A stretch of DNA of 64,000 nucleotides, taken from positions 1 through 64,000 of the forward strand of contig NZ_SPDV01000004.1 of the NCBI RefSeq assembly GCF_004564275.1, read 5' to 3'. This stretch comes from Sphingomonas parva (ex Maeng et al. 2020) (GTDB lineage: Bacteria > Pseudomonadota > Alphaproteobacteria > Sphingomonadales > Sphingomonadaceae). The position numbers and the translations under genes are program-made. Below the pieces are notes generated by a model. That model saw only the letters and a program-made list of their open reading frames with translations, made no database searches and was not told where the DNA came from. This document shows positions 1-64,000 of this stretch, piece after piece (the first letter of the stretch is position 1; each line of letters starts with the position of its first letter).

Positions 1-117
1 CGCATTCGGAAGCCGACGTTCGCTAGCGCTGGTGGCGATCGTCCTACTCCGACCCATTGCAGACGTTTGACCAGACTGCGAAGGTCGTTTTGACAGTCTG
101 ACCCACCGGAGACTCCC

Positions 118-426
118 GTGAAGGTATATCTTGCAGTTAGAAGATGGGTCGACAATTGCTGGGTCGAAAGTTTCGGATATAAATCGCTTGTCGCCGTGGC
201 GATGCTTCCGTTTCTCCTAGTTCCTGTCCTCGGTAGGTGGTGGTTCATCCCAGCCGGGGGAATTGCAGTTCTTTGGACAGTGTTCGTCGGCTGGCGGAGG
301 TCACGGGTAGCGCGCGCCAACGACGCGCAGTATGATCGCAAAACGAAATGGATGCTGTCAGAAGAATATCATTCGACTGAGAGCGCTATGAAGGCTCAAT
401 TCAAGCGGAAGCGCGGGAAGCGCTAG
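118..426 (+). CDS. Small two-helix membrane protein, array copy 1
   Basis: Function not recognised. The 102-aa product has a basic, Trp-rich N-terminus (residues 1-20), two probable membrane segments at about 24-40 and 43-59 separated by a short GRWW turn, and a highly charged cytoplasmic-type tail ending in KRKRGKR. The start is GTG at 118, preceded by a GGAG Shine-Dalgarno at 108-111. Codon use is less GC-biased than in the housekeeping genes further right (AAA, TAT, ATA codons), which suggests an accessory or transferred gene. It is repeated without change at 618, 1118 and 1618. It could be a phage- or plasmid-type membrane protein or part of an immunity or toxin system, but nothing in the sequence decides this. 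Confidence 0.6.
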   Translation: MKVYLAVRRWVDNCWVESFGYKSLVAVAMLPFLLVPVLGRWWFIPAGGIAVLWTVFVGWRRSRVARANDAQYDRKTKWMLSEEYHSTESAMKAQFKRKRGKR

Positions 427-444
427 CAGGGCAGCACCGTTGGG

Positions 445-566
445 TGTCCGCCTTCCACCCACTCCAGTCGATCGATCAGCGCGAGGCTGATCGGCCGATC
501 CGCATTCGGAAGCCGACGTTCGCTAGCGCTGGTGGCGATCGTCCTACTCCGACCCATTGCAGACGT
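445..566. repeat. Dispersed ~122-bp intergenic repeat (REP-like), array copy
   Basis: The element begins with TGTCCGCCTTCCACCC and ends with CTCCGACCCATTGCAGACGT. Identical copies lie at 945-1066 and 1445-1566. A fifth copy (1945-2050) is interrupted by the insertion sequence, a diverged full-length copy lies at 4238-4358, and a degraded one at 4648-4792. The conserved ends with a variable middle, and the position between genes, resemble intergenic repeat families of sphingomonads. This copy separates array genes 1 and 2. Confidence 0.7.
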
Positions 567-617
567 TTGACCAGACTGCGAAGGTCGTTTTGACAGTCTG
601 ACCCACCGGAGACTCCC

Positions 618-926
618 GTGAAGGTATATCTTGCAGTTAGAAGATGGGTCGACAATTGCTGGGTCGAAAGTTTCGGATATAAATCGCTTGTCGCCGTGGC
701 GATGCTTCCGTTTCTCCTAGTTCCTGTCCTCGGTAGGTGGTGGTTCATCCCAGCCGGGGGAATTGCAGTTCTTTGGACAGTGTTCGTCGGCTGGCGGAGG
801 TCACGGGTAGCGCGCGCCAACGACGCGCAGTATGATCGCAAAACGAAATGGATGCTGTCAGAAGAATATCATTCGACTGAGAGCGCTATGAAGGCTCAAT
901 TCAAGCGGAAGCGCGGGAAGCGCTAG
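618..926 (+). CDS. Small two-helix membrane protein, array copy 2
   Basis: Identical in DNA and protein to the gene at 118-426, with the same GTG start and upstream GGAG. The 192 bp between the two copies hold the dispersed repeat and the promoter region. If the array is real, gene dosage is at least fourfold. Confidence 0.6.
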   Translation: MKVYLAVRRWVDNCWVESFGYKSLVAVAMLPFLLVPVLGRWWFIPAGGIAVLWTVFVGWRRSRVARANDAQYDRKTKWMLSEEYHSTESAMKAQFKRKRGKR

Positions 927-1117
927 CAGGGCAGCACCGTTGGGTGTCCGCCTTCCACCCACTCCAGTCGATCGATCAGCGCGAGGCTGATCGGCCGATC
1001 CGCATTCGGAAGCCGACGTTCGCTAGCGCTGGTGGCGATCGTCCTACTCCGACCCATTGCAGACGTTTGACCAGACTGCGAAGGTCGTTTTGACAGTCTG
1101 ACCCACCGGAGACTCCC

Positions 1118-1426
1118 GTGAAGGTATATCTTGCAGTTAGAAGATGGGTCGACAATTGCTGGGTCGAAAGTTTCGGATATAAATCGCTTGTCGCCGTGGC
1201 GATGCTTCCGTTTCTCCTAGTTCCTGTCCTCGGTAGGTGGTGGTTCATCCCAGCCGGGGGAATTGCAGTTCTTTGGACAGTGTTCGTCGGCTGGCGGAGG
1301 TCACGGGTAGCGCGCGCCAACGACGCGCAGTATGATCGCAAAACGAAATGGATGCTGTCAGAAGAATATCATTCGACTGAGAGCGCTATGAAGGCTCAAT
1401 TCAAGCGGAAGCGCGGGAAGCGCTAG
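1118..1426 (+). CDS. Small two-helix membrane protein, array copy 3
   Basis: Third identical copy of the 102-aa gene. There are no substitutions relative to copies 1 and 2 and the flanking repeat units are the same. Confidence 0.6.
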   Translation: MKVYLAVRRWVDNCWVESFGYKSLVAVAMLPFLLVPVLGRWWFIPAGGIAVLWTVFVGWRRSRVARANDAQYDRKTKWMLSEEYHSTESAMKAQFKRKRGKR

Positions 1427-1617
1427 CAGGGCAGCACCGTTGGGTGTCCGCCTTCCACCCACTCCAGTCGATCGATCAGCGCGAGGCTGATCGGCCGATC
1501 CGCATTCGGAAGCCGACGTTCGCTAGCGCTGGTGGCGATCGTCCTACTCCGACCCATTGCAGACGTTTGACCAGACTGCGAAGGTCGTTTTGACAGTCTG
1601 ACCCACCGGAGACTCCC

Positions 1618-1926
1618 GTGAAGGTATATCTTGCAGTTAGAAGATGGGTCGACAATTGCTGGGTCGAAAGTTTCGGATATAAATCGCTTGTCGCCGTGGC
1701 GATGCTTCCGTTTCTCCTAGTTCCTGTCCTCGGTAGGTGGTGGTTCATCCCAGCCGGGGGAATTGCAGTTCTTTGGACAGTGTTCGTCGGCTGGCGGAGG
1801 TCACGGGTAGCGCGCGCCAACGACGCGCAGTATGATCGCAAAACGAAATGGATGCTGTCAGAAGAATATCATTCGACTGAGAGCGCTATGAAGGCTCAAT
1901 TCAAGCGGAAGCGCGGGAAGCGCTAG
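1618..1926 (+). CDS. Small two-helix membrane protein, array copy 4
   Basis: Last copy of the 102-aa gene in the array, still identical. Its downstream dispersed repeat is the one that differs from the others (from 2006 on) and is split by the insertion sequence, so this copy sits next to what was probably the original right-hand repeat before amplification. Confidence 0.6.
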   Translation: MKVYLAVRRWVDNCWVESFGYKSLVAVAMLPFLLVPVLGRWWFIPAGGIAVLWTVFVGWRRSRVARANDAQYDRKTKWMLSEEYHSTESAMKAQFKRKRGKR

Positions 1927-1944
1927 CAGGGCAGCACCGTTGGG

Positions 1945-2050
1945 TGTCCGCCTTCCACCCACTCCAGTCGATCGATCAGCGCGAGGCTGATCGGCCGATC
2001 CGCATACGGAAGCCGACGTTCGCTAGCGCTGGCGGCGATCGTCCTACTCC
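1945..2050. repeat. Left part of dispersed repeat split by the insertion sequence
   Basis: Matches 445-550 of the array copy apart from two substitutions (2006, 2033). The missing right end appears after the insertion sequence, where GACCCTTTGCGGAC at 3574-3587 corresponds to GACCCATTGCAGAC of the intact copies. Joining the two parts restores an element of the usual ~122-bp length, so this is one repeat broken by a single insertion. Confidence 0.75.
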
Positions 2051-2131
2051 GGTCGATACCGTTGAAAAACTCCCCTTGCTGCCGTGACTCGGCTCTGATT
2101 CAATCTTCCTGCGGGAGCGGGAGGCGAGCCG

Positions 2132-3508
2132 ATGATGGGCGAGCGGACGGTGATGCAGGAGGCGCTGTTCTACGGGTTCAGCCTGGAGCGCCACGTCCCT
2201 GACGACCACCTGCTGCGGCGGATCGACCGCTTCGTCGACCTGACCGACATTCGTGAGCACCTGCGGCCCTATTACAGCGAGACGGGGCGCCCCTCGATCG
2301 ATCCCGAGCTGATGATCCGGATGCTGCTGATCGGCTATTGCCTCGGCATTCGCTCCGAGCGCCGGCTGTGCGAGGAGGTGCATCTCAATCTCGCGTATCG
2401 GTGGTTCTGCCGGCTCGGCCTCGAAGGTGCGGTGCCGGATCACTCGACTTTTTCGAAGAACCGGCACGGCCGCTTCCGCGACAGCGATGTTCTGCGCCGG
2501 CTGTTCGAGCTCACCGTAGAGCGCTGTCTGCTCGAGGGGCTGGTCGGCGGCGAGGGCTTCGCCGTCGATGCCAGCCTGATCAAGGCCGATGCCAACCGTC
2601 AGCGCGGCGTCCCTGGTATCGGGGATCTGCCGACTGAGGCGGCGAGCCACGCGGTGCGGGATTATCTCGCGGTGCTCGACGATGCGGCTTTCGGCGCCGC
2701 GACTCCGGTCGAGCCAAAGTTCATCTCGATCGCCGACCCGGCCTCGCGGTGGACCAGCGCCAATGGCGGTCCGGCTTATTTCGCCTACTCCACCAACTAC
2801 CTGATCGACCTCAAGCACGCGGTGATCATGGACGTCGAGGCGACGACGTCTATCCGCCAGGCCGAGGTAACCGCGCAGCGGCGGATGCTCGAGCGTACCC
2901 AGGACCGCTTCGGTGTCTGGCCGCAGCGGCTCGCGGCCGACACCGGCTACAGATCGGCCGAGAACCTGGCGTGGCTGGTCCACGAGCGCGGCATCGAGCC
3001 GCACATCCCGGTCTTCGAGAAATCATCTCGAACCGACGGGACGTTTTCGCGCTCCGACTTCACCTACGACCACAAGCGCGACCTCTACATCTGCCCCGGC
3101 GGAAAGCAGCTGATGCACTATCGCCGGGCCTTTTCGACGCCCCGAAGCGGCGTCGATGAGCACGGTCTGATGCGCTACCGCGCGTCGGTGGCAGACTGCG
3201 GCTCCTGCGCTCTCAAGGCGCGCTGCTGCCCGACGCAGCCACAGCGCAAGGTGCTGCGCTCGATCCACGAGGGCGCACGCGACATGGCGCGGGATATCGC
3301 CCTGACCGACGCCTATCTGACCTCGCGACGCGAGCGGAAGAAGGTCGAGATGCTGTTCGCGCACCTCAAGCGCATCCTGAAACTGGATCGGCTGCGGCTC
3401 AGAGGTCCCAACGGAGCGAAGGACGAATTCCTCCTCGCCGCCACCGCCCAGAACCTCCGTAAGCTCGCCAAGCTGCTCCCGCCGGTGGCACCGGCGACGG
3501 CGGGGTGA
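2132..3508 (+). CDS. IS1182-family DDE transposase
   Basis: A 458-aa transposase of the IS1182 group of IS4/IS5-like DDE enzymes, which cuts and joins the 18-bp ends of the surrounding element. The N-terminal DNA-binding DUF772-like part (about residues 40-115) contains the HSTFSKNR motif. The first catalytic Asp is in AVDASLIKAD (about 146), the second in LAADTGYRS, and the last acidic residue in the C-terminal KVEMLFAHLKR region. A Cys cluster (CGSCALKARCC) before the last motif matches the zinc-ribbon insert typical of this family. The start is ATG 2132, or the adjacent ATG 2135, after GGGAGG. There are no frameshifts or internal stops. Confidence 0.93.
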   Translation: MMGERTVMQEALFYGFSLERHVPDDHLLRRIDRFVDLTDIREHLRPYYSETGRPSIDPELMIRMLLIGYCLGIRSERRLCEEVHLNLAYRWFCRLGLEGAVPDHSTFSKNRHGRFRDSDVLRRLFELTVERCLLEGLVGGEGFAVDASLIKADANRQRGVPGIGDLPTEAASHAVRDYLAVLDDAAFGAATPVEPKFISIADPASRWTSANGGPAYFAYSTNYLIDLKHAVIMDVEATTSIRQAEVTAQRRMLERTQDRFGVWPQRLAADTGYRSAENLAWLVHERGIEPHIPVFEKSSRTDGTFSRSDFTYDHKRDLYICPGGKQLMHYRRAFSTPRSGVDEHGLMRYRASVADCGSCALKARCCPTQPQRKVLRSIHEGARDMARDIALTDAYLTSRRERKKVEMLFAHLKRILKLDRLRLRGPNGAKDEFLLAATAQNLRKLAKLLPPVAPATAG

Positions 3509-3533
3509 GCCCGCTCGCGCTCAATCTGCGCAA

Positions 3534-3558
3534 CGTCCGCTATTATCAGTAGCGGACG
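3534..3558 (+). terminator. Hairpin at the 3' end of the insertion sequence
   Basis: A perfect 9-bp stem, CGTCCGCTA and TAGCGGACG, with a 7-nt loop (TTATCAG) lies 25 bp after the transposase stop and just inside the right inverted repeat. It is followed by ATTTT, so it may terminate the transposase mRNA or block read-through. The stem core TCCGC/GCGGA resembles the ends of the dispersed repeat the element landed in. Confidence 0.55.
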
Positions 3559-3626
3559 ATTTTCAACGGTATCGACCCTTTGCGGACTTTGGCTGTATGC
3601 GGCATCATCCGAGAAAAGGGGAAGGC

Positions 3627-3833
3627 ATGCAGCGGCTGATCATTAGGAATACGTCAAAAGCTGAACTCGGCGTGATGCTTGAACCGTGGACAGATTGAGA
3701 GGACGTCGAGGCAGGCAAGCAGGTGATGCTCGAAGGGGATTTTTCGCCAGATGAGATCACGCTCGAATTCGGCGACGAAAACTTTCTGTCGATCTGGTGT
3801 CCTGATGGGTGCAAGCTGCGAAAGATCCGATAA
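3627..3833 (+). pseudogene. Small hypothetical gene interrupted by an in-frame TGA
   Basis: ATG at 3627 follows a good Shine-Dalgarno (AAAAGGGGAAGG). The frame reads 23 codons (begins MQRLIIRNTSKAEL), meets TGA at 3696-3698, then continues open for 44 codons to TAA at 3831-3833. The second part reads as an ordinary acidic protein (EDVEAGKQVML, FGDENFLSIW, CPDGCKLRKIR). The context PWTD-TGA-EDVE suggests a TGG (Trp) codon changed to TGA, giving a former 68-aa protein. Family not recognised. A sequencing error or genuine recoding are alternatives. No stem-loop resembling a selenocysteine element was noticed after the TGA. Confidence 0.6.
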
Positions 3834-3840
3834 CCACCCA

Positions 3841-3860
3841 CTCTAGCCGATCGGCTAGAG
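3841..3860. terminator. Perfect 20-bp palindrome after the broken small gene
   Basis: CTCTAGCCGATCGGCTAGAG is its own reverse complement and starts 7 bp after the stop of the interrupted gene. It lies 26 bp before the start of the following lipoprotein gene. It could be a transcription terminator without a T-tract, or an operator for the lipoprotein gene. Confidence 0.4.
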
Positions 3861-3886
3861 TTGAGCCTTCGACGACATTAGCTCAC

Positions 3887-4234
3887 ATGAGTCCAACGGC
3901 ATTATCACTGATCCCGATGCTGGCGTTGCTGGGTTTGACAGCCGGTTGCGTTCACGCACCTGCTGACGTGAGCGAAGACCTCGTCGTGTTTGGGCACGTG
4001 ACGCCTCTGGGCGAAGGGGCTCTCGGTGAGCTCTCAACAGACGGACAGTTCACCGCACGGCTGACCGTTACGCGTGTCATCAGCGGGCGACCGCCTGGCT
4101 CGGTGCTCACGATCAGGTACATCGCGCACACGAGCTTCGTTTCGGATCGAGAATTTCGGTTTCATTTGCGCCGTTCCACGGGTGTCTGGCTCGCTTGCGC
4201 TGATGGCTCGGGGAAAGGCTACGTCTGCTCTTAG
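3887..4234 (+). CDS. Small lipoprotein of unknown function
   Basis: A 115-aa protein with a lipoprotein signal peptide: a hydrophobic stretch (ALSLIPMLALLG) followed by the lipobox LTAGC at about residues 18-22, so it should be lipid-anchored facing the periplasm. The mature part has a run of beta-strand-like segments with no recognised family motif and a C-terminal Cys pair (LACADGSG, YVCS) that may form a disulfide. The ATG at 3887 is preferred over an upstream in-frame start at 3809 because only the former places the signal peptide at the N-terminus. It sits alone between the palindrome and a diverged dispersed repeat. Confidence 0.6.
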   Translation: MSPTALSLIPMLALLGLTAGCVHAPADVSEDLVVFGHVTPLGEGALGELSTDGQFTARLTVTRVISGRPPGSVLTIRYIAHTSFVSDREFRFHLRRSTGVWLACADGSGKGYVCS

Positions 4235-4237
4235 CGA

Positions 4238-4358
4238 TGTCCGCCTTCCACCCGTTTCAGCGGATCGACGATAGGCAATTCAAACGGCCGATCCGGCAAT
4301 AACAAGCGGACGTTCGCACCGCGCCGGCGGCTACTTCCTACTCCGACCCTTAGCGGAC
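4238..4358. repeat. Diverged full-length copy of the dispersed repeat
   Basis: It has the same ends (TGTCCGCCTTCCACCC at the left, CTCCGACCCTTAGCGGAC at the right) and nearly the same length as the array copies, but the middle differs. This copy lies between two convergent genes and shows that the repeat is a dispersed family, not only a part of the tandem array. Confidence 0.65.
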
Positions 4359-4613
4359 CTGCTGAAGCGCAGGATCAAGCCAGGCCCTCAGGCGCTCCCG
4401 CTGACGCTCCGCGTAAACAGTGCCCTTTTCGCGAATGTCGGCATCATCGAGAAAGTGATAGACTACTTCGTGCGCATACGAAGGCTCCGGCTCAGTAGCG
4501 AGCCTCCCTATTGTGCCAAGGCACAATAACTGAACCCTTCCCCAATCAACTTGCTGTTGCTCTTCCTCAGCGAGGATTGCCCGAAGATCGGCTTTGAGTT
4601 CGTCGAGTGTCAT
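4350..4613 (-). CDS. Hypothetical small acidic protein
   Basis: Function not recognised. The 87-aa product is soluble, mostly helical and acidic at its N-terminus (MTLDELKADLRAI, AEEEQQQ), with a central YAHEVVYHFLDD segment and a basic helical C-terminus (AERQRERLRAW). An upstream in-frame ATG at 4661 exists, but the ATG at 4613 begins a more typical N-terminus. No strong Shine-Dalgarno is visible. The stop overlaps the right end of the dispersed repeat by a few bases. Confidence 0.45.
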   Translation of the reverse strand: MTLDELKADLRAILAEEEQQQVDWGRVQLLCLGTIGRLATEPEPSYAHEVVYHFLDDADIREKGTVYAERQRERLRAWLDPALQQVR

Positions 4614-4647
4614 GCTGTCAGCGTAGCACGCCGTCCCCGCTGAGCAA

Positions 4648-4792
4648 TGTCCGCCATCCACCCTGAACAGTCCTTCCCGAGCTGATCACGCGCGCCGTGC
4701 GCGAAGGGCCGATTCTGAGCAGCACAGCTGACGAGCGCGGACGCTGGCGGGCGCGAGGGGAGGAATGACGGAGTCGGGTGTCGTCAGCGGAC
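4648..4792. repeat. Degraded copy of the dispersed repeat
   Basis: The left end (TGTCCGCCATCCACCC) is well preserved. A GGCCGATTC block and a terminal GTCAGCGGACG can be aligned to the intact copies, but the middle contains extra sequence. It occupies much of the ~230 bp between two leftward genes. Confidence 0.4.
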
Positions 4793-4844
4793 GCCCCCGC
4801 CCGATGGGTCGGCAAGTCGACGCCGTCGATGCGCCGGCGCCTCG

Positions 4845-5288
4845 TTACCGCGCGGTGGAGACGAGTGGCGGAGGGCCAACCAGTTCTGCTCCACAGCTAC
4901 GGGCGAGCGATGCAAGCCTGCCCATGGCCTCGCCGTAGCGCGCAGGTCCGACGGAAAGGATCAGCTCGGTGGCAGGCTCGCGCCGCGTCGCAATATCGAT
5001 CATCGCACGGTCGTCACCCTGGACGAAGTGCAGATCGCCCAAGTCCATCGTGACGGTGAATTCGGGCCGGGCGTCCGTCCGCAGGACCAGGTTGCAGCCG
5101 CGCTCGAGGGTTGCGCCCCGGATCACTCTGCGGCCGATGATGCCCCCGTCGCGGTCGACCTCGCTCATCGCGGCGCCGGCCAGCATCCGCCGCACGGACG
5201 CCGAGTCCGATCGGGAGCTCTGCGCCTCGGCCGCGGACGAAGCAGCGACAAGCCCGCTCACAGCGACGAGCGAAGCAATCCCGGCCAT
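4845..5288 (-). CDS. Secreted protein of unknown function
   Basis: A 147-aa product with a clear Sec signal peptide at residues 1-23 (hydrophobic core SLVAVSGLVAASS, cleavage after AEA), so it is probably periplasmic or secreted. The mature domain begins with a Ser/Arg-rich segment and has a conserved-looking core (GCNLVLRTD, FTVTMDLGDL, two Cys residues that could pair). No family recognised. ATG 5288 was chosen because longer in-frame starts place an unlikely Arg-rich extension before the signal peptide. It is monocistronic as far as can be seen. Confidence 0.55.
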   Translation of the reverse strand: MAGIASLVAVSGLVAASSAAEAQSSRSDSASVRRMLAGAAMSEVDRDGGIIGRRVIRGATLERGCNLVLRTDARPEFTVTMDLGDLHFVQGDDRAMIDIATRREPATELILSVGPARYGEAMGRLASLARSCGAELVGPPPLVSTAR

Positions 5289-5640
5289 TCGGCAACGCCT
5301 CAAACGCACGCAGGTTCGCACGAGGAGCGCGAAGATGACGATACCGCCTTGTGCCATTCCATGACTCCAGCGGCGGCGCGTCGATTCTCGAGGCGTCCGC
5401 CGCAGGAGAAGGCTCGCATTCCGCGCACGAGTTCGCAATGGGGCGATCCCTGCACCACGCCGCGCGCACGCGCGCGACGAGCGCGACCAGCCTCAGCCAT
5501 GTCATGCGCATCCCTCCTTCTCCGGTGCGCGACGGTGCCAGGCAGCAGGAACAGCGCGACGCCGCTCGCGAACCGAGCGGCGCACGTCGCGTGGGCACCT
5601 CCGCACGGCGAGCAGGCAAGCGCGCGTCACCAGGCGCCGA
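5289..5640. other. Intergenic stretch with no convincing gene
   Basis: About 350 bp between two leftward genes. A strong Shine-Dalgarno-like GGAGAAGGAGGG lies just above 5511 on the minus strand and precedes ATG codons at 5511, 5505 and 5500. The frames that follow are Arg/Ala-rich and either stop soon or run antisense-like into the next gene, so no gene is called. It most likely holds the promoter and leader of the secreted protein at 4845-5288. Confidence 0.4.
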
Positions 5641-6579
5641 TCAGGGCGCATGATCGGCTGGATGCCGGACGTTGCTGGCAGCGACGAAGCTCAGCTGGAC
5701 GAGGCGCCAGCTTCGTTCCGGATCGCCCGTCCAGAGGCTTTCCAGATCGACCTGCGCCTCGGGCGGGACGCCCGACAGCTCGGCATGGATGTAGCGGCCG
5801 GTCTCGCGCAGCCGCACCCGCGCGCCGGGAAAACGGGCCTCGAGGGAGTCGATCAGCTGCAGCGCATCCTCGGCGATCTCGTTGCTGCCGAGCGCGCGCG
5901 GCGTGCCGTCGACCAGCTCGGCGGTGGCCACCCGCAACGAGGTGACTCCGTCCTTGACGATGCTGACGGCGATCAACCCCGCGGCAAGCGCATCCCCCCA
6001 CCAATAGCCGAGCCCGACGCCGAGAACGCCGCCGATCCCGGCGAGGCCGGTCATCCAGTCGGCGCGCTGCATCATCGCATCGGTATCGAGCACCTCGTCC
6101 TGCAGCCGGCGGGCGACCGGCTGCTTGATGTGTCCGAGGATGACCGGCGGCAGCACCGAATAGACGAGCGCCGCGACCATCGGCCAGCCGAGCCAGACGT
6201 CGGTGCCGAACAGCGAGACCGGCGCGATCGTCGGATGCTCCTGCTTGATCAGGGTGCTTGCCGATTCGAACAGAAGGAACGCGCCCACCGCCGCCAGCGC
6301 GACCGCGGCGATCACCGAGGCGAGGCTGTGGACCCGCTCGAAGCCGAACGGAAATTTCGCGGTCGGCGGTTTCTGCTCGTAATGCGAGGCGACGAGGAAG
6401 ACGATCGCCGGGACGAGGCTCAGCACGTCCTCCACCAGAGCGGTCTTCATCGCCTGGCTGCCGCCCATCACCAGCCACATGACGAGCACGACGGTGGCCA
6501 TCCAGCCGAGCGTCCACCATTCCAGCCGCCGGGCCTTGCGAAGATCGGCGCCGATCTGCGCCGGAAGCGTGCGGATCAC
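5641..6579 (-). CDS. Cation diffusion facilitator (CDF) family transporter, variant metal site
   Basis: A 312-aa inner-membrane protein with about six transmembrane helices and a C-terminal cytoplasmic domain, the architecture of CDF metal/proton antiporters. Family marks include the FPFGFERVHSLA motif between TM2 and TM3 (residues ~76-87). The canonical tetrahedral site (Asp-x3-Asp in TM2, His-x3-Asp in TM5) is altered: TM2 reads VEDVLSL (Asp51 then Leu55) and TM5 reads MQRAD (Met170, Asp174), so one Asp and the His are missing. Substrate is therefore uncertain, and Zn/Cd export is not assured. The GTG start overlaps the stop of the upstream lipoprotein gene by 4 nt (GTGA), indicating translational coupling. 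Confidence 0.8.
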   Translation of the reverse strand: MIRTLPAQIGADLRKARRLEWWTLGWMATVVLVMWLVMGGSQAMKTALVEDVLSLVPAIVFLVASHYEQKPPTAKFPFGFERVHSLASVIAAVALAAVGAFLLFESASTLIKQEHPTIAPVSLFGTDVWLGWPMVAALVYSVLPPVILGHIKQPVARRLQDEVLDTDAMMQRADWMTGLAGIGGVLGVGLGYWWGDALAAGLIAVSIVKDGVTSLRVATAELVDGTPRALGSNEIAEDALQLIDSLEARFPGARVRLRETGRYIHAELSGVPPEAQVDLESLWTGDPERSWRLVQLSFVAASNVRHPADHAP

Positions 6580-7016
6580 TGGCCGCCTCCCAGCGCATCC
6601 GCCTCGCCGTGGAGCAGCGCGATCCAGCCATTCTCGCCGTTCCTCGCCGCCGCCGACGGCAGGAGGACGCCCTCGCCCGCCTTTCTCTTGTCCGGCGGCG
6701 GGACGAACGACACGCGGGTGATCCAGGGCGTCCTGGTGCCGAACGGCCCTACGACGAGATCGAGCCCGCCTTCCTCCAGCCGGAGGAGCAGGTTCTCGGC
6801 CGAGCCCGTCTCGATCGCGGCCCGCGCGCCGGTGGCCCGCTCGACGTTGCGCAGGAAGGCGAGCTCCGCCGCCGATACCGCCGCGCCCCGCGCGATCACC
6901 CCGACCTTGAACGCGCGCTCCGCCCGCACGCGTTCGAGCGTCCCTTCCGGGTCGCGCGGGATTCCGGAACAGGCGCAGGCGAACAGCGCGCTGCCGAGGA
7001 TCAGGCCATTCCGCAT
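6576..7016 (-). CDS. Solute-binding-like lipoprotein
   Basis: A 146-aa product with a lipoprotein-type signal (LILGSALFAC, Cys near residue 14). The mature part resembles the first lobe of family-3 solute-binding proteins: FKVGVIARG, then AFLRNVERATGARA, then GLDLVVGPFG. At about 125 mature residues it is roughly half the normal length, so it is either a truncated binding protein or a small sensor of that fold. It is co-transcribed with the CDF transporter through a 4-nt overlap, so a role in delivering or sensing its substrate is plausible (inference). The start at 7016 puts the signal peptide first. Confidence 0.6.
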   Translation of the reverse strand: MRNGLILGSALFACACSGIPRDPEGTLERVRAERAFKVGVIARGAAVSAAELAFLRNVERATGARAAIETGSAENLLLRLEEGGLDLVVGPFGTRTPWITRVSFVPPPDKRKAGEGVLLPSAAARNGENGWIALLHGEADALGGGQ

Positions 7017-7126
7017 GTTTGCGAACTCTCCATCATTGTTGCGCCCTGCTCCGCGGGATGCGTGCCGGAGGGACGTGCACACGGTTGCACGATTTGTGCA
7101 GGGAAATCACGCCGGATGCGCGGCCC

Positions 7127-7717
7127 TCAGGACGGCCGCTTCATCCGCCAGTCTGCGGTCGGAAGCTCCGCGGCCGGGACATGGCGCGAGACGAGGTCAT
7201 GGAATATCGCCGAAACGCGATGACCGGCGGGCCCATCGTGGCGCATCTGCCTTGAAACCTGCGCGCCGAAGCTGGCGAGATCGAGGCTGATGCCAGTCCC
7301 GTCGGTGCCCACCTCGGACAGGACGTCCGCGGCGCCGCCGAGCGGCCACAGGGCGTCGGCGGCCGGCACGCCGAGCGGAAGGACCGAAGCGACGATCGCC
7401 CGAACCGCGTCCGCGGAGAGCGATGCCTCCCAGCTCTTCTCGACATCGTAGCGGTTGCAGTCGAACTGCCGGCGAAGGCGCAGGATCTCGAGCTGCCCCT
7501 CGCCTCCCGAGCCTCGCGACGAGATGCGGACCACCCAGGGCCGCCCCGGAAGGTCGAGGGACGGCGTGGCCGCGAAGGTGATCGCGTGCGCCGCCGGGCG
7601 CGGCGGGAGCGAGGCTGCGGCCGGCGGGAGCGGCCGAGGCGTGCACGCCGGCTCCGCGGCAGCGGCCTGACAGCCGAGGACGAGCCAGGCGACGGTCAGA
7701 AGGCTCGATCGGGGCAC
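7127..7717 (-). CDS. Secreted protein of unknown function
   Basis: A 196-aa product with a signal peptide (SLLTVAWLVLGCQAAAA). It could be cut by signal peptidase I after AAA, or lipidated at the Cys in VLGC. A Pro-rich linker follows, then a domain with GRPWVVRISSRG and a Cys pair. No family recognised. The GTG at 7717 is preferred because GAGGAG sits 5 nt upstream. An ATG 15 bases further up (7732) is the alternative and would overlap that Shine-Dalgarno. It stands alone between the CDF pair and the hybrid kinase, all in the same direction. Confidence 0.5.
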   Translation of the reverse strand: MPRSSLLTVAWLVLGCQAAAAEPACTPRPLPPAAASLPPRPAAHAITFAATPSLDLPGRPWVVRISSRGSGGEGQLEILRLRRQFDCNRYDVEKSWEASLSADAVRAIVASVLPLGVPAADALWPLGGAADVLSEVGTDGTGISLDLASFGAQVSRQMRHDGPAGHRVSAIFHDLVSRHVPAAELPTADWRMKRPS

Positions 7718-7805
7718 GTTTGCTCCTCTCATCCCAGGCGGCTCATCCTACGCCATGCGACGGCGCCCGCGCAAATGCAGCGCCAGCGGCAGGAGCCGGA
7801 CACGG

Positions 7806-10800
7806 TCACCCTCCCTTGCCGAGCTGCGCGAGGCTGGCGGCGAGCTCGTCCTTGCGGAACGGCTTGGTGAGGCGCGGGAGATCGGCGGCAATGCCGTCGC
7901 TCTCGGCATAACCGGAGACGAGCAGCACGGGCAGATCGGGCCGGGCGGTGCGCGCCTCGCGGGCGAGATCGGTGCCGTTCATCCCGGGCATCAGATGGTC
8001 GGTCACCAGCAGATCGAACGTCTCGCCGCGCTCGATCAGGCGGATCGCCTCCTCGGCGGAGGCCGCTTCGACTACTCGGTAGCCGAGATCCACCAGCATG
8101 TCCGCGGTGCTGAGCCGCACCAGTTCCTCGTCGTCGACCAGCAACGCCGTGCCCCGTTCGGCGGCATCCTCGACCGGCGCCGAGGATGCCTCCTCCGCCC
8201 CCGGTCCCGACGCGCTTCTCGGCAGCCAGAGCTCGACGTTCGTGCCGAACCCGGGTCGGCTGCGGATCGTCAGGGCCCCGCCGAGCTGCGAGGCGAGGCC
8301 GTGGACCATCGAGAGCCCGAGGCCGGTGCCCTTGCCGACGCCCTTTGTCGAAAAGAACGGCTCGACCGCGCGGGCAAGCGTCGCCTCGTCCATCCCGGTT
8401 CCCGTATCCGCGACGGACAGCCGAATGTAGCGGCCGGCGGGCAGGCTCGAAACATGGTCAGGCCCGATGCGGTCGGTGCTCGCCGAGATGCGCAGCGTGC
8501 CGCCGTCCGGCATCGCGTCGCGCGCATTCACCGCGAGATTGAGCAGCGCCATCTCCAGCTGGTTCGGATCGGCCATCGCCGGCGGAAGATCGTCCGCCGC
8601 CTCGACCGCCACCCTGATCTGCGGACCGGTGGTGCTCGCCACCAGATCGCCCATGCCGGCGACCAGCCTGGCGACGTCCACCGGCACCGCCTGCAGCGGC
8701 TGGCGACGGGCAAAGGCGAGCAGCCGCTGGACGAGCGTGCGCGCCCGCTCGGCCGATTGCATGGCGCCGGCGATCAGCCTCTGCTCGCGCTCGCCGCCGA
8801 GCTTCTTGTGCTGGAGGAGATCGAGGCTGCCGACGATCGGAGTGAGAAGGTTGTTGAAATCGTGCGCGACGCCGCCGGTGAGCTGTCCCATCGCCTCCAT
8901 CTTCTGGCTCTGGCGCAGCGCCTCCTCGGCCATCACCTGGCGGGTGACGTTGCGGCTCGAGCCGATCAGCCGGACGATGCGGCCGTCGGCATCGCGCATC
9001 GGCACCAGCGAGGTGTCCCAATGCTGCGGATCGCCCTCGAGGTCGAAGATCTCGCGATATTGATGCACGACGCCGGTCTCGACGACGTGGCGGTAGGTGG
9101 CGAGCACCTGCTGGGCCAGATCGTTGGGCAGGATCTCGTCGATGCGCTTCCCGCGAATCTCATCCGAGCGAAAGCCGAGGGCCGCCTCGTGCGCCGGATT
9201 GACCTGCTCCACGACGAAGCTCGCGTCGGGCGCGACGCCGACCACGAACAGCGCTTCCGGGCTGTTCTGGAAATAGGCGCGGTAGAGGGCGTCCGCCTCG
9301 CGCCGCGCCGCTTCCGCTTCCGCCAGCCGCCGCTGCTCCTGCACGCGATCGGTCACGTCGTAGACGAATTGATAGGCGCCGATCTGCTTGCCCTCCGCAT
9401 CGCGCAGGACGTGGTATTTCATCTCGTAGCTGCGGCGCTCCCGGCCCGGCTCGCCGAACTCGCCGATCTCGGTGAAACCCTCGCCGGCAAGCGCCCTTCC
9501 CCAAACCTCCCGAACGGCAGCCTGGTGCTCCGGCAGGTGCGCCAAGGTTTCGAGCATCGACTCGCCGACCTTGGGCCGGACGCCGTAGATGCGCTCGAAT
9601 TCGTCGGCGCTTGCCCGGTTGATCGCCAGCCAGCGGAAATCGGCATCGGCGACCTGGACGAAGGCGTCGGTATTCTCGACCAGATCGGCGAGGAGCTTTC
9701 GCTCGGCCACCGCCTCGGCAATGCGCTGCTCCAGCGTCTCGTTGAGCTCGCGCAGGCGTTCCTCGGCGAGCCGGCGGTCGTGGATGTCGGTCGAGGCGCC
9801 GTACCAGCGGACGACTTCGCCCGTGTCGGGATCGCGATAGGGCTCGCCGCGCACCAGGAACCAGCGATATTCGCCCGCGGCCGAGCGGATGCGGTGCTCG
9901 AGCCGGTAGGTCGTCCCCGTCCGCCGCGCCTCGTCGAAGATCTTCATGGTCGGTTCGGCATCGTCGGGATGCAGATAGCCGGCGGCCACCTCGCCGGCGG
10001 TAGTCGGCTCCCGGGGCGCGCCGGTATAGTCGAACCAGTGGCGGTTGAAGAACTCGTTGCCGCCGTCCGCATCGGTGATCCAGACGATCTGCGGCGCTGC
10101 GTCGGCCATCAGCCGGAACTTCTCCTCGCTCTCGCGCAGCGCCGCCTCGGCGTTGCGGCGCTCGTCGATGTCGATGACCGAACCGACGTAGCCGAGGAAC
10201 TCGCCCGAAGCGCCGAAGCGCGGCGACGCGGCGTCGATCGCCCAGCGATAGCGTCCGTCGGCGCGGCGCAGCCGGTATTCGAGACGAAACGGGCGCTGGG
10301 CGGAATTCGCCTCGACGAAGGCGCGCTCGGCCGTCGCTTTGTCGTCCGGATGGGTCGCATCGAGCCAGCCGAACCCCTCGGCCTCCGCGGGCGTCTGGCC
10401 GGTGAACTCGTACCAGCCGCGGTTGAGATAGGTGCAATGGCCGCTCTCGTCGGTGACCCACATCATCACCGGGGCGTGGTCCGCCATGTTGCGGAAGCGC
10501 ACCTCGCTCTCGCGGACCGCCCGCTCGGCGAGCACCTGGCCGGTCGTTTCGGTGCAGGCGCAGAACAGGCCGGCGACCTCCCCGGCCTCGTCGCGGACCG
10601 GCGAGTAGGAGAAGGTGAACCAGGTCTGCTCGTCATAGCCATGGCGGTTCATGAGCAGCGGCAGATTCTCGCGGTAGCTCGCCTCGCCGGCGAGCGCCGC
10701 GTCGATCAGCGGCGAGATGTCGGGCCAGATCTCGGCCCAGATGTCGTGGAACGGCCGTCCCAGCGCCTGCGGGTGCTTCTCGCCGAGCACCTCGGCATAA

Positions 10801-11015
10801 GGATCGTTGTAGAGGAAGCCGAGCTCGGGACCCCAGGCGACGAACATCGGGAACCCCGAGCTCAGCATCAGGCTGACGACCGATCGCAGCGACTGCGGCC
10901 AGGCCTCCGGCGGTCCGAGCGGCGAAGTGGACCAGTCATGCGCGCGCATCAGCGCACCGGTCTTGCCTCCGTCGACGAGGAAGGTGGAGCTCGCAGGGAG
11001 GGAAGCATCAGTCAC
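7806..11015 (-). CDS. Large multi-PAS hybrid sensor histidine kinase with receiver domain
   Basis: A 1069-aa cytoplasmic signalling protein with no membrane segment. An N-terminal PAS-like region (residues ~30-170, with PLGPPEAWP) is followed by four more PAS/PAC repeats (about 175-660, including PVMMWVTDESG, PQIVWITDADG and AFVQVADADF), a HisKA domain with phospho-acceptor His718 in [11 protein letters not shown], a HATPase domain (N-box NLAVNARDAM, G-boxes DTGTGM and GKGTGLGLS) and a C-terminal receiver with Asp1006 (VTDHLMPGMNG). Such orphan kinases usually respond to light, redox or small ligands; no LOV cysteine motif was seen. GTG start with AAAGGAT upstream. It is paralogous to the kinase at 39033-42875, and no partner regulator lies next to it. 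Confidence 0.9.
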   Translation of the reverse strand: MTDASLPASSTFLVDGGKTGALMRAHDWSTSPLGPPEAWPQSLRSVVSLMLSSGFPMFVAWGPELGFLYNDPYAEVLGEKHPQALGRPFHDIWAEIWPDISPLIDAALAGEASYRENLPLLMNRHGYDEQTWFTFSYSPVRDEAGEVAGLFCACTETTGQVLAERAVRESEVRFRNMADHAPVMMWVTDESGHCTYLNRGWYEFTGQTPAEAEGFGWLDATHPDDKATAERAFVEANSAQRPFRLEYRLRRADGRYRWAIDAASPRFGASGEFLGYVGSVIDIDERRNAEAALRESEEKFRLMADAAPQIVWITDADGGNEFFNRHWFDYTGAPREPTTAGEVAAGYLHPDDAEPTMKIFDEARRTGTTYRLEHRIRSAAGEYRWFLVRGEPYRDPDTGEVVRWYGASTDIHDRRLAEERLRELNETLEQRIAEAVAERKLLADLVENTDAFVQVADADFRWLAINRASADEFERIYGVRPKVGESMLETLAHLPEHQAAVREVWGRALAGEGFTEIGEFGEPGRERRSYEMKYHVLRDAEGKQIGAYQFVYDVTDRVQEQRRLAEAEAARREADALYRAYFQNSPEALFVVGVAPDASFVVEQVNPAHEAALGFRSDEIRGKRIDEILPNDLAQQVLATYRHVVETGVVHQYREIFDLEGDPQHWDTSLVPMRDADGRIVRLIGSSRNVTRQVMAEEALRQSQKMEAMGQLTGGVAHDFNNLLTPIVGSLDLLQHKKLGGEREQRLIAGAMQSAERARTLVQRLLAFARRQPLQAVPVDVARLVAGMGDLVASTTGPQIRVAVEAADDLPPAMADPNQLEMALLNLAVNARDAMPDGGTLRISASTDRIGPDHVSSLPAGRYIRLSVADTGTGMDEATLARAVEPFFSTKGVGKGTGLGLSMVHGLASQLGGALTIRSRPGFGTNVELWLPRSASGPGAEEASSAPVEDAAERGTALLVDDEELVRLSTADMLVDLGYRVVEAASAEEAIRLIERGETFDLLVTDHLMPGMNGTDLAREARTARPDLPVLLVSGYAESDGIAADLPRLTKPFRKDELAASLAQLGKGG

Positions 11016-11149
11016 AATCGATCCTTTGCGCGACTCACGCCGGGGGGCATTGCGCGGGTGCCGCGACGACTAGCCCATCGCCTCAGGTGCGTCATGAGCC
11101 AAAGGGCCGCGTCGCGCGTATTTGCCCAGGACCAGCAAGGAGCGAGACG

Positions 11150-12004
11150 ATGGCCTCCAGCCCCGCCCTCTTCATCGGCCACGGCAGCCCGATGAACACG
11201 CTCGAGCGCAACGGTTTCACCGAGGCCTGGCGGCGCCTCGGTCGAAGCCTGCCGCGGCCTCGCGCGCTGCTGGTCGTCTCGGCCCATTGGTATTTCGGCG
11301 CCACGGCCGTCACGGCGATGCCGAAGCCGCGCACCATCCACGATTTCTACGGCTTTCCGCCCGAGCTGTTCGCCTTCGATTATCCGGCGCCCGGCGCCCC
11401 CGAGATCGCCGAGGAGGTCGCGGACGCGGTGAAGCCGGTGTGGTGCGGCCTCGACCAGGATCAATGGGGGCTCGATCACGGCACGTGGAGCGTGCTCGCC
11501 CATCTCTATCCGGAGGCCGACTTGCCGGTGCTGCAGCTGTCGATCAACGCGCTGAAGCCGCTCGACTACCATGTCGAGCTCGGCGCGCGGCTCGCCGCGC
11601 TCCGCAACCGCGGCATCATGGTGCTGGCGAGCGGCAACGTCGTCCACAATCTGCGCCGCGTGCTCTGGAACCGGCCCGACGCCGCCTTCGACTGGGCGGA
11701 ACGGTTCGACGAGGCGGTCGCGCAGCAGCTCGCCGAGGCGCCGGGCGACATCCTGCGGCTGACCGAGCATCCGGACTATGGCGCCGCGGCGCCGACGCCG
11801 GACCATTTCATTCCCCTGCTCTACCTCGCCGGCATCGCGCGGGAGGAAGGCGGGCGGCTCGATGCGCTGGTGCGCGGCTATGCGATGGGCTCGATCTCGA
11901 TGACCTGCTACGGCCTCGACGCCGCCGCGGGCCTCGACGGCGAGGAGGCCGAGGGCGCGGCGACGCTGCCCGAGGGCGTGCCGGCGGATCAGTCGAACAT
12001 CTGA
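11150..12004 (+). CDS. ygiD: 4,5-DOPA dioxygenase extradiol-type enzyme (YgiD/LigB-like)
   Basis: A 284-aa member of the DODA-type class III extradiol dioxygenases, single-subunit non-heme iron or zinc enzymes that open catechol rings. Metal-ligand His residues fit the family: FIGHGSPMN near the N-terminus, SAHWYFG, LDHGTWS, and GNVVHNL. The length matches YgiD. The start at 11150 is supported by AAGGAG seven bases upstream. It is divergent from the hybrid kinase and stands as a single gene. The natural substrate is unknown; proteins of this family are often annotated from L-DOPA activity shown only for a few members. Confidence 0.88.
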   Translation: MASSPALFIGHGSPMNTLERNGFTEAWRRLGRSLPRPRALLVVSAHWYFGATAVTAMPKPRTIHDFYGFPPELFAFDYPAPGAPEIAEEVADAVKPVWCGLDQDQWGLDHGTWSVLAHLYPEADLPVLQLSINALKPLDYHVELGARLAALRNRGIMVLASGNVVHNLRRVLWNRPDAAFDWAERFDEAVAQQLAEAPGDILRLTEHPDYGAAAPTPDHFIPLLYLAGIAREEGGRLDALVRGYAMGSISMTCYGLDAAAGLDGEEAEGAATLPEGVPADQSNI

Positions 12005-12032
12005 GCCGCGGCGAGGGCGCACCTCCGGCAAA

Positions 12033-12135
12033 TCGGGGACACTATACCAATTAGCCTCTCGCCACGCCTCCGGGACTGGCGAGCAACCCGCGACCTGCCC
12101 CCGGGCGGCGCGAGCAATTAGTATAGTGTCCCCGA
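12033..12135. repeat. MITE-like element with 20-bp terminal inverted repeats
   Basis: TCGGGGACACTATACCAATT at 12033-12052 and its complement at 12116-12135 match at 19 of 20 positions. They enclose 63 bp of GC-rich, partly self-complementary sequence without coding capacity. Arms of the type GGGGACA-TATAC-AATT are known at the ends of short non-autonomous elements in many proteobacteria (recalled, not checked). It lies between the convergent dioxygenase and acetyl-CoA synthetase genes, and could also act as a bidirectional terminator. Confidence 0.75.
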
Positions 12136-12209
12136 ATTACCAAGCTCCCGCGAGACCGAAGAGCGGCCCCCGACCCGCCCAATCGCCACCGCCGCCGCGG
12201 CGCTGCCGC

Positions 12210-14138
<1,929 letters not shown>

Positions 14139-14225
14139 GGCGATCCTCACGTGCGCGGACGGGCCGCGTTCGCCCTGCTCCTGCCACAGCCGCGCCGCGG
14201 GCGGCAACGGGGTTGGGGCGCGATT

Positions 14226-14366
14226 TCCCCTCCCTGTAAGGGAGGGGCCAGGGGTGGGTGCGGCTGAGGCCCCTCGATGGGGCCGAAGACGCTTGTGGCG
14301 GACGCGCAGGCCGAGCGCTCGCTCCGCTCGCGACCCACCCCCTTCCCCTCCCTTCCAGGGAGGGGA
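14226..14366. repeat. Long imperfect inverted repeat in the acsA-cphA divergent region
   Basis: The 34-nt arms at 14226-14259 and 14333-14366 are reverse complements at 30 of 34 positions. Each arm is itself a hairpin (CCCCTCCC and GGGAGGGG with a short loop). This is typical of small palindromic intergenic elements in sphingomonads. The remaining sequence between acsA and cphA (14139-14531) holds no gene; it should contain both promoters. CPHA's Shine-Dalgarno (AAGGGGGGAACC) is just before 14532. Confidence 0.65.
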
Positions 14367-14531
14367 GACGGCAGTCCCTCGCCGGCACGAGGCTGATGTG
14401 GATCAGCTTCTTCTTCTGGAACTTGCGTGGGGTGCTGCTGGTTTTTGCTGATCATGTCGGCTCCGAACCAGTCCACCGCGAAAAGCTCGAGGGACGGAGC
14501 CTCCGCCAGCCATTCCCAAGGGGGGAACCAG

Positions 14532-17306
14532 ATGTTCTTCGGCAGCAAGACCGATCCTGCCACCACGTTCCTGACGCAGCCGATGGCCGTCACCGAGGTC
14601 GGCGTCTATCGCGGCCCGCATTATTACAGCCATACGCCGATGGTTCGCATCCAGCTCGACCTCGGGCGGATGGAGGAATTCCCGACCAACCGAATCCCCG
14701 GCTTCACCGAGGCGCTGCTCGAGGCCCTGCCCGGCGTGGGCCGCCACGCCTGCTCGCTGAAGGTGCGCGGCGGCTTCGAGAAGAGGCTCCGCGAGGGCAC
14801 CTGGCTCGGCCATGTCGCCGAGCATATCGCGCTCGAGCTGCAGACCCTGGCCGGCTCGCGCGCCGTTCGCGGCAAGACCCGATCGGTCAAGAACCGTCCC
14901 GGCGTCTACAACGTCATGTTCGCCTATAACGAGGAGCGCGTGGGCCTCGCCGCCGGACGCATCGCGCTGGAGCTGGTCAATTCGCTGCTCCCGCCCGAGC
15001 TCGAAGGGATCAGCGGCCTCGACCGCATCCATGATTTCGACGGCGCATTCGACCTCGAGGGCCGGCTCGACACGCTGAAGCGCCTGGTCCGCCGCACCGC
15101 GCTCGGACCGACCACCAGGTCGCTCGTCGAAGAGGCCGAACGGCGCGGCATCCCGGTGATGCGTTTGGACGAAAAGAGCCTGATCCAGCTCGGCCAGGGC
15201 CGCTTCCAGCAGCGCATTCGGGCGAGCATCACCGGCCGCACCGCCCAGGTCGCGACCGACATCGCCAGCGACAAGAACCTTACCAAGCGGCTGCTCGACG
15301 AGAGCGGCATTCCCGTGCCTCGCGGCGTCGTCGTTCGCAACGTCGAGGACGCGGTGCGCGCGGCCCGGCGGCTGCGCTTTCCGCTGGTCACCAAGCCGCT
15401 CGACGGCAATCACGGCCGCGGCGTGACGATCGGCATCGAGTCCGAGGAGCAGCTGCGCTTCGGCTTCGCCGAGGCGCAGGCGCAGGCCAAGGGCCGCGAC
15501 GTCATCGTCGAGCAGTTCTTCGCCGGCAACGACCACCGCATCCTCGTCGTCGACGGCAAGATGATCGCGGTCGCCGAGCGGATTCCCGCGCAGGTCACGG
15601 GCGACGGCGTCAGCACCATCCGCCAGCTCGTCGCGGAAGTGAACCGCGATCCGCGCCGCGGCGACGGGCACGAGAACGTGATGACCCGTATCAGGATCGA
15701 CGCCCTGGTCGAGGAATATATCGGCCGCAGCGGCATGACGCCGGACAGCATTCCCGAGGCCGAGCAGGTCGTGCAATTGCGCGCCACCGCCAATCTCTCG
15801 ACCGGCGGGACCGCGGTCGACCGGACCAACGAGATCCACCCGGACAATGCCGAGATCGCCCGCCGCGCCGCTTTGGTCGTCGGGCTCGACGTCGCCGGCG
15901 TCGACTTCGTCTGCCCCGACATCAGCCGTTCGGTGCGCGAGACCGGCGGCGGGGTGATCGAGGTCAATGCCGCGCCCGGCCTCAGGATGCACATCGATCC
16001 GTCCGAAGGCGCGCCGCGCGACGTCGCCAAGCCGATCATCGAGATGCTGTTCCCGCGCGGCAGCCGGAGCCGGGTGCCGATCATCGCGATCACCGGCACC
16101 AACGGCAAATCGACCGTCGGCCGCATGGTGAAGCACATCATCCGCTACACCGGCTGCACCGTCGGCCTCACCTCGACCACCGGAGTCTACATCAACGACA
16201 TCCTCACCCACGAGGGCGACGCCACCGGGCCGCGCTCGGCGCGGATGATCCTGCGCGACCCGACCGTCGAGGTGGCGGTGCTCGAGACGGCGCGGGGCGG
16301 CCTGCTGCGCGAGGGACTCGCTTTTTCCCAAGCCGATATCGGCATCGCCACCAACGTCACCGCCGACCATCTCGGCCTGAAGGGCATCGCGACCGTCGAG
16401 GACCTCGCCAGCGTCAAGCAGGTTGTCGTCGAGTCGGTCCGGCGCAGCGGCCATTCGATCCTCAACGCCGACGACCCCCTGACCGTGCGGATGGCGCGCC
16501 GCGCCGGCGGCCGTATCATCTGGTTCTCCTTGTGCGGCGGCGCCGAGCTCCCGCCGCTGGTCCGCGAGCATGTCGATGAAGGCGGCATGGCCGTTGTCCG
16601 CGAGCCGGGGCCGGACGGCGGCACGATCGTCGTCTACGAGGACAGCCGCCGCGAGGTCGTGATGAAGGCCGGCGACATTCCGGCGACCCTGCACGGCATG
16701 GCCGAGTTCAACGTCGCCAACGCCCTCGCCGCGATCGCCGCCGCTTATGCGCACGGCGTGCCGATCCTCACCATCCGATCGGCGATGACCAACTTCCGCT
16801 CGACCTTCGAGCAGAACCCGGGGCGGCTCAACGTCCACGACGCGCACGGCTTCAGGGTGATCGTCGATTACGCCCACAATGCCGCCGGCCTGAACGCGCT
16901 CGGCAAGGTGGTTCGCGGCCTGTCCGATCGTTACAAGAGGACGATCGGATCGGTCTCGATGGCAGGGGACCGGCGGGACGAGGATCTGATGGAGATGGGC
17001 CGGATCGCGGCCGGCATCTTCGACGTGCTGATCTTCCGCGAGGATCCCTCGACCCGTGGCCGTCCGCGCGGCGAAGTGATGCACTATCTGCAGCAAGGCG
17101 CGCTCGAGGCGGGCCGCTCGCCCGATCACATCCACCTGATCGCCGGCGAAGCCGCGTCGACCGCCGCCGCGCTGGCGATGGGCCGCCCCGGCGACCTGAT
17201 CGTCGTCACCCCCACCGACGTCCATGCCGCCTGGCGGCAGGTCAACGATTTCACGCCCGTTGCCGTGCGTGCCGCCACCCGCGCACCGCTCGTCCCGGCA
17301 GAGTAA
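14532..17306 (+). CDS. cphA: Cyanophycin synthetase
   Basis: A 924-aa enzyme that polymerises L-Asp and L-Arg into the storage peptide cyanophycin using ATP. An N-terminal domain (residues ~15-150, with YRGPHYYSHTP) is followed by an ATP-grasp domain for Asp addition (about 210-480, with KPLDGNHGRGV and EVNAAPGLRMH) and a Mur-ligase-like domain for Arg addition with the P-loop GTNGKS at about 521-526. The length fits CphA1. ATG 14532 follows GGGGGA by a good distance; earlier in-frame starts at 14427 and 14454 lack this. First gene of a three-gene operon; the next start is 4 bp downstream of its stop. Confidence 0.95.
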   Translation: MFFGSKTDPATTFLTQPMAVTEVGVYRGPHYYSHTPMVRIQLDLGRMEEFPTNRIPGFTEALLEALPGVGRHACSLKVRGGFEKRLREGTWLGHVAEHIALELQTLAGSRAVRGKTRSVKNRPGVYNVMFAYNEERVGLAAGRIALELVNSLLPPELEGISGLDRIHDFDGAFDLEGRLDTLKRLVRRTALGPTTRSLVEEAERRGIPVMRLDEKSLIQLGQGRFQQRIRASITGRTAQVATDIASDKNLTKRLLDESGIPVPRGVVVRNVEDAVRAARRLRFPLVTKPLDGNHGRGVTIGIESEEQLRFGFAEAQAQAKGRDVIVEQFFAGNDHRILVVDGKMIAVAERIPAQVTGDGVSTIRQLVAEVNRDPRRGDGHENVMTRIRIDALVEEYIGRSGMTPDSIPEAEQVVQLRATANLSTGGTAVDRTNEIHPDNAEIARRAALVVGLDVAGVDFVCPDISRSVRETGGGVIEVNAAPGLRMHIDPSEGAPRDVAKPIIEMLFPRGSRSRVPIIAITGTNGKSTVGRMVKHIIRYTGCTVGLTSTTGVYINDILTHEGDATGPRSARMILRDPTVEVAVLETARGGLLREGLAFSQADIGIATNVTADHLGLKGIATVEDLASVKQVVVESVRRSGHSILNADDPLTVRMARRAGGRIIWFSLCGGAELPPLVREHVDEGGMAVVREPGPDGGTIVVYEDSRREVVMKAGDIPATLHGMAEFNVANALAAIAAAYAHGVPILTIRSAMTNFRSTFEQNPGRLNVHDAHGFRVIVDYAHNAAGLNALGKVVRGLSDRYKRTIGSVSMAGDRRDEDLMEMGRIAAGIFDVLIFREDPSTRGRPRGEVMHYLQQGALEAGRSPDHIHLIAGEAASTAAALAMGRPGDLIVVTPTDVHAAWRQVNDFTPVAVRAATRAPLVPAE

Positions 17307-17310
17307 GAGA

Positions 17311-18210
17311 ATGACCGACAGACAGGCTGGGCGGTGGGCCCTGATCGTGCACGGCGGCGCGAAGCCGTGGCCGGACGGTGAGGAGGATGCGCACCGCAAC
17401 GGCGTGCTCGAGGCGCTGGCCGCCGGCCGCAGGGTCCTGGAGAGCGGCGGAACCGCGCTCGACGCCGTCGAGGCGTCGGTGCGCACGCTCGAGGACATCG
17501 AGCTGTTCAACGCCGGCACCGGCTCGGCCCTGAACGAGCGGGGCGAGGTCGAAATGTGCTCCGGCATCATGGACGGGCGCGACCTCAAGGTCGGCGCGGT
17601 CGGGGCGATCCGCGGGGTACGCAATCCCGTCGCCGTCGCCCGCGCGATGCTGGCCGAGACGGAAGTGCTGATCGTCGGCGAGGGGGCGGAGCTGTTCGCC
17701 GTCCGCAAGGGCATCGAGTGCGTGCCGAACGACGCCCTGGTCGTCGAGAAGAGGAAGAAGGAGCTGGCCGAGCACGACACGGTCGGCGCCGTCGCCCTGG
17801 ACAGCGGCGGCAACATCGCGGCGGCAACCTCGACCGGCGGGCTCGCCGGCGCGCCGGTGGGCAGGATCGGCGACAGTCCCGTTCCCGGCGGCGGCTTCTA
17901 TGCGGACAATCACGTCGGTGGCGTCGCCTTCTCCGGCGATGGCGAGACGATCCAGCGGCTGGCGCTGGCAGGACGGGTGATGGCCTCGATCGACGACGGC
18001 GAGGATCCCGAAGCGGCGATCGCCAAGGCGGTGGCCAAGCTGCCGGGCACCGGCGGGGCCGATGCCGACGGCGGCGGAATCGGCATCGCCAAGGATGGCC
18101 GGATCGGCTGGGCGCATAACAGCCCCAGCTTCACCGTGGCCCTGATGACCGGCGACATGGAAGAGCCGGAGGTCTGGCTCAGCAAGGAAGAGGCGCAGAA
18201 ACGTGGCTGA
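17311..18210 (+). CDS. iaaA: Isoaspartyl peptidase / plant-type L-asparaginase (Ntn hydrolase)
   Basis: A 299-aa Ntn-hydrolase precursor. It should self-cleave before Thr157 in EHDTVGAVALD to give alpha and beta subunits, with that Thr as nucleophile; the GGLAGAPVGRIGDSP region downstream fits the substrate pocket. Enzymes of this family hydrolyse beta-aspartyl dipeptides, including beta-Asp-Arg released from cyanophycin. The position between cphA and cphB strongly suggests that role. ATG 17311 follows AAGAG and lies 4 bp after the cphA stop. Its 3' end overlaps the next gene by 8 bp. Confidence 0.92.
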   Translation: MTDRQAGRWALIVHGGAKPWPDGEEDAHRNGVLEALAAGRRVLESGGTALDAVEASVRTLEDIELFNAGTGSALNERGEVEMCSGIMDGRDLKVGAVGAIRGVRNPVAVARAMLAETEVLIVGEGAELFAVRKGIECVPNDALVVEKRKKELAEHDTVGAVALDSGGNIAAATSTGGLAGAPVGRIGDSPVPGGGFYADNHVGGVAFSGDGETIQRLALAGRVMASIDDGEDPEAAIAKAVAKLPGTGGADADGGGIGIAKDGRIGWAHNSPSFTVALMTGDMEEPEVWLSKEEAQKRG

Positions 18211-19027
18211 CACGAGCGGCGGAGAGACCCGCCCGAAAGGCACGCTGATCATCATCGGCGGGCACGAGGACCGCGACCCGAAGGGGGACCGTACGATTCT
18301 TCGCGAGTTCGCACGCCGGGCGAAGGGCGGCAAGATCGTCCTCGCCACCGTCGCCAGCCACCGGCCGGAAGGCTATTTCGAGGAATATGAGGCGGCCTTC
18401 GCCGATCTCGAGATCGGCGAGCTGATCGAGCTCTATGTCGAGGAGCGCAGCCAGGCGAGCGACCGCGAGAAGCTCGACGTCCTCGACGACGCCGCCGCGA
18501 TCTTCTTCTCGGGCGGCGACCAGTTGCGCATCACCAGCCAGATCGGCGACACGAGCATCGAGGACAAGGTCCGCCGGCTCTACGAGCGAGGCGGAGTCGT
18601 CGCCGGCACATCGGCCGGCGCCTCGGTGATGAGCGAGACGATGCTGGTCAAGGGCACCAGCAAGGAGACGCACCGGATCGGAGACCTCCACATGGCGCCG
18701 GGCATGGGCCTGGTCCACAATGTGATCATCGACCAGCATTTCGCCGAGCGCGGCCGCATGGGCCGCCTGCTCGGCGCCGTCGCGCACAACCCGCGCGTGC
18801 TCGGCATCGGCATCGACGAGGATACCGCCGCCGTGCTCGAGGGCGACGAGTTCCAGGTGATCGGCAGCGGCGGCGTCTACGTCGTCGACGGCAGCCATGT
18901 CAGCTATTGCAACGTCGCCGAAGCGAGGGCGGACTGCGCCCTCTCGATGCACGACGTGAAGGTCCACGTCCTCTCGAGCGGCGATTGCTTCAATCTGAAG
19001 ACGAGGACTCCGCGCCGCCCCGGGTGA
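18203..19027 (+). CDS. cphB: Cyanophycinase
   Basis: A 274-aa serine exopeptidase of family S51 that releases beta-Asp-Arg dipeptides from cyanophycin. The catalytic Ser137 sits in GTSAGASVMS, with upstream FSGGDQLRIT and the downstream DQHFAERGRMGRL and GIGIDEDTA segments typical of the family. The GTG start at 18203 lies inside the end of the isoaspartyl peptidase gene and has GGAAGAGG upstream, indicating coupled translation. The operon cphA-iaaA-cphB therefore encodes synthesis, depolymerisation and final dipeptide cleavage in one transcript. A cytoplasmic location is expected since no signal peptide is visible. Confidence 0.95.
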   Translation: MADTSGGETRPKGTLIIIGGHEDRDPKGDRTILREFARRAKGGKIVLATVASHRPEGYFEEYEAAFADLEIGELIELYVEERSQASDREKLDVLDDAAAIFFSGGDQLRITSQIGDTSIEDKVRRLYERGGVVAGTSAGASVMSETMLVKGTSKETHRIGDLHMAPGMGLVHNVIIDQHFAERGRMGRLLGAVAHNPRVLGIGIDEDTAAVLEGDEFQVIGSGGVYVVDGSHVSYCNVAEARADCALSMHDVKVHVLSSGDCFNLKTRTPRRPG

Positions 19028-19032
19028 GCGCT

Positions 19033-19203
19033 TCAGGCCGCGGGATCGATCGCGCGCAGGCGGCGCGGGTGCAGATCGTTGGCGGAGCCGCCGGCGACGG
19101 TGTGGGCCAGCCAGATATCGATCGCCCGGCTGAGCCGCTCGCGCGCCTGCTGGCGCAACTGCCGTTCGTCGGCGGGCGTCAGGCTGCGTTCGACCGGGCT
19201 CAT
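19033..19203 (-). CDS. Small hypothetical protein
   Basis: A 56-aa soluble, basic helical protein (TPADERQLRQQARERLSRA, then IDIWLAHTVAG and HPRRLRAID). The start at 19203 has a strong AGGAGGAGG ten bases upstream, which is the main reason to believe it. It is convergent with cphB, with 5 bp between stops. No function recognised. Confidence 0.55.
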   Translation of the reverse strand: MSPVERSLTPADERQLRQQARERLSRAIDIWLAHTVAGGSANDLHPRRLRAIDPAA

Positions 19204-19350
19204 CTTCGGGTTCCTCCTCCTGGGTGACCGGGCGCGGCGTTGATCGCCTGCGCCTCTGCATGGGACCTTGTGCCGGAGGGTTCCGGCCGCCGCCACGGGA
19301 CATCGTCGCAAATCCCGTCCGCGCGCACCCGCCGGAGCCGGCATTGCGTG

Positions 19351-19403
19351 CGGAAATGTGCCGAAATGTGCGGCCAGGCTGCGTATGGGCGGCTGGCTGC
19401 GTA
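19351..19403. other. Two pairs of short direct repeats upstream of the 56-aa gene
   Basis: GAAATGTGC occurs at 19351 and 19361 (10-bp period) and GGCTGCGTATG at 19375 and 19393 (18-bp spacing). They lie in the ~207 bp between the 56-aa gene and the 3' end of the peptidase gene, where the promoter of the small gene should be, so they may be regulator-binding sites. Confidence 0.3.
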
Positions 19404-19410
19404 TGCGCGC

Positions 19411-20565
19411 TCAGCGCGCCGGAGCGGAGCGGCTGCGCCGGTGGGACGCGACGATGTCGTCGAGCGGAAGGGCTTCGACACGGCCCTGGTGACCCTCCAT
19501 CGGCACCGCCTTGAACATCGAGTTCAGCACCGCTTCCTCGGTCGCCTCCACCGCCGCCTCGAACAGCGGCGACACCCGATCGTTGGGAAGATCCTCGACC
19601 GGCGAGGCGGCCGCGCGACGCGCCGGCGTCCGCCGCACGCTTTCCGCGGTCGAGAAGGCCAGCGCATAATCGCCGGACCCGTTGGTGATCGGCGATCCGG
19701 TGCGCGCGATACCGAGGAAGGCGCGGCGGGCGAGCCGCGTCAGGTTCCGGTCGGACAGCGGCGCATCGGTGGCGATGACGATCACGACCGAGCCGTCGCC
19801 GGAGCGCGACTGCAGTTCGTCCTTCAGGAAATAGCGGCCGAGCAGCTTTCCCGCCGCGACGCCGTCGACGCTGAGCACGCCGCCGTAATTGCTCTGCACG
19901 AGCACGCCGACCGTATAGCCGCCCAATCGGGCAGGAAGCCGGCGCGAGCTCGTGCCGATGCCGCCCTTCCAGCCGAAGGCGATCGTGCCGGTGCCGGCGC
20001 CGACCGCGCCCTCCGCCACCGGCCCATCGTCTGCAGCGGCGATGGCGGCGAGGGCATCCTCTTTGGTGACGCGGCGGGCGCGGATGTCGTTGAGCTCGCC
20101 GTCATTGGTCTCGCCGACCACCGCATTGACCGACCGCACCGTCTCGTTCCCTGGCCGCGCCAGCGTCCATTCGATCGCCGCCGCGGCCGCCTCCGGCACC
20201 GACAGGGTGTTGGTGAGCAGGATCGGGCTCTCGATCTCGCCAAGCTCGACGATCTGCGTGCTGCCGGCGAACTTGCCGAAGCCGTTGGCGACGACGAAGC
20301 CCGCCGGCACCTTGTCCTGGAAGAGGTTGCCGCGGTGCGGCAGCACGGCCGTCACCCCGGTGCGGATGCTGCGTCCTTCGACCAATGTACGATGGCCGAT
20401 TTCGACTCCGCGGACGTCGGTGATCGCGTTCAGCGGTCCGGTCGGAAGGATGCCGATCCCTATCCCGGCATCGCGCAGCCGGGGCCGGTCGGCCGCAATG
20501 GCGTCGAACGCTGCGCTCACCAGCGCCAGCGCCAGCGACAGGCGACACCAGGCTCCACCAACCAT
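19411..20565 (-). CDS. P1-family (DmpA-type) aminopeptidase, exported
   Basis: A 384-aa product of peptidase family S58/P1, N-terminal aminopeptidases related to DmpA and BapA that act on D-amino-acid amides or beta-peptides. It is made as a precursor that cleaves itself before the nucleophile. Here the cleavage site reads GDGS with Ser259, followed by VVIVIATDAPL, and the upstream QSNYGG and VGETNDGELND motifs match the active-site Asn and Tyr regions. A signal peptide (LSLALALVSAAFDAIAA) predicts a periplasmic enzyme. The start at 20565 has GGGGAGGAG just upstream. Convergent with the 56-aa gene and divergent from aox. Confidence 0.9.
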   Translation of the reverse strand: MVGGAWCRLSLALALVSAAFDAIAADRPRLRDAGIGIGILPTGPLNAITDVRGVEIGHRTLVEGRSIRTGVTAVLPHRGNLFQDKVPAGFVVANGFGKFAGSTQIVELGEIESPILLTNTLSVPEAAAAAIEWTLARPGNETVRSVNAVVGETNDGELNDIRARRVTKEDALAAIAAADDGPVAEGAVGAGTGTIAFGWKGGIGTSSRRLPARLGGYTVGVLVQSNYGGVLSVDGVAAGKLLGRYFLKDELQSRSGDGSVVIVIATDAPLSDRNLTRLARRAFLGIARTGSPITNGSGDYALAFSTAESVRRTPARRAAASPVEDLPNDRVSPLFEAAVEATEEAVLNSMFKAVPMEGHQGRVEALPLDDIVASHRRSRSAPAR

Positions 20566-20608
20566 CTCCTCCCCTCCCTTGATGGTCCTCCATAACCTGC
20601 CTTTCGGA

Positions 20609-20622
20609 CTAGGGGGAATCCC
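20609..20622 (+). promoter_or_regulatory. Candidate regulatory motif upstream of alternative oxidase
   Basis: CTAGGGGGAATCCC lies 69 bp before the aox start. It agrees at 12 of 14 positions with CTAGGGGACATCCC found on the minus strand upstream of ccoN (35596-35583). A further ATTCCC at 20625-20630 makes a partial palindrome. Proposed, by inference only, to bind a regulator common to both terminal oxidases. Confidence 0.35.
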
Positions 20623-20690
20623 TCATTCCCGCGCCTTCGCACCGGTCGTAATCCGCCTTCACCAAGTCGCTGGAAAGAAAGGCGCTTTCA

Positions 20691-21380
20691 ATGTCTGCCC
20701 CGTTTGTCGACCTTAGCGTTCACCACCGTCCGAGCGGCGCATCCGACCGCGTCGCCTACGGCTTCACCAAGCTGCTGCGCTGGTGCGCCGACACCTTTTT
20801 CGCGGAGCGCTACGGCCACCGCGCCGTCGTTCTGGAGACCGTCGCGGCGGTTCCCGGCATGGTCGGCGCGACGATCAATCACCTCTCCTGCCTGCGCCGC
20901 ATGTGCGACGACAAGGGCTGGATCAAGACGCTGATGGACGAGGCCGAGAACGAGCGCATGCACCTGATGACGTTCATCGAGATCGCCAAGCCGACCCTGT
21001 TCGAGCGGGCCGTGATCATCGGCGTCCAGTGGGTCTTCTATCTGTTCTTCTTCGCCCTCTATCTGGTGAGCTCCAAGACCGCGCACCGCGTCGTCGGCTA
21101 TTTCGAGGAGGAGGCGGTGATCAGCTACACCCACTATCTCGCCGAGATCGACGAGGGCCGCTCCGCGAACGTCCCGGCGCCGGCGATCGCCAGGCGCTAC
21201 TGGAACCTGCCGGAGCACGCGACGCTGCGCGACGTGGTGCTGGTGGTGCGCGCCGACGAGGCCCATCACCGCGACGTCAATCACGGCTTCGCCAACGAGC
21301 TCGGCGGCCTGCCGCAGGGCAAGGTGGCGCCCTGCCCGCCGCACAATGCGCTGGAGCCGAACTGGAAAAAGGCGGCCTGA
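20691..21380 (+). CDS. aox: Alternative oxidase (cyanide-insensitive ubiquinol oxidase)
   Basis: A 229-aa diiron membrane-bound ubiquinol oxidase that reduces oxygen to water without proton pumping. All four metal-binding blocks are visible: [34 protein letters not shown] and [12 protein letters not shown], giving the expected four Glu and two His ligands. A hydrophobic stretch ([18 protein letters not shown]) corresponds to the monotopic membrane helices. The length is short because bacterial enzymes lack the plant transit peptide. The start at 20691 has GGAAAGAAAGG upstream. A single gene; having it and a cbb3 oxidase in one window shows a branched respiratory chain. Confidence 0.97.
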
Positions 21381-21443
21381 TCCGCTGCCGAGGGCGAAGG
21401 GCCGGGGCCGCGAGGTCCCGGCCCTTTTCGTGTCCACGCGAGA

Positions 21444-21911
21444 TCAGGGACGGGTGAAGCGCGCCGCGTAGCAGCCGCGCTTCGCGTAATGCGCCTGAAG
21501 GTAGGCGACCGCGGGATCGGCCAGGAAGTCCTCGATCAGCGGCGTCAGGGCCGCGCCGTCTGCGAGATCGGCCGCCACCATCATGTGATCGGCATCGAAG
21601 GCGCGAAGCGAGATCGGGCGGCGGACGAGCGCCTCCGGCAGGCTGTCGACCGCGTCCCACGCTTTTTCCGCCCCCTCCCGCACGAAGATCGCGTGACTGG
21701 CGCGATACGGCGTGTCGGCAGGCTGATGGACATAGTTGAGCAGGAGCAGGGACTCGCCCCTGCCCGCGTCGCGCAGCGCGATCCGGTCGGGAAAGCCGAA
21801 ATCGGCATCGGCCACGACGCGCCGGACGCCCTCGGCGGCGAGCGCCTGATCGGAGAGGCCGTAGAGACGGCGGAACGGTGCAGGATCGAGACCGGTAATC
21901 CGGAAGGACAT
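21444..21911 (-). CDS. DUF1203 domain protein
   Basis: A 155-aa soluble protein of family DUF1203. Typical features are the start MSFRITGLDP, FPDRIALRDAG, LLLNYVHQPADTPY and RASHAIFVREGA, followed by LRAFDADHMM and a Cys near the C-terminus (KRGCYAARF). Function of the family is unknown. ATG 21911 was chosen over an upstream in-frame start at 21983 because the family begins here. It is convergent with aox and divergent from the hypothetical gene that follows. Confidence 0.85.
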   Translation of the reverse strand: MSFRITGLDPAPFRRLYGLSDQALAAEGVRRVVADADFGFPDRIALRDAGRGESLLLLNYVHQPADTPYRASHAIFVREGAEKAWDAVDSLPEALVRRPISLRAFDADHMMVAADLADGAALTPLIEDFLADPAVAYLQAHYAKRGCYAARFTRP

Positions 21912-22047
21912 GGCGAGACTCCTCGGTTGAAGCCCCACCCTGCCCTGCATTGCCGCGACGCGCGTCCCGCCGCTTGCGCTCAATGCCGACGGACCGATTG
22001 CGCCCGTCGTGCGCCGGGGGCACTATCGACACGTGCAAACGATCGGG

Positions 22048-22449
22048 ATGCGGAAGATGGCGGATTTCGTCGGCGACAACCCGGTGGTGGCGAGCGGGAG
22101 CCTGATCGCGCGCGGCGACGAGCAGATCGTCGTCGGGGACGATGCGGGACATTCGCTGACGCTGCGCTGGAGCGACGCCGACGCGGCGCAGGCGCACGGC
22201 AGCCCGTCGGCGGCGATCCTGGATCTGCCCGGGCGGGTAGCGACGCCGCTCGCCGGCGCCTTCGTCTTCCACGCCGAGGGCGTCTATCTGCAATTGCGCT
22301 ATTCGGTCGAGCCGCTCAGCGGCGGGCTTCGCCGGGTGACCTACACGATGATCGAGGACATGGCCGCGCTCCTCGCCGAAGCCGAGGCGCCGGGCCTCGT
22401 CCACCATGCGCCGGGCGAGGCGACGCGGATGAGCGTCGGCCCCGGTTGA
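22048..22449 (+). CDS. Hypothetical protein
   Basis: Function not recognised. About 133 aa, soluble, mostly beta-strand-like (VVASGSLIARGDEQIVVGDD, then LTLRWSDADAAQ, GAFVFHAEGVYLQLRY, LRRVTYTMIEDM). The start is uncertain: ATG 22048, ATG 22057 or an upstream GTG at 22009 are all in frame and none has a strong Shine-Dalgarno. The stop lies immediately before the convergent stop of the acyl carrier protein gene. Confidence 0.5.
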   Translation: MRKMADFVGDNPVVASGSLIARGDEQIVVGDDAGHSLTLRWSDADAAQAHGSPSAAILDLPGRVATPLAGAFVFHAEGVYLQLRYSVEPLSGGLRRVTYTMIEDMAALLAEAEAPGLVHHAPGEATRMSVGPG

Positions 22450-22450
22450 G

Positions 22451-22711
22451 CTAGACGGAGATCGCCGCGGCGAGCGGCCCCGGGGCAAGCTTGTCGCGCA
22501 CCAGGCGCAGTGCCTCGCCGACGGTGGCGCAGCACTCGCTTTCCTCGTCCGCGATGACGATGCCGAGATGGTGCTCGAGCAGCATCGGCAGCTCGATCAG
22601 ATCGAGCGAGTCGGCGCCGAGATCGTCCCGGAACGACGCGGCGTCGCCGGCCCGGGAAGGCGCGACACCCAGATGATCGGCGATCAGCTTGCGGATCGAC
22701 TCGCGATCCAT
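22451..22711 (-). CDS. Acyl carrier protein
   Basis: An 86-aa carrier protein. The phosphopantetheine attachment site LGADSLDLIEL has Ser35, and the acidic helix after it fits ACP recognition. Unlike housekeeping AcpP it has an unusual ECC pair (residues ~59-61) and an Ala-rich C-terminus, and no fatty-acid genes are nearby, so it is probably a specialised ACP for a dedicated lipid or secondary pathway (inference). It follows the 56-aa gene by 3 bp in the same direction and should be co-transcribed with it. Confidence 0.85.
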   Translation of the reverse strand: MDRESIRKLIADHLGVAPSRAGDAASFRDDLGADSLDLIELPMLLEHHLGIVIADEESECCATVGEALRLVRDKLAPGPLAAAISV

Positions 22712-22714
22712 CGC

Positions 22715-22885
22715 TCAGGCCGCCTCGGCGAGGCGCGGATCGCCATCCGCTCCGAAGACCCGATCGAGATAGAGGCTGGCGAGCTGATAATGGAAGCGCA
22801 CCAATTGCTCGCTCGCCGAGGCCTGGGCGAGGGCGATCTCCTGCTCGGCGCGGCGATAGAAATAGTCCCGGTCCGCTTCGGCCAT
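22715..22885 (-). CDS. Small helical protein, ACP operon partner
   Basis: A 56-aa, strongly helical protein (ADRDYFYRRAEQEIALAQA, then SEQLVRFHYQLASLYLDRVFG). The start at 22885 has GGAGG six bases upstream. It is the first gene of a two-gene unit with the acyl carrier protein. No function recognised; the tight spacing suggests it works with or modulates the ACP. Confidence 0.65.
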   Translation of the reverse strand: MAEADRDYFYRRAEQEIALAQASASEQLVRFHYQLASLYLDRVFGADGDPRLAEAA

Positions 22886-23091
22886 GACTGCCTCCGTGCG
22901 GGCGGCCGCGACGAGGCGGCGACCCTTCCGCAACATCTTTGCTGCAGCGCAACATGAATGCGCCTTCGGCCGCGCAAGGTCAATCACGCGGCCGGTGAAA
23001 TGTTCGCGCACGCGAGGTTTCGCGGCGGGGCGCAAGGAGCGGGCGGCGGACCGATCTGGGCCGCAGGCCGAGGCCGCATTATGTCAGGGTC

Positions 23092-23673
23092 ATGTCCCGA
23101 ACGCCCTCGCGCGCGCTTCGCCGGTGCGCCACCCTCGCCCTGCTCGCGGTCGCGGCGAGCTGCTCCAGCCCCCGTGAAGCACCGTTGGTGCGCGAGGCGG
23201 CGCGGGCGGAGCCGGCCTCCCTCCCCTCGCCGGCCGAGGCGAAGCGGCTGCTGATCGCGCTTCACAATCGCGAGCGGCAGGCGACGGGCGCCGCGCCGCT
23301 CGTCTGGGACGAGAGCCTCGCCGCCGGCGCCGCCGCCTACGGCGCGATCCTCGAGCGAACGGGATCGCGGATCGCGCATTCCAGGCCGGAGGATCGGCCG
23401 GGGCTGGGCGAGAATCTCTGGGTCGGCACCCACCGCCAATATTCGCTCGGCGAGATGTTCGGCGGCTGGGCCGCGGAGAAAGCGCAATTCGCGCCCGGCA
23501 TCTTCCCGGAAGTGAGCCGCACCGGCCGCTGGCAGGACATCGCCCATTACACCCAGATCATCTGGAAGGGCACGACGCGGGTGGGCTGCGCGATCCACCA
23601 GGCCGCGAAATGGGACTATCTGGTCTGCCGCTACGCGCCCGCCGGCAACGTCGTCGGCCAGCGGGTACCTTGA
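23092..23673 (+). CDS. CAP (SCP/PR1) domain lipoprotein
   Basis: A 193-aa protein with a lipoprotein signal ([10 protein letters not shown], Cys near residue 24) followed by a CAP domain. CAP signature elements are [13 protein letters not shown], the [12 protein letters not shown] helix, GENLWVG, and the [16 protein letters not shown] block with the conserved His and Glu/His cavity residues, then [14 protein letters not shown] proteins are extracytoplasmic; bacterial roles are poorly known. Convergent with hemA, the two stops only about 10 bp apart. Confidence 0.9.
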
Positions 23674-23683
23674 TCCTCGAAGG

Positions 23684-24898
23684 TCAGGCGGCCATCCGCA
23701 TCTCGAGCCGGTCCCAGATCTCGGTGAGGGCGGATGCGAGCTCGTGCATCATCGCTTCATCGTGGCTGGGGCCGGGGGTGAAGCGCAGGCGCTCGGTGCC
23801 GCGCGGCACGGTCGGGAAGTTGATCGGCTGGACGTAGACGCCGTATTCGGCGAGCAGGATGTCGCTGATCTTCTTGGCCTTGACCGGATCTCCGACCATC
23901 AGCGGCACGATGTGGGTGGTCGACGCCATCACCGGCAGGCCCGCCTCGCGGAAGATGGCCTTCAATTTCGCGGCGGCGGCCTGCTGGCCCTCGCGTTCGA
24001 CGCTCGAGGCCTTGAGGTGGCGGACGCTGGCGAGCGCGCCGGCGACCAGCACCGGCGACAGCGAGGTCGTGAAGATGAAGCCGGGCGCGTAGGAGCGGAT
24101 CACGTCGACGATGTTGCGATCGGCGGCGATATAGCCGCCCATCACGCCGAACGCCTTGCCGAGCGTGCCCTCGATGATGGTCAGGCGGTGGGCGACCCCG
24201 TCGCGCTCCGAGATGCCGCCGCCGCGCGCGCCGTACATGCCGACGGCATGGACCTCGTCGAGATAGGTCAGTGCGTTGTAGCGGTCGGCAAGGTCGCAGA
24301 TCGCGGCGATCGGGGCGACGTCGCCGTCCATCGAATAGACGCTCTCGAACGCGATCAGCTTGGGCGCCTCGGGATCGGCGGCGGCGAGCAATTCTTCCAG
24401 ATGGGCGAGATCGTTGTGGCGGAAGATCTGCTTCTCGCAGCCCGAGGTGCGGATCCCCGCGATCATCGAGGCGTGGTTCAGCTCGTCCGAGAAGATGATG
24501 CAGCCGGGCAGGATCTTGCCGAGCGTCGAGAGCGTCGCCTCGTTCGAGATATAGCCCGAGGTGAACAGCAAAGCCGCTTCCTTGCCGTGGAGATCGGCAA
24601 GCTCGGCCTCGAGATCGACATGGTAATGGGTATTGCCGCCGATGTTGCGGGTGCCGCCGGAGCCGGCGCCGACGTCGTGCAGCGCCTCCTCCATCGCCGC
24701 GATCACGGCCTCGTGCTGGCCCATCGCGAGATAGTCGTTCGAGCACCAGACGGTGATCGGCTTCGGACCATTGTGCCCGGCAAAGCAGCGCGCGTTCGGG
24801 TAATTGCCCTTGTTGCGCAGGATGTCGATGAACACCCGGTAGCGACCCTCGGCGTGAAGCCGGTCGATGGCGGAGGCGAAGATCTGGGCATAGTCCAT
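23684..24898 (-). CDS. hemA: 5-aminolevulinate synthase
   Basis: A 404-aa PLP enzyme that condenses glycine and succinyl-CoA to 5-aminolevulinate, the first step of heme synthesis in alphaproteobacteria (Shemin pathway). Visible features: NDYLAMGQH, the glycine-rich [32 protein letters not shown], and the PLP Lys in [11 protein letters not shown]. The length is standard. Its Shine-Dalgarno (GGGGAGGG) overlaps a 14-bp stem (24905-24939), so translation may be controlled. It is the last gene of the leftward cco-hem-nnrS block. Confidence 0.97.
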
Positions 24899-24904
24899 GT
24901 CCCT

Positions 24905-24939
24905 CCCCTAGTGCCGGCCGAGGACGCCGGCACTAGGGG
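24905..24939 (-). promoter_or_regulatory. Hairpin overlapping the hemA ribosome binding site
   Basis: A perfect 14-bp stem: CCCCTAGTGCCGGC at 24905-24918 and its complement at 24926-24939, with a 7-nt loop. On the mRNA, the 3' arm ends in AGGGG and runs straight into AGGGACATG, so half of the hemA Shine-Dalgarno is paired. No T-tract follows. It may gate hemA translation or act as a processing or termination site after nnrS. Confidence 0.6.
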
Positions 24940-24957
24940 AAAGCCCTGAGGCCGCGA

Positions 24958-26163
24958 TCAGATCCGCCCGTCGACCCGCGGCGCGGCCAGCTTGGGCGCA
25001 TAGGCCAGGACGAAAAGCAGGAACGCCCCGCCCCACGCCGCGCCGCCGATCTTCAGCAGCAGCAGATAGTCGAGCGGCAGCACCGGGCTCAGCACGCGCA
25101 GCAGCGCTCCGAGCGTGACGAGGACGTAGACCGCGACCGTCCAGCCGTCGGCGACCAGCGGACGGCCGGTGTGTCCGAGCGAGGCGCGGGTCATCACCGC
25201 CAGGGTGATCGTGCCCATCGCGCCCGCGGCGAGCGCATGCAGCGCCATCGTCGAGGGCAGTGCCGCGCCGCTGAGCGCGAGCCCGAGCAGCACGAGACCG
25301 ACGGGCAGCCAGGCATAAGCCAGGTGGAGGATGAAGAGCAGCGGATCGGTGCGCGTCCGCAGGCCCGACCAGCGCGCCAGCCGGGCGGCGTGAAGCAGCC
25401 CCGCCACGATCAGCAGCGGACCGGTCGCGCGCGCATCCGGCGCGAAGGTCCAGGCCGCGAGCGCCAGCGCCGCGCCTGCCACGACCGTCTTGTCGAAGCC
25501 GTTCGGCATGGCCGGCGCGGTCGCCTCGCGGCCGGCCTTGACCAGCCAGTTGCGAGTGAAAGCCGGGATGATGCGGCCGCCGATCATGCAGATGAGCAGG
25601 AGCACGATCGAGAAGCCGGCGCGCACCGCCAATCCCGCCGGCAGCGAGGCGCCCATCGTCTCGGCGTGGTGGAGGCCGTTCGCCGCAGCGAACAGCAGGA
25701 TGATCAGCGGCATCGGCAGGTTGCGGTTGCCCGCGGCGAGGATCTCGCGTGCCGCCAACGCCGCGGCGGCCACGAAGAAGCCGACGTCGAGCAAGGCGGC
25801 GGCGAGCGGCGGCACGACCGACGAGAACAGCAGGGCAAGGCGTGCCGACAGCCACCAGGCGATCGCCGCCGCGACCGGAATACCGGCAAAGGCGGGACGC
25901 CCGGTCCAATTGGGGATCGCTGCCGAGAGGAAGCCGACGATGATCGCGCCGAGATAGCCGAACAGCATCTCATGCTGATGCCAGGCGAGCGGCGCCATTG
26001 CCGTCGGCAGCACGATCTCCCCGGCAAGCGCTCCGATCCAGAGCGCAGCGACGACGACGGCCCAGAGCGCGCCGGCCGGAAACAGAAGGCGATAGGCGCC
26101 GCGCAGCACGGGTGGCGCGGCGGCGGCCCTGGCGCTGCGAACGGAAAGGATGTCGGTCGTCAT
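24958..26163 (-). CDS. nnrS: NnrS family heme-copper membrane protein
   Basis: A 401-aa polytopic membrane protein with about twelve hydrophobic helices. NnrS family marks include APLAWHQHEMLFGYLGA near the N-terminus, GRIIPAFTRNWL in the middle and LALHALAAGAMGTITLAVMTRASLGHTGRPL later. NnrS proteins bind heme and copper and protect cells against nitric oxide stress in several proteobacteria. Its place between hemN and hemA downstream of the cbb3 genes ties it to low-oxygen or NO-exposed growth. ATG 26163; the upstream small gene ends 25 bp before. Confidence 0.92.
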   Translation of the reverse strand: MTTDILSVRSARAAAAPPVLRGAYRLLFPAGALWAVVVAALWIGALAGEIVLPTAMAPLAWHQHEMLFGYLGAIIVGFLSAAIPNWTGRPAFAGIPVAAAIAWWLSARLALLFSSVVPPLAAALLDVGFFVAAAALAAREILAAGNRNLPMPLIILLFAAANGLHHAETMGASLPAGLAVRAGFSIVLLLICMIGGRIIPAFTRNWLVKAGREATAPAMPNGFDKTVVAGAALALAAWTFAPDARATGPLLIVAGLLHAARLARWSGLRTRTDPLLFILHLAYAWLPVGLVLLGLALSGAALPSTMALHALAAGAMGTITLAVMTRASLGHTGRPLVADGWTVAVYVLVTLGALLRVLSPVLPLDYLLLLKIGGAAWGGAFLLFVLAYAPKLAAPRVDGRI

Positions 26164-26188
26164 CGTCAGGCTTCCGGACAGGTGTGGA

Positions 26189-26401
26189 TCAGGCTCTCTT
26201 CTTCTTCGGCATCACCGCGGCGGCGTGGCAGGCCGTTGCACCCTGCGGTCCATCCCGGTCACGGCGCGGGATATGGATCGGCACCTGCCCGCCCAAGCAG
26301 AGGCTGACCAGGATGGTGTCGGACGCATTTCGCGCCATCGGCGCCTGGCTGCCGAACAGCATCAGCGGCGCCAGCGCGAGCAGGGAGAGGCTAGATGGCA
26401 T
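26189..26401 (-). CDS. Small membrane or exported protein between hemN and nnrS
   Basis: A 70-aa protein starting with a hydrophobic segment (SLSLLALAPLMLFG) that is a signal peptide or anchor, then LVSLCLGGQVPIHIP and a tail with ATACHAA and KKKRA. The single Cys-His element (ACHAA) and earlier Cys could bind metal or heme, but this is speculation. The ATG at 26401 lies inside the last codons of hemN (11-bp overlap) with GGGGAGG upstream, so translation is coupled. Not recognised as a named family. Confidence 0.6.
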   Translation of the reverse strand: MPSSLSLLALAPLMLFGSQAPMARNASDTILVSLCLGGQVPIHIPRRDRDGPQGATACHAAAVMPKKKRA

Positions 26402-27710
26402 TGCTGAAACGCCTCCCCTCGGGCTGGCGATAGACGTCGAAGACGGAGGCGATGGCGCGGGCGTAGGGCCTGCCCGCCTCGGCGATGCGGAGCATCGGCC
26501 CGTCCCAGGCGAGCAGGCCGAGCGCCTCGAACGGTGCCAGGCGCTCGGTAAGGTCCGCGTCGCGATGGCCGCCGGCATGAGCCTCGCCATGGCAGAGCAG
26601 GCTTTCGACGATCTTGCCCCGGCGGTGATCGTCGCAGGTGCGCACGATGCCCCTGGACGCAGTCAGTCTGCCGGACGTCGCCAGCATGCGATAGCGGCCG
26701 CTGTTCTTCTCGTTCTGCACGATCAGGCCCGGGAACTGGCTGATCGCGGTCGCACCAAGGCCGATCAGCACCTGCGAGCCGTCGTCCGTGAAGCCCTGGA
26801 AATTGCGGTGGAGGCGCTTCTCGCGCGCCGCGACGGCGATCGCATCGCCAGGCCGCGCGAAATGGTCGAAGCCGATCGGATCGTAGCCGGCACGGGTCAG
26901 GAACCGATGGCCGAACTCGGCCTGGCCGAAGCGGGCTGCGACGTCGGGCAGCAACGCGGCATCGATCCGGCGCTGGCGCGGGATCATGTGGGGCACGTGC
27001 GCGTAGCCGAACAGCGCGATCCGCTCCGGCGCCATCTCGGCGGTCGCATCTAGTGTCGCTTCGAGCTCGCCGAGCCCTTGCCCCGGCAGCCCGTACATCA
27101 GGTCGAAGTTGATCGAGGCGACGTCGGCGTTGCGCAGCGCGGCGACGGTGCGGCGGATCAGCACCTCGTCCTGGATGCGGCCGATCGCCGCCTGCACCTG
27201 CGGATCGAGCGTCTGGACGCCGAGGCTGGCGCGCTCCACGCGCGCTTCGGCGATTGCCTCGTACCAGGGCTCCTCCAGCGTGCGCGGATCGAGCTCGATC
27301 GAGATCGAAGCCGCCTCGGCGCCGAAGGCGCTCCGGACATGGGCGAGCAGCGTGCCGAACTGCGCCGGGCTCAGCGCATTGGGGCTTCCCCCGCCGAACG
27401 CGATGCGCCGCGCACGGCCGCGGCCGCCGAGCGCCGCCGCGACCAGATCGATCTCGGCATGAAGGGCGTCGAGATAGGCGCCAACCCGCTGGGTGCGGGT
27501 GGCGGCACCGGTGTTGCACCCGCAATACCAGCAGATCTCGTGGCAATAAGGGATGTGGAGGTAGAGCGAGACGCCGGCATCGTCAGCCACCGCCGCCAGG
27601 GCCGCAGCCATGGCCTCGGCGCCGACGTCGCCGAACTCGGCTGCGGTCGGGTAGGACGTGTAACGCGGCACCGGCCGGGCGAGCAGCTCGGGATGAAAGG
27701 TCCAGCTCAC
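26391..27710 (-). CDS. hemN: Oxygen-independent coproporphyrinogen III oxidase
   Basis: A 439-aa radical SAM enzyme that decarboxylates coproporphyrinogen III to protoporphyrinogen IX without oxygen. The 4Fe-4S motif is CHEICWYCGC with Cys56, Cys60, Cys63 and the additional Cys65 that marks true HemN rather than HemW. GGGSPNALSP, SLGVQTLDP and DLMYGLPGQ are standard radical-SAM elements. It follows ccoS with a 4-nt overlap and belongs to the micro-oxic block, consistent with heme supply for the cbb3 oxidase when oxygen-dependent HemF cannot work. Confidence 0.96.
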   Translation of the reverse strand: MSWTFHPELLARPVPRYTSYPTAAEFGDVGAEAMAAALAAVADDAGVSLYLHIPYCHEICWYCGCNTGAATRTQRVGAYLDALHAEIDLVAAALGGRGRARRIAFGGGSPNALSPAQFGTLLAHVRSAFGAEAASISIELDPRTLEEPWYEAIAEARVERASLGVQTLDPQVQAAIGRIQDEVLIRRTVAALRNADVASINFDLMYGLPGQGLGELEATLDATAEMAPERIALFGYAHVPHMIPRQRRIDAALLPDVAARFGQAEFGHRFLTRAGYDPIGFDHFARPGDAIAVAAREKRLHRNFQGFTDDGSQVLIGLGATAISQFPGLIVQNEKNSGRYRMLATSGRLTASRGIVRTCDDHRRGKIVESLLCHGEAHAGGHRDADLTERLAPFEALGLLAWDGPMLRIAEAGRPYARAIASVFDVYRQPEGRRFSNAI

Positions 27711-27880
27711 GCGTGAGGCTCCTTGGAGACGGCGGCCGGCGCGTCGTCGTCGATCAGGATGCGCAATGCGGCGCCGTCCATGTCGTCATACTGGCCGGAC
27801 TTCATCGACCAGAAGAAGGCGGCGAGCCCGACGAGGCCGCAGAACAGGGCTATCGGGATGAGGAGGACGAGCCCGGTCAT
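27707..27880 (-). CDS. ccoS: cbb3-type cytochrome oxidase assembly protein CcoS
   Basis: A 57-aa single-span membrane protein: helix GLVLLIPIALFCGLVGLAAFFW, then the family motif MKSGQYDDMDG, then an acidic segment ending ILIDDD. CcoS is needed for cofactor insertion into cbb3 oxidase. It overlaps ccoI by 4 nt (ATGA) upstream and hemN by 4 nt downstream. Confidence 0.95.
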   Translation of the reverse strand: MTGLVLLIPIALFCGLVGLAAFFWSMKSGQYDDMDGAALRILIDDDAPAAVSKEPHA

Positions 27881-30003
27881 CGCGCCGCGCTCCTCAGCCG
27901 GAGGGCGTTGGCGACGACGATCACGGAGGAGCCGGACATCGCCAGCGCCGCGACGAGGGGCGTGACCAGACCGGCGAGTGCCAGCGGGACGGCGGCGGTG
28001 TTGTAGAGAATTGCGATCGCGAAGTTCTGGCGAACGATCGCCATGGTCCGGCGGGCGGCGCGTATCGCCGCCGCAACCGGGGCGAGGCTGTCTCCGAGGA
28101 ACACGGCGTCGGCGGCATTCTGGCCGACGTCGCTGGCCGAGGCGGGCGCGAGCGAGACGTGGCCGGCGGCGAGCGCGGGGCCGTCGTTGAGCCCGTCGCC
28201 GACCATCAGCACCTTGTGTCCGGCGCGACCGAGCCGCTCGATCGCGTCGAGCTTGTCCTGCGGCGTCATCGCCGTCTGGGCGGTGAGGTGAAGCGCACGC
28301 GCGACGGGCGCGACCGCTTCGGCACGGTCGCCCGAGACGATCGAGGCCGGGAGCCCGAGGCGCTCCATCTCCGCGACGGTCATTGCGGCGTCGGGACGCA
28401 TCGAGTCGCGGAACCGAAGAACAACGGGCGCCGCGCCGGCGAAGACGAAGGCGACGGCCAGCGCCTCGCCCGCGACGCCGGTCGCGCGGCAGAGCAGGAC
28501 GGGCGCGCCGTTCCAAAGGCCGCGCATGCCGAAGCCCGGCTCCTCGACGACGTCGGTGACGTCGGCGGGCGCGACGCCCTCTGCCTCGAGCGCCTTGCGC
28601 AGCGCCTGGCTGAGCGGATGGCGGCTGGCGCGTGCGAGCCCGAGTGCGATCGGGCGATGCTCCGGGGAAAGCGGCGCGAGGCTGTCGAGCTCCGGTCGGC
28701 CGAGGGTCAGCGTGCCGGTCTTGTCGAACAGCACGCGATCCGCCTCGGCCAGACGCTCGAGCGCCGAGCCGTCCTTGACCAGCACGCCGGCCCGCATCAG
28801 CGCCCCGGCGGCGACGATCTGGGCGGCGGGAACCGCGAGGCCGAGCGCGCAGGGGCAGGTGATGATCAGCACGGCGGCGGCGATCAGCAGCGCTTCGTGC
28901 CAGCCGGCCCCGGCGAGCATCCAGCCGACGAAAGAGGCGGCGGCGAGGGTGTGCACCGCCGGCGCGTAGAGGCGCGCGGCGCGATCGGCGATGCGGACGT
29001 AGAGCGAGCGCGGCTGGGCCGCCTGTTCCATCAACCGGGCCATGTCCACGATCGCCGTGTCGGCGCCGGCGGCGGTCACCCGGACGGTCAGCGGCGCATC
29101 GAGATTGAGCGTGCCGGCGAGCACCTGGTCCCCCTCCCCCGCCCTTATCGGCGAGCTCTCGCCGCTGATCAGCGAGCGATCGAGGCTGCTCGCGCCGGCG
29201 ATCACGATCCCGTCGGCGGCGAGCCGCTCGCCGGCGGCAACGAGCATCGTCATGCCCGGCGCCAGCGCTTCGGCTGCGACCCACTCACTGCTGCCGTCCT
29301 CGCGGGCCACCATCGCGCCCGACGCGGTCTGCTTGAGCAGAGCGGTGACGCCGTCGCGGGCGCGATCCCGCATCACGCTGTCCAGCACCCGGCCGACGAG
29401 CAGGAAGAAAAGCAGCATCACCGCGCCGTCGAAATAGGCGTGGGGGCCGCTGGTCAGCGTCTCGAACAGGCTCAAGGCGGTGACGAGCAGGACACCGATC
29501 GAGATCGGCACGTCCATGTTGGTACGCCCGCTGCGCAGCGCCGCCCAGGCCGAGCGGAAGAAGGGCCGGCCGGAATAAGCGACGGTAGGGATCGCGATCA
29601 GCGCGGACAAAGCGTGAAAGAGATCGCGCGTCGCACCGGCCGCGCCGGACCAGACCGCGACGGACAGCAGCATCACGTTCATCGACGCGAAGCCGGCGAC
29701 GGCCGTGGCCTTGAGCAGGCCGCGGCTCTCGGCCCGATCGGCGGTGACGCCGGCAGCGCGGATCGGCTGCGCCTCGAAGCCGACGGCGGCGATCGCGGCC
29801 TGGAGCTCGGGGAGCTGGAGTTCGGCGACATGATCGAGCGTCAGCTGACGAGCGGTGAAATTGACCCGGGCGAGCGCGATGCCGGGATTTGCCGCGAGAC
29901 CGTTCTCGAGCTTCGCGATGCAAGCGGCGCACCGCATCCCCGGCACGGCGAACAGGCTGCGCGCGAGCGGCGCCGCGGCGTCGAAAGCGACGGCGGCGCT
30001 CAT
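27877..30003 (-). CDS. ccoI: Copper-transporting P-type ATPase CcoI (FixI)
   Basis: A 708-aa P1B-type ATPase that delivers copper for the CuB centre of cbb3 oxidase. An N-terminal metal-binding domain has GMRCAAC (Cys25, Cys28). Membrane helices follow, with the CPC ion motif in ITCPCALG, the phosphorylation site DKTGTLT, GDGLNDGPAL and the TGES-type loop (SLISGESSPI). The start is fixed by a 4-nt ATGA overlap with ccoH; the frame is open further upstream but that part is non-genic. FixI-type members export slowly and serve oxidase assembly rather than copper resistance. Confidence 0.95.
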   Translation of the reverse strand: MSAAVAFDAAAPLARSLFAVPGMRCAACIAKLENGLAANPGIALARVNFTARQLTLDHVAELQLPELQAAIAAVGFEAQPIRAAGVTADRAESRGLLKATAVAGFASMNVMLLSVAVWSGAAGATRDLFHALSALIAIPTVAYSGRPFFRSAWAALRSGRTNMDVPISIGVLLVTALSLFETLTSGPHAYFDGAVMLLFFLLVGRVLDSVMRDRARDGVTALLKQTASGAMVAREDGSSEWVAAEALAPGMTMLVAAGERLAADGIVIAGASSLDRSLISGESSPIRAGEGDQVLAGTLNLDAPLTVRVTAAGADTAIVDMARLMEQAAQPRSLYVRIADRAARLYAPAVHTLAAASFVGWMLAGAGWHEALLIAAAVLIITCPCALGLAVPAAQIVAAGALMRAGVLVKDGSALERLAEADRVLFDKTGTLTLGRPELDSLAPLSPEHRPIALGLARASRHPLSQALRKALEAEGVAPADVTDVVEEPGFGMRGLWNGAPVLLCRATGVAGEALAVAFVFAGAAPVVLRFRDSMRPDAAMTVAEMERLGLPASIVSGDRAEAVAPVARALHLTAQTAMTPQDKLDAIERLGRAGHKVLMVGDGLNDGPALAAGHVSLAPASASDVGQNAADAVFLGDSLAPVAAAIRAARRTMAIVRQNFAIAILYNTAAVPLALAGLVTPLVAALAMSGSSVIVVANALRLRSAAR

Positions 30004-30461
30004 TGCACCGTCTCGATGAAGGCGGCGCGGTCGGCGCCGCGCACCACCTCGAGGTGGAGGTACCAGCGGCCGGCGGGAAGCGGGTAATCGCTTTCGTAGC
30101 GGCCCGGCCCCGCGGAGACGAAGCGCACCGCGACCTCGCCCTCGCGGCCCACCGGGTGGCGGGCGACCGCGCTCACCAGCGCGCCGGCGAGCGGCTTGCC
30201 GGCCACGCCCAGCGTGACCCCAACCCTGCGGTCGCTGCCGAGCGTGACCGCATGCTGCCAGCCCAGCGCCTTCTGCGCCCGCGCCTCGGCGAGCCAGCGG
30301 TTGAACTGCTGGCTGGCGACATAGGAATTCTCGACCACCTTGCCGCCGAAGGTGCGGGTGGCGAAGGTTGCCATCGTCAGATTGACCGCGATGATCACGC
30401 CGAAGAAGGCGATGAGGATCCCGGTCATGTGCCAGCCGGTGAAGCCGCGGGTCGGTGTCAT
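30000..30461 (-). CDS. ccoH: cbb3 oxidase assembly protein CcoH (FixH)
   Basis: A 153-aa protein with one N-terminal membrane helix (GILIAFFGVIIAVNLTMA) after the FTGWHM motif characteristic of FixH, and a periplasmic domain with NSYVASQQFNRWL and a beta-rich C-terminus. CcoH stabilises CcoP and the assembled oxidase. It sits between ccoG (9-bp gap) and ccoI (4-nt overlap). The Shine-Dalgarno GGGGGA overlaps the end of ccoG. Confidence 0.93.
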   Translation of the reverse strand: MTPTRGFTGWHMTGILIAFFGVIIAVNLTMATFATRTFGGKVVENSYVASQQFNRWLAEARAQKALGWQHAVTLGSDRRVGVTLGVAGKPLAGALVSAVARHPVGREGEVAVRFVSAGPGRYESDYPLPAGRWYLHLEVVRGADRAAFIETVQ

Positions 30462-30470
30462 GCAGTCCCC

Positions 30471-31922
30471 CTAGGGCCGCTCGAACACGGCCTTGGTGCT
30501 GTCGCTTCCGCCTTCGGGGTCGAGCGCCCGGGCGGTGAAAACGAATTCGTCGCGTTGTTCTTCGCCGGGCGGGACGATGACGAATATACGGAATTTCCCG
30601 AGGGCGTCGGGCGCCACGCGGACGGCGACGTGCTTCGCCGCCGTCTCCCGGCTGCCGCCCTCCAGCCACATGCGGCCGCCGGCGAGATCCTCGAGCCCGA
30701 TCTCGAAGGCACGCGGGCGGGCCTGCATGTTGCGGATCTTGACGGTGAAGGCATTGCGCACCTGGCCGTCGGAGAGCCGCACGTAGACGGGATTGCGCTG
30801 CTGCTGCGCGCTGATGTCCACGCGGGTGCGCTCGCCGAGCGCGAACAACATGGCGAAGCCGATTGCCGCCCAGGCGGTGAAGTAGATCAATGTGCGCGGG
30901 CGCAGGATCGTCTTGAGCAGAGGCCTGCGCGGCTCCCCCGCCTTCTCCGCCTCGCAATCCTCGAAGGTCGCATAGTCGATCAGCCCGCGCGGCCGCCCGA
31001 CCTGCGCCATGACCTTGTCGCAGGCGTCGATGCACAGGGCGCAGGTGATGCAGCCGACCTGCGGGCCGTTGCGGATGTCGATCCCGGTCGGGCAGACGGC
31101 GACGCACTGATTGCAATCTATGCAGTCGCCGAGCTTCAGGTCCGCCAGCGTGGCCTTCTTGGTGCCGCGGGCGCGCGGCTCGCCGCGCCAGTCCTTGTAG
31201 GTGACGATCAGCGATTTCTCGTCGAGCATCGCCGTCTGGATGCGCGGCCAGGGGCACATGTAGATGCAGACCTGCTCGCGCAGCAGCCCGCCCAGAGTGA
31301 AGGTGGTCGCGGTCAGCACCGCCACCGTTCCATAGGCAACGATCGCCGCGTCTCCGGCGAGGAAGTCCCGCGCCAGCGTCGGCGCATCGGCGAAGTAGAA
31401 GATCCAGGCGCCGCCTGTGGCGGCCGAGATGGCGAGGAAGCTCGCATATTTGGCGACGCGCTTCGCCAGCTTGGACGCGGTCCACGGCGCCTTCGCGAGC
31501 TTCATCTGGGCGTTGCGATCGCCCTCGATCCAGCGCTCGACGTGCTGGAAGAGATCGGTCCACACGGTTTGGGGACAAGCGTAGCCGCACCAGGCTCGGC
31601 CGACCGCCGAGGTGACCAGGAACAGGCCGATTCCGGCCATGATCAGCAGACCGGCGACATAATAGAATTCGTGCGGCCAGATCTCGATGCCGAACATGTA
31701 GAAGCGGCGGCCGGCGAGATCGATCAGCACCGCCTGATCCGGCGCATAGGCGCCGCGATCCCAGCGCAGCCAGGGCGTGACGTAATAGATGGTCAGCGTC
31801 ACCGCCATGATCAGCCATTTCAGGCGGCGGAATCTGCCGTCGACCGCCTTGGGATAGACGGGCTCGCGCCTGGCGTAGAGGCTCTTCGGCTTGACGCTGG
31901 TGAGATCGGACGGGCTGGCCAT
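30471..31922 (-). CDS. ccoG: cbb3 oxidase accessory ferredoxin protein CcoG (FixG)
   Basis: A 483-aa membrane protein with about five helices and two cytoplasmic 4Fe-4S clusters. The motifs are CIDCNQCVAVCPTG and CITCALCIDACDKV, plus the WCGYACPQTVWTDLF and CIYMCPWPRIQ elements typical of FixG. A C-terminal Ig-like domain follows the last helix. CcoG reduces copper during oxidase biogenesis. First of the ccoGHIS group, 41 bp after ccoP with a small hairpin in the gap. Confidence 0.95.
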   Translation of the reverse strand: MASPSDLTSVKPKSLYARREPVYPKAVDGRFRRLKWLIMAVTLTIYYVTPWLRWDRGAYAPDQAVLIDLAGRRFYMFGIEIWPHEFYYVAGLLIMAGIGLFLVTSAVGRAWCGYACPQTVWTDLFQHVERWIEGDRNAQMKLAKAPWTASKLAKRVAKYASFLAISAATGGAWIFYFADAPTLARDFLAGDAAIVAYGTVAVLTATTFTLGGLLREQVCIYMCPWPRIQTAMLDEKSLIVTYKDWRGEPRARGTKKATLADLKLGDCIDCNQCVAVCPTGIDIRNGPQVGCITCALCIDACDKVMAQVGRPRGLIDYATFEDCEAEKAGEPRRPLLKTILRPRTLIYFTAWAAIGFAMLFALGERTRVDISAQQQRNPVYVRLSDGQVRNAFTVKIRNMQARPRAFEIGLEDLAGGRMWLEGGSRETAAKHVAVRVAPDALGKFRIFVIVPPGEEQRDEFVFTARALDPEGGSDSTKAVFERP

Positions 31923-31936
31923 TGTGTGCTCCTAGA

Positions 31937-31958
31937 TCCTCCCCGCCTGCGGGGAGGA
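31937..31958 (-). other. Short hairpin between ccoP and ccoG
   Basis: Perfect 10-bp stem TCCTCCCCGC and GCGGGGAGGA with a 2-nt loop. It separates the structural ccoNOQP genes from the assembly ccoGHIS genes and may lower or stabilise transcript levels across the junction. It resembles other GC-rich hairpins at 56151-56170 and 58940-58962. Confidence 0.5.
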
Positions 31959-31963
31959 GACGC

Positions 31964-32872
31964 CTATCGGCTCGCCGTCTGGACCGGAGCGGCGCCCTCG
32001 CCGCCGCCCAAGGAGTGGACGTAGGCGGCGAGCATCTTGATCGTGACCGGATCGAGCCGGCCGCCCCATTTCGGCATGACGCCGTAGCGGCTGTTGGCGA
32101 TCGTCGCCTGGATCGTCTCGGAGTCGCCGCCGTAGAGCCAGATCGCGTCCTTGAGGTTCGGCGCGCCGACCGCGCGGTTCCCCTCGCCGCCGGCGCCGTG
32201 GCAGGAGGCGCAGTTCTGGGCGAACAGGGCGCCGCCGCGCTGCGACGCGGCGCCGGGCTTCTGCTGGCCCGAGATGGTGCGGACATGGGCGGCGAGATCG
32301 CCGATCTCCTCGGCCTTCAGCATCCCGTCGCGGCCGAACGCCGGCATCTGCGAGAAGCGGGTGGCGTCATGGTCCGGCTGCCGGGTGCCGTGGGTGATCG
32401 TATATTCGATCGCCTTCAGATCCCCGCCCCACAGCCAATCGTCGTCGTTGAGGTTAGGGTAGCCCTTGGAGCCGGCGGCGCCGGAGCCGTGGCAGGCGAC
32501 GCAATTGACCCGGAAGGCGGCGCGGCCGCCCTCCACCGCCGCCTGCATCAGCGCCGGATTGGCGGGCAGCTGCTCGACCGGCGTTGCGGCGAGCGCCTTG
32601 AGGAGAGGCGCCTTCTTCGCCTGCTCGGCGGCGAGCTCCTGCTCGAGCTGGGCGCGGCTCGACCAGCCGAGCGTGCCGCCGGTGGCGCGGTCGATCAGCG
32701 GCCAGGCCGGGAACAGCACCATGTAGACCACGCCCCAGGCGATGGTCGCGTAGAAGGCCCAGAGCCACCAGCGCGGCAGCGGCGTGTTCAGCTCCTCGAT
32801 ACCGTCCCACTCGTGACCCATGGTCTCGGTGCCGGTCGGCTGATCGATTCTCTTCTGCTTGTCGTCAGCCAT
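31964..32872 (-). CDS. ccoP: cbb3-type cytochrome c oxidase subunit CcoP (diheme cytochrome c)
   Basis: A 302-aa subunit that passes electrons from soluble or membrane cytochrome c to CcoO. An N-terminal membrane helix (WWLWAFYATIAWGVVYMVLFP) is followed by two cytochrome c domains with CVACH (Cys124, Cys127, His128) and CASCH (Cys221, Cys224, His225), each with distal Met ligands in PAFG and MPKWGG regions. Start at 32872 overlaps the end of ccoQ by 8 bp. Confidence 0.97.
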   Translation of the reverse strand: MADDKQKRIDQPTGTETMGHEWDGIEELNTPLPRWWLWAFYATIAWGVVYMVLFPAWPLIDRATGGTLGWSSRAQLEQELAAEQAKKAPLLKALAATPVEQLPANPALMQAAVEGGRAAFRVNCVACHGSGAAGSKGYPNLNDDDWLWGGDLKAIEYTITHGTRQPDHDATRFSQMPAFGRDGMLKAEEIGDLAAHVRTISGQQKPGAASQRGGALFAQNCASCHGAGGEGNRAVGAPNLKDAIWLYGGDSETIQATIANSRYGVMPKWGGRLDPVTIKMLAAYVHSLGGGEGAAPVQTASR

Positions 32873-33023
32873 GGTCGCTGTCCTCGAAGATCATGTTGGC
32901 GGCGTCGCGGTTGCGGCCGCGGTTGCGGGGCAGGAAGGCCCAGCCGGTGAAGGCGAGATAGACGAGGGCCATGGCGAGCAGGCCCCAGCTGTCGGCGAAG
33001 TGGCGGAAGGTCTCGTAGCTCAT
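32865..33023 (-). CDS. ccoQ: cbb3-type oxidase subunit CcoQ
   Basis: A 52-aa protein with one membrane helix ([19 protein letters not shown]) and a charged C-terminal tail ([18 protein letters not shown]), the usual form of CcoQ, which stabilises the complex. It starts with a 4-nt overlap with ccoO and overlaps ccoP by 8 bp. Confidence 0.9.
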
Positions 33024-33754
33024 CGCGCCTTCTCCTGCGGGGCGGCGGCTTCGAAATCGACCAGGGTGCCGAGCATCTGGAGATAGGCGACGAGGGCATC
33101 CATCTCGGTCAGCCGCGACGGATCGCCGTCGAAATCGCGGACCTGCGCCTTCGGGTAGCGCTTCACGAGCGCCGCGGTGTCCGCATCCGCATTGGCCTGG
33201 TTCTTCAGGTCGTCGTTCGCAGCCGCGATCGCCGCCTTGTCGTAGGGCACGCCGACGCGGGCCATGGCGGTGAGGTGTGCCGCCATGTCGCCCGCCTTGA
33301 GCTCGCGATCGGCCAGGAAGGCATAGCCCGGCATGATCGATTCCGGCACGACCGAACGCGGATCCTTCATGTGCTGGACGTGCCATTCGTCCGAATAGCG
33401 GCCGCCGACGCGGGCGAGGTCGGGACCGGTGCGCTTCGAGCCCCATTGGAACGGGTGATCGTACATGCTCTCGGCGGCGAGGCTGTAGTGGCCGTAGCGC
33501 TCCGTCTCGTCGCGGAACGGCCGGATCATCTGGCTGTGGCAGCCGGAGCAGCCCTCGCGGATGTAGATGTTGCGGCCGGCGAGCTCGAGCGGGGTGTAGG
33601 GGCGCACGCCCTCCACCTTCTCGACGGTGGAGTCGATCCAGAAGAGCGGCGCGATCTCGACGATGCCGCCGATCGTGACGACGAGGAAGGCGAGCACGCC
33701 GAGGAGGGTGACGTTCCGCTCCAGCCGGCCATGGTCGAAGAACTTGGTAGCCAT
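33020..33754 (-). CDS. ccoO: cbb3-type oxidase subunit CcoO (monoheme cytochrome c)
   Basis: A 244-aa membrane-anchored cytochrome c. One N-terminal helix ([21 protein letters not shown]) is followed by the heme site CSGCH (Cys69, Cys72, His73) and conserved [16 protein letters not shown] and [17 protein letters not shown] segments. A distal Met is available in IMPGYAFL. It is 18 bp after ccoN and overlaps ccoQ by 4 nt. Confidence 0.97.
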
Positions 33755-33772
33755 GTCTTTTCGTCCTTTGGC

Positions 33773-35491
33773 TTATTCGGCGGCGACGAGCGGCGCGTCG
33801 GGCTGGTTGGCGGGAATGCGCGGCGCGCGCTGCCGGCCGGTTGGGCCGGCCGAGGGCAACGGCCGGTCCCTGGCGGGGTCGAAGGCGGCGTCGCTGAGCG
33901 GCGCTTCCTCGCGCAGCCGGCCCTTCACGGTCATCCAGCAGTTGAAGACCATGATCAGGAAGCCGGAGAGGTAGAGCAGGCCCCCGACCGAGCGGATGAC
34001 GTACATCGGGAACATCGCGGCGACGACTTCGGAGAAAGCGTAGACGAGGTAGCCGTCAGCGCCATACTCGCGCCACATCAGGCCCTGCATGATGCCGGCC
34101 ACCCACATCGCGGCGGCGTAGAGAACGATGCCGACGGTCGCGAGCCAGAAGTGCCAGTTGATCATGCGCAGCGAGTAGAGGCGGGTGCGGCCCCACAGGC
34201 GCGGCACCAGGTAATAGACGCAGGCGAAGGTGATCATGCCGTTCCAGCCGAGAGCGCCGGCGTGGACGTGGCCGATCGTCCATTCGGTGTAGTGGGACAG
34301 GCTGTTGACCGTCCGGATCGACATCATCGGACCTTCGAAGGTCGCCATGCCGTAGAAGGCGAGCGCGATCACCATCATGCGGATGATCGGATCGGTGCGG
34401 ATCTTGTCCCACGCCCCGTTGAGGGTCATCAGGCCGTTGATCATGCCGCCCCAGCTCGGCATCCACAGCATGATCGAGAAAACCATGCCGAGCGTCTGCG
34501 CCCAGTCGGGCAGCGCCGTGTAGTGGAGGTGGTGCGGGCCCGCCCAGATGTAGAGAAAGATCAGCGACCAGAAGTGGATGATCGACAGCCGGTAGGAATA
34601 GACCGGCCGCTCCGCCTGCTTGGGGACGAAGTAATACATCATCGCCAGAAAGCCGGCGGTGAGGAAGAAGCCGACGGCGTTGTGGCCGTACCACCATTGG
34701 GTGAGCGCATCCTGGACGCCGGCGAAGGCGGAATAGGATTTGGAACCGACCAGGCTGACCGGGATCGTCAGGTTGTTGACGATGTGGAGCATCGCCACGG
34801 TGACGATGAAGCCGAGATAGAACCAGTTGGCGACATAGATATGGGGCTCGCGGCGGCGCGCCACGGTGCCGACGAAGACGGCGAGATAGGCAACCCAGAC
34901 GGCGGTCAGCCACAGGTCCACATACCATTCGGGTTCGGCATATTCCTTCGACTCGGTGATGCCGAGCACGTAGCCGGTCGCCGCGAGGACGATGAACAGC
35001 TGGTAGCCCCAGAACACGAAGCGGGCGAGGCCCGGGAAGGCGAGCCGGGCACGGCAGGTGCGCTGCACCACGTAGAAGCTGGTCGCGATCAGCGCGTTGC
35101 CGCCGAAGGCGAAGATCACCGCCGAGGTGTGCAGCGGCCGCAACCGGCCAAAGCTGGTATATTCGAAGCCGAGGTTCAGCGCGGGGAAGGCGAGCTGGAG
35201 CGCGATGAACAGGCCGGCGGCAAAGCCGGCGACGCCCCAGAACAGGGTGGCGATCACACCCCAGCGGATCGGCTCGTCGTCATAGACGCTCTGGTCGGGG
35301 CGCGGCGCGACGATACCCGCCGCCGCATTCCCCGCGTTGCGCAGCGACCAGACCATCGCCGCCATCGCCGCGACCGCGACGATCGCGAGGTGCACCGAAA
35401 AGCCGAAATCGGCCGAGGCGCCGACCAGCAAGGTCGCGACCACGGCCAGGAGCAGCCAGCCGCCGCTCTTCATCACCATCGTTTCCATCAT
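33773..35491 (-). CDS. ccoN: cbb3-type cytochrome oxidase catalytic subunit CcoN
   Basis: A 572-aa heme-copper oxidase subunit with the low-spin heme b and the binuclear heme b3-CuB centre. Heme and CuB His ligands are in [37 protein letters not shown] and the [11 protein letters not shown] block. About twelve helices follow an extra N-terminal one. It oxidises cytochrome c with high oxygen affinity. First gene of the ccoNOQP operon; the promoter should lie in 35492-35781, where two TAGGG-N4-TCCC motifs occur, but no FNR/FixK box TTGAT-N4-ATCAA was found. Confidence 0.98.
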
Positions 35492-35582
35492 CTTCCCCGA
35501 CCGGACCTGCCGGCTTCAAGCACCGCAGGTACCCCCCGGCGGCCGCGAATCGGGTAGCCGCGGACGCTATGCTTTTGACTAC

Positions 35583-35596
35583 GGGATGTCCCCTAG
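35583..35596 (-). promoter_or_regulatory. Candidate regulatory motif upstream of ccoN, proximal
   Basis: On the minus strand CTAGGGGACATCCC lies 91 bp before the ccoN start. It matches the site before aox (20609-20622) at 12 of 14 positions, including the TAGGG and TCCC blocks. The role is inferred from sharing between two oxidase promoters. Confidence 0.35.
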
Positions 35597-35643
35597 ATGG
35601 CGCCCGAAGCGTCCCGGCGCTGCACGGGAGGCAATCGGCTTGC

Positions 35644-35657
35644 GGGAAATTCCCTAT
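35644..35657 (-). promoter_or_regulatory. Candidate regulatory motif upstream of ccoN, distal
   Basis: ATAGGGAATTTCCC on the minus strand contains an 11-bp palindrome (GGGAAATTCCC) and keeps the TAGGG-N4-TCCC pattern of the other two sites. It lies about 150 bp before ccoN. The rest of the 290-bp gap between ccoN and the DUF1275 gene holds nothing else recognised. Confidence 0.3.
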
Positions 35658-35781
35658 ATACGTCCGTGACTTAGGCGGGGTAACACAGACTCATCGGCGC
35701 GGCTTCGGGGGGAGTCGCGTGCCGCCGAACTGCGACCGGCGGTCTCCGGCCGGATGGTGGGCGTCCGGCCGGAGCTCGGTC

Positions 35782-36420
35782 TCAGGCCTCGTCCATCGAC
35801 CAGGCGACGAGCGCGAGCAGCCCCGCTGCGCCTGCGGCGGCGGCGAGGCTGACCGCCAGGCCGAGCGCGGGACGCGCCAGGGCGCCGAGCACCGCGCCCC
35901 CCACGAAGCCCGCCCAGAGGAGCAGGAAGGAGCCCCACCCGGTCGCGTCCGCGCCGCGCAGGGTCGCGGCGATCCGCTGCCCCAGCTTGACGAGCGTGCC
36001 CGTCATGTAGGTGAGGCCGATCCGCACCTCCCCCTCCTTCTCGAACACCGCATTCTCGGCCCCCATCGCGGCGGCGAGCAGCAGCGCGGCGGCGAAGGCG
36101 GCGCCGCCCAATCCCGAGGCGGCGGCGAGGCCGAGCAGCGCGGCGACGAAGAGCAGGACCGACGCGGCACGGCGTCGTCCGCCGGCGGCGCCGACCAGCG
36201 CGCCCGCCGTGACACCGAGAACGAACGCGCCGATCAATCCTGCCGCCGTCGCCGCAGCCGGCGAATCGCCGGCGATGCCGACCGCCAGGCGAGTCGAGTT
36301 CCCACTCATGAACGACACGAAGAAGCCGCCCAGCTCGAGAAAAGCCACGGCGTCGACGAAGCCCGCAAGGGCCGAAAGAAGCATGGCGAGGGCGCGGAGG
36401 CGCCCGTCATAGCGAGTCAC
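35782..36420 (-). CDS. DUF1275 (YoaK-like) membrane protein
   Basis: A 212-aa polytopic membrane protein with about six helices. Family motifs are LSALAGFVDAVAFLELGGFFVSFMSGNST near the N-terminus (residues ~15-43) and ENAVF, TYMTGTLVKLGQR in the middle. Function of the family is unknown. GTG start at 36420. It follows the universal stress protein by 13 bp in the same direction and is probably co-transcribed with it. Confidence 0.9.
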   Translation of the reverse strand: MTRYDGRLRALAMLLSALAGFVDAVAFLELGGFFVSFMSGNSTRLAVGIAGDSPAAATAAGLIGAFVLGVTAGALVGAAGGRRRAASVLLFVAALLGLAAASGLGGAAFAAALLLAAAMGAENAVFEKEGEVRIGLTYMTGTLVKLGQRIAATLRGADATGWGSFLLLWAGFVGGAVLGALARPALGLAVSLAAAAGAAGLLALVAWSMDEA

Positions 36421-36433
36421 GCGCCGATGATAG

Positions 36434-37231
36434 TCAGTGCGCGAGCAGCAGGGGAAGCGGGCTGTGGCGGAGCATGTCGCGGGTGACGCCGCCGAATACC
36501 GTCTCGCGCAATCGAGTGTGGCCGTAGGCGCCCATCACGATGGCCCCGGCACCGACCGCCGCGGCGGCCTCGATCAGCGCGTCCGCGGCCCTGCCGCCAC
36601 CGGGCCGCGCGTCCTGCTCGGCGGCAATACCGTAACGGGACAGATAGGCCGCTGCATCGGCGACGGCGAAGCGACCGGTCTCGTCCCCTGCCGTGACCAG
36701 CGTGACCCCGCCCGCCTCCGCCAGCAGCGGCCGCGCGAGACGAAGCGCATGCGCGCTTTCCGGCGACCCGTTCCAGGCGACCATGATCCGAGCGGACGGA
36801 TCGAAGCCGGCGTCGGCGGCCGGCACGGCCAGGATCGGCGCGCGGGCATGGAGCAGGACTTCCCCAGCGATCGACAAGGCAGCGTCGTCGTCGCCCGGCA
36901 GGGTGATGACGATCAGGTCGGCCAGCGCGGCCCGGGCGACGATTGCACGCCCCGTCTCTCCGTCCTGCTGCACCCACTCCCACGAGACGCCTTCCTCGCG
37001 GAGCCGGGCCTCCATCCGGTCGCGATGCTCGGCGTCCACCTGGTTCAGCCGGGCGAGCAGCGCGGCGGGCACGTAGACGCCGCCGAACGGATCGGCCACG
37101 ACCAGGCTGTTGAACGGTCGCGACTGCAGGCAGGAGAGATGCGCGCTGCCTCGCCGGGCGAGCGCGAGCGCGGCCGCCAGCCGCGCCTCGAGACCCCTGT
37201 CGTCATTGGCGAGCAGCAGGATCGACCTCAT
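36434..37231 (-). CDS. Universal stress protein (tandem UspA domains)
   Basis: A 265-aa cytosolic protein. The C-terminal Usp domain has the ATP-binding pattern GAYGHTRLRETVFGGVTRDML (G-x2-G-x9-G-T), and the N-terminal half is a degenerate Usp domain without this pattern. Usp proteins help survival under stress and starvation; ATP-binding ones may act as sensors. ATG 37231 has AAAGGAGGG six bases upstream, a very strong signal. Next to the cbb3 region, so anaerobic or micro-oxic induction is plausible but not shown. Confidence 0.88.
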   Translation of the reverse strand: MRSILLLANDDRGLEARLAAALALARRGSAHLSCLQSRPFNSLVVADPFGGVYVPAALLARLNQVDAEHRDRMEARLREEGVSWEWVQQDGETGRAIVARAALADLIVITLPGDDDAALSIAGEVLLHARAPILAVPAADAGFDPSARIMVAWNGSPESAHALRLARPLLAEAGGVTLVTAGDETGRFAVADAAAYLSRYGIAAEQDARPGGGRAADALIEAAAAVGAGAIVMGAYGHTRLRETVFGGVTRDMLRHSPLPLLLAH

Positions 37232-37352
37232 CGCACCCTCCTTTGCTGTCGGCGTCGGCGCCGCCGTGCGGGCTGCCGGAAACCATCGCGACCAGGCCGA
37301 CTCCGTAGGATTGCTTATACAACAGCCACCTGCCGTCGGGCATCGCGACAGG

Positions 37353-37709
37353 ATGCAATGGCAATCGATCCGACTCGAACTCGAGCCCAGCCGCGAATTC
37401 CCGCGAGGTTCGGCCAGCCGCATCTATCTGCTCCGCCTGCCACTCCACGACGACGGCCGGATCGACGACAACGCGCTCGCCGTTGCCCCCGCCCAGGCGA
37501 CCGTGCGGCGCTTCTGGCCGAACGAGCCGGACCTCTCCGGCATCGTCAAGGCGAGCGACGACGGCTGGGCCTTCGCGTTCGACGAGGACGGCGAGATCCT
37601 CGTCCGCCATCGTCCGCACCCGATCAGGCTCGGCGAATCCCTGGTCCTGACCGAGCCCGACGGCCGCGAGCGGGCGTTCCGCGTTGCGAGCCTCCGGGCG
37701 CTGCAATAG
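37353..37709 (+). CDS. Hypothetical soluble protein
   Basis: Function not recognised. 118 aa, with two beta-rich parts: SRIYLLRLPLHDDGRID, then VRRFWPNEPDLSGIV and DGWAFAFDEDGEILVRHRPH, ending RLGESLVLTEPDGRERAFRV. The FWPNEPD and WAFAFDEDGE segments look like conserved turns. ATG 37353 was chosen because it gives a compact protein; the frame is open further upstream to a TTG inside the divergent stress gene. Only a weak AGG precedes it. Confidence 0.55.
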   Translation: MQWQSIRLELEPSREFPRGSASRIYLLRLPLHDDGRIDDNALAVAPAQATVRRFWPNEPDLSGIVKASDDGWAFAFDEDGEILVRHRPHPIRLGESLVLTEPDGRERAFRVASLRALQ

Positions 37710-38090
37710 TCGGTCGGTCGGGCGGGGGCGCGCCGCCGCGTTCGAAGAGGGTGCTGACGTGGTGCTGCGTCAGCGTGCTGAACGCCACCTCGCCGACGAC
37801 CGTGCAGAGCTGCGCGTTAAAACGCTCAGTCGAACCGTTCCAGCATCCCCCGAGGCATGCGGGCACAGGATCGTCGGGTTGATTGGCGCCAGGATGTGGA
37901 TGTCGTCGACGTTGTTCTCTTGAGGACGAAAGCGGATCTCCGAATCGTTTCCGTCGATAGCCTGCCAAGAATGACGTTCGCCTTCGACCCCCCGACCCTC
38001 CCCGAGCCATCTTCAGCGGCAATGCGCGCGAGTACGCAACCCTGAGGCCAAGATGCACACGTGGCCCAATAAACCTGAAGTGGTCTCGGC
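37710..38090. other. Gene-poor stretch
   Basis: About 380 bp between a hypothetical gene and a convergent secreted protein. Base composition is less GC-rich toward the right. Reading frames on both strands are Arg/Gly-rich and lack start signals. One minus-strand segment (NGSTERFNAQL) is faintly like an integrase core, but is too short and isolated to call. Possibly decayed mobile-element DNA. Confidence 0.3.
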
Positions 38091-38477
38091 CTAACGCACG
38101 CGGGTACAGACCGCGGTAGGCACGGTGGTGCCGATCACGCCGTAGCGGACCCGGGTCGAGTAGACGGTCACGGACTCAGGGACCGAGGTGGACTGAGTGA
38201 CCTCCCGGTTCGCATTGCTCGCCGTCGGCCAAAGGAAGACGACGCGTCCGGAGCCCACGCCCGTCTCGTTGTAGAAGCTCACCGTCACGTGGTTCTTCTG
38301 TGTATCGTGCAAGTACACGCTGCGCAGCGCTGGCTCGCCTGGTCCAGGATTGGGGCCGACCCAGCCCAGATCTCCGCCCGAGGTCACACATGCCGCCATG
38401 AACTCCCGGATTGGCAATGCAGGAACATGAACTGAGGCCGATTGCTGCACCAACGCCGCCATGAGAATTGTCAGCAT
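38091..38477 (-). CDS. Hypothetical exported protein
   Basis: A 128-aa product with a short hydrophobic N-terminus (LTILMAALVQQSASVHVPA) that is probably a signal peptide. The mature part has two Cys (AACVTSGG and AVCTRVR) that could pair, and beta-strand segments (VTVSFYNETG, RVVFLWPTAS, VTVYSTRVRYGV). Not recognised. The start at 38477 is supported by GGGAG seven bases upstream. Confidence 0.5.
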   Translation of the reverse strand: MLTILMAALVQQSASVHVPALPIREFMAACVTSGGDLGWVGPNPGPGEPALRSVYLHDTQKNHVTVSFYNETGVGSGRVVFLWPTASNANREVTQSTSVPESVTVYSTRVRYGVIGTTVPTAVCTRVR

Positions 38478-38765
38478 ACTGATCTCCCGTGCCAGAATTC
38501 GACTTTTACACCAACTCTCGGTCTGTCGGGAGGTCTGCCTCGCCCGTTGAGCGCACCCGACGACACACGCCCGACAGCCCGCAGGATTTTTCCATCGGCC
38601 CCAGCAGCCCCGAGGTCGCATTACCGATGACAGTCTCGTCGATGTCACGCCCTTCGGCAATCGCGGGAGGGAGCCCGGCGCGGAGGCGGCGCACGAGGTC
38701 TCATGGTTCCGACCACGGACGATTTCCGCTAGGATCGGGCGCGCAACGGATGACGGGAGTCGCTG

Positions 38766-39005
38766 ATGCTGCTGATCTGGCGCGGGGCGCTGTGCGTCAT
38801 CGCCGGCATCGTCGTCGCGGCATTGCGCACGCTGAAGCGCGGGCGGCTCAGCCAGCCGCCCAGTCTCGGCGCGCGGGACGCGCCGGAGACGCTGGAGCCG
38901 AAGGGCCGCGGCGACAGGCTCAGCCTCAAGGCCGACATTCCGGGGCTCGGGCTCGCTCTGTTCGGAGCGATCCTGATCTTCGTGGGTGCGCTGACCTCGA
39001 CCTGA
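38766..39005 (+). CDS. Small hypothetical membrane protein
   Basis: A 79-aa protein with two hydrophobic helices, MLLIWRGALCVIAGIVVAAL at the N-terminus and GLGLALFGAILIFVGAL at the C-terminus, joined by a Pro/Arg-rich linker. ATG 38766 has GGGAG eight bases upstream. Convergent with the second hybrid kinase. The ~290 bp before it hold no recognised gene. Confidence 0.5.
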   Translation: MLLIWRGALCVIAGIVVAALRTLKRGRLSQPPSLGARDAPETLEPKGRGDRLSLKADIPGLGLALFGAILIFVGALTST

Positions 39006-39032
39006 CGGCGTGGTCCCGATCGCGCCGCCGCT

Positions 39033-42000
39033 TCACTCCAGTGCTTCGCGGATCTTGCGCGCGAGCATCTCGATCTGGAACGGCTTGGTGACGATCGACA
39101 TTCCCGGCTCGAGCCGCCCGTCGCCGATCACCGCATTTTCCGCATAGCCGGTGATGAACAGGATCCGGAGCCCGGGCCTGAGGGCGCGGGCGGCATCGGC
39201 GACCTGGCGGCCGTTCATGCCGCCGGGAAGTCCGACGTCTGTGATCAGCAGATCGATGCGGGCGTTCGACTGGAGGATCTTGAGCCCGGACGGACCGTCG
39301 CCCGCCTCGATCGCCGAGAAGCCGGCGTCGGCGAGCACCTCGCCGACCAGCATCCGCACCGTCGGCTCGTCGTCGATCACCAGCACGACCTCGCCGTCTC
39401 CCGAGAGGTCGGTGCGCTCGGCGCCGGCCTCCTCGCCATCGGCGGGAACATGCGCGTCGTGTCGCGGCAGATGGATGGTCATCGTCGTGCCGCGGCCGAC
39501 CTCGGAATCGATCCGGACCTGGCCGCCCGACTGACGGGCGAAGCCGTAGATCATCGAAAGGCCGAGGCCGGTCCCCTCGCCCAGCGGCTTGGTGGTGAAG
39601 AAGGGATCGAACGCCTTCGCGACGACCTCGGGCGGCATGCCGGTGCCGGTGTCGGTCACCGCCAGGGTGACGTAATCCCCCGCCGGCAGATCGCGCACCG
39701 CCGCGGCCGAGGCATCCAGCACGCGATTGGCGGTCTCGATGGTCAGCCGGCCGCCGCCGGGCATGGCGTCGCGGGCGTTGATGCACAGGTTGAGGAGCGC
39801 GTTCTCGAGCTGGTTGGGATCGACGAGCGTCGCCCACACAGCGGAATCGCGCAGGACCTCGACCTGCACGGCCGGACCCACGGTCCTGCGGACGAGCTCC
39901 TCCATCCCCGAAACCAGCCGGTTGAGGTTGGTGGGCTTCGGATCGAGCGTCTGCCGGCGCGAGAAAGCGAGCAGGCGATGGGTGAGCGCGGCGGCGCGCT
40001 CGACGGCGCCCTGGGCGGCATTGGAGTAGCGCTCGACCTCGCCGAGGCGGCCCTGAGCGATCCGCATCCGCATCATCTCGAGGCTGCCGCCGATGCCGGT
40101 CAGCAGATTGTTGAAATCATGGGCGAGGCCGCCGGTTAGCTGGCCCACCGCCTCCATCTTCTGCGCCTGGCGCAGCGCCTCCTCCGCCTGCTCGCGCTCC
40201 GCCACGGCCGCCTGGACGCGCTGCTCGAGCGTCTCGTTGAGCTCGCGCAGGGCCGCCTCGGCGGCGCGCTTCTCGTCGATCTCCCGCTGCGCCGCCTGGT
40301 AGAGGCGGGCGTTGTCGATCGCGATCGCCGCCTGTCCGGCAATGCCCGCCATCAGCCGCTCGTGCCGTTCCTCGAAGCGCCCGGTCTCCTTGTGGCCGAA
40401 GAACAGGCCGCCGATCACCTCGCCCGAGCGCGACTGCACCGGAACCGCGAGATAGGAGCGGACCGGAAGATGGCCCTTGGGCATGCCACGATAGGGCTCG
40501 CTGCGGCCGTAGCGCGGATCGGCAAGGATGTCGTCCGATCGGATCACGCCTTCGCCGTCGAACGTCGGCCCGAACACCGCCGTGTTGCGCGGCATGGGGA
40601 AGTTCTCGAACGCCGCCCGATCGACGCCCGACAGCGTGTAGAGCATGTAGGATTCGCCGCGCTCGTCGAGCACGTTGTAGAAGAACGCGCCGAAGTCGGC
40701 GCCGGTCAGCGAGACGCCCGCGTCGGTGACCATCTGCACGACGCGCTCGAGGTCGAGCTCGGCGGCGACCGCTTCGCCGGTGCGGTTGATCGTCTCGAGC
40801 GTCCGGCTCTCCTCGACCAGCCTCTCCTCGGCGATCTTGCGCGCGGTGATGTCGTAGCAGACTCCGAAATGTCTCGTGCCGCCGTCGGCGCCCTGCACCG
40901 CCTCCCCTTCCCGCGCGATCCAGCGAATCTCTCCGCTGTCGGGCCTCACGATCCGGTATTCGATATAAGCGAGCGCCCGCTCCGGCAGGGCGCTGCGGCC
41001 GGTGACGACGCGCTCCCGATCGTCCGGATGGATCAGGTCGAGGAACATGCCGACCGGTGCTTCGCCGACGGGCGCAACGCCCCACAAGCGACAGAATTGC
41101 TCCGAGACCACGACGGTGCCCGTCTCCGGAATCAGCTCGAACGTGCCGATGCCGCCGGTGGCCTGGGCGACGCGGAGCCGTTCCTCGCTCCGTCGCAAGG
41201 CGTCCTCGACCCGGCGGCGCTCGGTGATGTCGACCGATGAGCCGACCAGGCCGACGACCCTGCCGTCGGCGTCGCGAAGCGGCGTCTTGGTCGAGAGCCA
41301 ATAGGCCGGCGATCCGTCGGCGAGGCGCACCTCTTCCTCGACCTGCTCCGTCTCGCCACTTTCCATGACCCGGCGGTCGTTGGCCATGATCGCAGCCGCT
41401 TCGGCCTTGTCCTCCAGGACCTCGGCATCGGTCCTGCCGATATAGGCCTCGGGCGGCAGGCCGAGCAGCTCGCTGGTCCCCCGGTTGGCGACCAGCAGCC
41501 GCCCGTCGCGATCCTTGGCATAGACGACGCCCGGGACCGCCTCGGTGAAGGTGCGCAGGAGGACGGTGGCGCGATCGCGCTCCGCCTCGATGGCGCGCCG
41601 CTCCTCGATGTCGAGGAGCACGCCGGGGAAGCGCAGCGGCGTCCCGTCGGGCGCACGCTCGACCCGGCCGTTCGCCTCGACCCAGCGATAGGCCCCGTCC
41701 TGCTGCCGGACGCGATATTCGCAGCGATAGGCGCCGCCGCGCTCCAGCGCTTCGGCGATCGCCGCCTCGACCCGATCGGCATCGTCGTCGTGGATCGATG
41801 CGGCCACCTCCGCCAACGGCAATCCCTCCCGGCAGCGCTCGGGATCGACGTCGAACGAGGCGGCGAATCGATCGTCGGCGAAGAAGAGATCCGCCTGCAC
41901 GTCCCAGACCCAGGTGCCGATGATCGCCCCGGCATCGAGCGCGAGCTGGACGCGCTCCGCCGCCTGGCTCGCCAACGCAGTGGTGCGGTGCCGCTCGGTC

Positions 42001-42875
42001 ACGTCGCGGTAGAAGATCGCCAGGCCGTCACCGCTCGGATAGGCGCGCATGTCGATCCACGCCGAGCGGCCGTCCGGCCAGCGATAGAGATGCTCGCGCG
42101 CGACCGGCTCGCGGGTGCGCATCGCCTGCTTGTAGAGAGCGCCGACCACGCTCTCCTCGCTGCCCGGCCAGACCTCCCAGTGGGAGCGGCCGACGATCTG
42201 CGACCGCGCGCGCTGCTCGTAGCGCATTCCTTCCGCGTTGATGTCGAGGACGCGGAAGTCCGGATCGAGGAGGATGAAGCCGTCGGTGATGTTCTCGAGC
42301 ACGTTGCGCGCCCGGTCGCGCTCGTCGTTGAGCGCCGCCTCCGCCTCGTGGCGGGCGCGCGCCGCCAGGATGCGGTCGGTCGTCTCGATCACGATTGCGA
42401 GCACGCCCGCCGGGCGGCCGTTCTCGCCGATCACCGGCGAGTAATCGAGGTTCATGAAGACCTGCTCGGGCACCCCGCGCCGGAACAGCGTCAACTCCTG
42501 ATCCTTGTACGACAAAGTGCCGCCCGCGAGCCCGACGCGCATGACGTTGTCGTTGAACTCGGCGACCTCGGGCCAGCCTTCGCGCACCTTGGCGCCGAGC
42601 AGGTCGGGATGGCGGCCGCCCGCGAAGACGCTGTAGGCGTCGTTGTAGAGCATGACGCCGTCCTCGCCCCACAGCATCACCATCGGCACCGGCGAATGGA
42701 GGACCATGCCCAGCGCCGTGCGCAGGCTGCCGGGCCAGCCTTCGATCGGCCCGAGCGGCGTGCCGGCCCAGTTCCGTGACGCGATCAGCCCCGCGCATTC
42801 GCTGTCCGGTCCAAGCCACCGCGCGACGCCGGCGGGATCGGGCCGGCTCGCGGCAGGAGGTTCGAAGTCATGCAT
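39033..42875 (-). CDS. Very large PAS/GAF hybrid sensor histidine kinase with receiver domain
   Basis: A 1280-aa cytoplasmic kinase without membrane segments. An N-terminal PAS-like region ([13 protein letters not shown], as in the other kinase) is followed by several PAS/PAC repeats, a GAF domain (about residues 700-860, with [23 protein letters not shown]), a coiled-coil, HisKA with His919 in [11 protein letters not shown], HATPase ([16 protein letters not shown]) and a receiver with Asp1213 ([12 protein letters not shown]). ATG 42875 is preferred; the frame is open to a TTG at 42911. No adjacent regulator. The ordered similarity to 7806-11015 suggests duplication followed by different sensor-domain gains. 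Confidence 0.9.
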
Positions 42876-43009
42876 CGGCCAAGCGATAGGCGGTGGCGAA
42901 GCCCGTGCCAAGTAAAGGCTGAGCGCGGATCTGCGATGCCGCGCTCAACGCAAGTTCTCGACGTCCGGCACAAGATTAGCCTCAGAAAGCCGGCGGAATG
43001 CCGCGACCG

Positions 43010-43249
43010 CTAGAATGTGATCGTGACGGCTTCCTCGAACGTGACTCGCAACACGGGAATGCGCGTCTCGTCCAGGATCTCGATGTAGCAGGAGAGGTGG
43101 ATCTCTCCCCCGCGTATCTCTGCGGCGAGCAGCTCGCGCGCCCGGTCGATGGCGACGCGATGCGCCGCCTCCGCATCGGGAAGCTCGCGTCCCGTCTCGT
43201 CGCACCGGTCGCCGTGACGGTCATGGATGTCGAAATAGAAGAGCGGCAT
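43010..43249 (-). CDS. DUF6894-type small protein
   Basis: A 79-aa soluble protein of the type MPLFYFDIHDRHGDR, then GRELPDAEAAHRVAIDRARELLA and a final beta-hairpin (YIEILDETRIPVLRVTFEEA). This order fits DUF6894, a family common in Rhizobiales and Sphingomonadales with unknown function. ATG 43249 matches the family start; an ATG 15 bases upstream (43264) is the alternative. Confidence 0.75.
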   Translation of the reverse strand: MPLFYFDIHDRHGDRCDETGRELPDAEAAHRVAIDRARELLAAEIRGGEIHLSCYIEILDETRIPVLRVTFEEAVTITF

Positions 43250-43366
43250 CGGAAACGACGTCATCCGCTAGGCGCGTGGCCTGCGCAAACAACCTGGATC
43301 AAGGCAGCGGCACGGGATGGGGTCAGAGCGCTTCCGCCCGGCGCGATCACGTTCTAGACGGCGCCG

Positions 43367-43702
43367 ATGCCTACGATCCTGCTGCTCGTCGCGTCCAACG
43401 TGTTCATGACCATCGCCTGGTACTGGCATCTGAAAGGCGGAATGGCGAAGCCGATCCTCCTCGTCATCCTGATCAGCTGGAGCATCGCGCTGGTCGAATA
43501 TTCGCTCGCCGTGCCGGCGAACCGTCTCGGCTATGCGAGCGGATGGAGCGCCGCCCAGCTGAAGATCGCGCAGGAAGCCATCGCCCTCATCGTCTTCGCC
43601 GGGTTCATGGTGCTGGTCCTCGGCGAGCCGCTCCACTGGCGGCATCTCGCCGCCTTCGCCTGCATCATGGCCGCGGTGGGCTTCCTGTTCGTGAAGCCCT
43701 GA
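43367..43702 (+). CDS. DMT-superfamily protein (DUF486)
   Basis: A 111-aa four-helix membrane protein of DUF486, distantly related to small multidrug resistance and DMT transporters. The typical features SNVFMTIAWYWHLKG at the start and the C-terminal LGEPLHWRHLAAFACIMAAVGFLF are present, with conserved EYSLAVPANRLGY between helices two and three. Substrate unknown. Single gene, divergent from the DUF6894 gene and convergent with fixJ. Confidence 0.88.
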   Translation: MPTILLLVASNVFMTIAWYWHLKGGMAKPILLVILISWSIALVEYSLAVPANRLGYASGWSAAQLKIAQEAIALIVFAGFMVLVLGEPLHWRHLAAFACIMAAVGFLFVKP

Positions 43703-43733
43703 GACACGGTTCGCAAGGCCGGGCCGGTTCTGG

Positions 43734-44375
43734 TCAGGATTCCCCCTCGCCTTGCCCGTCGTCGCCGAGACCGGCGGCGAAGGCGATGCGCAGGGCATCG
43801 CTGAGGCTCGGCACCTCGAGCTTCTGCATGACGTTCGCGCGGTGGATTTCGACGGTGCGCGGGCTGATGCCGAGATCGTAGGCGATCGTCTTGTTGGGAT
43901 GGCCGCGGGCGAGGCCCTCGAGCACCTCGACCTCGCGCGGGGTCAGCGCCTCGAGCCGCACTTTCGCCTCGTCGGCGCGGGCGCGGCGGCGGCCGCTCTG
44001 CTCGATCCGGGCGAAGCCCTCGTCGATCGCGGCGATCAGCGACTTCTTCTCGAACGGCTTCTCGATGAAGTCGATCGCGCCGTTCTTCATCGCCTCGACC
44101 GCGACGGTGACATCGCCGTGGCCGGTCATCACGATCACCGGCAGCAGGACGCCGTTCTTGCGCAGCTCGCGCTGCACCTCGAGTCCGTCCATCTGCGGCA
44201 TGCGAACGTCCATCAGGATCACGCCGGCGGGAACCTCGCGGCCCAGGCCCAGGAACTCGACGCCCGACGCATAGGTCTTCACCACGAAACCCGACGTGCG
44301 CAGCATGAAGCTCGCCGAGCGGCGGATCGCCTCGTCGTCGTCGACGAGGTGCACGATGCGTCCATTCTCAGCCAT
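43734..44375 (-). CDS. fixJ: Two-component response regulator FixJ
   Basis: A 213-aa response regulator. The receiver domain has acidic residues VDDDE, phospho-acceptor Asp56 (ILMDVRMPQMDG) and Lys106 (IEKPFEK). The C-terminal LuxR-type HTH (LTPREVEVLEGLARG, then NKTIAYDLGISPRTVEIHRANVMQKL) matches the FixJ group. It activates micro-oxic genes after phosphorylation by FixL. It follows fixL by 8 bp. No fixK-like CRP/FNR gene lies in the window, so its targets here are unclear. Confidence 0.93.
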   Translation of the reverse strand: MAENGRIVHLVDDDEAIRRSASFMLRTSGFVVKTYASGVEFLGLGREVPAGVILMDVRMPQMDGLEVQRELRKNGVLLPVIVMTGHGDVTVAVEAMKNGAIDFIEKPFEKKSLIAAIDEGFARIEQSGRRRARADEAKVRLEALTPREVEVLEGLARGHPNKTIAYDLGISPRTVEIHRANVMQKLEVPSLSDALRIAFAAGLGDDGQGEGES

Positions 44376-44383
44376 ACAGATCC

Positions 44384-45547
44384 TCAGACATCCTGATCTC
44401 CCGACGCATCGATAAGGGTGAAATGGAAGGCGGTGCCGCCGAGCTTCGAGGCCTCCGCCCAGATCCGTCCCCCGTGGCCGTGGACGATCGTGTGGCAGAT
44501 CGACAGGCCGAGCCCCATGCCTTTCGCCTTGGTGCTGACGAACGGCTGGAACAATTGCCCGGCCACTTCGGGGGGGAGGCCGGGGCCACTGTCCTCGATC
44601 GTCACGCGCACCAGCCCCTCCTCCTCGCGGCGGCTGGTGACCCGCAGCCGGCGGTGCGACGATCCTTCCATCGCTTCGATCGCATTGCGCATCAGGTTCA
44701 GCAGCACCTGCTGGATCTGAATGCGATCGACCAGCACGCGATCGGCCTGCTGGTCTAGCTTGACCTCGAACTCCACGCCGCGCTCGCCGGCGCCGACCAG
44801 TGCGAGCGCGCTCGCCTCGTTCACCACACGCGCTAGGCTCTCGATCCGCCGCTCGCTTTCGCCGCGCGAGATGAAGTCGCGGAGGCGGCGGACGATCTGG
44901 CCGGCGCGCACCGATTGCGCCGCGCATTCGGCGAGCGCCTCCCGCACGATCTCCAGCGTCTCGGCATCGGGCGTGTCGAGCAGCTCGTTCGCCGTCTCGA
45001 CGTAATTGGCGATGGCGGTCAGCGGCTGGTTCAGTTCGTGCGCGATCGAGGTGGCGAGCGTGCCCATCGCAGTGACCCGCGAGACATGGGCGAGTTCCGA
45101 CTGGAGATCGTGGACCCTCAGCTCCGCCTGCTGGCGTTCGGTGAGGTCGCGGATGAATCCGGTGAAGACGCGGCGACCGTCGATCTCCGCCTCTCCGATG
45201 TGGAGATCGATCGGGAAGGTCGCGCCATCGCGATGGCGCGCGGTCGTCACCCGGCCGATGCCGATGATCCGCCGTTCGCCCGTCGCATAATAACGCTCGA
45301 GATAGCTGTCGTGCCGCTCCCGGTCCGGTGACGGCATCAGCACGCTGACGTTTTCGCCGAGCAGCTCTGCCTCGGAATAGCCGAACATGCGCTCCGCCGC
45401 GGCGCTGAAGGACAGGATTCGGCCACGCGCGTCGATGACGATCATGGCGTCGGGAATGGTCTCGAGGATAGAGCGGAGATGCGCTTCGCGCGCAAATGCA
45501 TCGGGACTGCGGATGCCGTTCTCGTGCGGCACGGACTCGGACGCCAT
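44384..45547 (-). CDS. fixL: Oxygen sensor histidine kinase FixL (heme PAS)
   Basis: A 387-aa cytoplasmic kinase. One PAS domain (residues ~20-140) keeps the heme-binding His79 in RERHDSYL and, 20 residues on, Arg99 in RRIIGIGR; these correspond to the proximal His and the distal Arg of rhizobial FixL, so it is probably a true oxygen sensor and not only a FixL-like kinase. HisKA with His170 (SIAHELNQPL) and HATPase (N-box NLMRNAIEAM, DSGPGL, GLGLSICHTIV) follow. Unlike Sinorhizobium FixL there are no membrane helices. Oxygen binding should switch the kinase off, activating FixJ when oxygen is low. Confidence 0.93.
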   Translation of the reverse strand: MASESVPHENGIRSPDAFAREAHLRSILETIPDAMIVIDARGRILSFSAAAERMFGYSEAELLGENVSVLMPSPDRERHDSYLERYYATGERRIIGIGRVTTARHRDGATFPIDLHIGEAEIDGRRVFTGFIRDLTERQQAELRVHDLQSELAHVSRVTAMGTLATSIAHELNQPLTAIANYVETANELLDTPDAETLEIVREALAECAAQSVRAGQIVRRLRDFISRGESERRIESLARVVNEASALALVGAGERGVEFEVKLDQQADRVLVDRIQIQQVLLNLMRNAIEAMEGSSHRRLRVTSRREEEGLVRVTIEDSGPGLPPEVAGQLFQPFVSTKAKGMGLGLSICHTIVHGHGGRIWAEASKLGGTAFHFTLIDASGDQDV

Positions 45548-45648
45548 TCAGCCCCCTCTAACGTCAAACCGGAGGATATAAAGACCCGGCCGCCCCGCAG
45601 GATCCATGGCCTCGGGGATTGCTGCGGCATAAGCGCCACAGCAGCCGA

Positions 45649-45662
45649 TTAATAATATAAAT
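45649..45662 (+). promoter_or_regulatory. AT-rich candidate operator upstream of the TonB receptor
   Basis: TTAATAATATAAAT lies about 100 bp before the receptor start in an otherwise GC-rich gap. It fits the pattern TTRATAnnATAA found again at 49663-49676 (minus strand) and 54139-54152. Proposed binding site of the GntR regulator of this locus (inference). Confidence 0.45.
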
Positions 45663-45760
45663 CTATTGTCCGCCCCCGGAGGCAGGCGCATTATCCGCCG
45701 CGGCGTATCGGCTCCGGTTTACGAGCCGAAGACAAGAGAACAGCCTGGGGAGGCTAAGTC

Positions 45761-48556
45761 ATGCGCCTGAAATCATGCGCCCTTTGCTCGACGTCGCTGA
45801 TCATCCTCGCGTTTTCGGCCCCTGCCGTCGCGGCCCAGGCCGGCCAGACCGATCCGAACGTGCAGGCCCAGGAATCGCCGGCCGACCCGGCGGGATCGCC
45901 GCAGACCGACGACGCCGTCGACGCCGCCACCGCCGGCCAGGACGACGAGACCATCGTCGTCACCGGGCTTCGCCGCAGCCTGCAATCGGCGCAGAACATC
46001 AAGCGCAATTCCGAGCAGATCGTCGACGCGATCGTCGCCGAGGACATCGGCAAGCTGCCCGACGTCGCCGTCTCCGACACCGCTGCGCGCAGTCCCGGCG
46101 TCCAGGTCGAGCGGTCGGGCGGCGAAGCCAGCCGCGTGCTGGTGCGCGGGCTCGACCGCTTCAACTACACGACCACCTACAACGGCCGCGAGATCTTCAC
46201 CGCCGAGACGCGGTCGGTGGCGCTGCAGGACTTCCCCGCCGGCGGGATCAGCGCGATCGAGGTGTTCAAGACCTCGACCGCCAACATCATCGAGCCCGGC
46301 ATCGCCGGGCTGGTCAACGTCCGCTCGCGCCGTCCGTCCGACTTCCAGGGGGCGGAGATCGCCGGCTCGGTCTGGGGCGTCTATCCCGAGCAGTCGCGGG
46401 ACTTCGAACCCAATGCGCAATTGCTGCTCAGCAACCGCTGGGACGTCGGCAGCGGCGAGTTCGGCGCGTTGATCAACTTCTCCTACACGCGGCTCCATTA
46501 TCGCGATTCGATCCGCCGCCACGGCTTCTTCATCGCCGATCTCGCCGGCGCCCGCTCCCCCGACTGGCCCGAAATCCGCTACAACGAGGCGGAGCGCTGG
46601 CGGCCGTCGGTCAACGGCGCGCTGCAGTGGCGGCCGTCGCCGGGCCTCGAATTCTACGTCGAGGGCCTGTGGCAGGGCTATCGCGAACGCGCCACCGACC
46701 GGATGTGGGCGCAGCCCTTGTGGGGCGGCGCCTCGTACGAGGACATCGTCCTGCAGGGCAATCAGATCCTGTCGGGCACGGTCAACAATGCGACCGCCTG
46801 CTGCGGCGGCAACCAGACCTGGGGCTTCCAGGGCGCGACCAAGCGCGACACCAACACCTATCAATTCGCCGCGGGCGGCCGCTACGAGGCGGGGCCGCTC
46901 AAGATCACCGCCGATCTCGCGCGCACCGATTCGACCTTCGACCTGCGCACCGAGAGCGTCGACTACGAGATCAACACCAAGGCCTATTCGGTGGACTGGT
47001 TCACCGGAGAGGTCGGCGGTCCCGGGCCGACCTTCGCGGTGCGCGGCCTCGATTTCACCAATCCCGGCATCTACAATTACCGCGGCTTCTTCGAAGACTA
47101 TCTGACCGCCAAGGGCAAGGACTGGCAGGCGCGGCTCGATCTCGAATACGAGCCCGGCCTGAGCTTCATCCCCAAGATCCAGGCGGGGCTGCGCTTCGTC
47201 GACCGCAAGGCCTCGGCCGACGCCGGCGCCTTCTACTGGAATCTGCGCGATCGCGGCATCCCGATCAGCGCCGTGCCGCTCGACTATCAGATGACGCCGG
47301 TCGGCTTTCGCGGCGACGACCTGAAGCCGACGCCGATGTCCTGGCTCGCCCCGACCTTCGACAGCGTCTGGGACAATCTCGTCCCGTTCCGCCAGTTCAA
47401 CATCGGCCTGACCGGCGCCGGCTCGGTCGACGGACCGCCAATCGATCCGGCCCGGACCTACCGCATCGACGAGAAATCCTACGCGGCCTACGCCCAGCTC
47501 AATTATGCGTTCGACACCGGCGGCGTGGTGATCGACGGCAGCCTCGGCATGCGGGTCGTCAAGACCAAGGAAGACATCCGGGGAACGCTCTTCTCGCCCG
47601 GCGCCGGACCCGCCCCGATCGATTTCCAGAACGAATATACCGACTGGCTGCCCAACGCGAACATCCGGATCGAATTCACGCCGGAGTGGCAGCTGCGCTT
47701 CGCGGCAACCCAGACGCGCACGCGCCCGACCTTCGAGGATCTGAATCCGGCGCTGCGGCTGGACAATGTCCCTGGCTGCACGCCCGGCGGCCCGACCGAC
47801 TGCGTGCGCACCGGGAGCGGCGGCAATCCCTTCCTGACCCCGCTCGAGTCCGACAATTACGACGCGAGCCTCGAATATTATTTCTCGCGCACGGGCTTCG
47901 CCTCGGTCGGCGTGTTCCGCCGCGACATGAAGGGCTTCATCACCGACCGCGCCTTCGAATTTCCCGATCCCGATGCCGAGAGCGGGCTGCCGCTGCTGAT
48001 CACCGGCCCGGTCAATACCCGCACGGCGCGGATCCAGGGCCTCGAGGCGCAGGTCAGCACCTTCTTCGATTTCCTGCCGGGAGCCCTGGCCGGCTTCGGC
48101 GCCCAGGCGAACGTCACCTATCTCGACGCCAAGGCCGAGTTCCTCCTGTTCCCCGAGACGCACCCCAACCATGCGGTGATCCGCGACCGGATCCCGGACG
48201 TTTCGAAATGGACGTACAACCTCGTCGGCATGTACGAGCGCGGCGGCCTCACCGCCCGCCTCGCCTACAACCGCCGCAGCGGCTTCCCCGAAGGCGACCT
48301 CGCCCAGCGCGACGATTTCTTCACGCTCCAGGGCCGCGGCAAGCCGGTGTCCCGGCTCGACTGGTCGAGCAGCTACGCGCTGACCGAGAACTTCACCGTC
48401 TTCTTCGACTGGACCAACATCCTCGGCGATCCGTTCCGCTCGGACATCGTGCGGATCAACTATCCGGCCGGCGTGGGCAGCGCCCCGGAGATCTTCCCCA
48501 TGCTGGTGCGGAACGAGGAATCGGTCCTGTCGGGAGGCGTTCGCTTCCGCTTCTGA
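45761..48556 (+). CDS. TonB-dependent receptor, probably for oligosaccharides
   Basis: A 931-aa outer-membrane receptor. A signal peptide (LIILAFSAPAVAA) is followed by an acidic linker, the TonB box DETIVVTGLR (residues ~62-71), a plug domain (SEQIVDAIVAEDIGKLPDVAVSD, then GVQVERSGGEASRVLVRGLDRF) and a 22-strand barrel ending in GGVRFRF with a terminal Phe. The DIGKLPD and VSRVxVRGL elements are typical of the carbohydrate-type receptors of Caulobacter, Xanthomonas and sphingomonads. The neighbouring GH43, GH clan-A and sugar symporter genes support glycan uptake. The start at 45761 has GGGGAGG eight bases upstream. Confidence 0.93.
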   Translation: MRLKSCALCSTSLIILAFSAPAVAAQAGQTDPNVQAQESPADPAGSPQTDDAVDAATAGQDDETIVVTGLRRSLQSAQNIKRNSEQIVDAIVAEDIGKLPDVAVSDTAARSPGVQVERSGGEASRVLVRGLDRFNYTTTYNGREIFTAETRSVALQDFPAGGISAIEVFKTSTANIIEPGIAGLVNVRSRRPSDFQGAEIAGSVWGVYPEQSRDFEPNAQLLLSNRWDVGSGEFGALINFSYTRLHYRDSIRRHGFFIADLAGARSPDWPEIRYNEAERWRPSVNGALQWRPSPGLEFYVEGLWQGYRERATDRMWAQPLWGGASYEDIVLQGNQILSGTVNNATACCGGNQTWGFQGATKRDTNTYQFAAGGRYEAGPLKITADLARTDSTFDLRTESVDYEINTKAYSVDWFTGEVGGPGPTFAVRGLDFTNPGIYNYRGFFEDYLTAKGKDWQARLDLEYEPGLSFIPKIQAGLRFVDRKASADAGAFYWNLRDRGIPISAVPLDYQMTPVGFRGDDLKPTPMSWLAPTFDSVWDNLVPFRQFNIGLTGAGSVDGPPIDPARTYRIDEKSYAAYAQLNYAFDTGGVVIDGSLGMRVVKTKEDIRGTLFSPGAGPAPIDFQNEYTDWLPNANIRIEFTPEWQLRFAATQTRTRPTFEDLNPALRLDNVPGCTPGGPTDCVRTGSGGNPFLTPLESDNYDASLEYYFSRTGFASVGVFRRDMKGFITDRAFEFPDPDAESGLPLLITGPVNTRTARIQGLEAQVSTFFDFLPGALAGFGAQANVTYLDAKAEFLLFPETHPNHAVIRDRIPDVSKWTYNLVGMYERGGLTARLAYNRRSGFPEGDLAQRDDFFTLQGRGKPVSRLDWSSSYALTENFTVFFDWTNILGDPFRSDIVRINYPAGVGSAPEIFPMLVRNEESVLSGGVRFRF

Positions 48557-48576
48557 ACCGGGGGCGGTGCCGCCCG

Positions 48577-49599
48577 CTACCTGGGCTTCAGGCTGGGGCC
48601 GATCCGGGGCTTCGCTCCGTCCCAGCCGAGCGGCGCGACGTACAGGTAGCGTCGGGCTTCCAGCGGGCGGCAGCCGGGGGTCGCCGCCCAAGCGTGGAAG
48701 GCGATGAAGCTTCGCCCCTCCGCCTCGAACACGGCCTGATGGCCGGGGCCGCTGAGGCAGCCTGCGCCCCGGCTGTTGAAGCTGTAGAGCAAAGGATTGT
48801 CCGGCGCGTCCCGACAAGGCCCGAGCGGTCCCTCGCAGGCGGCATAGCCGATCGCGTAGGAGGACAGGCGCTGATGCGCCTGCCAGCCGTAGTCGTTCGC
48901 CGAATAGAGCATCGTGTAGCCGCCGGGCCGGCGCACCATGGTCGGCGCCTCGACCACCCTCCCCTCCCAGGGCGCGTCGTTGCGCAGCAGCGCGACAGGC
49001 GCGCCTTCGAGGCGCAGTCCGTCGGGCGAGAGGCGCTGTCCCCAGATCTCGGCGGGCTTGTCGGCGGCGGGATTGTTGCCGTCGTTCTTGAAGTAGAGGT
49101 AGAGCCCCCCCTCGGCATCGCGGAACGGACTGGCGTCGATCGTGCCGCCGAGCGCGAGCTGGCAGACGAGCGGCTCCGGTGCTGCCGAGACGAAGGGTCC
49201 GAGCGGATCGGCCGAGGTGGCCGCTCCGACGCACTGCAGGCCGCTGCGGCGATGGCGCGCGGTGAAATAGAGGACGTAGCCGCGCTCGAGCTCCAGCACC
49301 TCCGGCGCCCAGGTCGATCCGTTGCGCGCCCAGCGGGGCAGATCCGGCATTGCATCGCGCGCCGGAGTCCAGCGCCGCAGGTCGTCGGACACGGCGGTCT
49401 GGACGTTTGGCTCACCCTTCGGACCGTTGGTCGCGTAGGCGACGTACCGCCCGCTGTCGGCAAGAATGAACGGGTCGGGAAAGTCGCGCGCCAGGACCGG
49501 TGCGAACAGCGGCTCCGCCGCGGCGGCCGCACACGTGGTCACCAGCAGCGGCAGCAGGGACGCGCAGGCCCGCAGGAACGGCCGGGCACGGAAACCCAT
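48577..49599 (-). CDS. Glycoside hydrolase family 43 protein, exported
   Basis: A 340-aa five-bladed beta-propeller hydrolase of the arabinanase/xylosidase type. It has a signal peptide (residues 1-28, ending AAAAAE), the catalytic base in RDFPDPFILAD (Asp42), the pKa-modulating Asp in TIDASPFRD and the acid Glu in VVEAPTMV, the standard GH43 triad. Expected activity is release of arabinose or xylose in the periplasm. ATG 49599 has GAGGAAG seven bases upstream; the frame is open upstream but would remove the signal peptide from the N-terminus. Convergent with the receptor gene and divergent from the epimerase. Confidence 0.9.
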   Translation of the reverse strand: MGFRARPFLRACASLLPLLVTTCAAAAAEPLFAPVLARDFPDPFILADSGRYVAYATNGPKGEPNVQTAVSDDLRRWTPARDAMPDLPRWARNGSTWAPEVLELERGYVLYFTARHRRSGLQCVGAATSADPLGPFVSAAPEPLVCQLALGGTIDASPFRDAEGGLYLYFKNDGNNPAADKPAEIWGQRLSPDGLRLEGAPVALLRNDAPWEGRVVEAPTMVRRPGGYTMLYSANDYGWQAHQRLSSYAIGYAACEGPLGPCRDAPDNPLLYSFNSRGAGCLSGPGHQAVFEAEGRSFIAFHAWAATPGCRPLEARRYLYVAPLGWDGAKPRIGPSLKPR

Positions 49600-49662
49600 C
49601 AGCGTCTTCCTCGCTCGTGATGCCGCCGGTTCCAAGCGCGCTTTTGGTTGTTCATGCCTGCA

Positions 49663-49676
49663 TATTATCATATCAA
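49663..49676 (-). promoter_or_regulatory. AT-rich candidate operator between GH43 and galM
   Basis: On the minus strand TTGATATGATAATA matches TTRATAnnATAA. It is central in the 124-bp divergent gap, so one regulator could control both the GH43 gene and the galM operon. Confidence 0.45.
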
Positions 49677-49723
49677 TCCGCCTCAACGAAAAGCCGGTCG
49701 ACCGGCAGGCGAGAGGAAGCGGA

Positions 49724-50878
49724 ATGCGGATCCTGATGCTGACGACGAGCCTTCTCGCAGCCGCTGCCGGCGCATCGGCGGCCGAGGGAGCGAGCGTCTC
49801 CCGGGCCTCCTTCGGGCAGATGCCGGACGGCCAGAATGTCGAGGCGATCACCCTGCGCAACGAGGGCGGCGTGACAGCGCGGATCATCACCTACGGCGCG
49901 GCGCTACAGTCCCTGCTGGTCCCCGACCGCCACGAGGAGCTCGCCGACGTGACGCTCGGTTACCCGACGATGCAGGGCTATCTCGCCAAGGGCGAGTTCT
50001 TCGGCGCTACCGTCGGGCGCGTCGCCAACCGCATCGCCGGCGGCCGCTTCACCCTCGACGGCCAGAGCTACCAGACTCCGCTCAACGACGGCCCCAACGC
50101 CCTCCACGGCGGCACCCGCGGCTTCGACAAGGTCCTCTGGAAGGTGGTCGAGGTGAAGGAGGGCCCGAGCGCCAGCGTCACCTTGCGCTACCTCAGCCCG
50201 CACATGGACCAGGGCTATCCGGGCGCGCTCGACGTCACCGCCACCTACACGCTCGACGAGAGCAACACCCTCGCGGTCGACTATCGCGCCACCACCGACC
50301 GGCCGACGGTCGTCAACCTCTCCAACCACGCTTACTGGAACCTCGCCGGCGAAGGCTCGGCCGAAGGCGCGATGGGCCACCTCCTCACCATCCCGGCCGA
50401 CCATTTCACCCCGGTCAACGCCACCCTCATCCCTACGGGGGAGCTCCGCCCGGTCGCCGGCACCGTGTTCGACTTCCGCCGGCCGACGCCGATCGGCGAG
50501 CGCGTCCGCACCAACGATCCGCAGATCCTTTACGGCAAGGGCTATGACCACAATTGGGTCGTCGCCCGAGACGTCGCCCGCGCCCCCCGCCTGCTCGCGC
50601 GGGTCGAGGACCCCTCCTCCGGCCGGGTCATGCACGTCCTCTCCAACCAGCCCGGCATCCAATTCTATTCGGGCAATTTCCTCGACGGCACGATCGTCGG
50701 CAAATCGGGCCGCCTCTACCGCCAGGGCGACGCCATCGTCCTCGAGCCGCAGATGTTTCCCGACACGCCGAACCAGCCCGCCTTCGGCTCGGTGCGCCTG
50801 AACCCGGGCCAGACCTACCGCAACACGATCCTGTTCCGCTTCTCGACCGCCGGCAGTGCGCCGGACCCCGGTCGCTGA
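49724..50878 (+). CDS. galM: Aldose 1-epimerase, exported
   Basis: A 384-aa mutarotase with a signal peptide (LMLTTSLLAAAAGASAAE), hence periplasmic. Galactose-mutarotase marks: GRVANRIAGGRFTLDG, NDGPNALHGG, the catalytic His in NLSNHAYWNL, DHFTPVNATLIPTGE, and the catalytic Glu near the C-terminus in VLEPQMFPDTPNQ. It interconverts alpha and beta anomers of sugars freed by the periplasmic hydrolases before transport. The start at 49724 has GAGAGGAAG upstream. 25 bp before the clan-A hydrolase, same operon. Confidence 0.94.
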   Translation: MRILMLTTSLLAAAAGASAAEGASVSRASFGQMPDGQNVEAITLRNEGGVTARIITYGAALQSLLVPDRHEELADVTLGYPTMQGYLAKGEFFGATVGRVANRIAGGRFTLDGQSYQTPLNDGPNALHGGTRGFDKVLWKVVEVKEGPSASVTLRYLSPHMDQGYPGALDVTATYTLDESNTLAVDYRATTDRPTVVNLSNHAYWNLAGEGSAEGAMGHLLTIPADHFTPVNATLIPTGELRPVAGTVFDFRRPTPIGERVRTNDPQILYGKGYDHNWVVARDVARAPRLLARVEDPSSGRVMHVLSNQPGIQFYSGNFLDGTIVGKSGRLYRQGDAIVLEPQMFPDTPNQPAFGSVRLNPGQTYRNTILFRFSTAGSAPDPGR

Positions 50879-50903
50879 CCGCCCCCGCCGACAGGAGAAA
50901 GCC

Positions 50904-52103
50904 GTGAAGCTTCGTCTCTGGATCCTCCTCGCTGCGGCGGCCCTGCCGACGCCCGCCGCCGCCCTCGTGCAGCCGCAGGCCCCTACCGCGGCCACGCGCG
51001 ACGCCGCTGCCGACGCGATCCGCGGCAACCCGGCGCGCTGGAGCCAGGCCGAGGCGAGAGCCTGGTACGCCCGCCAACCCTGGCTGACCGGCGCGAACTA
51101 CATCAACGCCGGCGCGATCAACCAGCTCGACATGTGGCAGGCGGCGACCTGGAATCCGGCCGAGATCGACAAGGAGCTCGGCTGGGCGAAGCAGTTCGGC
51201 ATGAACACGATGCGCGTCTACCTGCACGATCTCGCCTATGAGCAGGACCCGGCCGGCTTCAAACGGCGGATGGACGAGTTCCTGACGATCGCGGCGCGGC
51301 ACGGCATACGCCCGATGTTCGTGCTGTTCGACAGCTGCTGGGATCCGGATCCGGTGATCGGGCCGCAGCACCGTCCGATCCCCGGCGTCCATAACAGCGG
51401 CTGGGTGCAGAGTCCCGGTCGCGCCGACCTGATCGACCCGAGCGAGGATGCCGGCTTCCAGCGCTATGTCGAGGACGTGGTCGGCACCTTCGCGAACGAC
51501 CGGCGCGTGCTCGCCTGGGATGTCTGGAACGAGCCCGACAATCCCGGCGGCGGCTCCTACAATGGCGAGCAGCTCGCCCAGGAGCGGACGCGGATCGAGC
51601 AGCTGCTGCCCCGGGTCTTCGCCTGGGCGCGCAGCCGCAAGCCGGTCCAGCCGCTGACCAGCGGCGTCTGGATCGGTCCCGACTGGTCGCCCGGCGCGCC
51701 GGACCTCACTCCGATCCAGCGCACCCAGCTCGCCGAATCCGACGTCATCACCTTCCACAATTACGAATGGCCGGAGGCTTTCGAGGCGCGCCTCGCCCAG
51801 CTGCGGCCCTACGGCCGCCCGCTGATCTGCACCGAATGGATGGCGCGAAGCGCCGGCTCCAACGTCGACACCATCCTGCCGATCGCCCGGCGGGAGAATG
51901 TCGGGATGATCAACTGGGGCTTCGTCCAGGGCGAGATCCAGACTCATCTGCCCTGGGACAGCTGGGAGCGCCCCTATACGCTGCAGCAGCCGGTCGCCTG
52001 GTTCCACGATCTGCTTCGGTCCGACGGCACGCCCTATCGCGCGAGGGAGGCCGAGATCTTCCGCGAGCTGCGCAAGGAGAAGTCCCGCGCGGTTGCGCGC
52101 TGA
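50904..52103 (+). CDS. Clan-A (GH5-like) glycoside hydrolase, exported
   Basis: A 399-aa TIM-barrel hydrolase with a signal peptide (LWILLAAAALPTPAAA). The acid/base Glu210 is in WDVWNEPDN and the nucleophile Glu311 in LICTEWMAR, the spacing and strand positions expected for clan GH-A cellulase-like enzymes. Similar proteins are often called 1,4-beta-xylanase, but the exact family is not certain from motifs alone. The GTG start at 50904 has AGGAG seven bases upstream. Second gene of the galM operon; together with GH43 it points to arabinoxylan or another pentose-containing glycan. Confidence 0.85.
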   Translation: MKLRLWILLAAAALPTPAAALVQPQAPTAATRDAAADAIRGNPARWSQAEARAWYARQPWLTGANYINAGAINQLDMWQAATWNPAEIDKELGWAKQFGMNTMRVYLHDLAYEQDPAGFKRRMDEFLTIAARHGIRPMFVLFDSCWDPDPVIGPQHRPIPGVHNSGWVQSPGRADLIDPSEDAGFQRYVEDVVGTFANDRRVLAWDVWNEPDNPGGGSYNGEQLAQERTRIEQLLPRVFAWARSRKPVQPLTSGVWIGPDWSPGAPDLTPIQRTQLAESDVITFHNYEWPEAFEARLAQLRPYGRPLICTEWMARSAGSNVDTILPIARRENVGMINWGFVQGEIQTHLPWDSWERPYTLQQPVAWFHDLLRSDGTPYRAREAEIFRELRKEKSRAVAR

Positions 52104-52163
52104 GCCAGCGGCCGCGGCGATGTGGTACAAGGGCTCTCTCCACGACTCAGACGGGAGGGAGAG

Positions 52164-53255
52164 ATGGCAACGATTCCGCCCCAGCCGATGCTCACGCCGC
52201 AGCTCGATCCGACCCGGCTCGAGCAGTTCATGCACAAGATGGTCGAGGACATGGGCGCCGCGGTCAGCGGCAGCCTGATCATCACCGGCACCAAGCTCGG
52301 CCTCTACCGGAAGCTGGCAGAGCTCGGCCCGGCGACCAGCGATGACCTCGCCTCCTCGCTCGGGCTCGACCGCCGCTACGTCCGCGAGTGGCTGTCGGCG
52401 CAGGCGGCGTCCGGCTTCGTCGACTATGATGCCGCCGGCGACCTCTTCTCGCTCAACCCCGAGCAGAGCATGGCGTTGGCGAACGAGGATTCCCCGGTCT
52501 ACGTCGCCCCCGCATTCGAGCTGATCGCGGCCACCTACATCGACGAGCCGAGGATCACCGAGGCGTTCCGCACCGGCGGCGGAGTCGGCTGGCACGAGCA
52601 TCACGAATGCCTGTTCCGCGGCACCGAGAAGTTCTTCCGGCCCGGCTACCGCGCGAACCTGGTCGCGGCCTGGCTGCCGGCCCTCGACGGCATGGTCGAG
52701 CGGCTCGAGCACGGCGCCTCGGTGGCCGACATCGGATGCGGGGCGGGCGCGTCGACGATCATCATGGCCGAGGCCTTTCCCAACAGCCGGTTCGTCGGCT
52801 TCGACTATCACGAGAAGTCGATCGACCGGGCACGCGAGGCGGCGCGCGAGGCGGGCGACCCGCCCAACCTCCGCTTCGAGGTGGCCACCGCCAAAGCGGC
52901 GCCCGGCGGCGATTATGACCTGGTCTGCTGCTTCGACTGCCTGCACGACATGGGCGATCCGGTCGGCGCGGCACGGCACGTGCGCGAGATGCTGAAGGCC
53001 GATGGCGCCTTCATGCTGGTCGAGCCGTTCGCCAACGACCGGCTAGTCGACAATCTCAACCCGGTCGGAAGGCTCTATTACTCGGCGTCCACGATGATCT
53101 GCACGCCCGGCTCGCGTGCGCAGGAGGTGGGGTTGGCGCTCGGCGCGCAGGCCGGTGAGGCGAGGCTCGCGGACGTGCTCGACCAGGCCGGCTTCCGCTC
53201 CGTCCGCCGCGCCGCGGCGACGCCGTTCAACCTGGTGATCGAAGCGCGACCCTGA
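52164..53255 (+). CDS. Class I SAM-dependent methyltransferase with N-terminal winged helix
   Basis: A 363-aa protein. An N-terminal winged-helix dimerisation part (residues ~15-95, TSDDLASSLGLDRRYVREWLSA) precedes a Rossmann SAM-binding domain with motif I VADIGCGAGAST (~190-201) and FVGFDYHEKSI. This domain order resembles O-methyltransferases and plant-like small-molecule methyltransferases; no signal peptide, so cytoplasmic. It lies 60 bp after the hydrolase in the same direction, so it is at least near the sugar operon, but its substrate cannot be told. ATG 52164 has GGGAGGGAG upstream. Confidence 0.85.
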   Translation: MATIPPQPMLTPQLDPTRLEQFMHKMVEDMGAAVSGSLIITGTKLGLYRKLAELGPATSDDLASSLGLDRRYVREWLSAQAASGFVDYDAAGDLFSLNPEQSMALANEDSPVYVAPAFELIAATYIDEPRITEAFRTGGGVGWHEHHECLFRGTEKFFRPGYRANLVAAWLPALDGMVERLEHGASVADIGCGAGASTIIMAEAFPNSRFVGFDYHEKSIDRAREAAREAGDPPNLRFEVATAKAAPGGDYDLVCCFDCLHDMGDPVGAARHVREMLKADGAFMLVEPFANDRLVDNLNPVGRLYYSASTMICTPGSRAQEVGLALGAQAGEARLADVLDQAGFRSVRRAAATPFNLVIEARP

Positions 53256-53364
53256 GCGGCCGCGCCGGCGATGCATCCGAGGTCGAGCCGCGCACCTGCG
53301 CGCTCGGCTCCGGATGCGCCCAGGAAGGCCGCGAGCTGACCATCGAGCCTCCTCGAGCGCCCGG

Positions 53365-54090
53365 TCAGACCTGTCCCTCGGCCTCCGTGACCAGCGCCAT
53401 CACGTCGGCGATGATCGCCGCCATTGCGGCGCGGGCGCGCTCCGGCTTGCCGGCCTCGATCGCGGCCAGCACCGCGCGATGCGCCGGCAGGCTCGCGGTG
53501 CGTCCCTCCAGCCCGTTGGTGAAGCGGATCGAGGTCCTGAGCGCGGTCGCCACCACGTCGCGGAACTGAAGGTAGAAGGGATTGCCGGACGCCTCGAGCA
53601 CCGCGACGTGGAAGGCGATGTCGGCTTCGAGCGGATCCTCGCCCGCGGCCTCGGCCGCCTCCATCCGCCGAAAGCCTTCGGCGACGCGGGCGGTCGCAGA
53701 ATCGTTGCCGGCGCGCGCGGCGAGCGCCGCCGCGGCCGGCTCGATCGCGATCCTGAGCTCGCTGAACTGGCGGAGCAGCTCGAGCGAGAACTTGCGCTCG
53801 AGCAGCCAGCGCAGCACGTCGGGATCGAACAGATTCCATGAGGATGCCGGTTGCACCGTCGTGCCCCGCCGCGGCCGCGCGGTGAGCAGGCCCTTGGCGG
53901 TCAGCATCTTCACCGCCTCGCGAGTCACCGAGCGGCTGACCATGTGATCGGTGGCGAGCTCCGCCTCTGTCGGGAAGCGGGCGCCGTCGTATCGGCCGGT
54001 GACGATCGCACGCCCGAGCGCGTCGAGCATGCCGAAGGTCAGGTTGCGGGCATGCGCGTCGCTCGCCCGCACAGGCGTCGGCTGGGCCAT
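53365..54090 (-). CDS. GntR-family regulator, FadR (FCD) subfamily
   Basis: A 241-aa transcription factor. The N-terminal winged HTH (residues ~15-80, with GRYDGARFPTEAELATDHMVSRSVTREAVKMLTAKGL) is followed by an all-helical FCD ligand domain (about 100-230), whose metal/ligand His residues can be seen in DIAFHVAVLEAS and PAHRAVLAAI. Members near sugar acid or pentose genes are usually repressors released by a pathway intermediate. Divergent from the symporter; the shared gap carries the TTRATAnnATAA motif. Most likely regulator of the whole 45.7-55.9 kb locus (inference). Confidence 0.92.
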   Translation of the reverse strand: MAQPTPVRASDAHARNLTFGMLDALGRAIVTGRYDGARFPTEAELATDHMVSRSVTREAVKMLTAKGLLTARPRRGTTVQPASSWNLFDPDVLRWLLERKFSLELLRQFSELRIAIEPAAAALAARAGNDSATARVAEGFRRMEAAEAAGEDPLEADIAFHVAVLEASGNPFYLQFRDVVATALRTSIRFTNGLEGRTASLPAHRAVLAAIEAGKPERARAAMAAIIADVMALVTEAEGQV

Positions 54091-54138
54091 CTCGGCTTCC
54101 CTCTCCCCTCCCCGGCGCACGCCGCTGGACATGCACAT

Positions 54139-54152
54139 TTAATACTATAATT
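54139..54152 (+). promoter_or_regulatory. AT-rich candidate operator between gntR and the symporter
   Basis: TTAATACTATAATT, the most symmetric of the three matches to TTRATAnnATAA, stands in the 135-bp divergent gap. It is well placed for autoregulation of the GntR gene and control of the transporter. Confidence 0.5.
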
Positions 54153-54225
54153 CCTTGCCGTTCGTGGGCAAACATCGGGGCCGACGCGGAGCCAATTCGC
54201 GCGGCCCCCGGGGGAGGACTTGGAC

Positions 54226-55860
54226 GTGCAGCTCGCCACCATCGATATCGTCGTCGTCGTCGCCTACGCGATCGGCATCTTCGTCCTCGCGCAATATGTC
54301 AGCCGCGAGAAAGCGGGCCACGAGAAGGACACGTCCGACTATTTCCTCGCGTCCAAGTCGCTGCCGTGGTGGGCGATCGGCGCGTCGCTGATCGCCGCGA
54401 ACATCTCGGCCGAGCAGATCGTCGGCATGTCGGGCTCGGGCTATGTGATCGGCCTCGCCATCGCCTCCTACGAATGGATGGCGGCGCTCACTTTGCTGAT
54501 CGTCGGCAAGTTCTTCCTGCCGATCTTCCTGAGGAACGGCATCTACACGATGCCCCAGTTCCTCGAGCGCCGCTTCGGCCACAAGATCCGGCTGCTGATG
54601 GCCTTCTTCTGGCTCGCGCTCTACATCTTCGTGAACCTCACCTCGATCATCTGGCTCGGCTCGATCGCCGTGAACCAGGTCGCCGGCGTCGACCAGGACG
54701 TCGCGATCATCGGCCTCGGCGCCTTCGCCCTGCTCTACCAGCTGAAGGGCGGCCTCAAGGCGGTGGCGCTGACCGACATCGTCCAGGTCACTTTGCTGGT
54801 GATGGGCGGCCTGCTCGTCTCCGGAATCACCCTCGGCAAGATCGGCGGCGACGCCGGCATCCTCGGCGGCTTCCAGACCCTGGTCCAGCGCCTGCCCGAG
54901 CATTTCGACATGATCCTCTCGCCCGACAGCCCGCACTATAAGGAGCTGCCCGGCCTCTCCGTGTTGATCGGCGGGATGTGGATCGCGAACCTCAGCTACT
55001 GGGGGTTCAACCAGTACATCATCCAGCGGGCGCTCGCGGCGAAGAACATCGGCGAGGCGCAGAAGGGCGTGGTCTTCGCCGCCTATCTGAAGCTGCTGAT
55101 GCCGCTGATCGTGGTCGTGCCGGGCATCGCCGCGGTGATGCTGGCGCCCGGCCTCGACAAGCCCGATCAGGCCTATCCGACGATGCTGCGCTATCTGCCG
55201 AGCGGCATCCTCGGCCTCGTCTTCTCGGCGCTGGTCGCCGCGATCATCGCGTCGACCGCCTCGAAGATCAATTCAATCGCGACGATCTTCACGCTCGACA
55301 TCTACGCCAACTTCCGCCGCGCGCCCGGCGCGCAGTCGCAGGAGGGCGACATCGCCAACCCCGCTCTGGTCGACGAGAAGGATCCGGCCCAGGCGAAGCG
55401 CGAGCGCGAGCTCGTCCTGGTCGGCCGGATCGCCGCCGTCGCCTCGGTGATCATCGCCATCCTCGTCGCCCGGCCTCTGCTCGGAAAGTCCGATCAGGCC
55501 TTCCAGTTCATCCAGGAATTCACCGGCTTCTTCACGCCCGGCATCGTCGTGATGTTCATGCTCGGCCTGTTCTGGAAGCGGGCGACCGAGGCCGGCGCGA
55601 TCATCGCCGCGATAGCCTCGGTCGTCCTGTCGTTCCTTGGCAAGACGCTGCTGCCGGATCTGCCGTTCATGGACCGGATGGGGATCGTCTTCCTCGCCTC
55701 GCTGGCGCTCGCCGTGCTCGCCTCGCTCGCCACGCCGCAGCGGCCGGAGAAGAACTTCATCGTCACCGGCGACGTCCGTTTCGGCACCCCCGCCTCGTTC
55801 AACGTCGCCGGCCTGGGCGTCATCGTGATCCTGATCGCGCTCTACGCGACCTATTGGTGA
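54226..55860 (+). CDS. Sodium:solute symporter (SSS family), sugar-type
   Basis: A 544-aa inner-membrane symporter with about 14 helices, of the vSGLT-like branch. Family marks: SDYFLASKSLPWWAIGASLIAANISAEQIVGMSGSGY (residues ~35-75), the WLGSIAVNQVAG segment, and GLVFSALVAAIIASTASKINSIATIFTLDIY in the later half with the conserved Ser/Thr and Asn of the sodium site. It would bring monosaccharides released in the periplasm into the cytoplasm. GTG 54226 is preferred since GGAGG lies eight bases upstream; a TTG at 54220 is too close to it. Convergent end overlaps the following small lipoprotein by 10 bp. Confidence 0.92.
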   Translation: MQLATIDIVVVVAYAIGIFVLAQYVSREKAGHEKDTSDYFLASKSLPWWAIGASLIAANISAEQIVGMSGSGYVIGLAIASYEWMAALTLLIVGKFFLPIFLRNGIYTMPQFLERRFGHKIRLLMAFFWLALYIFVNLTSIIWLGSIAVNQVAGVDQDVAIIGLGAFALLYQLKGGLKAVALTDIVQVTLLVMGGLLVSGITLGKIGGDAGILGGFQTLVQRLPEHFDMILSPDSPHYKELPGLSVLIGGMWIANLSYWGFNQYIIQRALAAKNIGEAQKGVVFAAYLKLLMPLIVVVPGIAAVMLAPGLDKPDQAYPTMLRYLPSGILGLVFSALVAAIIASTASKINSIATIFTLDIYANFRRAPGAQSQEGDIANPALVDEKDPAQAKRERELVLVGRIAAVASVIIAILVARPLLGKSDQAFQFIQEFTGFFTPGIVVMFMLGLFWKRATEAGAIIAAIASVVLSFLGKTLLPDLPFMDRMGIVFLASLALAVLASLATPQRPEKNFIVTGDVRFGTPASFNVAGLGVIVILIALYATYW

Positions 55861-56093
55861 TTGGACGAGGCTCCGGCCTCGTTCGTCGCGGCGCCGGTGT
55901 CGGTATCGGCCATGCCGTTGGCGCCATCGGTGACGCCGTTGTCGGTGAGATCGGCGCCGGGCGCGCCGGTCGCGCCATAGGGGTCCTCCGAGATGCTGTT
56001 GGCGTCGGCGGCCGAATTGTCCGAGCCGCCGCTGTCGCCGCACCCGACGAGGAGCAGCGCTGCCGCCAGGCCGGTCAGGGTAGTCGCGCGCAT
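55851..56093 (-). CDS. Small Asp/Asn-rich lipoprotein
   Basis: An 80-aa product: signal peptide with lipobox LLLVGCGD (Cys at about residue 18), then a low-complexity, acidic Asp/Ser/Gly/Ala/Asn-rich mature part without predicted fold. Such short lipoproteins are common and of unknown function. The start at 56093 has GGAG seven bases upstream. The stop codon lies within the 3' end of the symporter gene (10-bp overlap of convergent genes). Confidence 0.6.
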   Translation of the reverse strand: MRATTLTGLAAALLLVGCGDSGGSDNSAADANSISEDPYGATGAPGADLTDNGVTDGANGMADTDTGAATNEAGASSNHQ

Positions 56094-56150
56094 CGAGTCT
56101 CTCCGCTCCGTTTTGCCTACGGGGGGAAACGGCGCCGGCGGCGCTTCGAT

Positions 56151-56316
56151 CCTCCCCGCTTGCGGGGAGGGGGACCAGCCGCAATGTGGAGGCCGGCGTG
56201 CCCCCGGCACGCCTGCGGACTGCTGGGAGCAGTCCGCACCTGCTCATGGTGGAGGGGGTTCGGTGACGGCCGCGGTCTGCAATGGGCCCCCTCCCCCCGC
56301 TCGCTGACGCGAGCGG
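56151..56316. repeat. Cluster of nested hairpins, intergenic repeat upstream of rph
   Basis: Four perfect stems lie in a row: CCTCCCCGC/GCGGGGAGG (56151-56170), GGCGTGCC/GGCACGCC (56195-56213), an 11-bp stem TGCGGACTGCT/AGCAGTCCGCA (56214-56238) and CCGCTCGC/GCGAGCGG (56297-56316). The outer GGGGGACCA and TGGTGGAGGGGG segments pair with each other. This is the layout of composite palindromic intergenic elements widespread in sphingomonads. It fills most of the 313-bp gap before rph, which holds no gene. Confidence 0.7.
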
Positions 56317-56406
56317 TCCTCCTCTCGGTACCGGAAAGGAATTGTGCGGCTGGATTCTCCCTGCCCCGCCCGGTAAGGCGCGCGCACATTTCCAGAAAGG
56401 ACAGAC

Positions 56407-57123
56407 ATGCGCCCATCCGGACGCGCGCCCGACCAGATGCGCGAGATCGTCATGGAGGCGGGGTTCACCCGCCACGCCGAAGGAAGCTGCCTGATCGCCT
56501 TCGGCGACACGCGCGTGCTGTGCACCGCCTCGGTCGAGACCAATCTGCCGCCGTGGCTGCGCGGCAAGGGCAAGGGCTGGGTCACCGCCGAATACGGCAT
56601 GCTGCCCCGCGCGACCCACACCCGCGGCCGCCGCGAGGCGGCCTCGGGCAAGCAGTCCGGTCGCACCCAGGAGATCCAGCGCCTGATCGGCCGATCGCTC
56701 CGCGCCGTGGTCGATCTCGAGAAGCTCGGCGAGCGCCAGATCACCCTCGATTGCGACGTCATCCAGGCCGACGGCGGCACCCGCACCGCGGCGATCTCCG
56801 GCGCCTGGGTGGCGCTGCGCATCGCCGTCGACGGGCTGATGAAGCAGCAATTGCTGACCGTCGATCCGATCCGCGACAAGGTCGCGGCGGTGAGCTGCGG
56901 CATCCACAACGGAACCGGCGTGCTCGACCTCGATTATGCGGAGGATTCGACCGCCGGCGCGGACGGCAATTTCGTCCTCACCGGCGCCGGGAACATCGTG
57001 GAGGCGCAGGTGACCGCGGAAGGCGAGACCTATGACGAGGAAGGCCTGCTGCGGCTGCTGAGGCTGGCGCGGATCGGTTGTACCGAGATCTTCGCGGCGC
57101 AGGACCGGGCGACCGGACGATGA
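56407..57123 (+). CDS. rph: Ribonuclease PH
   Basis: A 238-aa phosphorolytic 3'-exoribonuclease that trims tRNA 3' ends, working as a hexamer. Family features: [13 protein letters not shown] at the start, [12 protein letters not shown], the [22 protein letters not shown] block, [16 protein letters not shown] and [14 protein letters not shown] with the phosphate-binding residues. The length is standard. AAAGGA lies six bases upstream of the ATG. Its TGA overlaps the ATG of rdgB (ATGA), starting a coupled rph-rdgB-hemW operon, an order seen in many alphaproteobacteria. Confidence 0.97.
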
Positions 57124-57764
57124 GGAAGCTCGAGCCCGGCCGCCTCGTCCTCGCCAGCCACAACCAGGGCAAGGTGCGCGAGATCCGCGACCTGCTCGGC
57201 CCCTATGGCATCGAACCGGTCTCGGCGGCCGAGCTCGACCTTCCGGAGCCCGAGGAGACCGGCACGACCTTCGTCGACAATGCCGATCTCAAGGCGCGCC
57301 AGGCCGCGGATCTTTCCGGCCTGCCGGCGCTTGCCGACGACAGCGGTCTGTGCGTCGAAGCGCTCGGCAATCGCCCAGGCATCTTCTCGGCACGCTGGGC
57401 CCTGGTCGATCCGTCCGTCGATCCCGGCGCGGGACCCGGCGAGGTCCAGGGCGGCCGTGACTTCGGCCTGGCGATGCGCCGCGTCCAGGAGGAGCTGGAG
57501 GCGCTCGGCCCCGAGGCGAGCCGCGCCGCGCATTTCGTCTGCGCCCTTGCCGTGGTCTGGCCGGACGGACGCAGCGAATGGTTCGAGGGACGCGTCGACG
57601 GCACCCTGGTCTGGCCGCCGCGCGGCGACAAGGGCTTCGGCTACGATCCGATGTTCCAGCCGGCGGGCTACGACCTGACCTTCGGCGAGATGGATCCGGA
57701 CGAGAAGCACCGGATCAGCCACCGCGCCGACGCCTTCCGCAAGCTGGTTGCCGCTTTGCTGTGA
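57120..57764 (+). CDS. rdgB: XTP/dITP diphosphatase (RdgB/HAM1)
   Basis: A 214-aa house-cleaning pyrophosphatase that removes ITP, dITP and XTP. Signature elements: [16 protein letters not shown] at the N-terminus, [38 protein letters not shown] and the late [10 protein letters not shown] and [11 protein letters not shown]. The start at 57120 overlaps the rph stop by 4 nt and its own stop overlaps the GTG of hemW (GTGA), so the three genes are translationally coupled. Confidence 0.96.
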
Positions 57765-58930
57765 TCGACGCCGGGTACGCGTCGCCCGTCGAGGCGGAGA
57801 CGGTGGAGCGCGCCCCGGCGGCCCCGCTGGCGCTTTACGTCCATTGGCCGTTCTGCGTCTCCAAATGCCCCTATTGCGACTTCAACAGCCACGTCCGTGA
57901 CGCGATCGATCAGGACGCCTGGCGCGAGGCGCTGCTGCGTGACCTGGCCTTCGAGGCGGAAGCGGGGCCGCGCGGCCCGCTCGGCTCGATCTTCTTCGGC
58001 GGCGGCACGCCGTCGCTGATGCCGCCGGCCACGGTGGCGGCGCTGCTCGAGGCGGCGGAGCGGCACTGGGGCTTCGCGCCGGGCATCGAGATCACGCTCG
58101 AGGCGAACCCCTCCTCGGTCGAAGCCGCGCGATTCGCCGACATCGCCGCCGCCGGCGTCAACCGGGTCTCGCTCGGTCTGCAGGCGCTCGACGAGGAGGC
58201 GCTGCGCTTCCTCGGCCGCGCCCACGGCCTCGACGAAGGACTCGCCGCGCTCGACACCGCCCAGCGCGCCTTCGCCCGCGTCAGCTTCGACCTGATCTAC
58301 GCCCGTCCCGGGCAGAGCGCCGACGCCTGGGGCGCCGAGCTCGCCCGCGCCCTCGCCTTCGGCACCGGCCATCTGTCGCTCTACCAGCTCACCATCGAGC
58401 CGGGCACGCGCTTCGCCACGCTCGCCGCCAAGGGCGAGCTTGCGACGATCGAAGCGGACGAGGCGGCGGCGCTCTACGAGCAGACCCAGGCGATGACCGA
58501 GGCGGCGGGGTTCCCCGCTTATGAGATCTCGAACCACGCGCGCCTCGGCGAGGAGAGCCGCCACAATCTCGCGTACTGGCGCTATCAGCCTTATCTCGGC
58601 GTCGGCCCGGGCGCGCACGGCCGCCGCGGCCACGTCTCGACCCAGCGCCACCGCAAGCCCGAGAACTGGCTGAAGGCCCTGGCGCGCAACGGCCACGGCA
58701 TCGTCGAGGAGACTCCGTTGAGCGCGGCCGACGAAGCGCTCGAAACGCTGCTGATGGGCCTCAGGCTGCGCGAGGGGGTCCCGCTCCCCCGGATCGAGAG
58801 CGTGCTCGATCGCGCCGGTCTCGACCGGATGGAGCGCCAGGGCCTGGTCGAGCGCCGCGCCGGCCGCCTGTTCGCCCGCCCCGAGGGCATGCTTTTGCTC
58901 GACGGCATCCTCGCCGAGATCGCGGCCTGA
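57761..58930 (+). CDS. hemW: HemW-type radical SAM heme chaperone
   Basis: A 389-aa radical SAM protein, often mis-called coproporphyrinogen oxidase. The cluster motif [10 protein letters not shown] has Cys32, Cys36, Cys39 and then Phe41 where HemN has a fourth Cys, which marks HemW, a heme-binding chaperone. [22 protein letters not shown] and DLIYARPGQ follow the radical-SAM pattern. The true HemN is at 26391-27710, so both are present. GTG start at 57761 through a 4-nt overlap with rdgB; a GC-rich hairpin follows its stop. Confidence 0.93.
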
Positions 58931-58939
58931 CAGATATGT

Positions 58940-58962
58940 TCCCTTCCCTTGCAGGGAAGGGA
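58940..58962. terminator. Hairpin between convergent hemW and LpoA-like gene
   Basis: TCCCTTCCCT and AGGGAAGGGA form a perfect 10-bp stem with a TGC loop, 10 bp after the hemW stop and 17 bp before the convergent stop. It could terminate transcription from both sides, though no clear T-tract is present. Confidence 0.55.
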
Positions 58963-58978
58963 GCCTTCGGGCAGCGCC

Positions 58979-60181
58979 TCAGTCGAAATCCCGTGCCGCG
59001 GGAGACACCACTTTCGTCCCGCCGGCAGTCACCTCGCGCACTTCGAGCGCGCGCTCGGCGACGCCGCTTGCGGCGAAGCGGAAGGCGCCGTCGACGCCGG
59101 TGAAGCCGGTCGTGTCGCGCAGCGCGAAATCGGGAAAAGGCTGGCCGTAGCGCACCACCTTACCGACCCGCACCGCGAGCAGCACCGCGTCGTAGCCGAG
59201 GCTGGCGAGCCGATAGGGGTTGGCGCCGTAGCGGCTGCGGTAGCGCTCGCGCAGCTGGTTGAACATCGTGTCGGACGGCGCCGCGTACCAGGCGCCGCGC
59301 AGCGCTGCGTTGCGGCCGAGGTCCGCCTCCGTGGACCATAATTCGGTGCCGAGGATCCGCGCCTCGCCCGACGGCCCGTTGCGCAGGTTCGGCGCCGCGC
59401 TGGCGGCGACGCGGCCGCTGTCCGCGATCAGCACCGCGTCGAAGCGGCCGGCGGCGTTCAGCTTGGTGATCGCGCTGCGCATGCCGGCAACGCCGCGCTC
59501 GATCGGCTGGACCGCGACCAGCCGCCCGCCGCTGCGGGTTACCGCGTCGATCATCGCCTGCGAGGCGCGCCGTCCGTACACTCCTTCGGCGGCCAGCGCG
59601 GCGAAGCGCTGCACGCCCTGGCTGCCGGCGTAGCGCACCACGCGCGAAATCGACTGGCCGGGCGTGAAGCCCATCAGATAGACGCCGTTGCCCGCCACGC
59701 TGACGTCGTTCGAGAAGGCGACGACCGGCACGCGCCGCCGGGCGGCGACCGGCGCGACGGCGCGAACATCCTCGGACAGCAACGGCCCGAGGAACAAGGC
59801 ATTGCCGTCGGCCAGCGCCTGGTTCGCAGCGGCGGCGGCGCCCTTCGCCGTATCGTAGACGGTGATCCGCACCCCGGCCCCGCCGCTGTCGAGAAGCGCG
59901 AGATTGGCGGCATTGGCGATCGACTGGCCGACTCCGGCATTGCCGCCGGTCAGCGGCACCAGCACCGCGATGCGGTGCCGCCGTTCGTCCTGGGGCAGGC
60001 CGGGCGTGACCTCCGGCTCGGGCGGGCGCTGCTGCGTGCGGACGGGCGGCGGCGGCTCCTGCGGCGCGGGCGCCGATTTCGGCACGAGCTGACAGCCGCC
60101 CAGCGCCATAGCGAACAAGGCCGAGGCGCCAAGCCCCAGGATCGCGCGCCGCGCTTGCGGCGGGTGGGACTGCTCTGCCAT
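58979..60181 (-). CDS. Penicillin-binding protein activator (LpoA-like) lipoprotein
   Basis: A 400-aa outer-membrane-type lipoprotein: signal with lipobox LGGC (Cys near residue 30), a Pro-rich linker (PAPQEPPPPV), then a periplasmic-binding-protein fold (type-1 / LpoA C-domain: RHRIAVLVPLTGGNAGVGQSIANAANLAL, GPLLSEDVRAVAPVA, VPVVAFSNDVSVAG). In gammaproteobacteria LpoA activates PBP1a; a class A PBP gene lies 2.7 kb away, which fits but does not prove that role. ATG 60181 shares bases with the divergent rsmI start. Confidence 0.82.
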   Translation of the reverse strand: MAEQSHPPQARRAILGLGASALFAMALGGCQLVPKSAPAPQEPPPPVRTQQRPPEPEVTPGLPQDERRHRIAVLVPLTGGNAGVGQSIANAANLALLDSGGAGVRITVYDTAKGAAAAANQALADGNALFLGPLLSEDVRAVAPVAARRRVPVVAFSNDVSVAGNGVYLMGFTPGQSISRVVRYAGSQGVQRFAALAAEGVYGRRASQAMIDAVTRSGGRLVAVQPIERGVAGMRSAITKLNAAGRFDAVLIADSGRVAASAAPNLRNGPSGEARILGTELWSTEADLGRNAALRGAWYAAPSDTMFNQLRERYRSRYGANPYRLASLGYDAVLLAVRVGKVVRYGQPFPDFALRDTTGFTGVDGAFRFAASGVAERALEVREVTAGGTKVVSPAARDFD

Positions 60182-61025
60182 GACCTTGGACCTCATGCAC
60201 ACTCCCCTGCCTCCCGGCCTCTATATCGTCGCAACGCCGATCGGCAATCTCTCCGATCTCAGCCCGCGAGCGGCAGCGACCCTGGCCGCCGCCGACGTGA
60301 TCGCGGTCGAGGACAGTCGCGTCACCGCGAAGCTCCTCGGCCATATCGGTGTCAGGAAGCCGATGCTCGCCTATCACGATCACAATGCCGATCGCGTCCG
60401 GCCGGAGCTGCTCGCCCGCATGCGCGACGGCGCCGTCGCCTTGGTCTCGGACGCCGGAACGCCGCTCATCTCCGATCCGGGCTACAAATTGGTGCGCGAC
60501 GCCCGCGAGGCCGGCATACCGGTCACCACCATTCCTGGCCCTTCGGCGGCAGTGGCGGCGCTGACCCTCGCCGGCCTGCCGACCGACCGCTTCCTGTTCG
60601 CCGGTTTCCTCCCCGCCAAGGGCGGCGCGCGGGCGACGGCGATCGCCGAGCTCGCGCCGATCCGCGCCACGCTCGTCCTCTACGAGAGCGGCCCGAGGCT
60701 CGCCGCCGCGCTCGAGGCCCTTCACCAGGGGCTCGGCGACCGTCCCGCCGCCGTGGTGCGCGAGATCAGCAAGAAGTTCGAGGAGACCGCGACCGGCAGC
60801 CTCGCCAAGCTTGCCGCGCGCTACGCCGAAGCGCCGCCGAAAGGCGAGATCGTGATCGTCGTCGGTCCGCCCGGGGAAGCGGCTGCGGCCGGGGAAGCCG
60901 ATATCGATGCGGCGCTGAGGGAAGCGATGACCCGCCTCTCCCCCTCGCGTGCGGCCGCGGAGGTCGCCGAGGCGCTCAACGTGCCGAAGCGCCAGGCCTA
61001 TGAGCGGGCGCTGAAGCTCAAGTGA
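60180..61025 (+). CDS. rsmI: 16S rRNA (cytidine(1402)-2'-O)-methyltransferase
   Basis: A 281-aa SAM-dependent enzyme that 2'-O-methylates C1402 of 16S rRNA in the decoding centre. It has a tetrapyrrole-methylase fold: GLYIVATPIGNLSDLSPRA, VIAVEDSRVT, LVSDAGTPLISDPG and TTIPGPSAAVAALTLAGL, FLFAGFLPAK. The start could be ATG 60180, which overlaps the divergent gene's ATG (CATG), or ATG 60195, which gives a more typical N-terminus. Its TGA overlaps the GTG of yraN by 4 nt. The divergent LpoA-like / rsmI-yraN arrangement is conserved in many proteobacteria. Confidence 0.96.
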   Translation: MTLDLMHTPLPPGLYIVATPIGNLSDLSPRAAATLAAADVIAVEDSRVTAKLLGHIGVRKPMLAYHDHNADRVRPELLARMRDGAVALVSDAGTPLISDPGYKLVRDAREAGIPVTTIPGPSAAVAALTLAGLPTDRFLFAGFLPAKGGARATAIAELAPIRATLVLYESGPRLAAALEALHQGLGDRPAAVVREISKKFEETATGSLAKLAARYAEAPPKGEIVIVVGPPGEAAAAGEADIDAALREAMTRLSPSRAAAEVAEALNVPKRQAYERALKLK

Positions 61026-61372
61026 GCCGGCAGCGCGCCGAGCGCGGCGGCCGCAGGGCCGAGACGCTCGCCGCCTGGTGGCTTCGCCTGAAGATGTGGA
61101 CGATCCTCGGCCGGCGGGTGCGCACGCCGGTGGGCGAGATCGATCTCGTCGCGCGGCGCGGGCGAACGCTCGCCTTCGTCGAGGTCAAGGCGCGGGGCAG
61201 CGCCGCGCAGGCGGCGCTCGCCCTCGACGACTATCGGCTCCGCCGCGTCGCGGCGGCGGCCGAAGCGCTTGTGCCGCGTTACGCCAAGGCCGGAGACACG
61301 ATCAGGATCGACGCGATCTTCGTCGTGCCCGGACGCCTGCCGCGGCACGTGGCGAATATCTGGCAGGGCTGA
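61022..61372 (+). CDS. yraN: YraN family (UPF0102) endonuclease-like protein
   Basis: A 116-aa protein with the nuclease-like core of UPF0102: GRRVRTPVGEIDLVARRGRTLAFVEVKARGS, where the Glu-Ile-Asp and Glu-Val-Lys triads match the E-D-ExK pattern of Holliday-junction-resolvase-type folds. Exact role unproven. Translationally coupled to rsmI through a GTGA overlap. The 245 bp that follow contain no recognised gene. Confidence 0.93.
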   Translation: MSRQRAERGGRRAETLAAWWLRLKMWTILGRRVRTPVGEIDLVARRGRTLAFVEVKARGSAAQAALALDDYRLRRVAAAAEALVPRYAKAGDTIRIDAIFVVPGRLPRHVANIWQG

Positions 61373-61617
61373 GGCGGAGCCTTGGACGTCGCCCGCCGTC
61401 GAGGCGGCATGTGGCAGGCGCGAACCATCGGGCTCGGCCCGGAGCCCGAGGCCTGATCCCGCCCCCTGCGCGAGATCCTCCGTGGGACCTGATCTCCGAT
61501 CCCGAAGCTCTTGCCCGGAGCGCGGATCACGGAGATAGAGGGCGCCGGCCCTATGCTTCACCACAGCCATCCCGACGCGATCCTCGCGGCCCTATCCGGG
61601 CAGGCCGCCCTGCCGGC

Positions 61618-62772
61618 ATGAGCGACGTGCTGATCCTCGGCGGCGGGATCGCCGGTCTCTCCGCGGCCGCGCATCTGGCACGCCACATGCGCGTGACGGT
61701 GATCGAGGCCGAGGATGCGCTCGGCTATCATTCGTCCGGCCGCAGCGTCTCGTTCAGCCATTACGGCATCGGGAACGCCGCGGTGCGCGGGCTCACCGCC
61801 TGGAGCCGGAGCTTCTACGAAGCGCAGCCGGCCGGCTTCTGCGACACGCCCCTCGCCCGGCCGGTGCCGACCATCTATCTCGCGCGCGAAGAGACCCTCC
61901 CCGCGCTGGAGGCGCTGCATGCGGAGATGGCCCGGTTTACCGACGCCGTCCGCTGGATCGGCCCTGCGGAGATCGAGGCGCTCTGCCCGGTGGTGCGCAC
62001 CGGCGCGGGCCAGGCGGTGAAGGCGGTGCTCGACCCGACCGGGCTCAAGCTCGACGCCGACGCTTTGCTCCAGTCCTTCGCCCGGCAGGTCCGCGCCGCG
62101 GGGAGCGAGATCCTGACCGGACAGCGGATCGCGGCGATCGAAGCGACCGGCGAAGGGTGGCGGGTGCGGAGCGAGGGCGGCGAAAGCCGGACGGCCAGGA
62201 TCCTGGTCAACGCCGCCGGCGCCTGGGGCGACCGGATGGCGGCGCTGGCCGGCGTGGCGCCGATCGGCCTGCAGCCCAAGCGGCGGACGATCATCGTCGT
62301 CGATCCGCCGGCCGGCACCGACGTCTCCGCCTGGCCGTTCGTGCACAGCGCCGGCGGCGACTTCTACATGCTGCCCGAAGCGGGGCAGATCCTGGTCTCG
62401 CCGGTCGACGAGGTCGAGGACGATCCGTGCGACGCGCGGCCGGAGGACTATGACGTCGCGCTCGCCGCCCACCAGCTCGAGCAATATACCACTCTGCCGG
62501 TGCCGCGGATCGCCCATCGCTGGGCAGGGCTGCGCTCGTTCGTCGCCGACCGCGTGCCGACTGCCGGTTTCGATCGCGAGGCGCCCGGCTTCTTCTGGCT
62601 GGTCGGCCAGGGCGGCTACGGCCTCCAGACCGCCCCGGCGATGGCGGCGATCGTCGAGGCCCTGATCACCGGCAGCGCCTGGCCCGAGGGCCTCGACGCG
62701 CTCGGTGTCGGTCCCGCGCAGGTGACGCCCGATCGGCTCCGCAACGGCTCGGCGCATTCCGTCGCAACCTGA
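61618..62772 (+). CDS. FAD-dependent D-amino-acid-dehydrogenase-type oxidoreductase
   Basis: A 384-aa DAO-family flavoenzyme. The dinucleotide-binding motif is ILGGGIAGLSAAAHLA, and LVNAAGAWGDRMA is the second FAD contact; the end has GQGGYGLQTAPAMA. The segment YHSSGRSVSFSHYGIGN after the first strand resembles D-arginine dehydrogenase (DauA), so a D-Arg or related D-amino acid is a plausible substrate. ATG 61618; the frame is open upstream but would overlap yraN in a non-coding way. No signal peptide, cytoplasmic or peripheral membrane. Confidence 0.85.
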   Translation: MSDVLILGGGIAGLSAAAHLARHMRVTVIEAEDALGYHSSGRSVSFSHYGIGNAAVRGLTAWSRSFYEAQPAGFCDTPLARPVPTIYLAREETLPALEALHAEMARFTDAVRWIGPAEIEALCPVVRTGAGQAVKAVLDPTGLKLDADALLQSFARQVRAAGSEILTGQRIAAIEATGEGWRVRSEGGESRTARILVNAAGAWGDRMAALAGVAPIGLQPKRRTIIVVDPPAGTDVSAWPFVHSAGGDFYMLPEAGQILVSPVDEVEDDPCDARPEDYDVALAAHQLEQYTTLPVPRIAHRWAGLRSFVADRVPTAGFDREAPGFFWLVGQGGYGLQTAPAMAAIVEALITGSAWPEGLDALGVGPAQVTPDRLRNGSAHSVAT

Positions 62773-62862
62773 ATCGGGCCGCATCGTTCAGCGGGCGTAG
62801 CGTCGGACCCGGCGCGTACGATCGGGCTTCAGCCCCGGCCGATCTGGGTCTATGGAGAGCGG

Positions 62863-64000
62863 ATGCGTATCGACAGTCCGGGGACCTGGCAGGATCTGCC
62901 GGCCGATCAGATGGAATTCGGCCCCGGCCCGGGAGGCGGCGAAGCGCCCCGCCAGAAGCCGTGGTGGCGGCGCTGGCGCTGGCGGCATCTGGTCCTCGCC
63001 TGCATCTCCTTGTTCATGCTCCTGGTCGCCTGGCTGGCGATCACCGCCCCCCTCTCCAAGTCGCTGCAGCCGATCGCGGCGCCGAGCCTGACCCTGCTGT
63101 CCGCCGAGGGCGAGCCGATCGCCCGCCGCGGCGCCGACATTCGCGATCCCGTCCGCATCGCCGATCTTCCGGCACACGTCCCCAATGCGTTCATCGCCAT
63201 CGAGGACAAGCGCTTCCACGACCATCTCGGCATCTCGGTCCGCGGCATCGCCCGGGCGGCGTGGCGCAACCTCGGCGCCGGCGGCGTGCGCGAGGGCGGC
63301 AGCACGATCACCCAGCAGCTCGCCAAGATCTCCTTCCTCAGCTCCGAGCGCACCGCAGGACGCAAGGCCCAGGAAGTGCTGATCGCCTTCTGGCTCGAAG
63401 CCTGGCTGACCAAGGACGAGATCCTCGAGCGCTATCTGTCCAACGTCTATTTCGGCGACAACGTCTACGGCCTGCGCGCCGCCGCCCATCATTATTTCAG
63501 CGTCCCGCCGGAGAAATTGACCGTCGCCCAGGCGGCGATGCTCGCCGGCATGGTGAAGGCGCCGTCGCGCCTCGCCCCCACCCGCAACTACAATCTCGCC
63601 CGCCAGCGCGGCCGCGTCGTGATCGCGGCGATGATCGAGCAGAACATGCTGACGCCCGCCCAGCGCAAGGCGCTGAAGCCGGCGCGGCTGAAGGTCGAGC
63701 CGCAGCGCGAGGTGCCGACCGGCACCTACTTCGCCGACTGGGTGCTTCCCGCCGCGCGCGCCCGCGGCGATGCCGAGGAAGGCTATGGCGCGCAGGAGGT
63801 GCAGACGACGCTCGAGGCGCGACTGCAGAAGATGGCGCTGGCGAGCATCCGCAGGGCCGGGCTTGGCCGCGCTCAGGTCGCTTTGGTCGCGATGCGGCCG
63901 GACGGCCGGGTCGTCGCCATGGTCGGCGGCAAGGATTACGCGCGCAGCCCGTTCAACCGCGCCACCCAGGCCCGGCGCCAGCCCGGCTCCACCTTCAAAT
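62863..64000 (+). CDS. Class A penicillin-binding protein (PBP1-type), 3' end beyond the window
   Basis: At least 379 aa, open to the right edge. A basic cytoplasmic tail (WWRRWRWRH) and one membrane helix (LVLACISLFMLLVAWLAI) precede the GT51 glycosyltransferase domain: catalytic Glu114 in FIAIEDKRFHDHLGIS, GGSTITQQLAK, RKAQEVLIAFWLE, SNVYFGDNVYGLRAAA and AMLAGMVKAPSRLAP. The transpeptidase domain begins with MVGGKDYARSPFNRAT and the window ends in QPGSTFK, which contains the SxxK nucleophile. It polymerises and crosslinks peptidoglycan. ATG 62863 with GGAG upstream. The gene may pair functionally with the LpoA-like lipoprotein at 58979. Confidence 0.92.
   Translation, partial: MRIDSPGTWQDLPADQMEFGPGPGGGEAPRQKPWWRRWRWRHLVLACISLFMLLVAWLAITAPLSKSLQPIAAPSLTLLSAEGEPIARRGADIRDPVRIADLPAHVPNAFIAIEDKRFHDHLGISVRGIARAAWRNLGAGGVREGGSTITQQLAKISFLSSERTAGRKAQEVLIAFWLEAWLTKDEILERYLSNVYFGDNVYGLRAAAHHYFSVPPEKLTVAQAAMLAGMVKAPSRLAPTRNYNLARQRGRVVIAAMIEQNMLTPAQRKALKPARLKVEPQREVPTGTYFADWVLPAARARGDAEEGYGAQEVQTTLEARLQKMALASIRRAGLGRAQVALVAMRPDGRVVAMVGGKDYARSPFNRATQARRQPGSTFK

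Follow-up and report, generated by a model that had tools for sequence, protein, structure and literature searches.

RNA thermometers of the ROSE and fourU types have imperfect stems, which melt in the physiological temperature range. In phage T4, the long early transcripts of gene e form a hairpin and are translated about 100-fold less, and the RNA made from two late promoters, which lie just upstream of the site, is without the 5' portion of that hairpin, according to PMC3014915. A reference title within the same source names mobE of phage Aeh1. The puf operon of Rhodobacter capsulatus has an intercistronic stem-loop, which is a terminator of mRNA decay according to the title of the paper (Chen 1988, cited in PMC5927463). 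In R. sphaeroides, there are two 5-aminolevulinate synthase genes, hemA and hemT, where hemA is under FnrL and PrrA, as stated in PMC8913508.

The locus compared here with these systems lies in a window of 64,000 nucleotides (the whole stretch of DNA that was analysed), where a long hairpin stands between nnrS and a second 5-aminolevulinate synthase gene, hemA2. The features of the locus are given below in the direction of reading.

27707..35491, minus strand: cbb3 oxidase and assembly genes fixS, fixI, fixH, fixG, ccoP, ccoO and ccoN (Pfam, NCBIfam)
26391..27710, minus strand: hemN, oxygen-independent coproporphyrinogen III oxidase (TIGR00538)
24958..26163, minus strand: nnrS (PF05940)
24904..24940, minus strand: perfect 15-bp stem-loop, with the 5' arm in the RNA at 24940-24926, the loop at 24925-24919 (7 nt) and the 3' arm at 24918-24904 (sequence and stem searches)
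24901..24909, minus strand: Shine-Dalgarno-like AGGGGAGGG of hemA2 at -11 to -3, with six of its nine bases (-11 to -6) inside the 3' arm (sequence, pairing probabilities)
23684..24898, minus strand: hemA2, second 5-aminolevulinate synthase, with an ATG start (TIGR01821, 668 bits against a cut-off of 339)

The stem begins 17 nt past the stop codon of nnrS (24960-24958), and the 3' boundary of the hairpin is at -6, which is 5 nt ahead of the ATG of hemA2 (24898). The intergenic gap between the two genes is 59 nt, and the hairpin takes 37 of them. The sequence-only reading had described a perfect 14-bp stem running into the Shine-Dalgarno sequence of hemA. The stem is perfect and does enter the Shine-Dalgarno sequence, but its length is 15 bp, with an outer U-A pair added; the gene is hemA at the family level, although the genome has two copies.

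The hairpin alone has a predicted energy of -33.8 kcal/mol. It is the longest perfect stem in the 64-kb window at loop lengths of 3-15 nt, where the runner-up has 11 bp, and the maximum in 30 simulated first-order Markov windows of equal length was 13 bp. The 121-nt stretch with the hairpin folds at -64.6 kcal/mol, compared with -48.9 ± 4.3 kcal/mol for 200 shuffles (z = -3.7), one of which was equal. The hairpin is real and far exceeds what chance would give. In the 4.49-Mb genome, the exact arm and core occur once, with zero mismatches. A dispersed (REP-like) repeat was considered and rejected, where the matches to the arm with at most three mismatches were below the backward-pattern control in the genome, and numbered 13 in the window against 13.9 expected.

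The genes around the hairpin are co-directional, in the order ccoN, ccoO, ccoP, fixG, fixH, fixI, fixS, hemN, a small ORF, nnrS and hemA2, which is the last. The best explanation found is that the hairpin is the gene-end stem-loop of the cbb3/hemN/nnrS row, and that it covers the Shine-Dalgarno sequence of hemA2 incidentally. The probability of this reading is put at roughly 0.47, and it is tentative to that extent. Its main support comes from the place that long perfect stems take in this genome. The base rate was determined in 464 kb of the genome, consisting of the window and 400 kb of contigs C1 and C2, where the genes were called with a crude codon-usage caller and one gene adjoining a stem looks spurious. 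Of the 22 perfect stems with 11 bp or more, 18 lie at -20 to +60 nt after a called stop, as do all 11 stems of at least 12 bp, compared with 6.2% of random placements (12,000 trials, with 4,000 for each of three stretches). For stems of at least 10 bp, the proportion after a stop is lower (30 of 53). Within 40 nt ahead of a called start lie three of the 22 stems, namely that of the window, one at 35 nt, and one next to the apparently spurious gene, which is 92 nt past the stop of another gene and has a T run behind it. The counts after stops and near starts indicate that long perfect stems as a rule follow a stop, and that it is unusual for one to overlap a ribosome site. The window hairpin, a stable stem-loop soon after the nnrS stop codon, falls within the gene-end class.

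The composition behind these stems was also compared. At most two T are found in the 9 nt past the stem in 11 of the 18 gene-end stems. When the last four stem bases are counted together with the next 9 nt, eight of the 18 have at most two T (U-poor) and ten have at least three. The window hairpin, with a single T, is one of the U-poor eight. It does not have the form of an intrinsic terminator: the GC-rich stem is present, but the U tract is missing (one T in the next 9 nt), and no intrinsic terminator was called at the hairpin.

According to the gene-end reading, a 3'-terminal stem-loop would form in the RNA past the nnrS stop and would block exonuclease decay or help to end the nnrS message, as other U-poor post-stop hairpins of the genome may do. 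Because the gap between nnrS and hemA2 is so short, the 3' arm covers the Shine-Dalgarno sequence of hemA2. Translation of HemA2 from any transcripts that read through from nnrS would be slight, and the protein would come mostly from RNA whose 5' end lies within or past the 5' arm, or else be made in small amounts.

The predicted accessibility of the hemA2 start bears on the last point. Opening the region from -15 to +10 of hemA2 is predicted to cost 29.7 kcal/mol, compared with 4.7-11.4 kcal/mol for 24 of the 25 hemA1 starts of the genus (the start of L034 was unrecognised) and 7.9-12.9 kcal/mol for the starts of nnrS, hemN, AOX and CAP in the window. None of 200 shuffles of the 60-nt hemA2 leader matched its opening cost. 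Since the Shine-Dalgarno sequence is predicted to be paired and the opening cost is large, poor translation from long transcripts is expected, and the proposal of the sequence-only reading that the hairpin hides the start agrees with this prediction. When the 5' end of the RNA is trimmed to -30, the opening cost falls to 15.3 kcal/mol; for RNA cut at -30 or nearer, a residual cost of 12-18 kcal/mol is left, which is above all 24 hemA1 starts, so that the relief of the hemA2 start is incomplete. The other hemA2 genes of the genus have predicted opening costs of 9.5 (G001), 12.7 (G007) and 21.5 kcal/mol (G004), and start burial is thus predicted in two of the four. The start of the G004 gene (L037), whose start codon was chosen by the analyst, is buried in the prediction by another structure, in which it pairs with its own coding region, with no upstream hairpin; one of 200 shuffles was as high.

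The hairpin and the gene junction were then compared with those of relatives. In the survey of hemA leaders, which covered 28 upstream regions including the window (L034 was dropped because its start was unrecognised by the pattern), none of the 27 other leaders in the genus had a perfect stem of more than 8 bp within 120 nt upstream. In the 70 nt that follow the nnrS stop, none of the 19 nnrS relatives tested had a stem of more than 7 bp, so that the hairpin is not a conserved feature of nnrS either. Of 80 nnrS loci fetched, 29 were tested for hemA in their flanks (up to 5 kb, shorter at contig ends); none of them had it, and the control locus L009 was positive. The hemA2 genes of the three relatives G001, G004 and G007 stand behind other upstream genes, and the hairpin is absent there, as is expected if the hairpin belongs to the end of nnrS and not to hemA2. 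As far as the relatives read go, the hairpin appears private to this genome. A plasmid search gave no record covering 80% of the query, and the two hemA regions inspected in it have different neighbours.

Several observations count against the gene-end reading: the hairpin is not conserved at nnrS ends, it has no U tract whereas ten of the 18 gene-end stems have at least three T, a scan of 23500-27000 gave no sigma-70-like promoter, and the relief on trimming is incomplete. The crude gene calls of the base-rate survey and the lower proportion among stems of at least 10 bp count against it too. In the same part of the window, no FNR-type box with at most two mismatches was found in 21598-27295. 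Over the window as a whole (1-64000), FNR-like boxes TTGATNNNNATCAA with at most two mismatches number 17 against 6.2 expected, which is an excess. An alternative oxidase gene (PF01786) lies at 20691-21380, close to the cbb3 cluster.

The reading frame of hemA2 is intact, and a near-identical gene, hemA1, is found elsewhere in the same genome on contigs C36 and C22, both of which end within the gene. The proteins of hemA1 and hemA2 are 95% identical over residues 1-88 and 99% identical over residues 45-404, and the start codon is TTG in hemA1 and ATG in hemA2. In several other genomes, the ORF preceding hemA1 resembles MurI, judged from translations, and an annotated Sphingomonas parapaucimobilis record has the order murI-hemA. 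Many hemA1 leaders (L019-L043) share a TTGCGAACCGTTCTCACTGG-like motif, seen by eye, and none was seen in the leader of hemA1 of this genome (L040) or before hemA2. This motif resembles an iron-regulator box.

A search of 26 genomes of the genus gave a hemA match in 25. Two full copies were found in G001, G004 and G007 besides the genome of the window (G000), and G009 has two overlapping hemA fragments at contig ends. The second copy sits behind a universal stress protein-like gene in G001 (Pfam Usp) and in G007 (likeness of translation), and behind an acetyltransferase-like ORF in G004 (judged from translation), where a Crp/Fnr-type regulator is nearby (Pfam). The hemA pairs within G000, G001, G004 and G007 (window 23684-24898 with L010/L040, L016/L137, L018/L042, L037/L043) have a DNA identity of 95-97%, and the five pairs compared between G000, G001 and G007 have 89-92%. 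In a tree of 14 hemA sequences, with two of 16 not recovered, the copies of the same genome pair with a support of 0.998-1.0. Because the identity is higher within genomes than between them and the copies of a genome pair in the tree, these sequences indicate that the hemA copies evolve in concert, probably by gene conversion. Many of the differences between the copies are at the beginning and the end of the gene.

Outside the genus, 159 family genomes were searched for second copies among the matches listed, and then 20 two-copy genomes. The second copies in these 20 genomes are 56-62% identical, with one exception of 79% (G109). The upstream stretches of family hemA genes had a readable start in 15 of 20 cases (pattern-based), plus G053 C10, and most were of the hemA1 type by inspection. 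Second hemA copies were also seen near genes that look like low-oxygen genes, judged from translation, namely CcoN-like (G172), NorB-like (G109) and NirK-like (G004) genes (loci L142/L165, L164, L169).

A first alternative is that hemA2 is only co-transcribed with nnrS, and that the hairpin acts as an intercistronic throttle, which would keep the output of HemA2 low compared with that of the oxidase genes, while some translation would come from reinitiation by ribosomes leaving nnrS. The common direction of the genes from ccoN to hemA2 and the predicted pairing of the Shine-Dalgarno sequence are consistent with it, and a weak second copy would be tolerable given the other hemA. However, with the stop codon 17 nt ahead of the stem, a terminating ribosome would probably be unable to open the hairpin, and the hemA2 genes of the three relatives lie behind other genes without such a hairpin. 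This arrangement is considered possible but rather unlikely.

The long inverted repeat might instead act as DNA, namely as a protein-binding operator, with its 5' arm being a conserved promoter element of hemA2. The element concerned is the following.

24931..24951, minus strand: CCTCNG-N6-CCCNNAGTG, a candidate element upstream of hemA2 that overlaps the 5' arm, with weak statistics; in three relatives, a similar element stands 33-34 nt ahead of hemA2

In the leader alignment, CCTCNG-N5/6-CCCNNAGTG stands 32-34 nt before the start of all four hemA2 genes found in the genus, which is what speaks for an operator. Against this, the pattern was drawn with the window sequence included, and its matches per genome (1, 1, 1 and 3 in G000, G001, G004 and G007) are no higher than those of the backward control (1, 1, 1 and 4). 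With a consensus that leaves the window out, the window scores 14 of 19, a value which 3.3% of random 120-nt leaders reach anywhere and 0.4% reach at the right distance. The same score is reached anywhere in two of 24 hemA1 control leaders, five rows at other places in the window have 15-16 of 19, and the closer second copies of other genera (G053, G109, G172, G178) score 11-13 of 19. Among 397 family genomes, the pattern has four matches, one of which is the window. At the other three loci (L127, L129 and L130, with L127 read in part), no HemA match was obtained in a run made without a positive control, where the same method succeeded at nnrS loci. An operator is an unlikely reading of the hairpin. 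As a separate matter, the alignment suggests that the candidate element may be a lead for the hemA2 promoter. If it does mark the promoter, the RNA of hemA2 itself could begin past the 5' arm.

Next in order comes a neutral palindrome, produced for example by templated repair of an imperfect inverted repeat, which would lower the expression of a dispensable second hemA. The stem is absent in the relatives read, the other hemA encodes nearly the same protein, and hemA was beside nnrS at none of the 29 loci tested, all of which would fit such an origin. On the other hand, long perfect stems are strongly confined to gene ends in this genome, which argues for use, and the frame of hemA2 is intact. 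This origin is regarded as doubtful, a little more so than the operator.

The gene-end reading can also be extended so that one palindrome has three roles: it would form the 3' end of an operon for low-oxygen respiration, lock the ribosome site of hemA2 in RNA that reads through, and contribute its 5' arm to the promoter or operator of hemA2. The second 5-aminolevulinate synthase would then answer only to its own promoter, and the locus would be a chromosomal counterpart of T4 gene e; the burial of the G004 hemA2 start would be a parallel solution. This combination is considered improbable.

The sequence-only reading had proposed translational control of heme synthesis by heme, temperature or a protein, and had named a stem not conserved in relatives, together with stem-breaking mutations that leave translation unaffected, as refuting it; the stem is absent from the 27 other hemA leaders and the 19 nnrS ends, which agrees with the first half of that refutation. 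The Shine-Dalgarno bases at -11 to -6 have a predicted unpaired probability of at most 0.10 from 20 to 70 °C, which argues against a thermometer. An RNA thermometer was rejected as a candidate, since a perfect stem of this kind is predicted not to melt in the physiological range. In Rfam, no family reached the threshold in the window, and the weak leader matches were far below the gathering scores. A known riboswitch or conserved leader RNA was likewise rejected, with no Rfam family and no conserved structure in the relatives read. A ligand-, protein- or temperature-responsive regulator, which would fit the position over the synthase start, the fold more stable than shuffles and the paired Shine-Dalgarno sequence, is very improbable in view of the perfect stem with bases paired up to 70 °C, the lack of an Rfam family, the absence from all 27 other hemA leaders and a 59-nt gap that, with a 37-nt hairpin in it, probably leaves little room for a sensor domain. 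Sensing of heme finds no support, and the regulatory reading is right only in the predicted burial of the start.

If the gene-end reading is true, the locus would be a clear natural example of a hairpin that stands at the end of an operon and, in addition, insulates the following gene translationally. It would also be a caution that the preceding gene can be the owner of a hairpin found over a start codon, and matching long perfect stems to stop codons would be a quick way to separate the two cases in a GC-rich genome. A literature search on translational regulation of hemA or 5-aminolevulinate synthase by a stem-loop gave no title on a bacterial hemA leader. What is new here would at most be the way in which the roles are combined.

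Compared with the known systems, the hemA2 hairpin stands over the Shine-Dalgarno sequence as the hairpins of ROSE and fourU thermometers do, but it is predicted not to melt as they do. The puf stem-loop is likewise stable and lies between genes of one row (cited in PMC5927463), whereas the hairpin here overlaps the ribosome site of the next gene, and its role in decay is putative. In contrast to hemA and hemT of R. sphaeroides, the two copies here are nearly identical in DNA and evolve in concert, and hemA2 has no FNR-type match in the stretch searched around it. A further likeness is to phage T4, where gene e (lysozyme), soc, 49 and I-TevI have, like hemA2, the Shine-Dalgarno sequence and/or the start buried in a helix, according to PMC3014915; that of hemA2 is predicted to lie inside a stable helix in the same way as in gene e. 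The gene here, however, is a chromosomal 5-aminolevulinate synthase gene, its internal promoter is only putative, and its trimmed RNA is predicted to be still structured.
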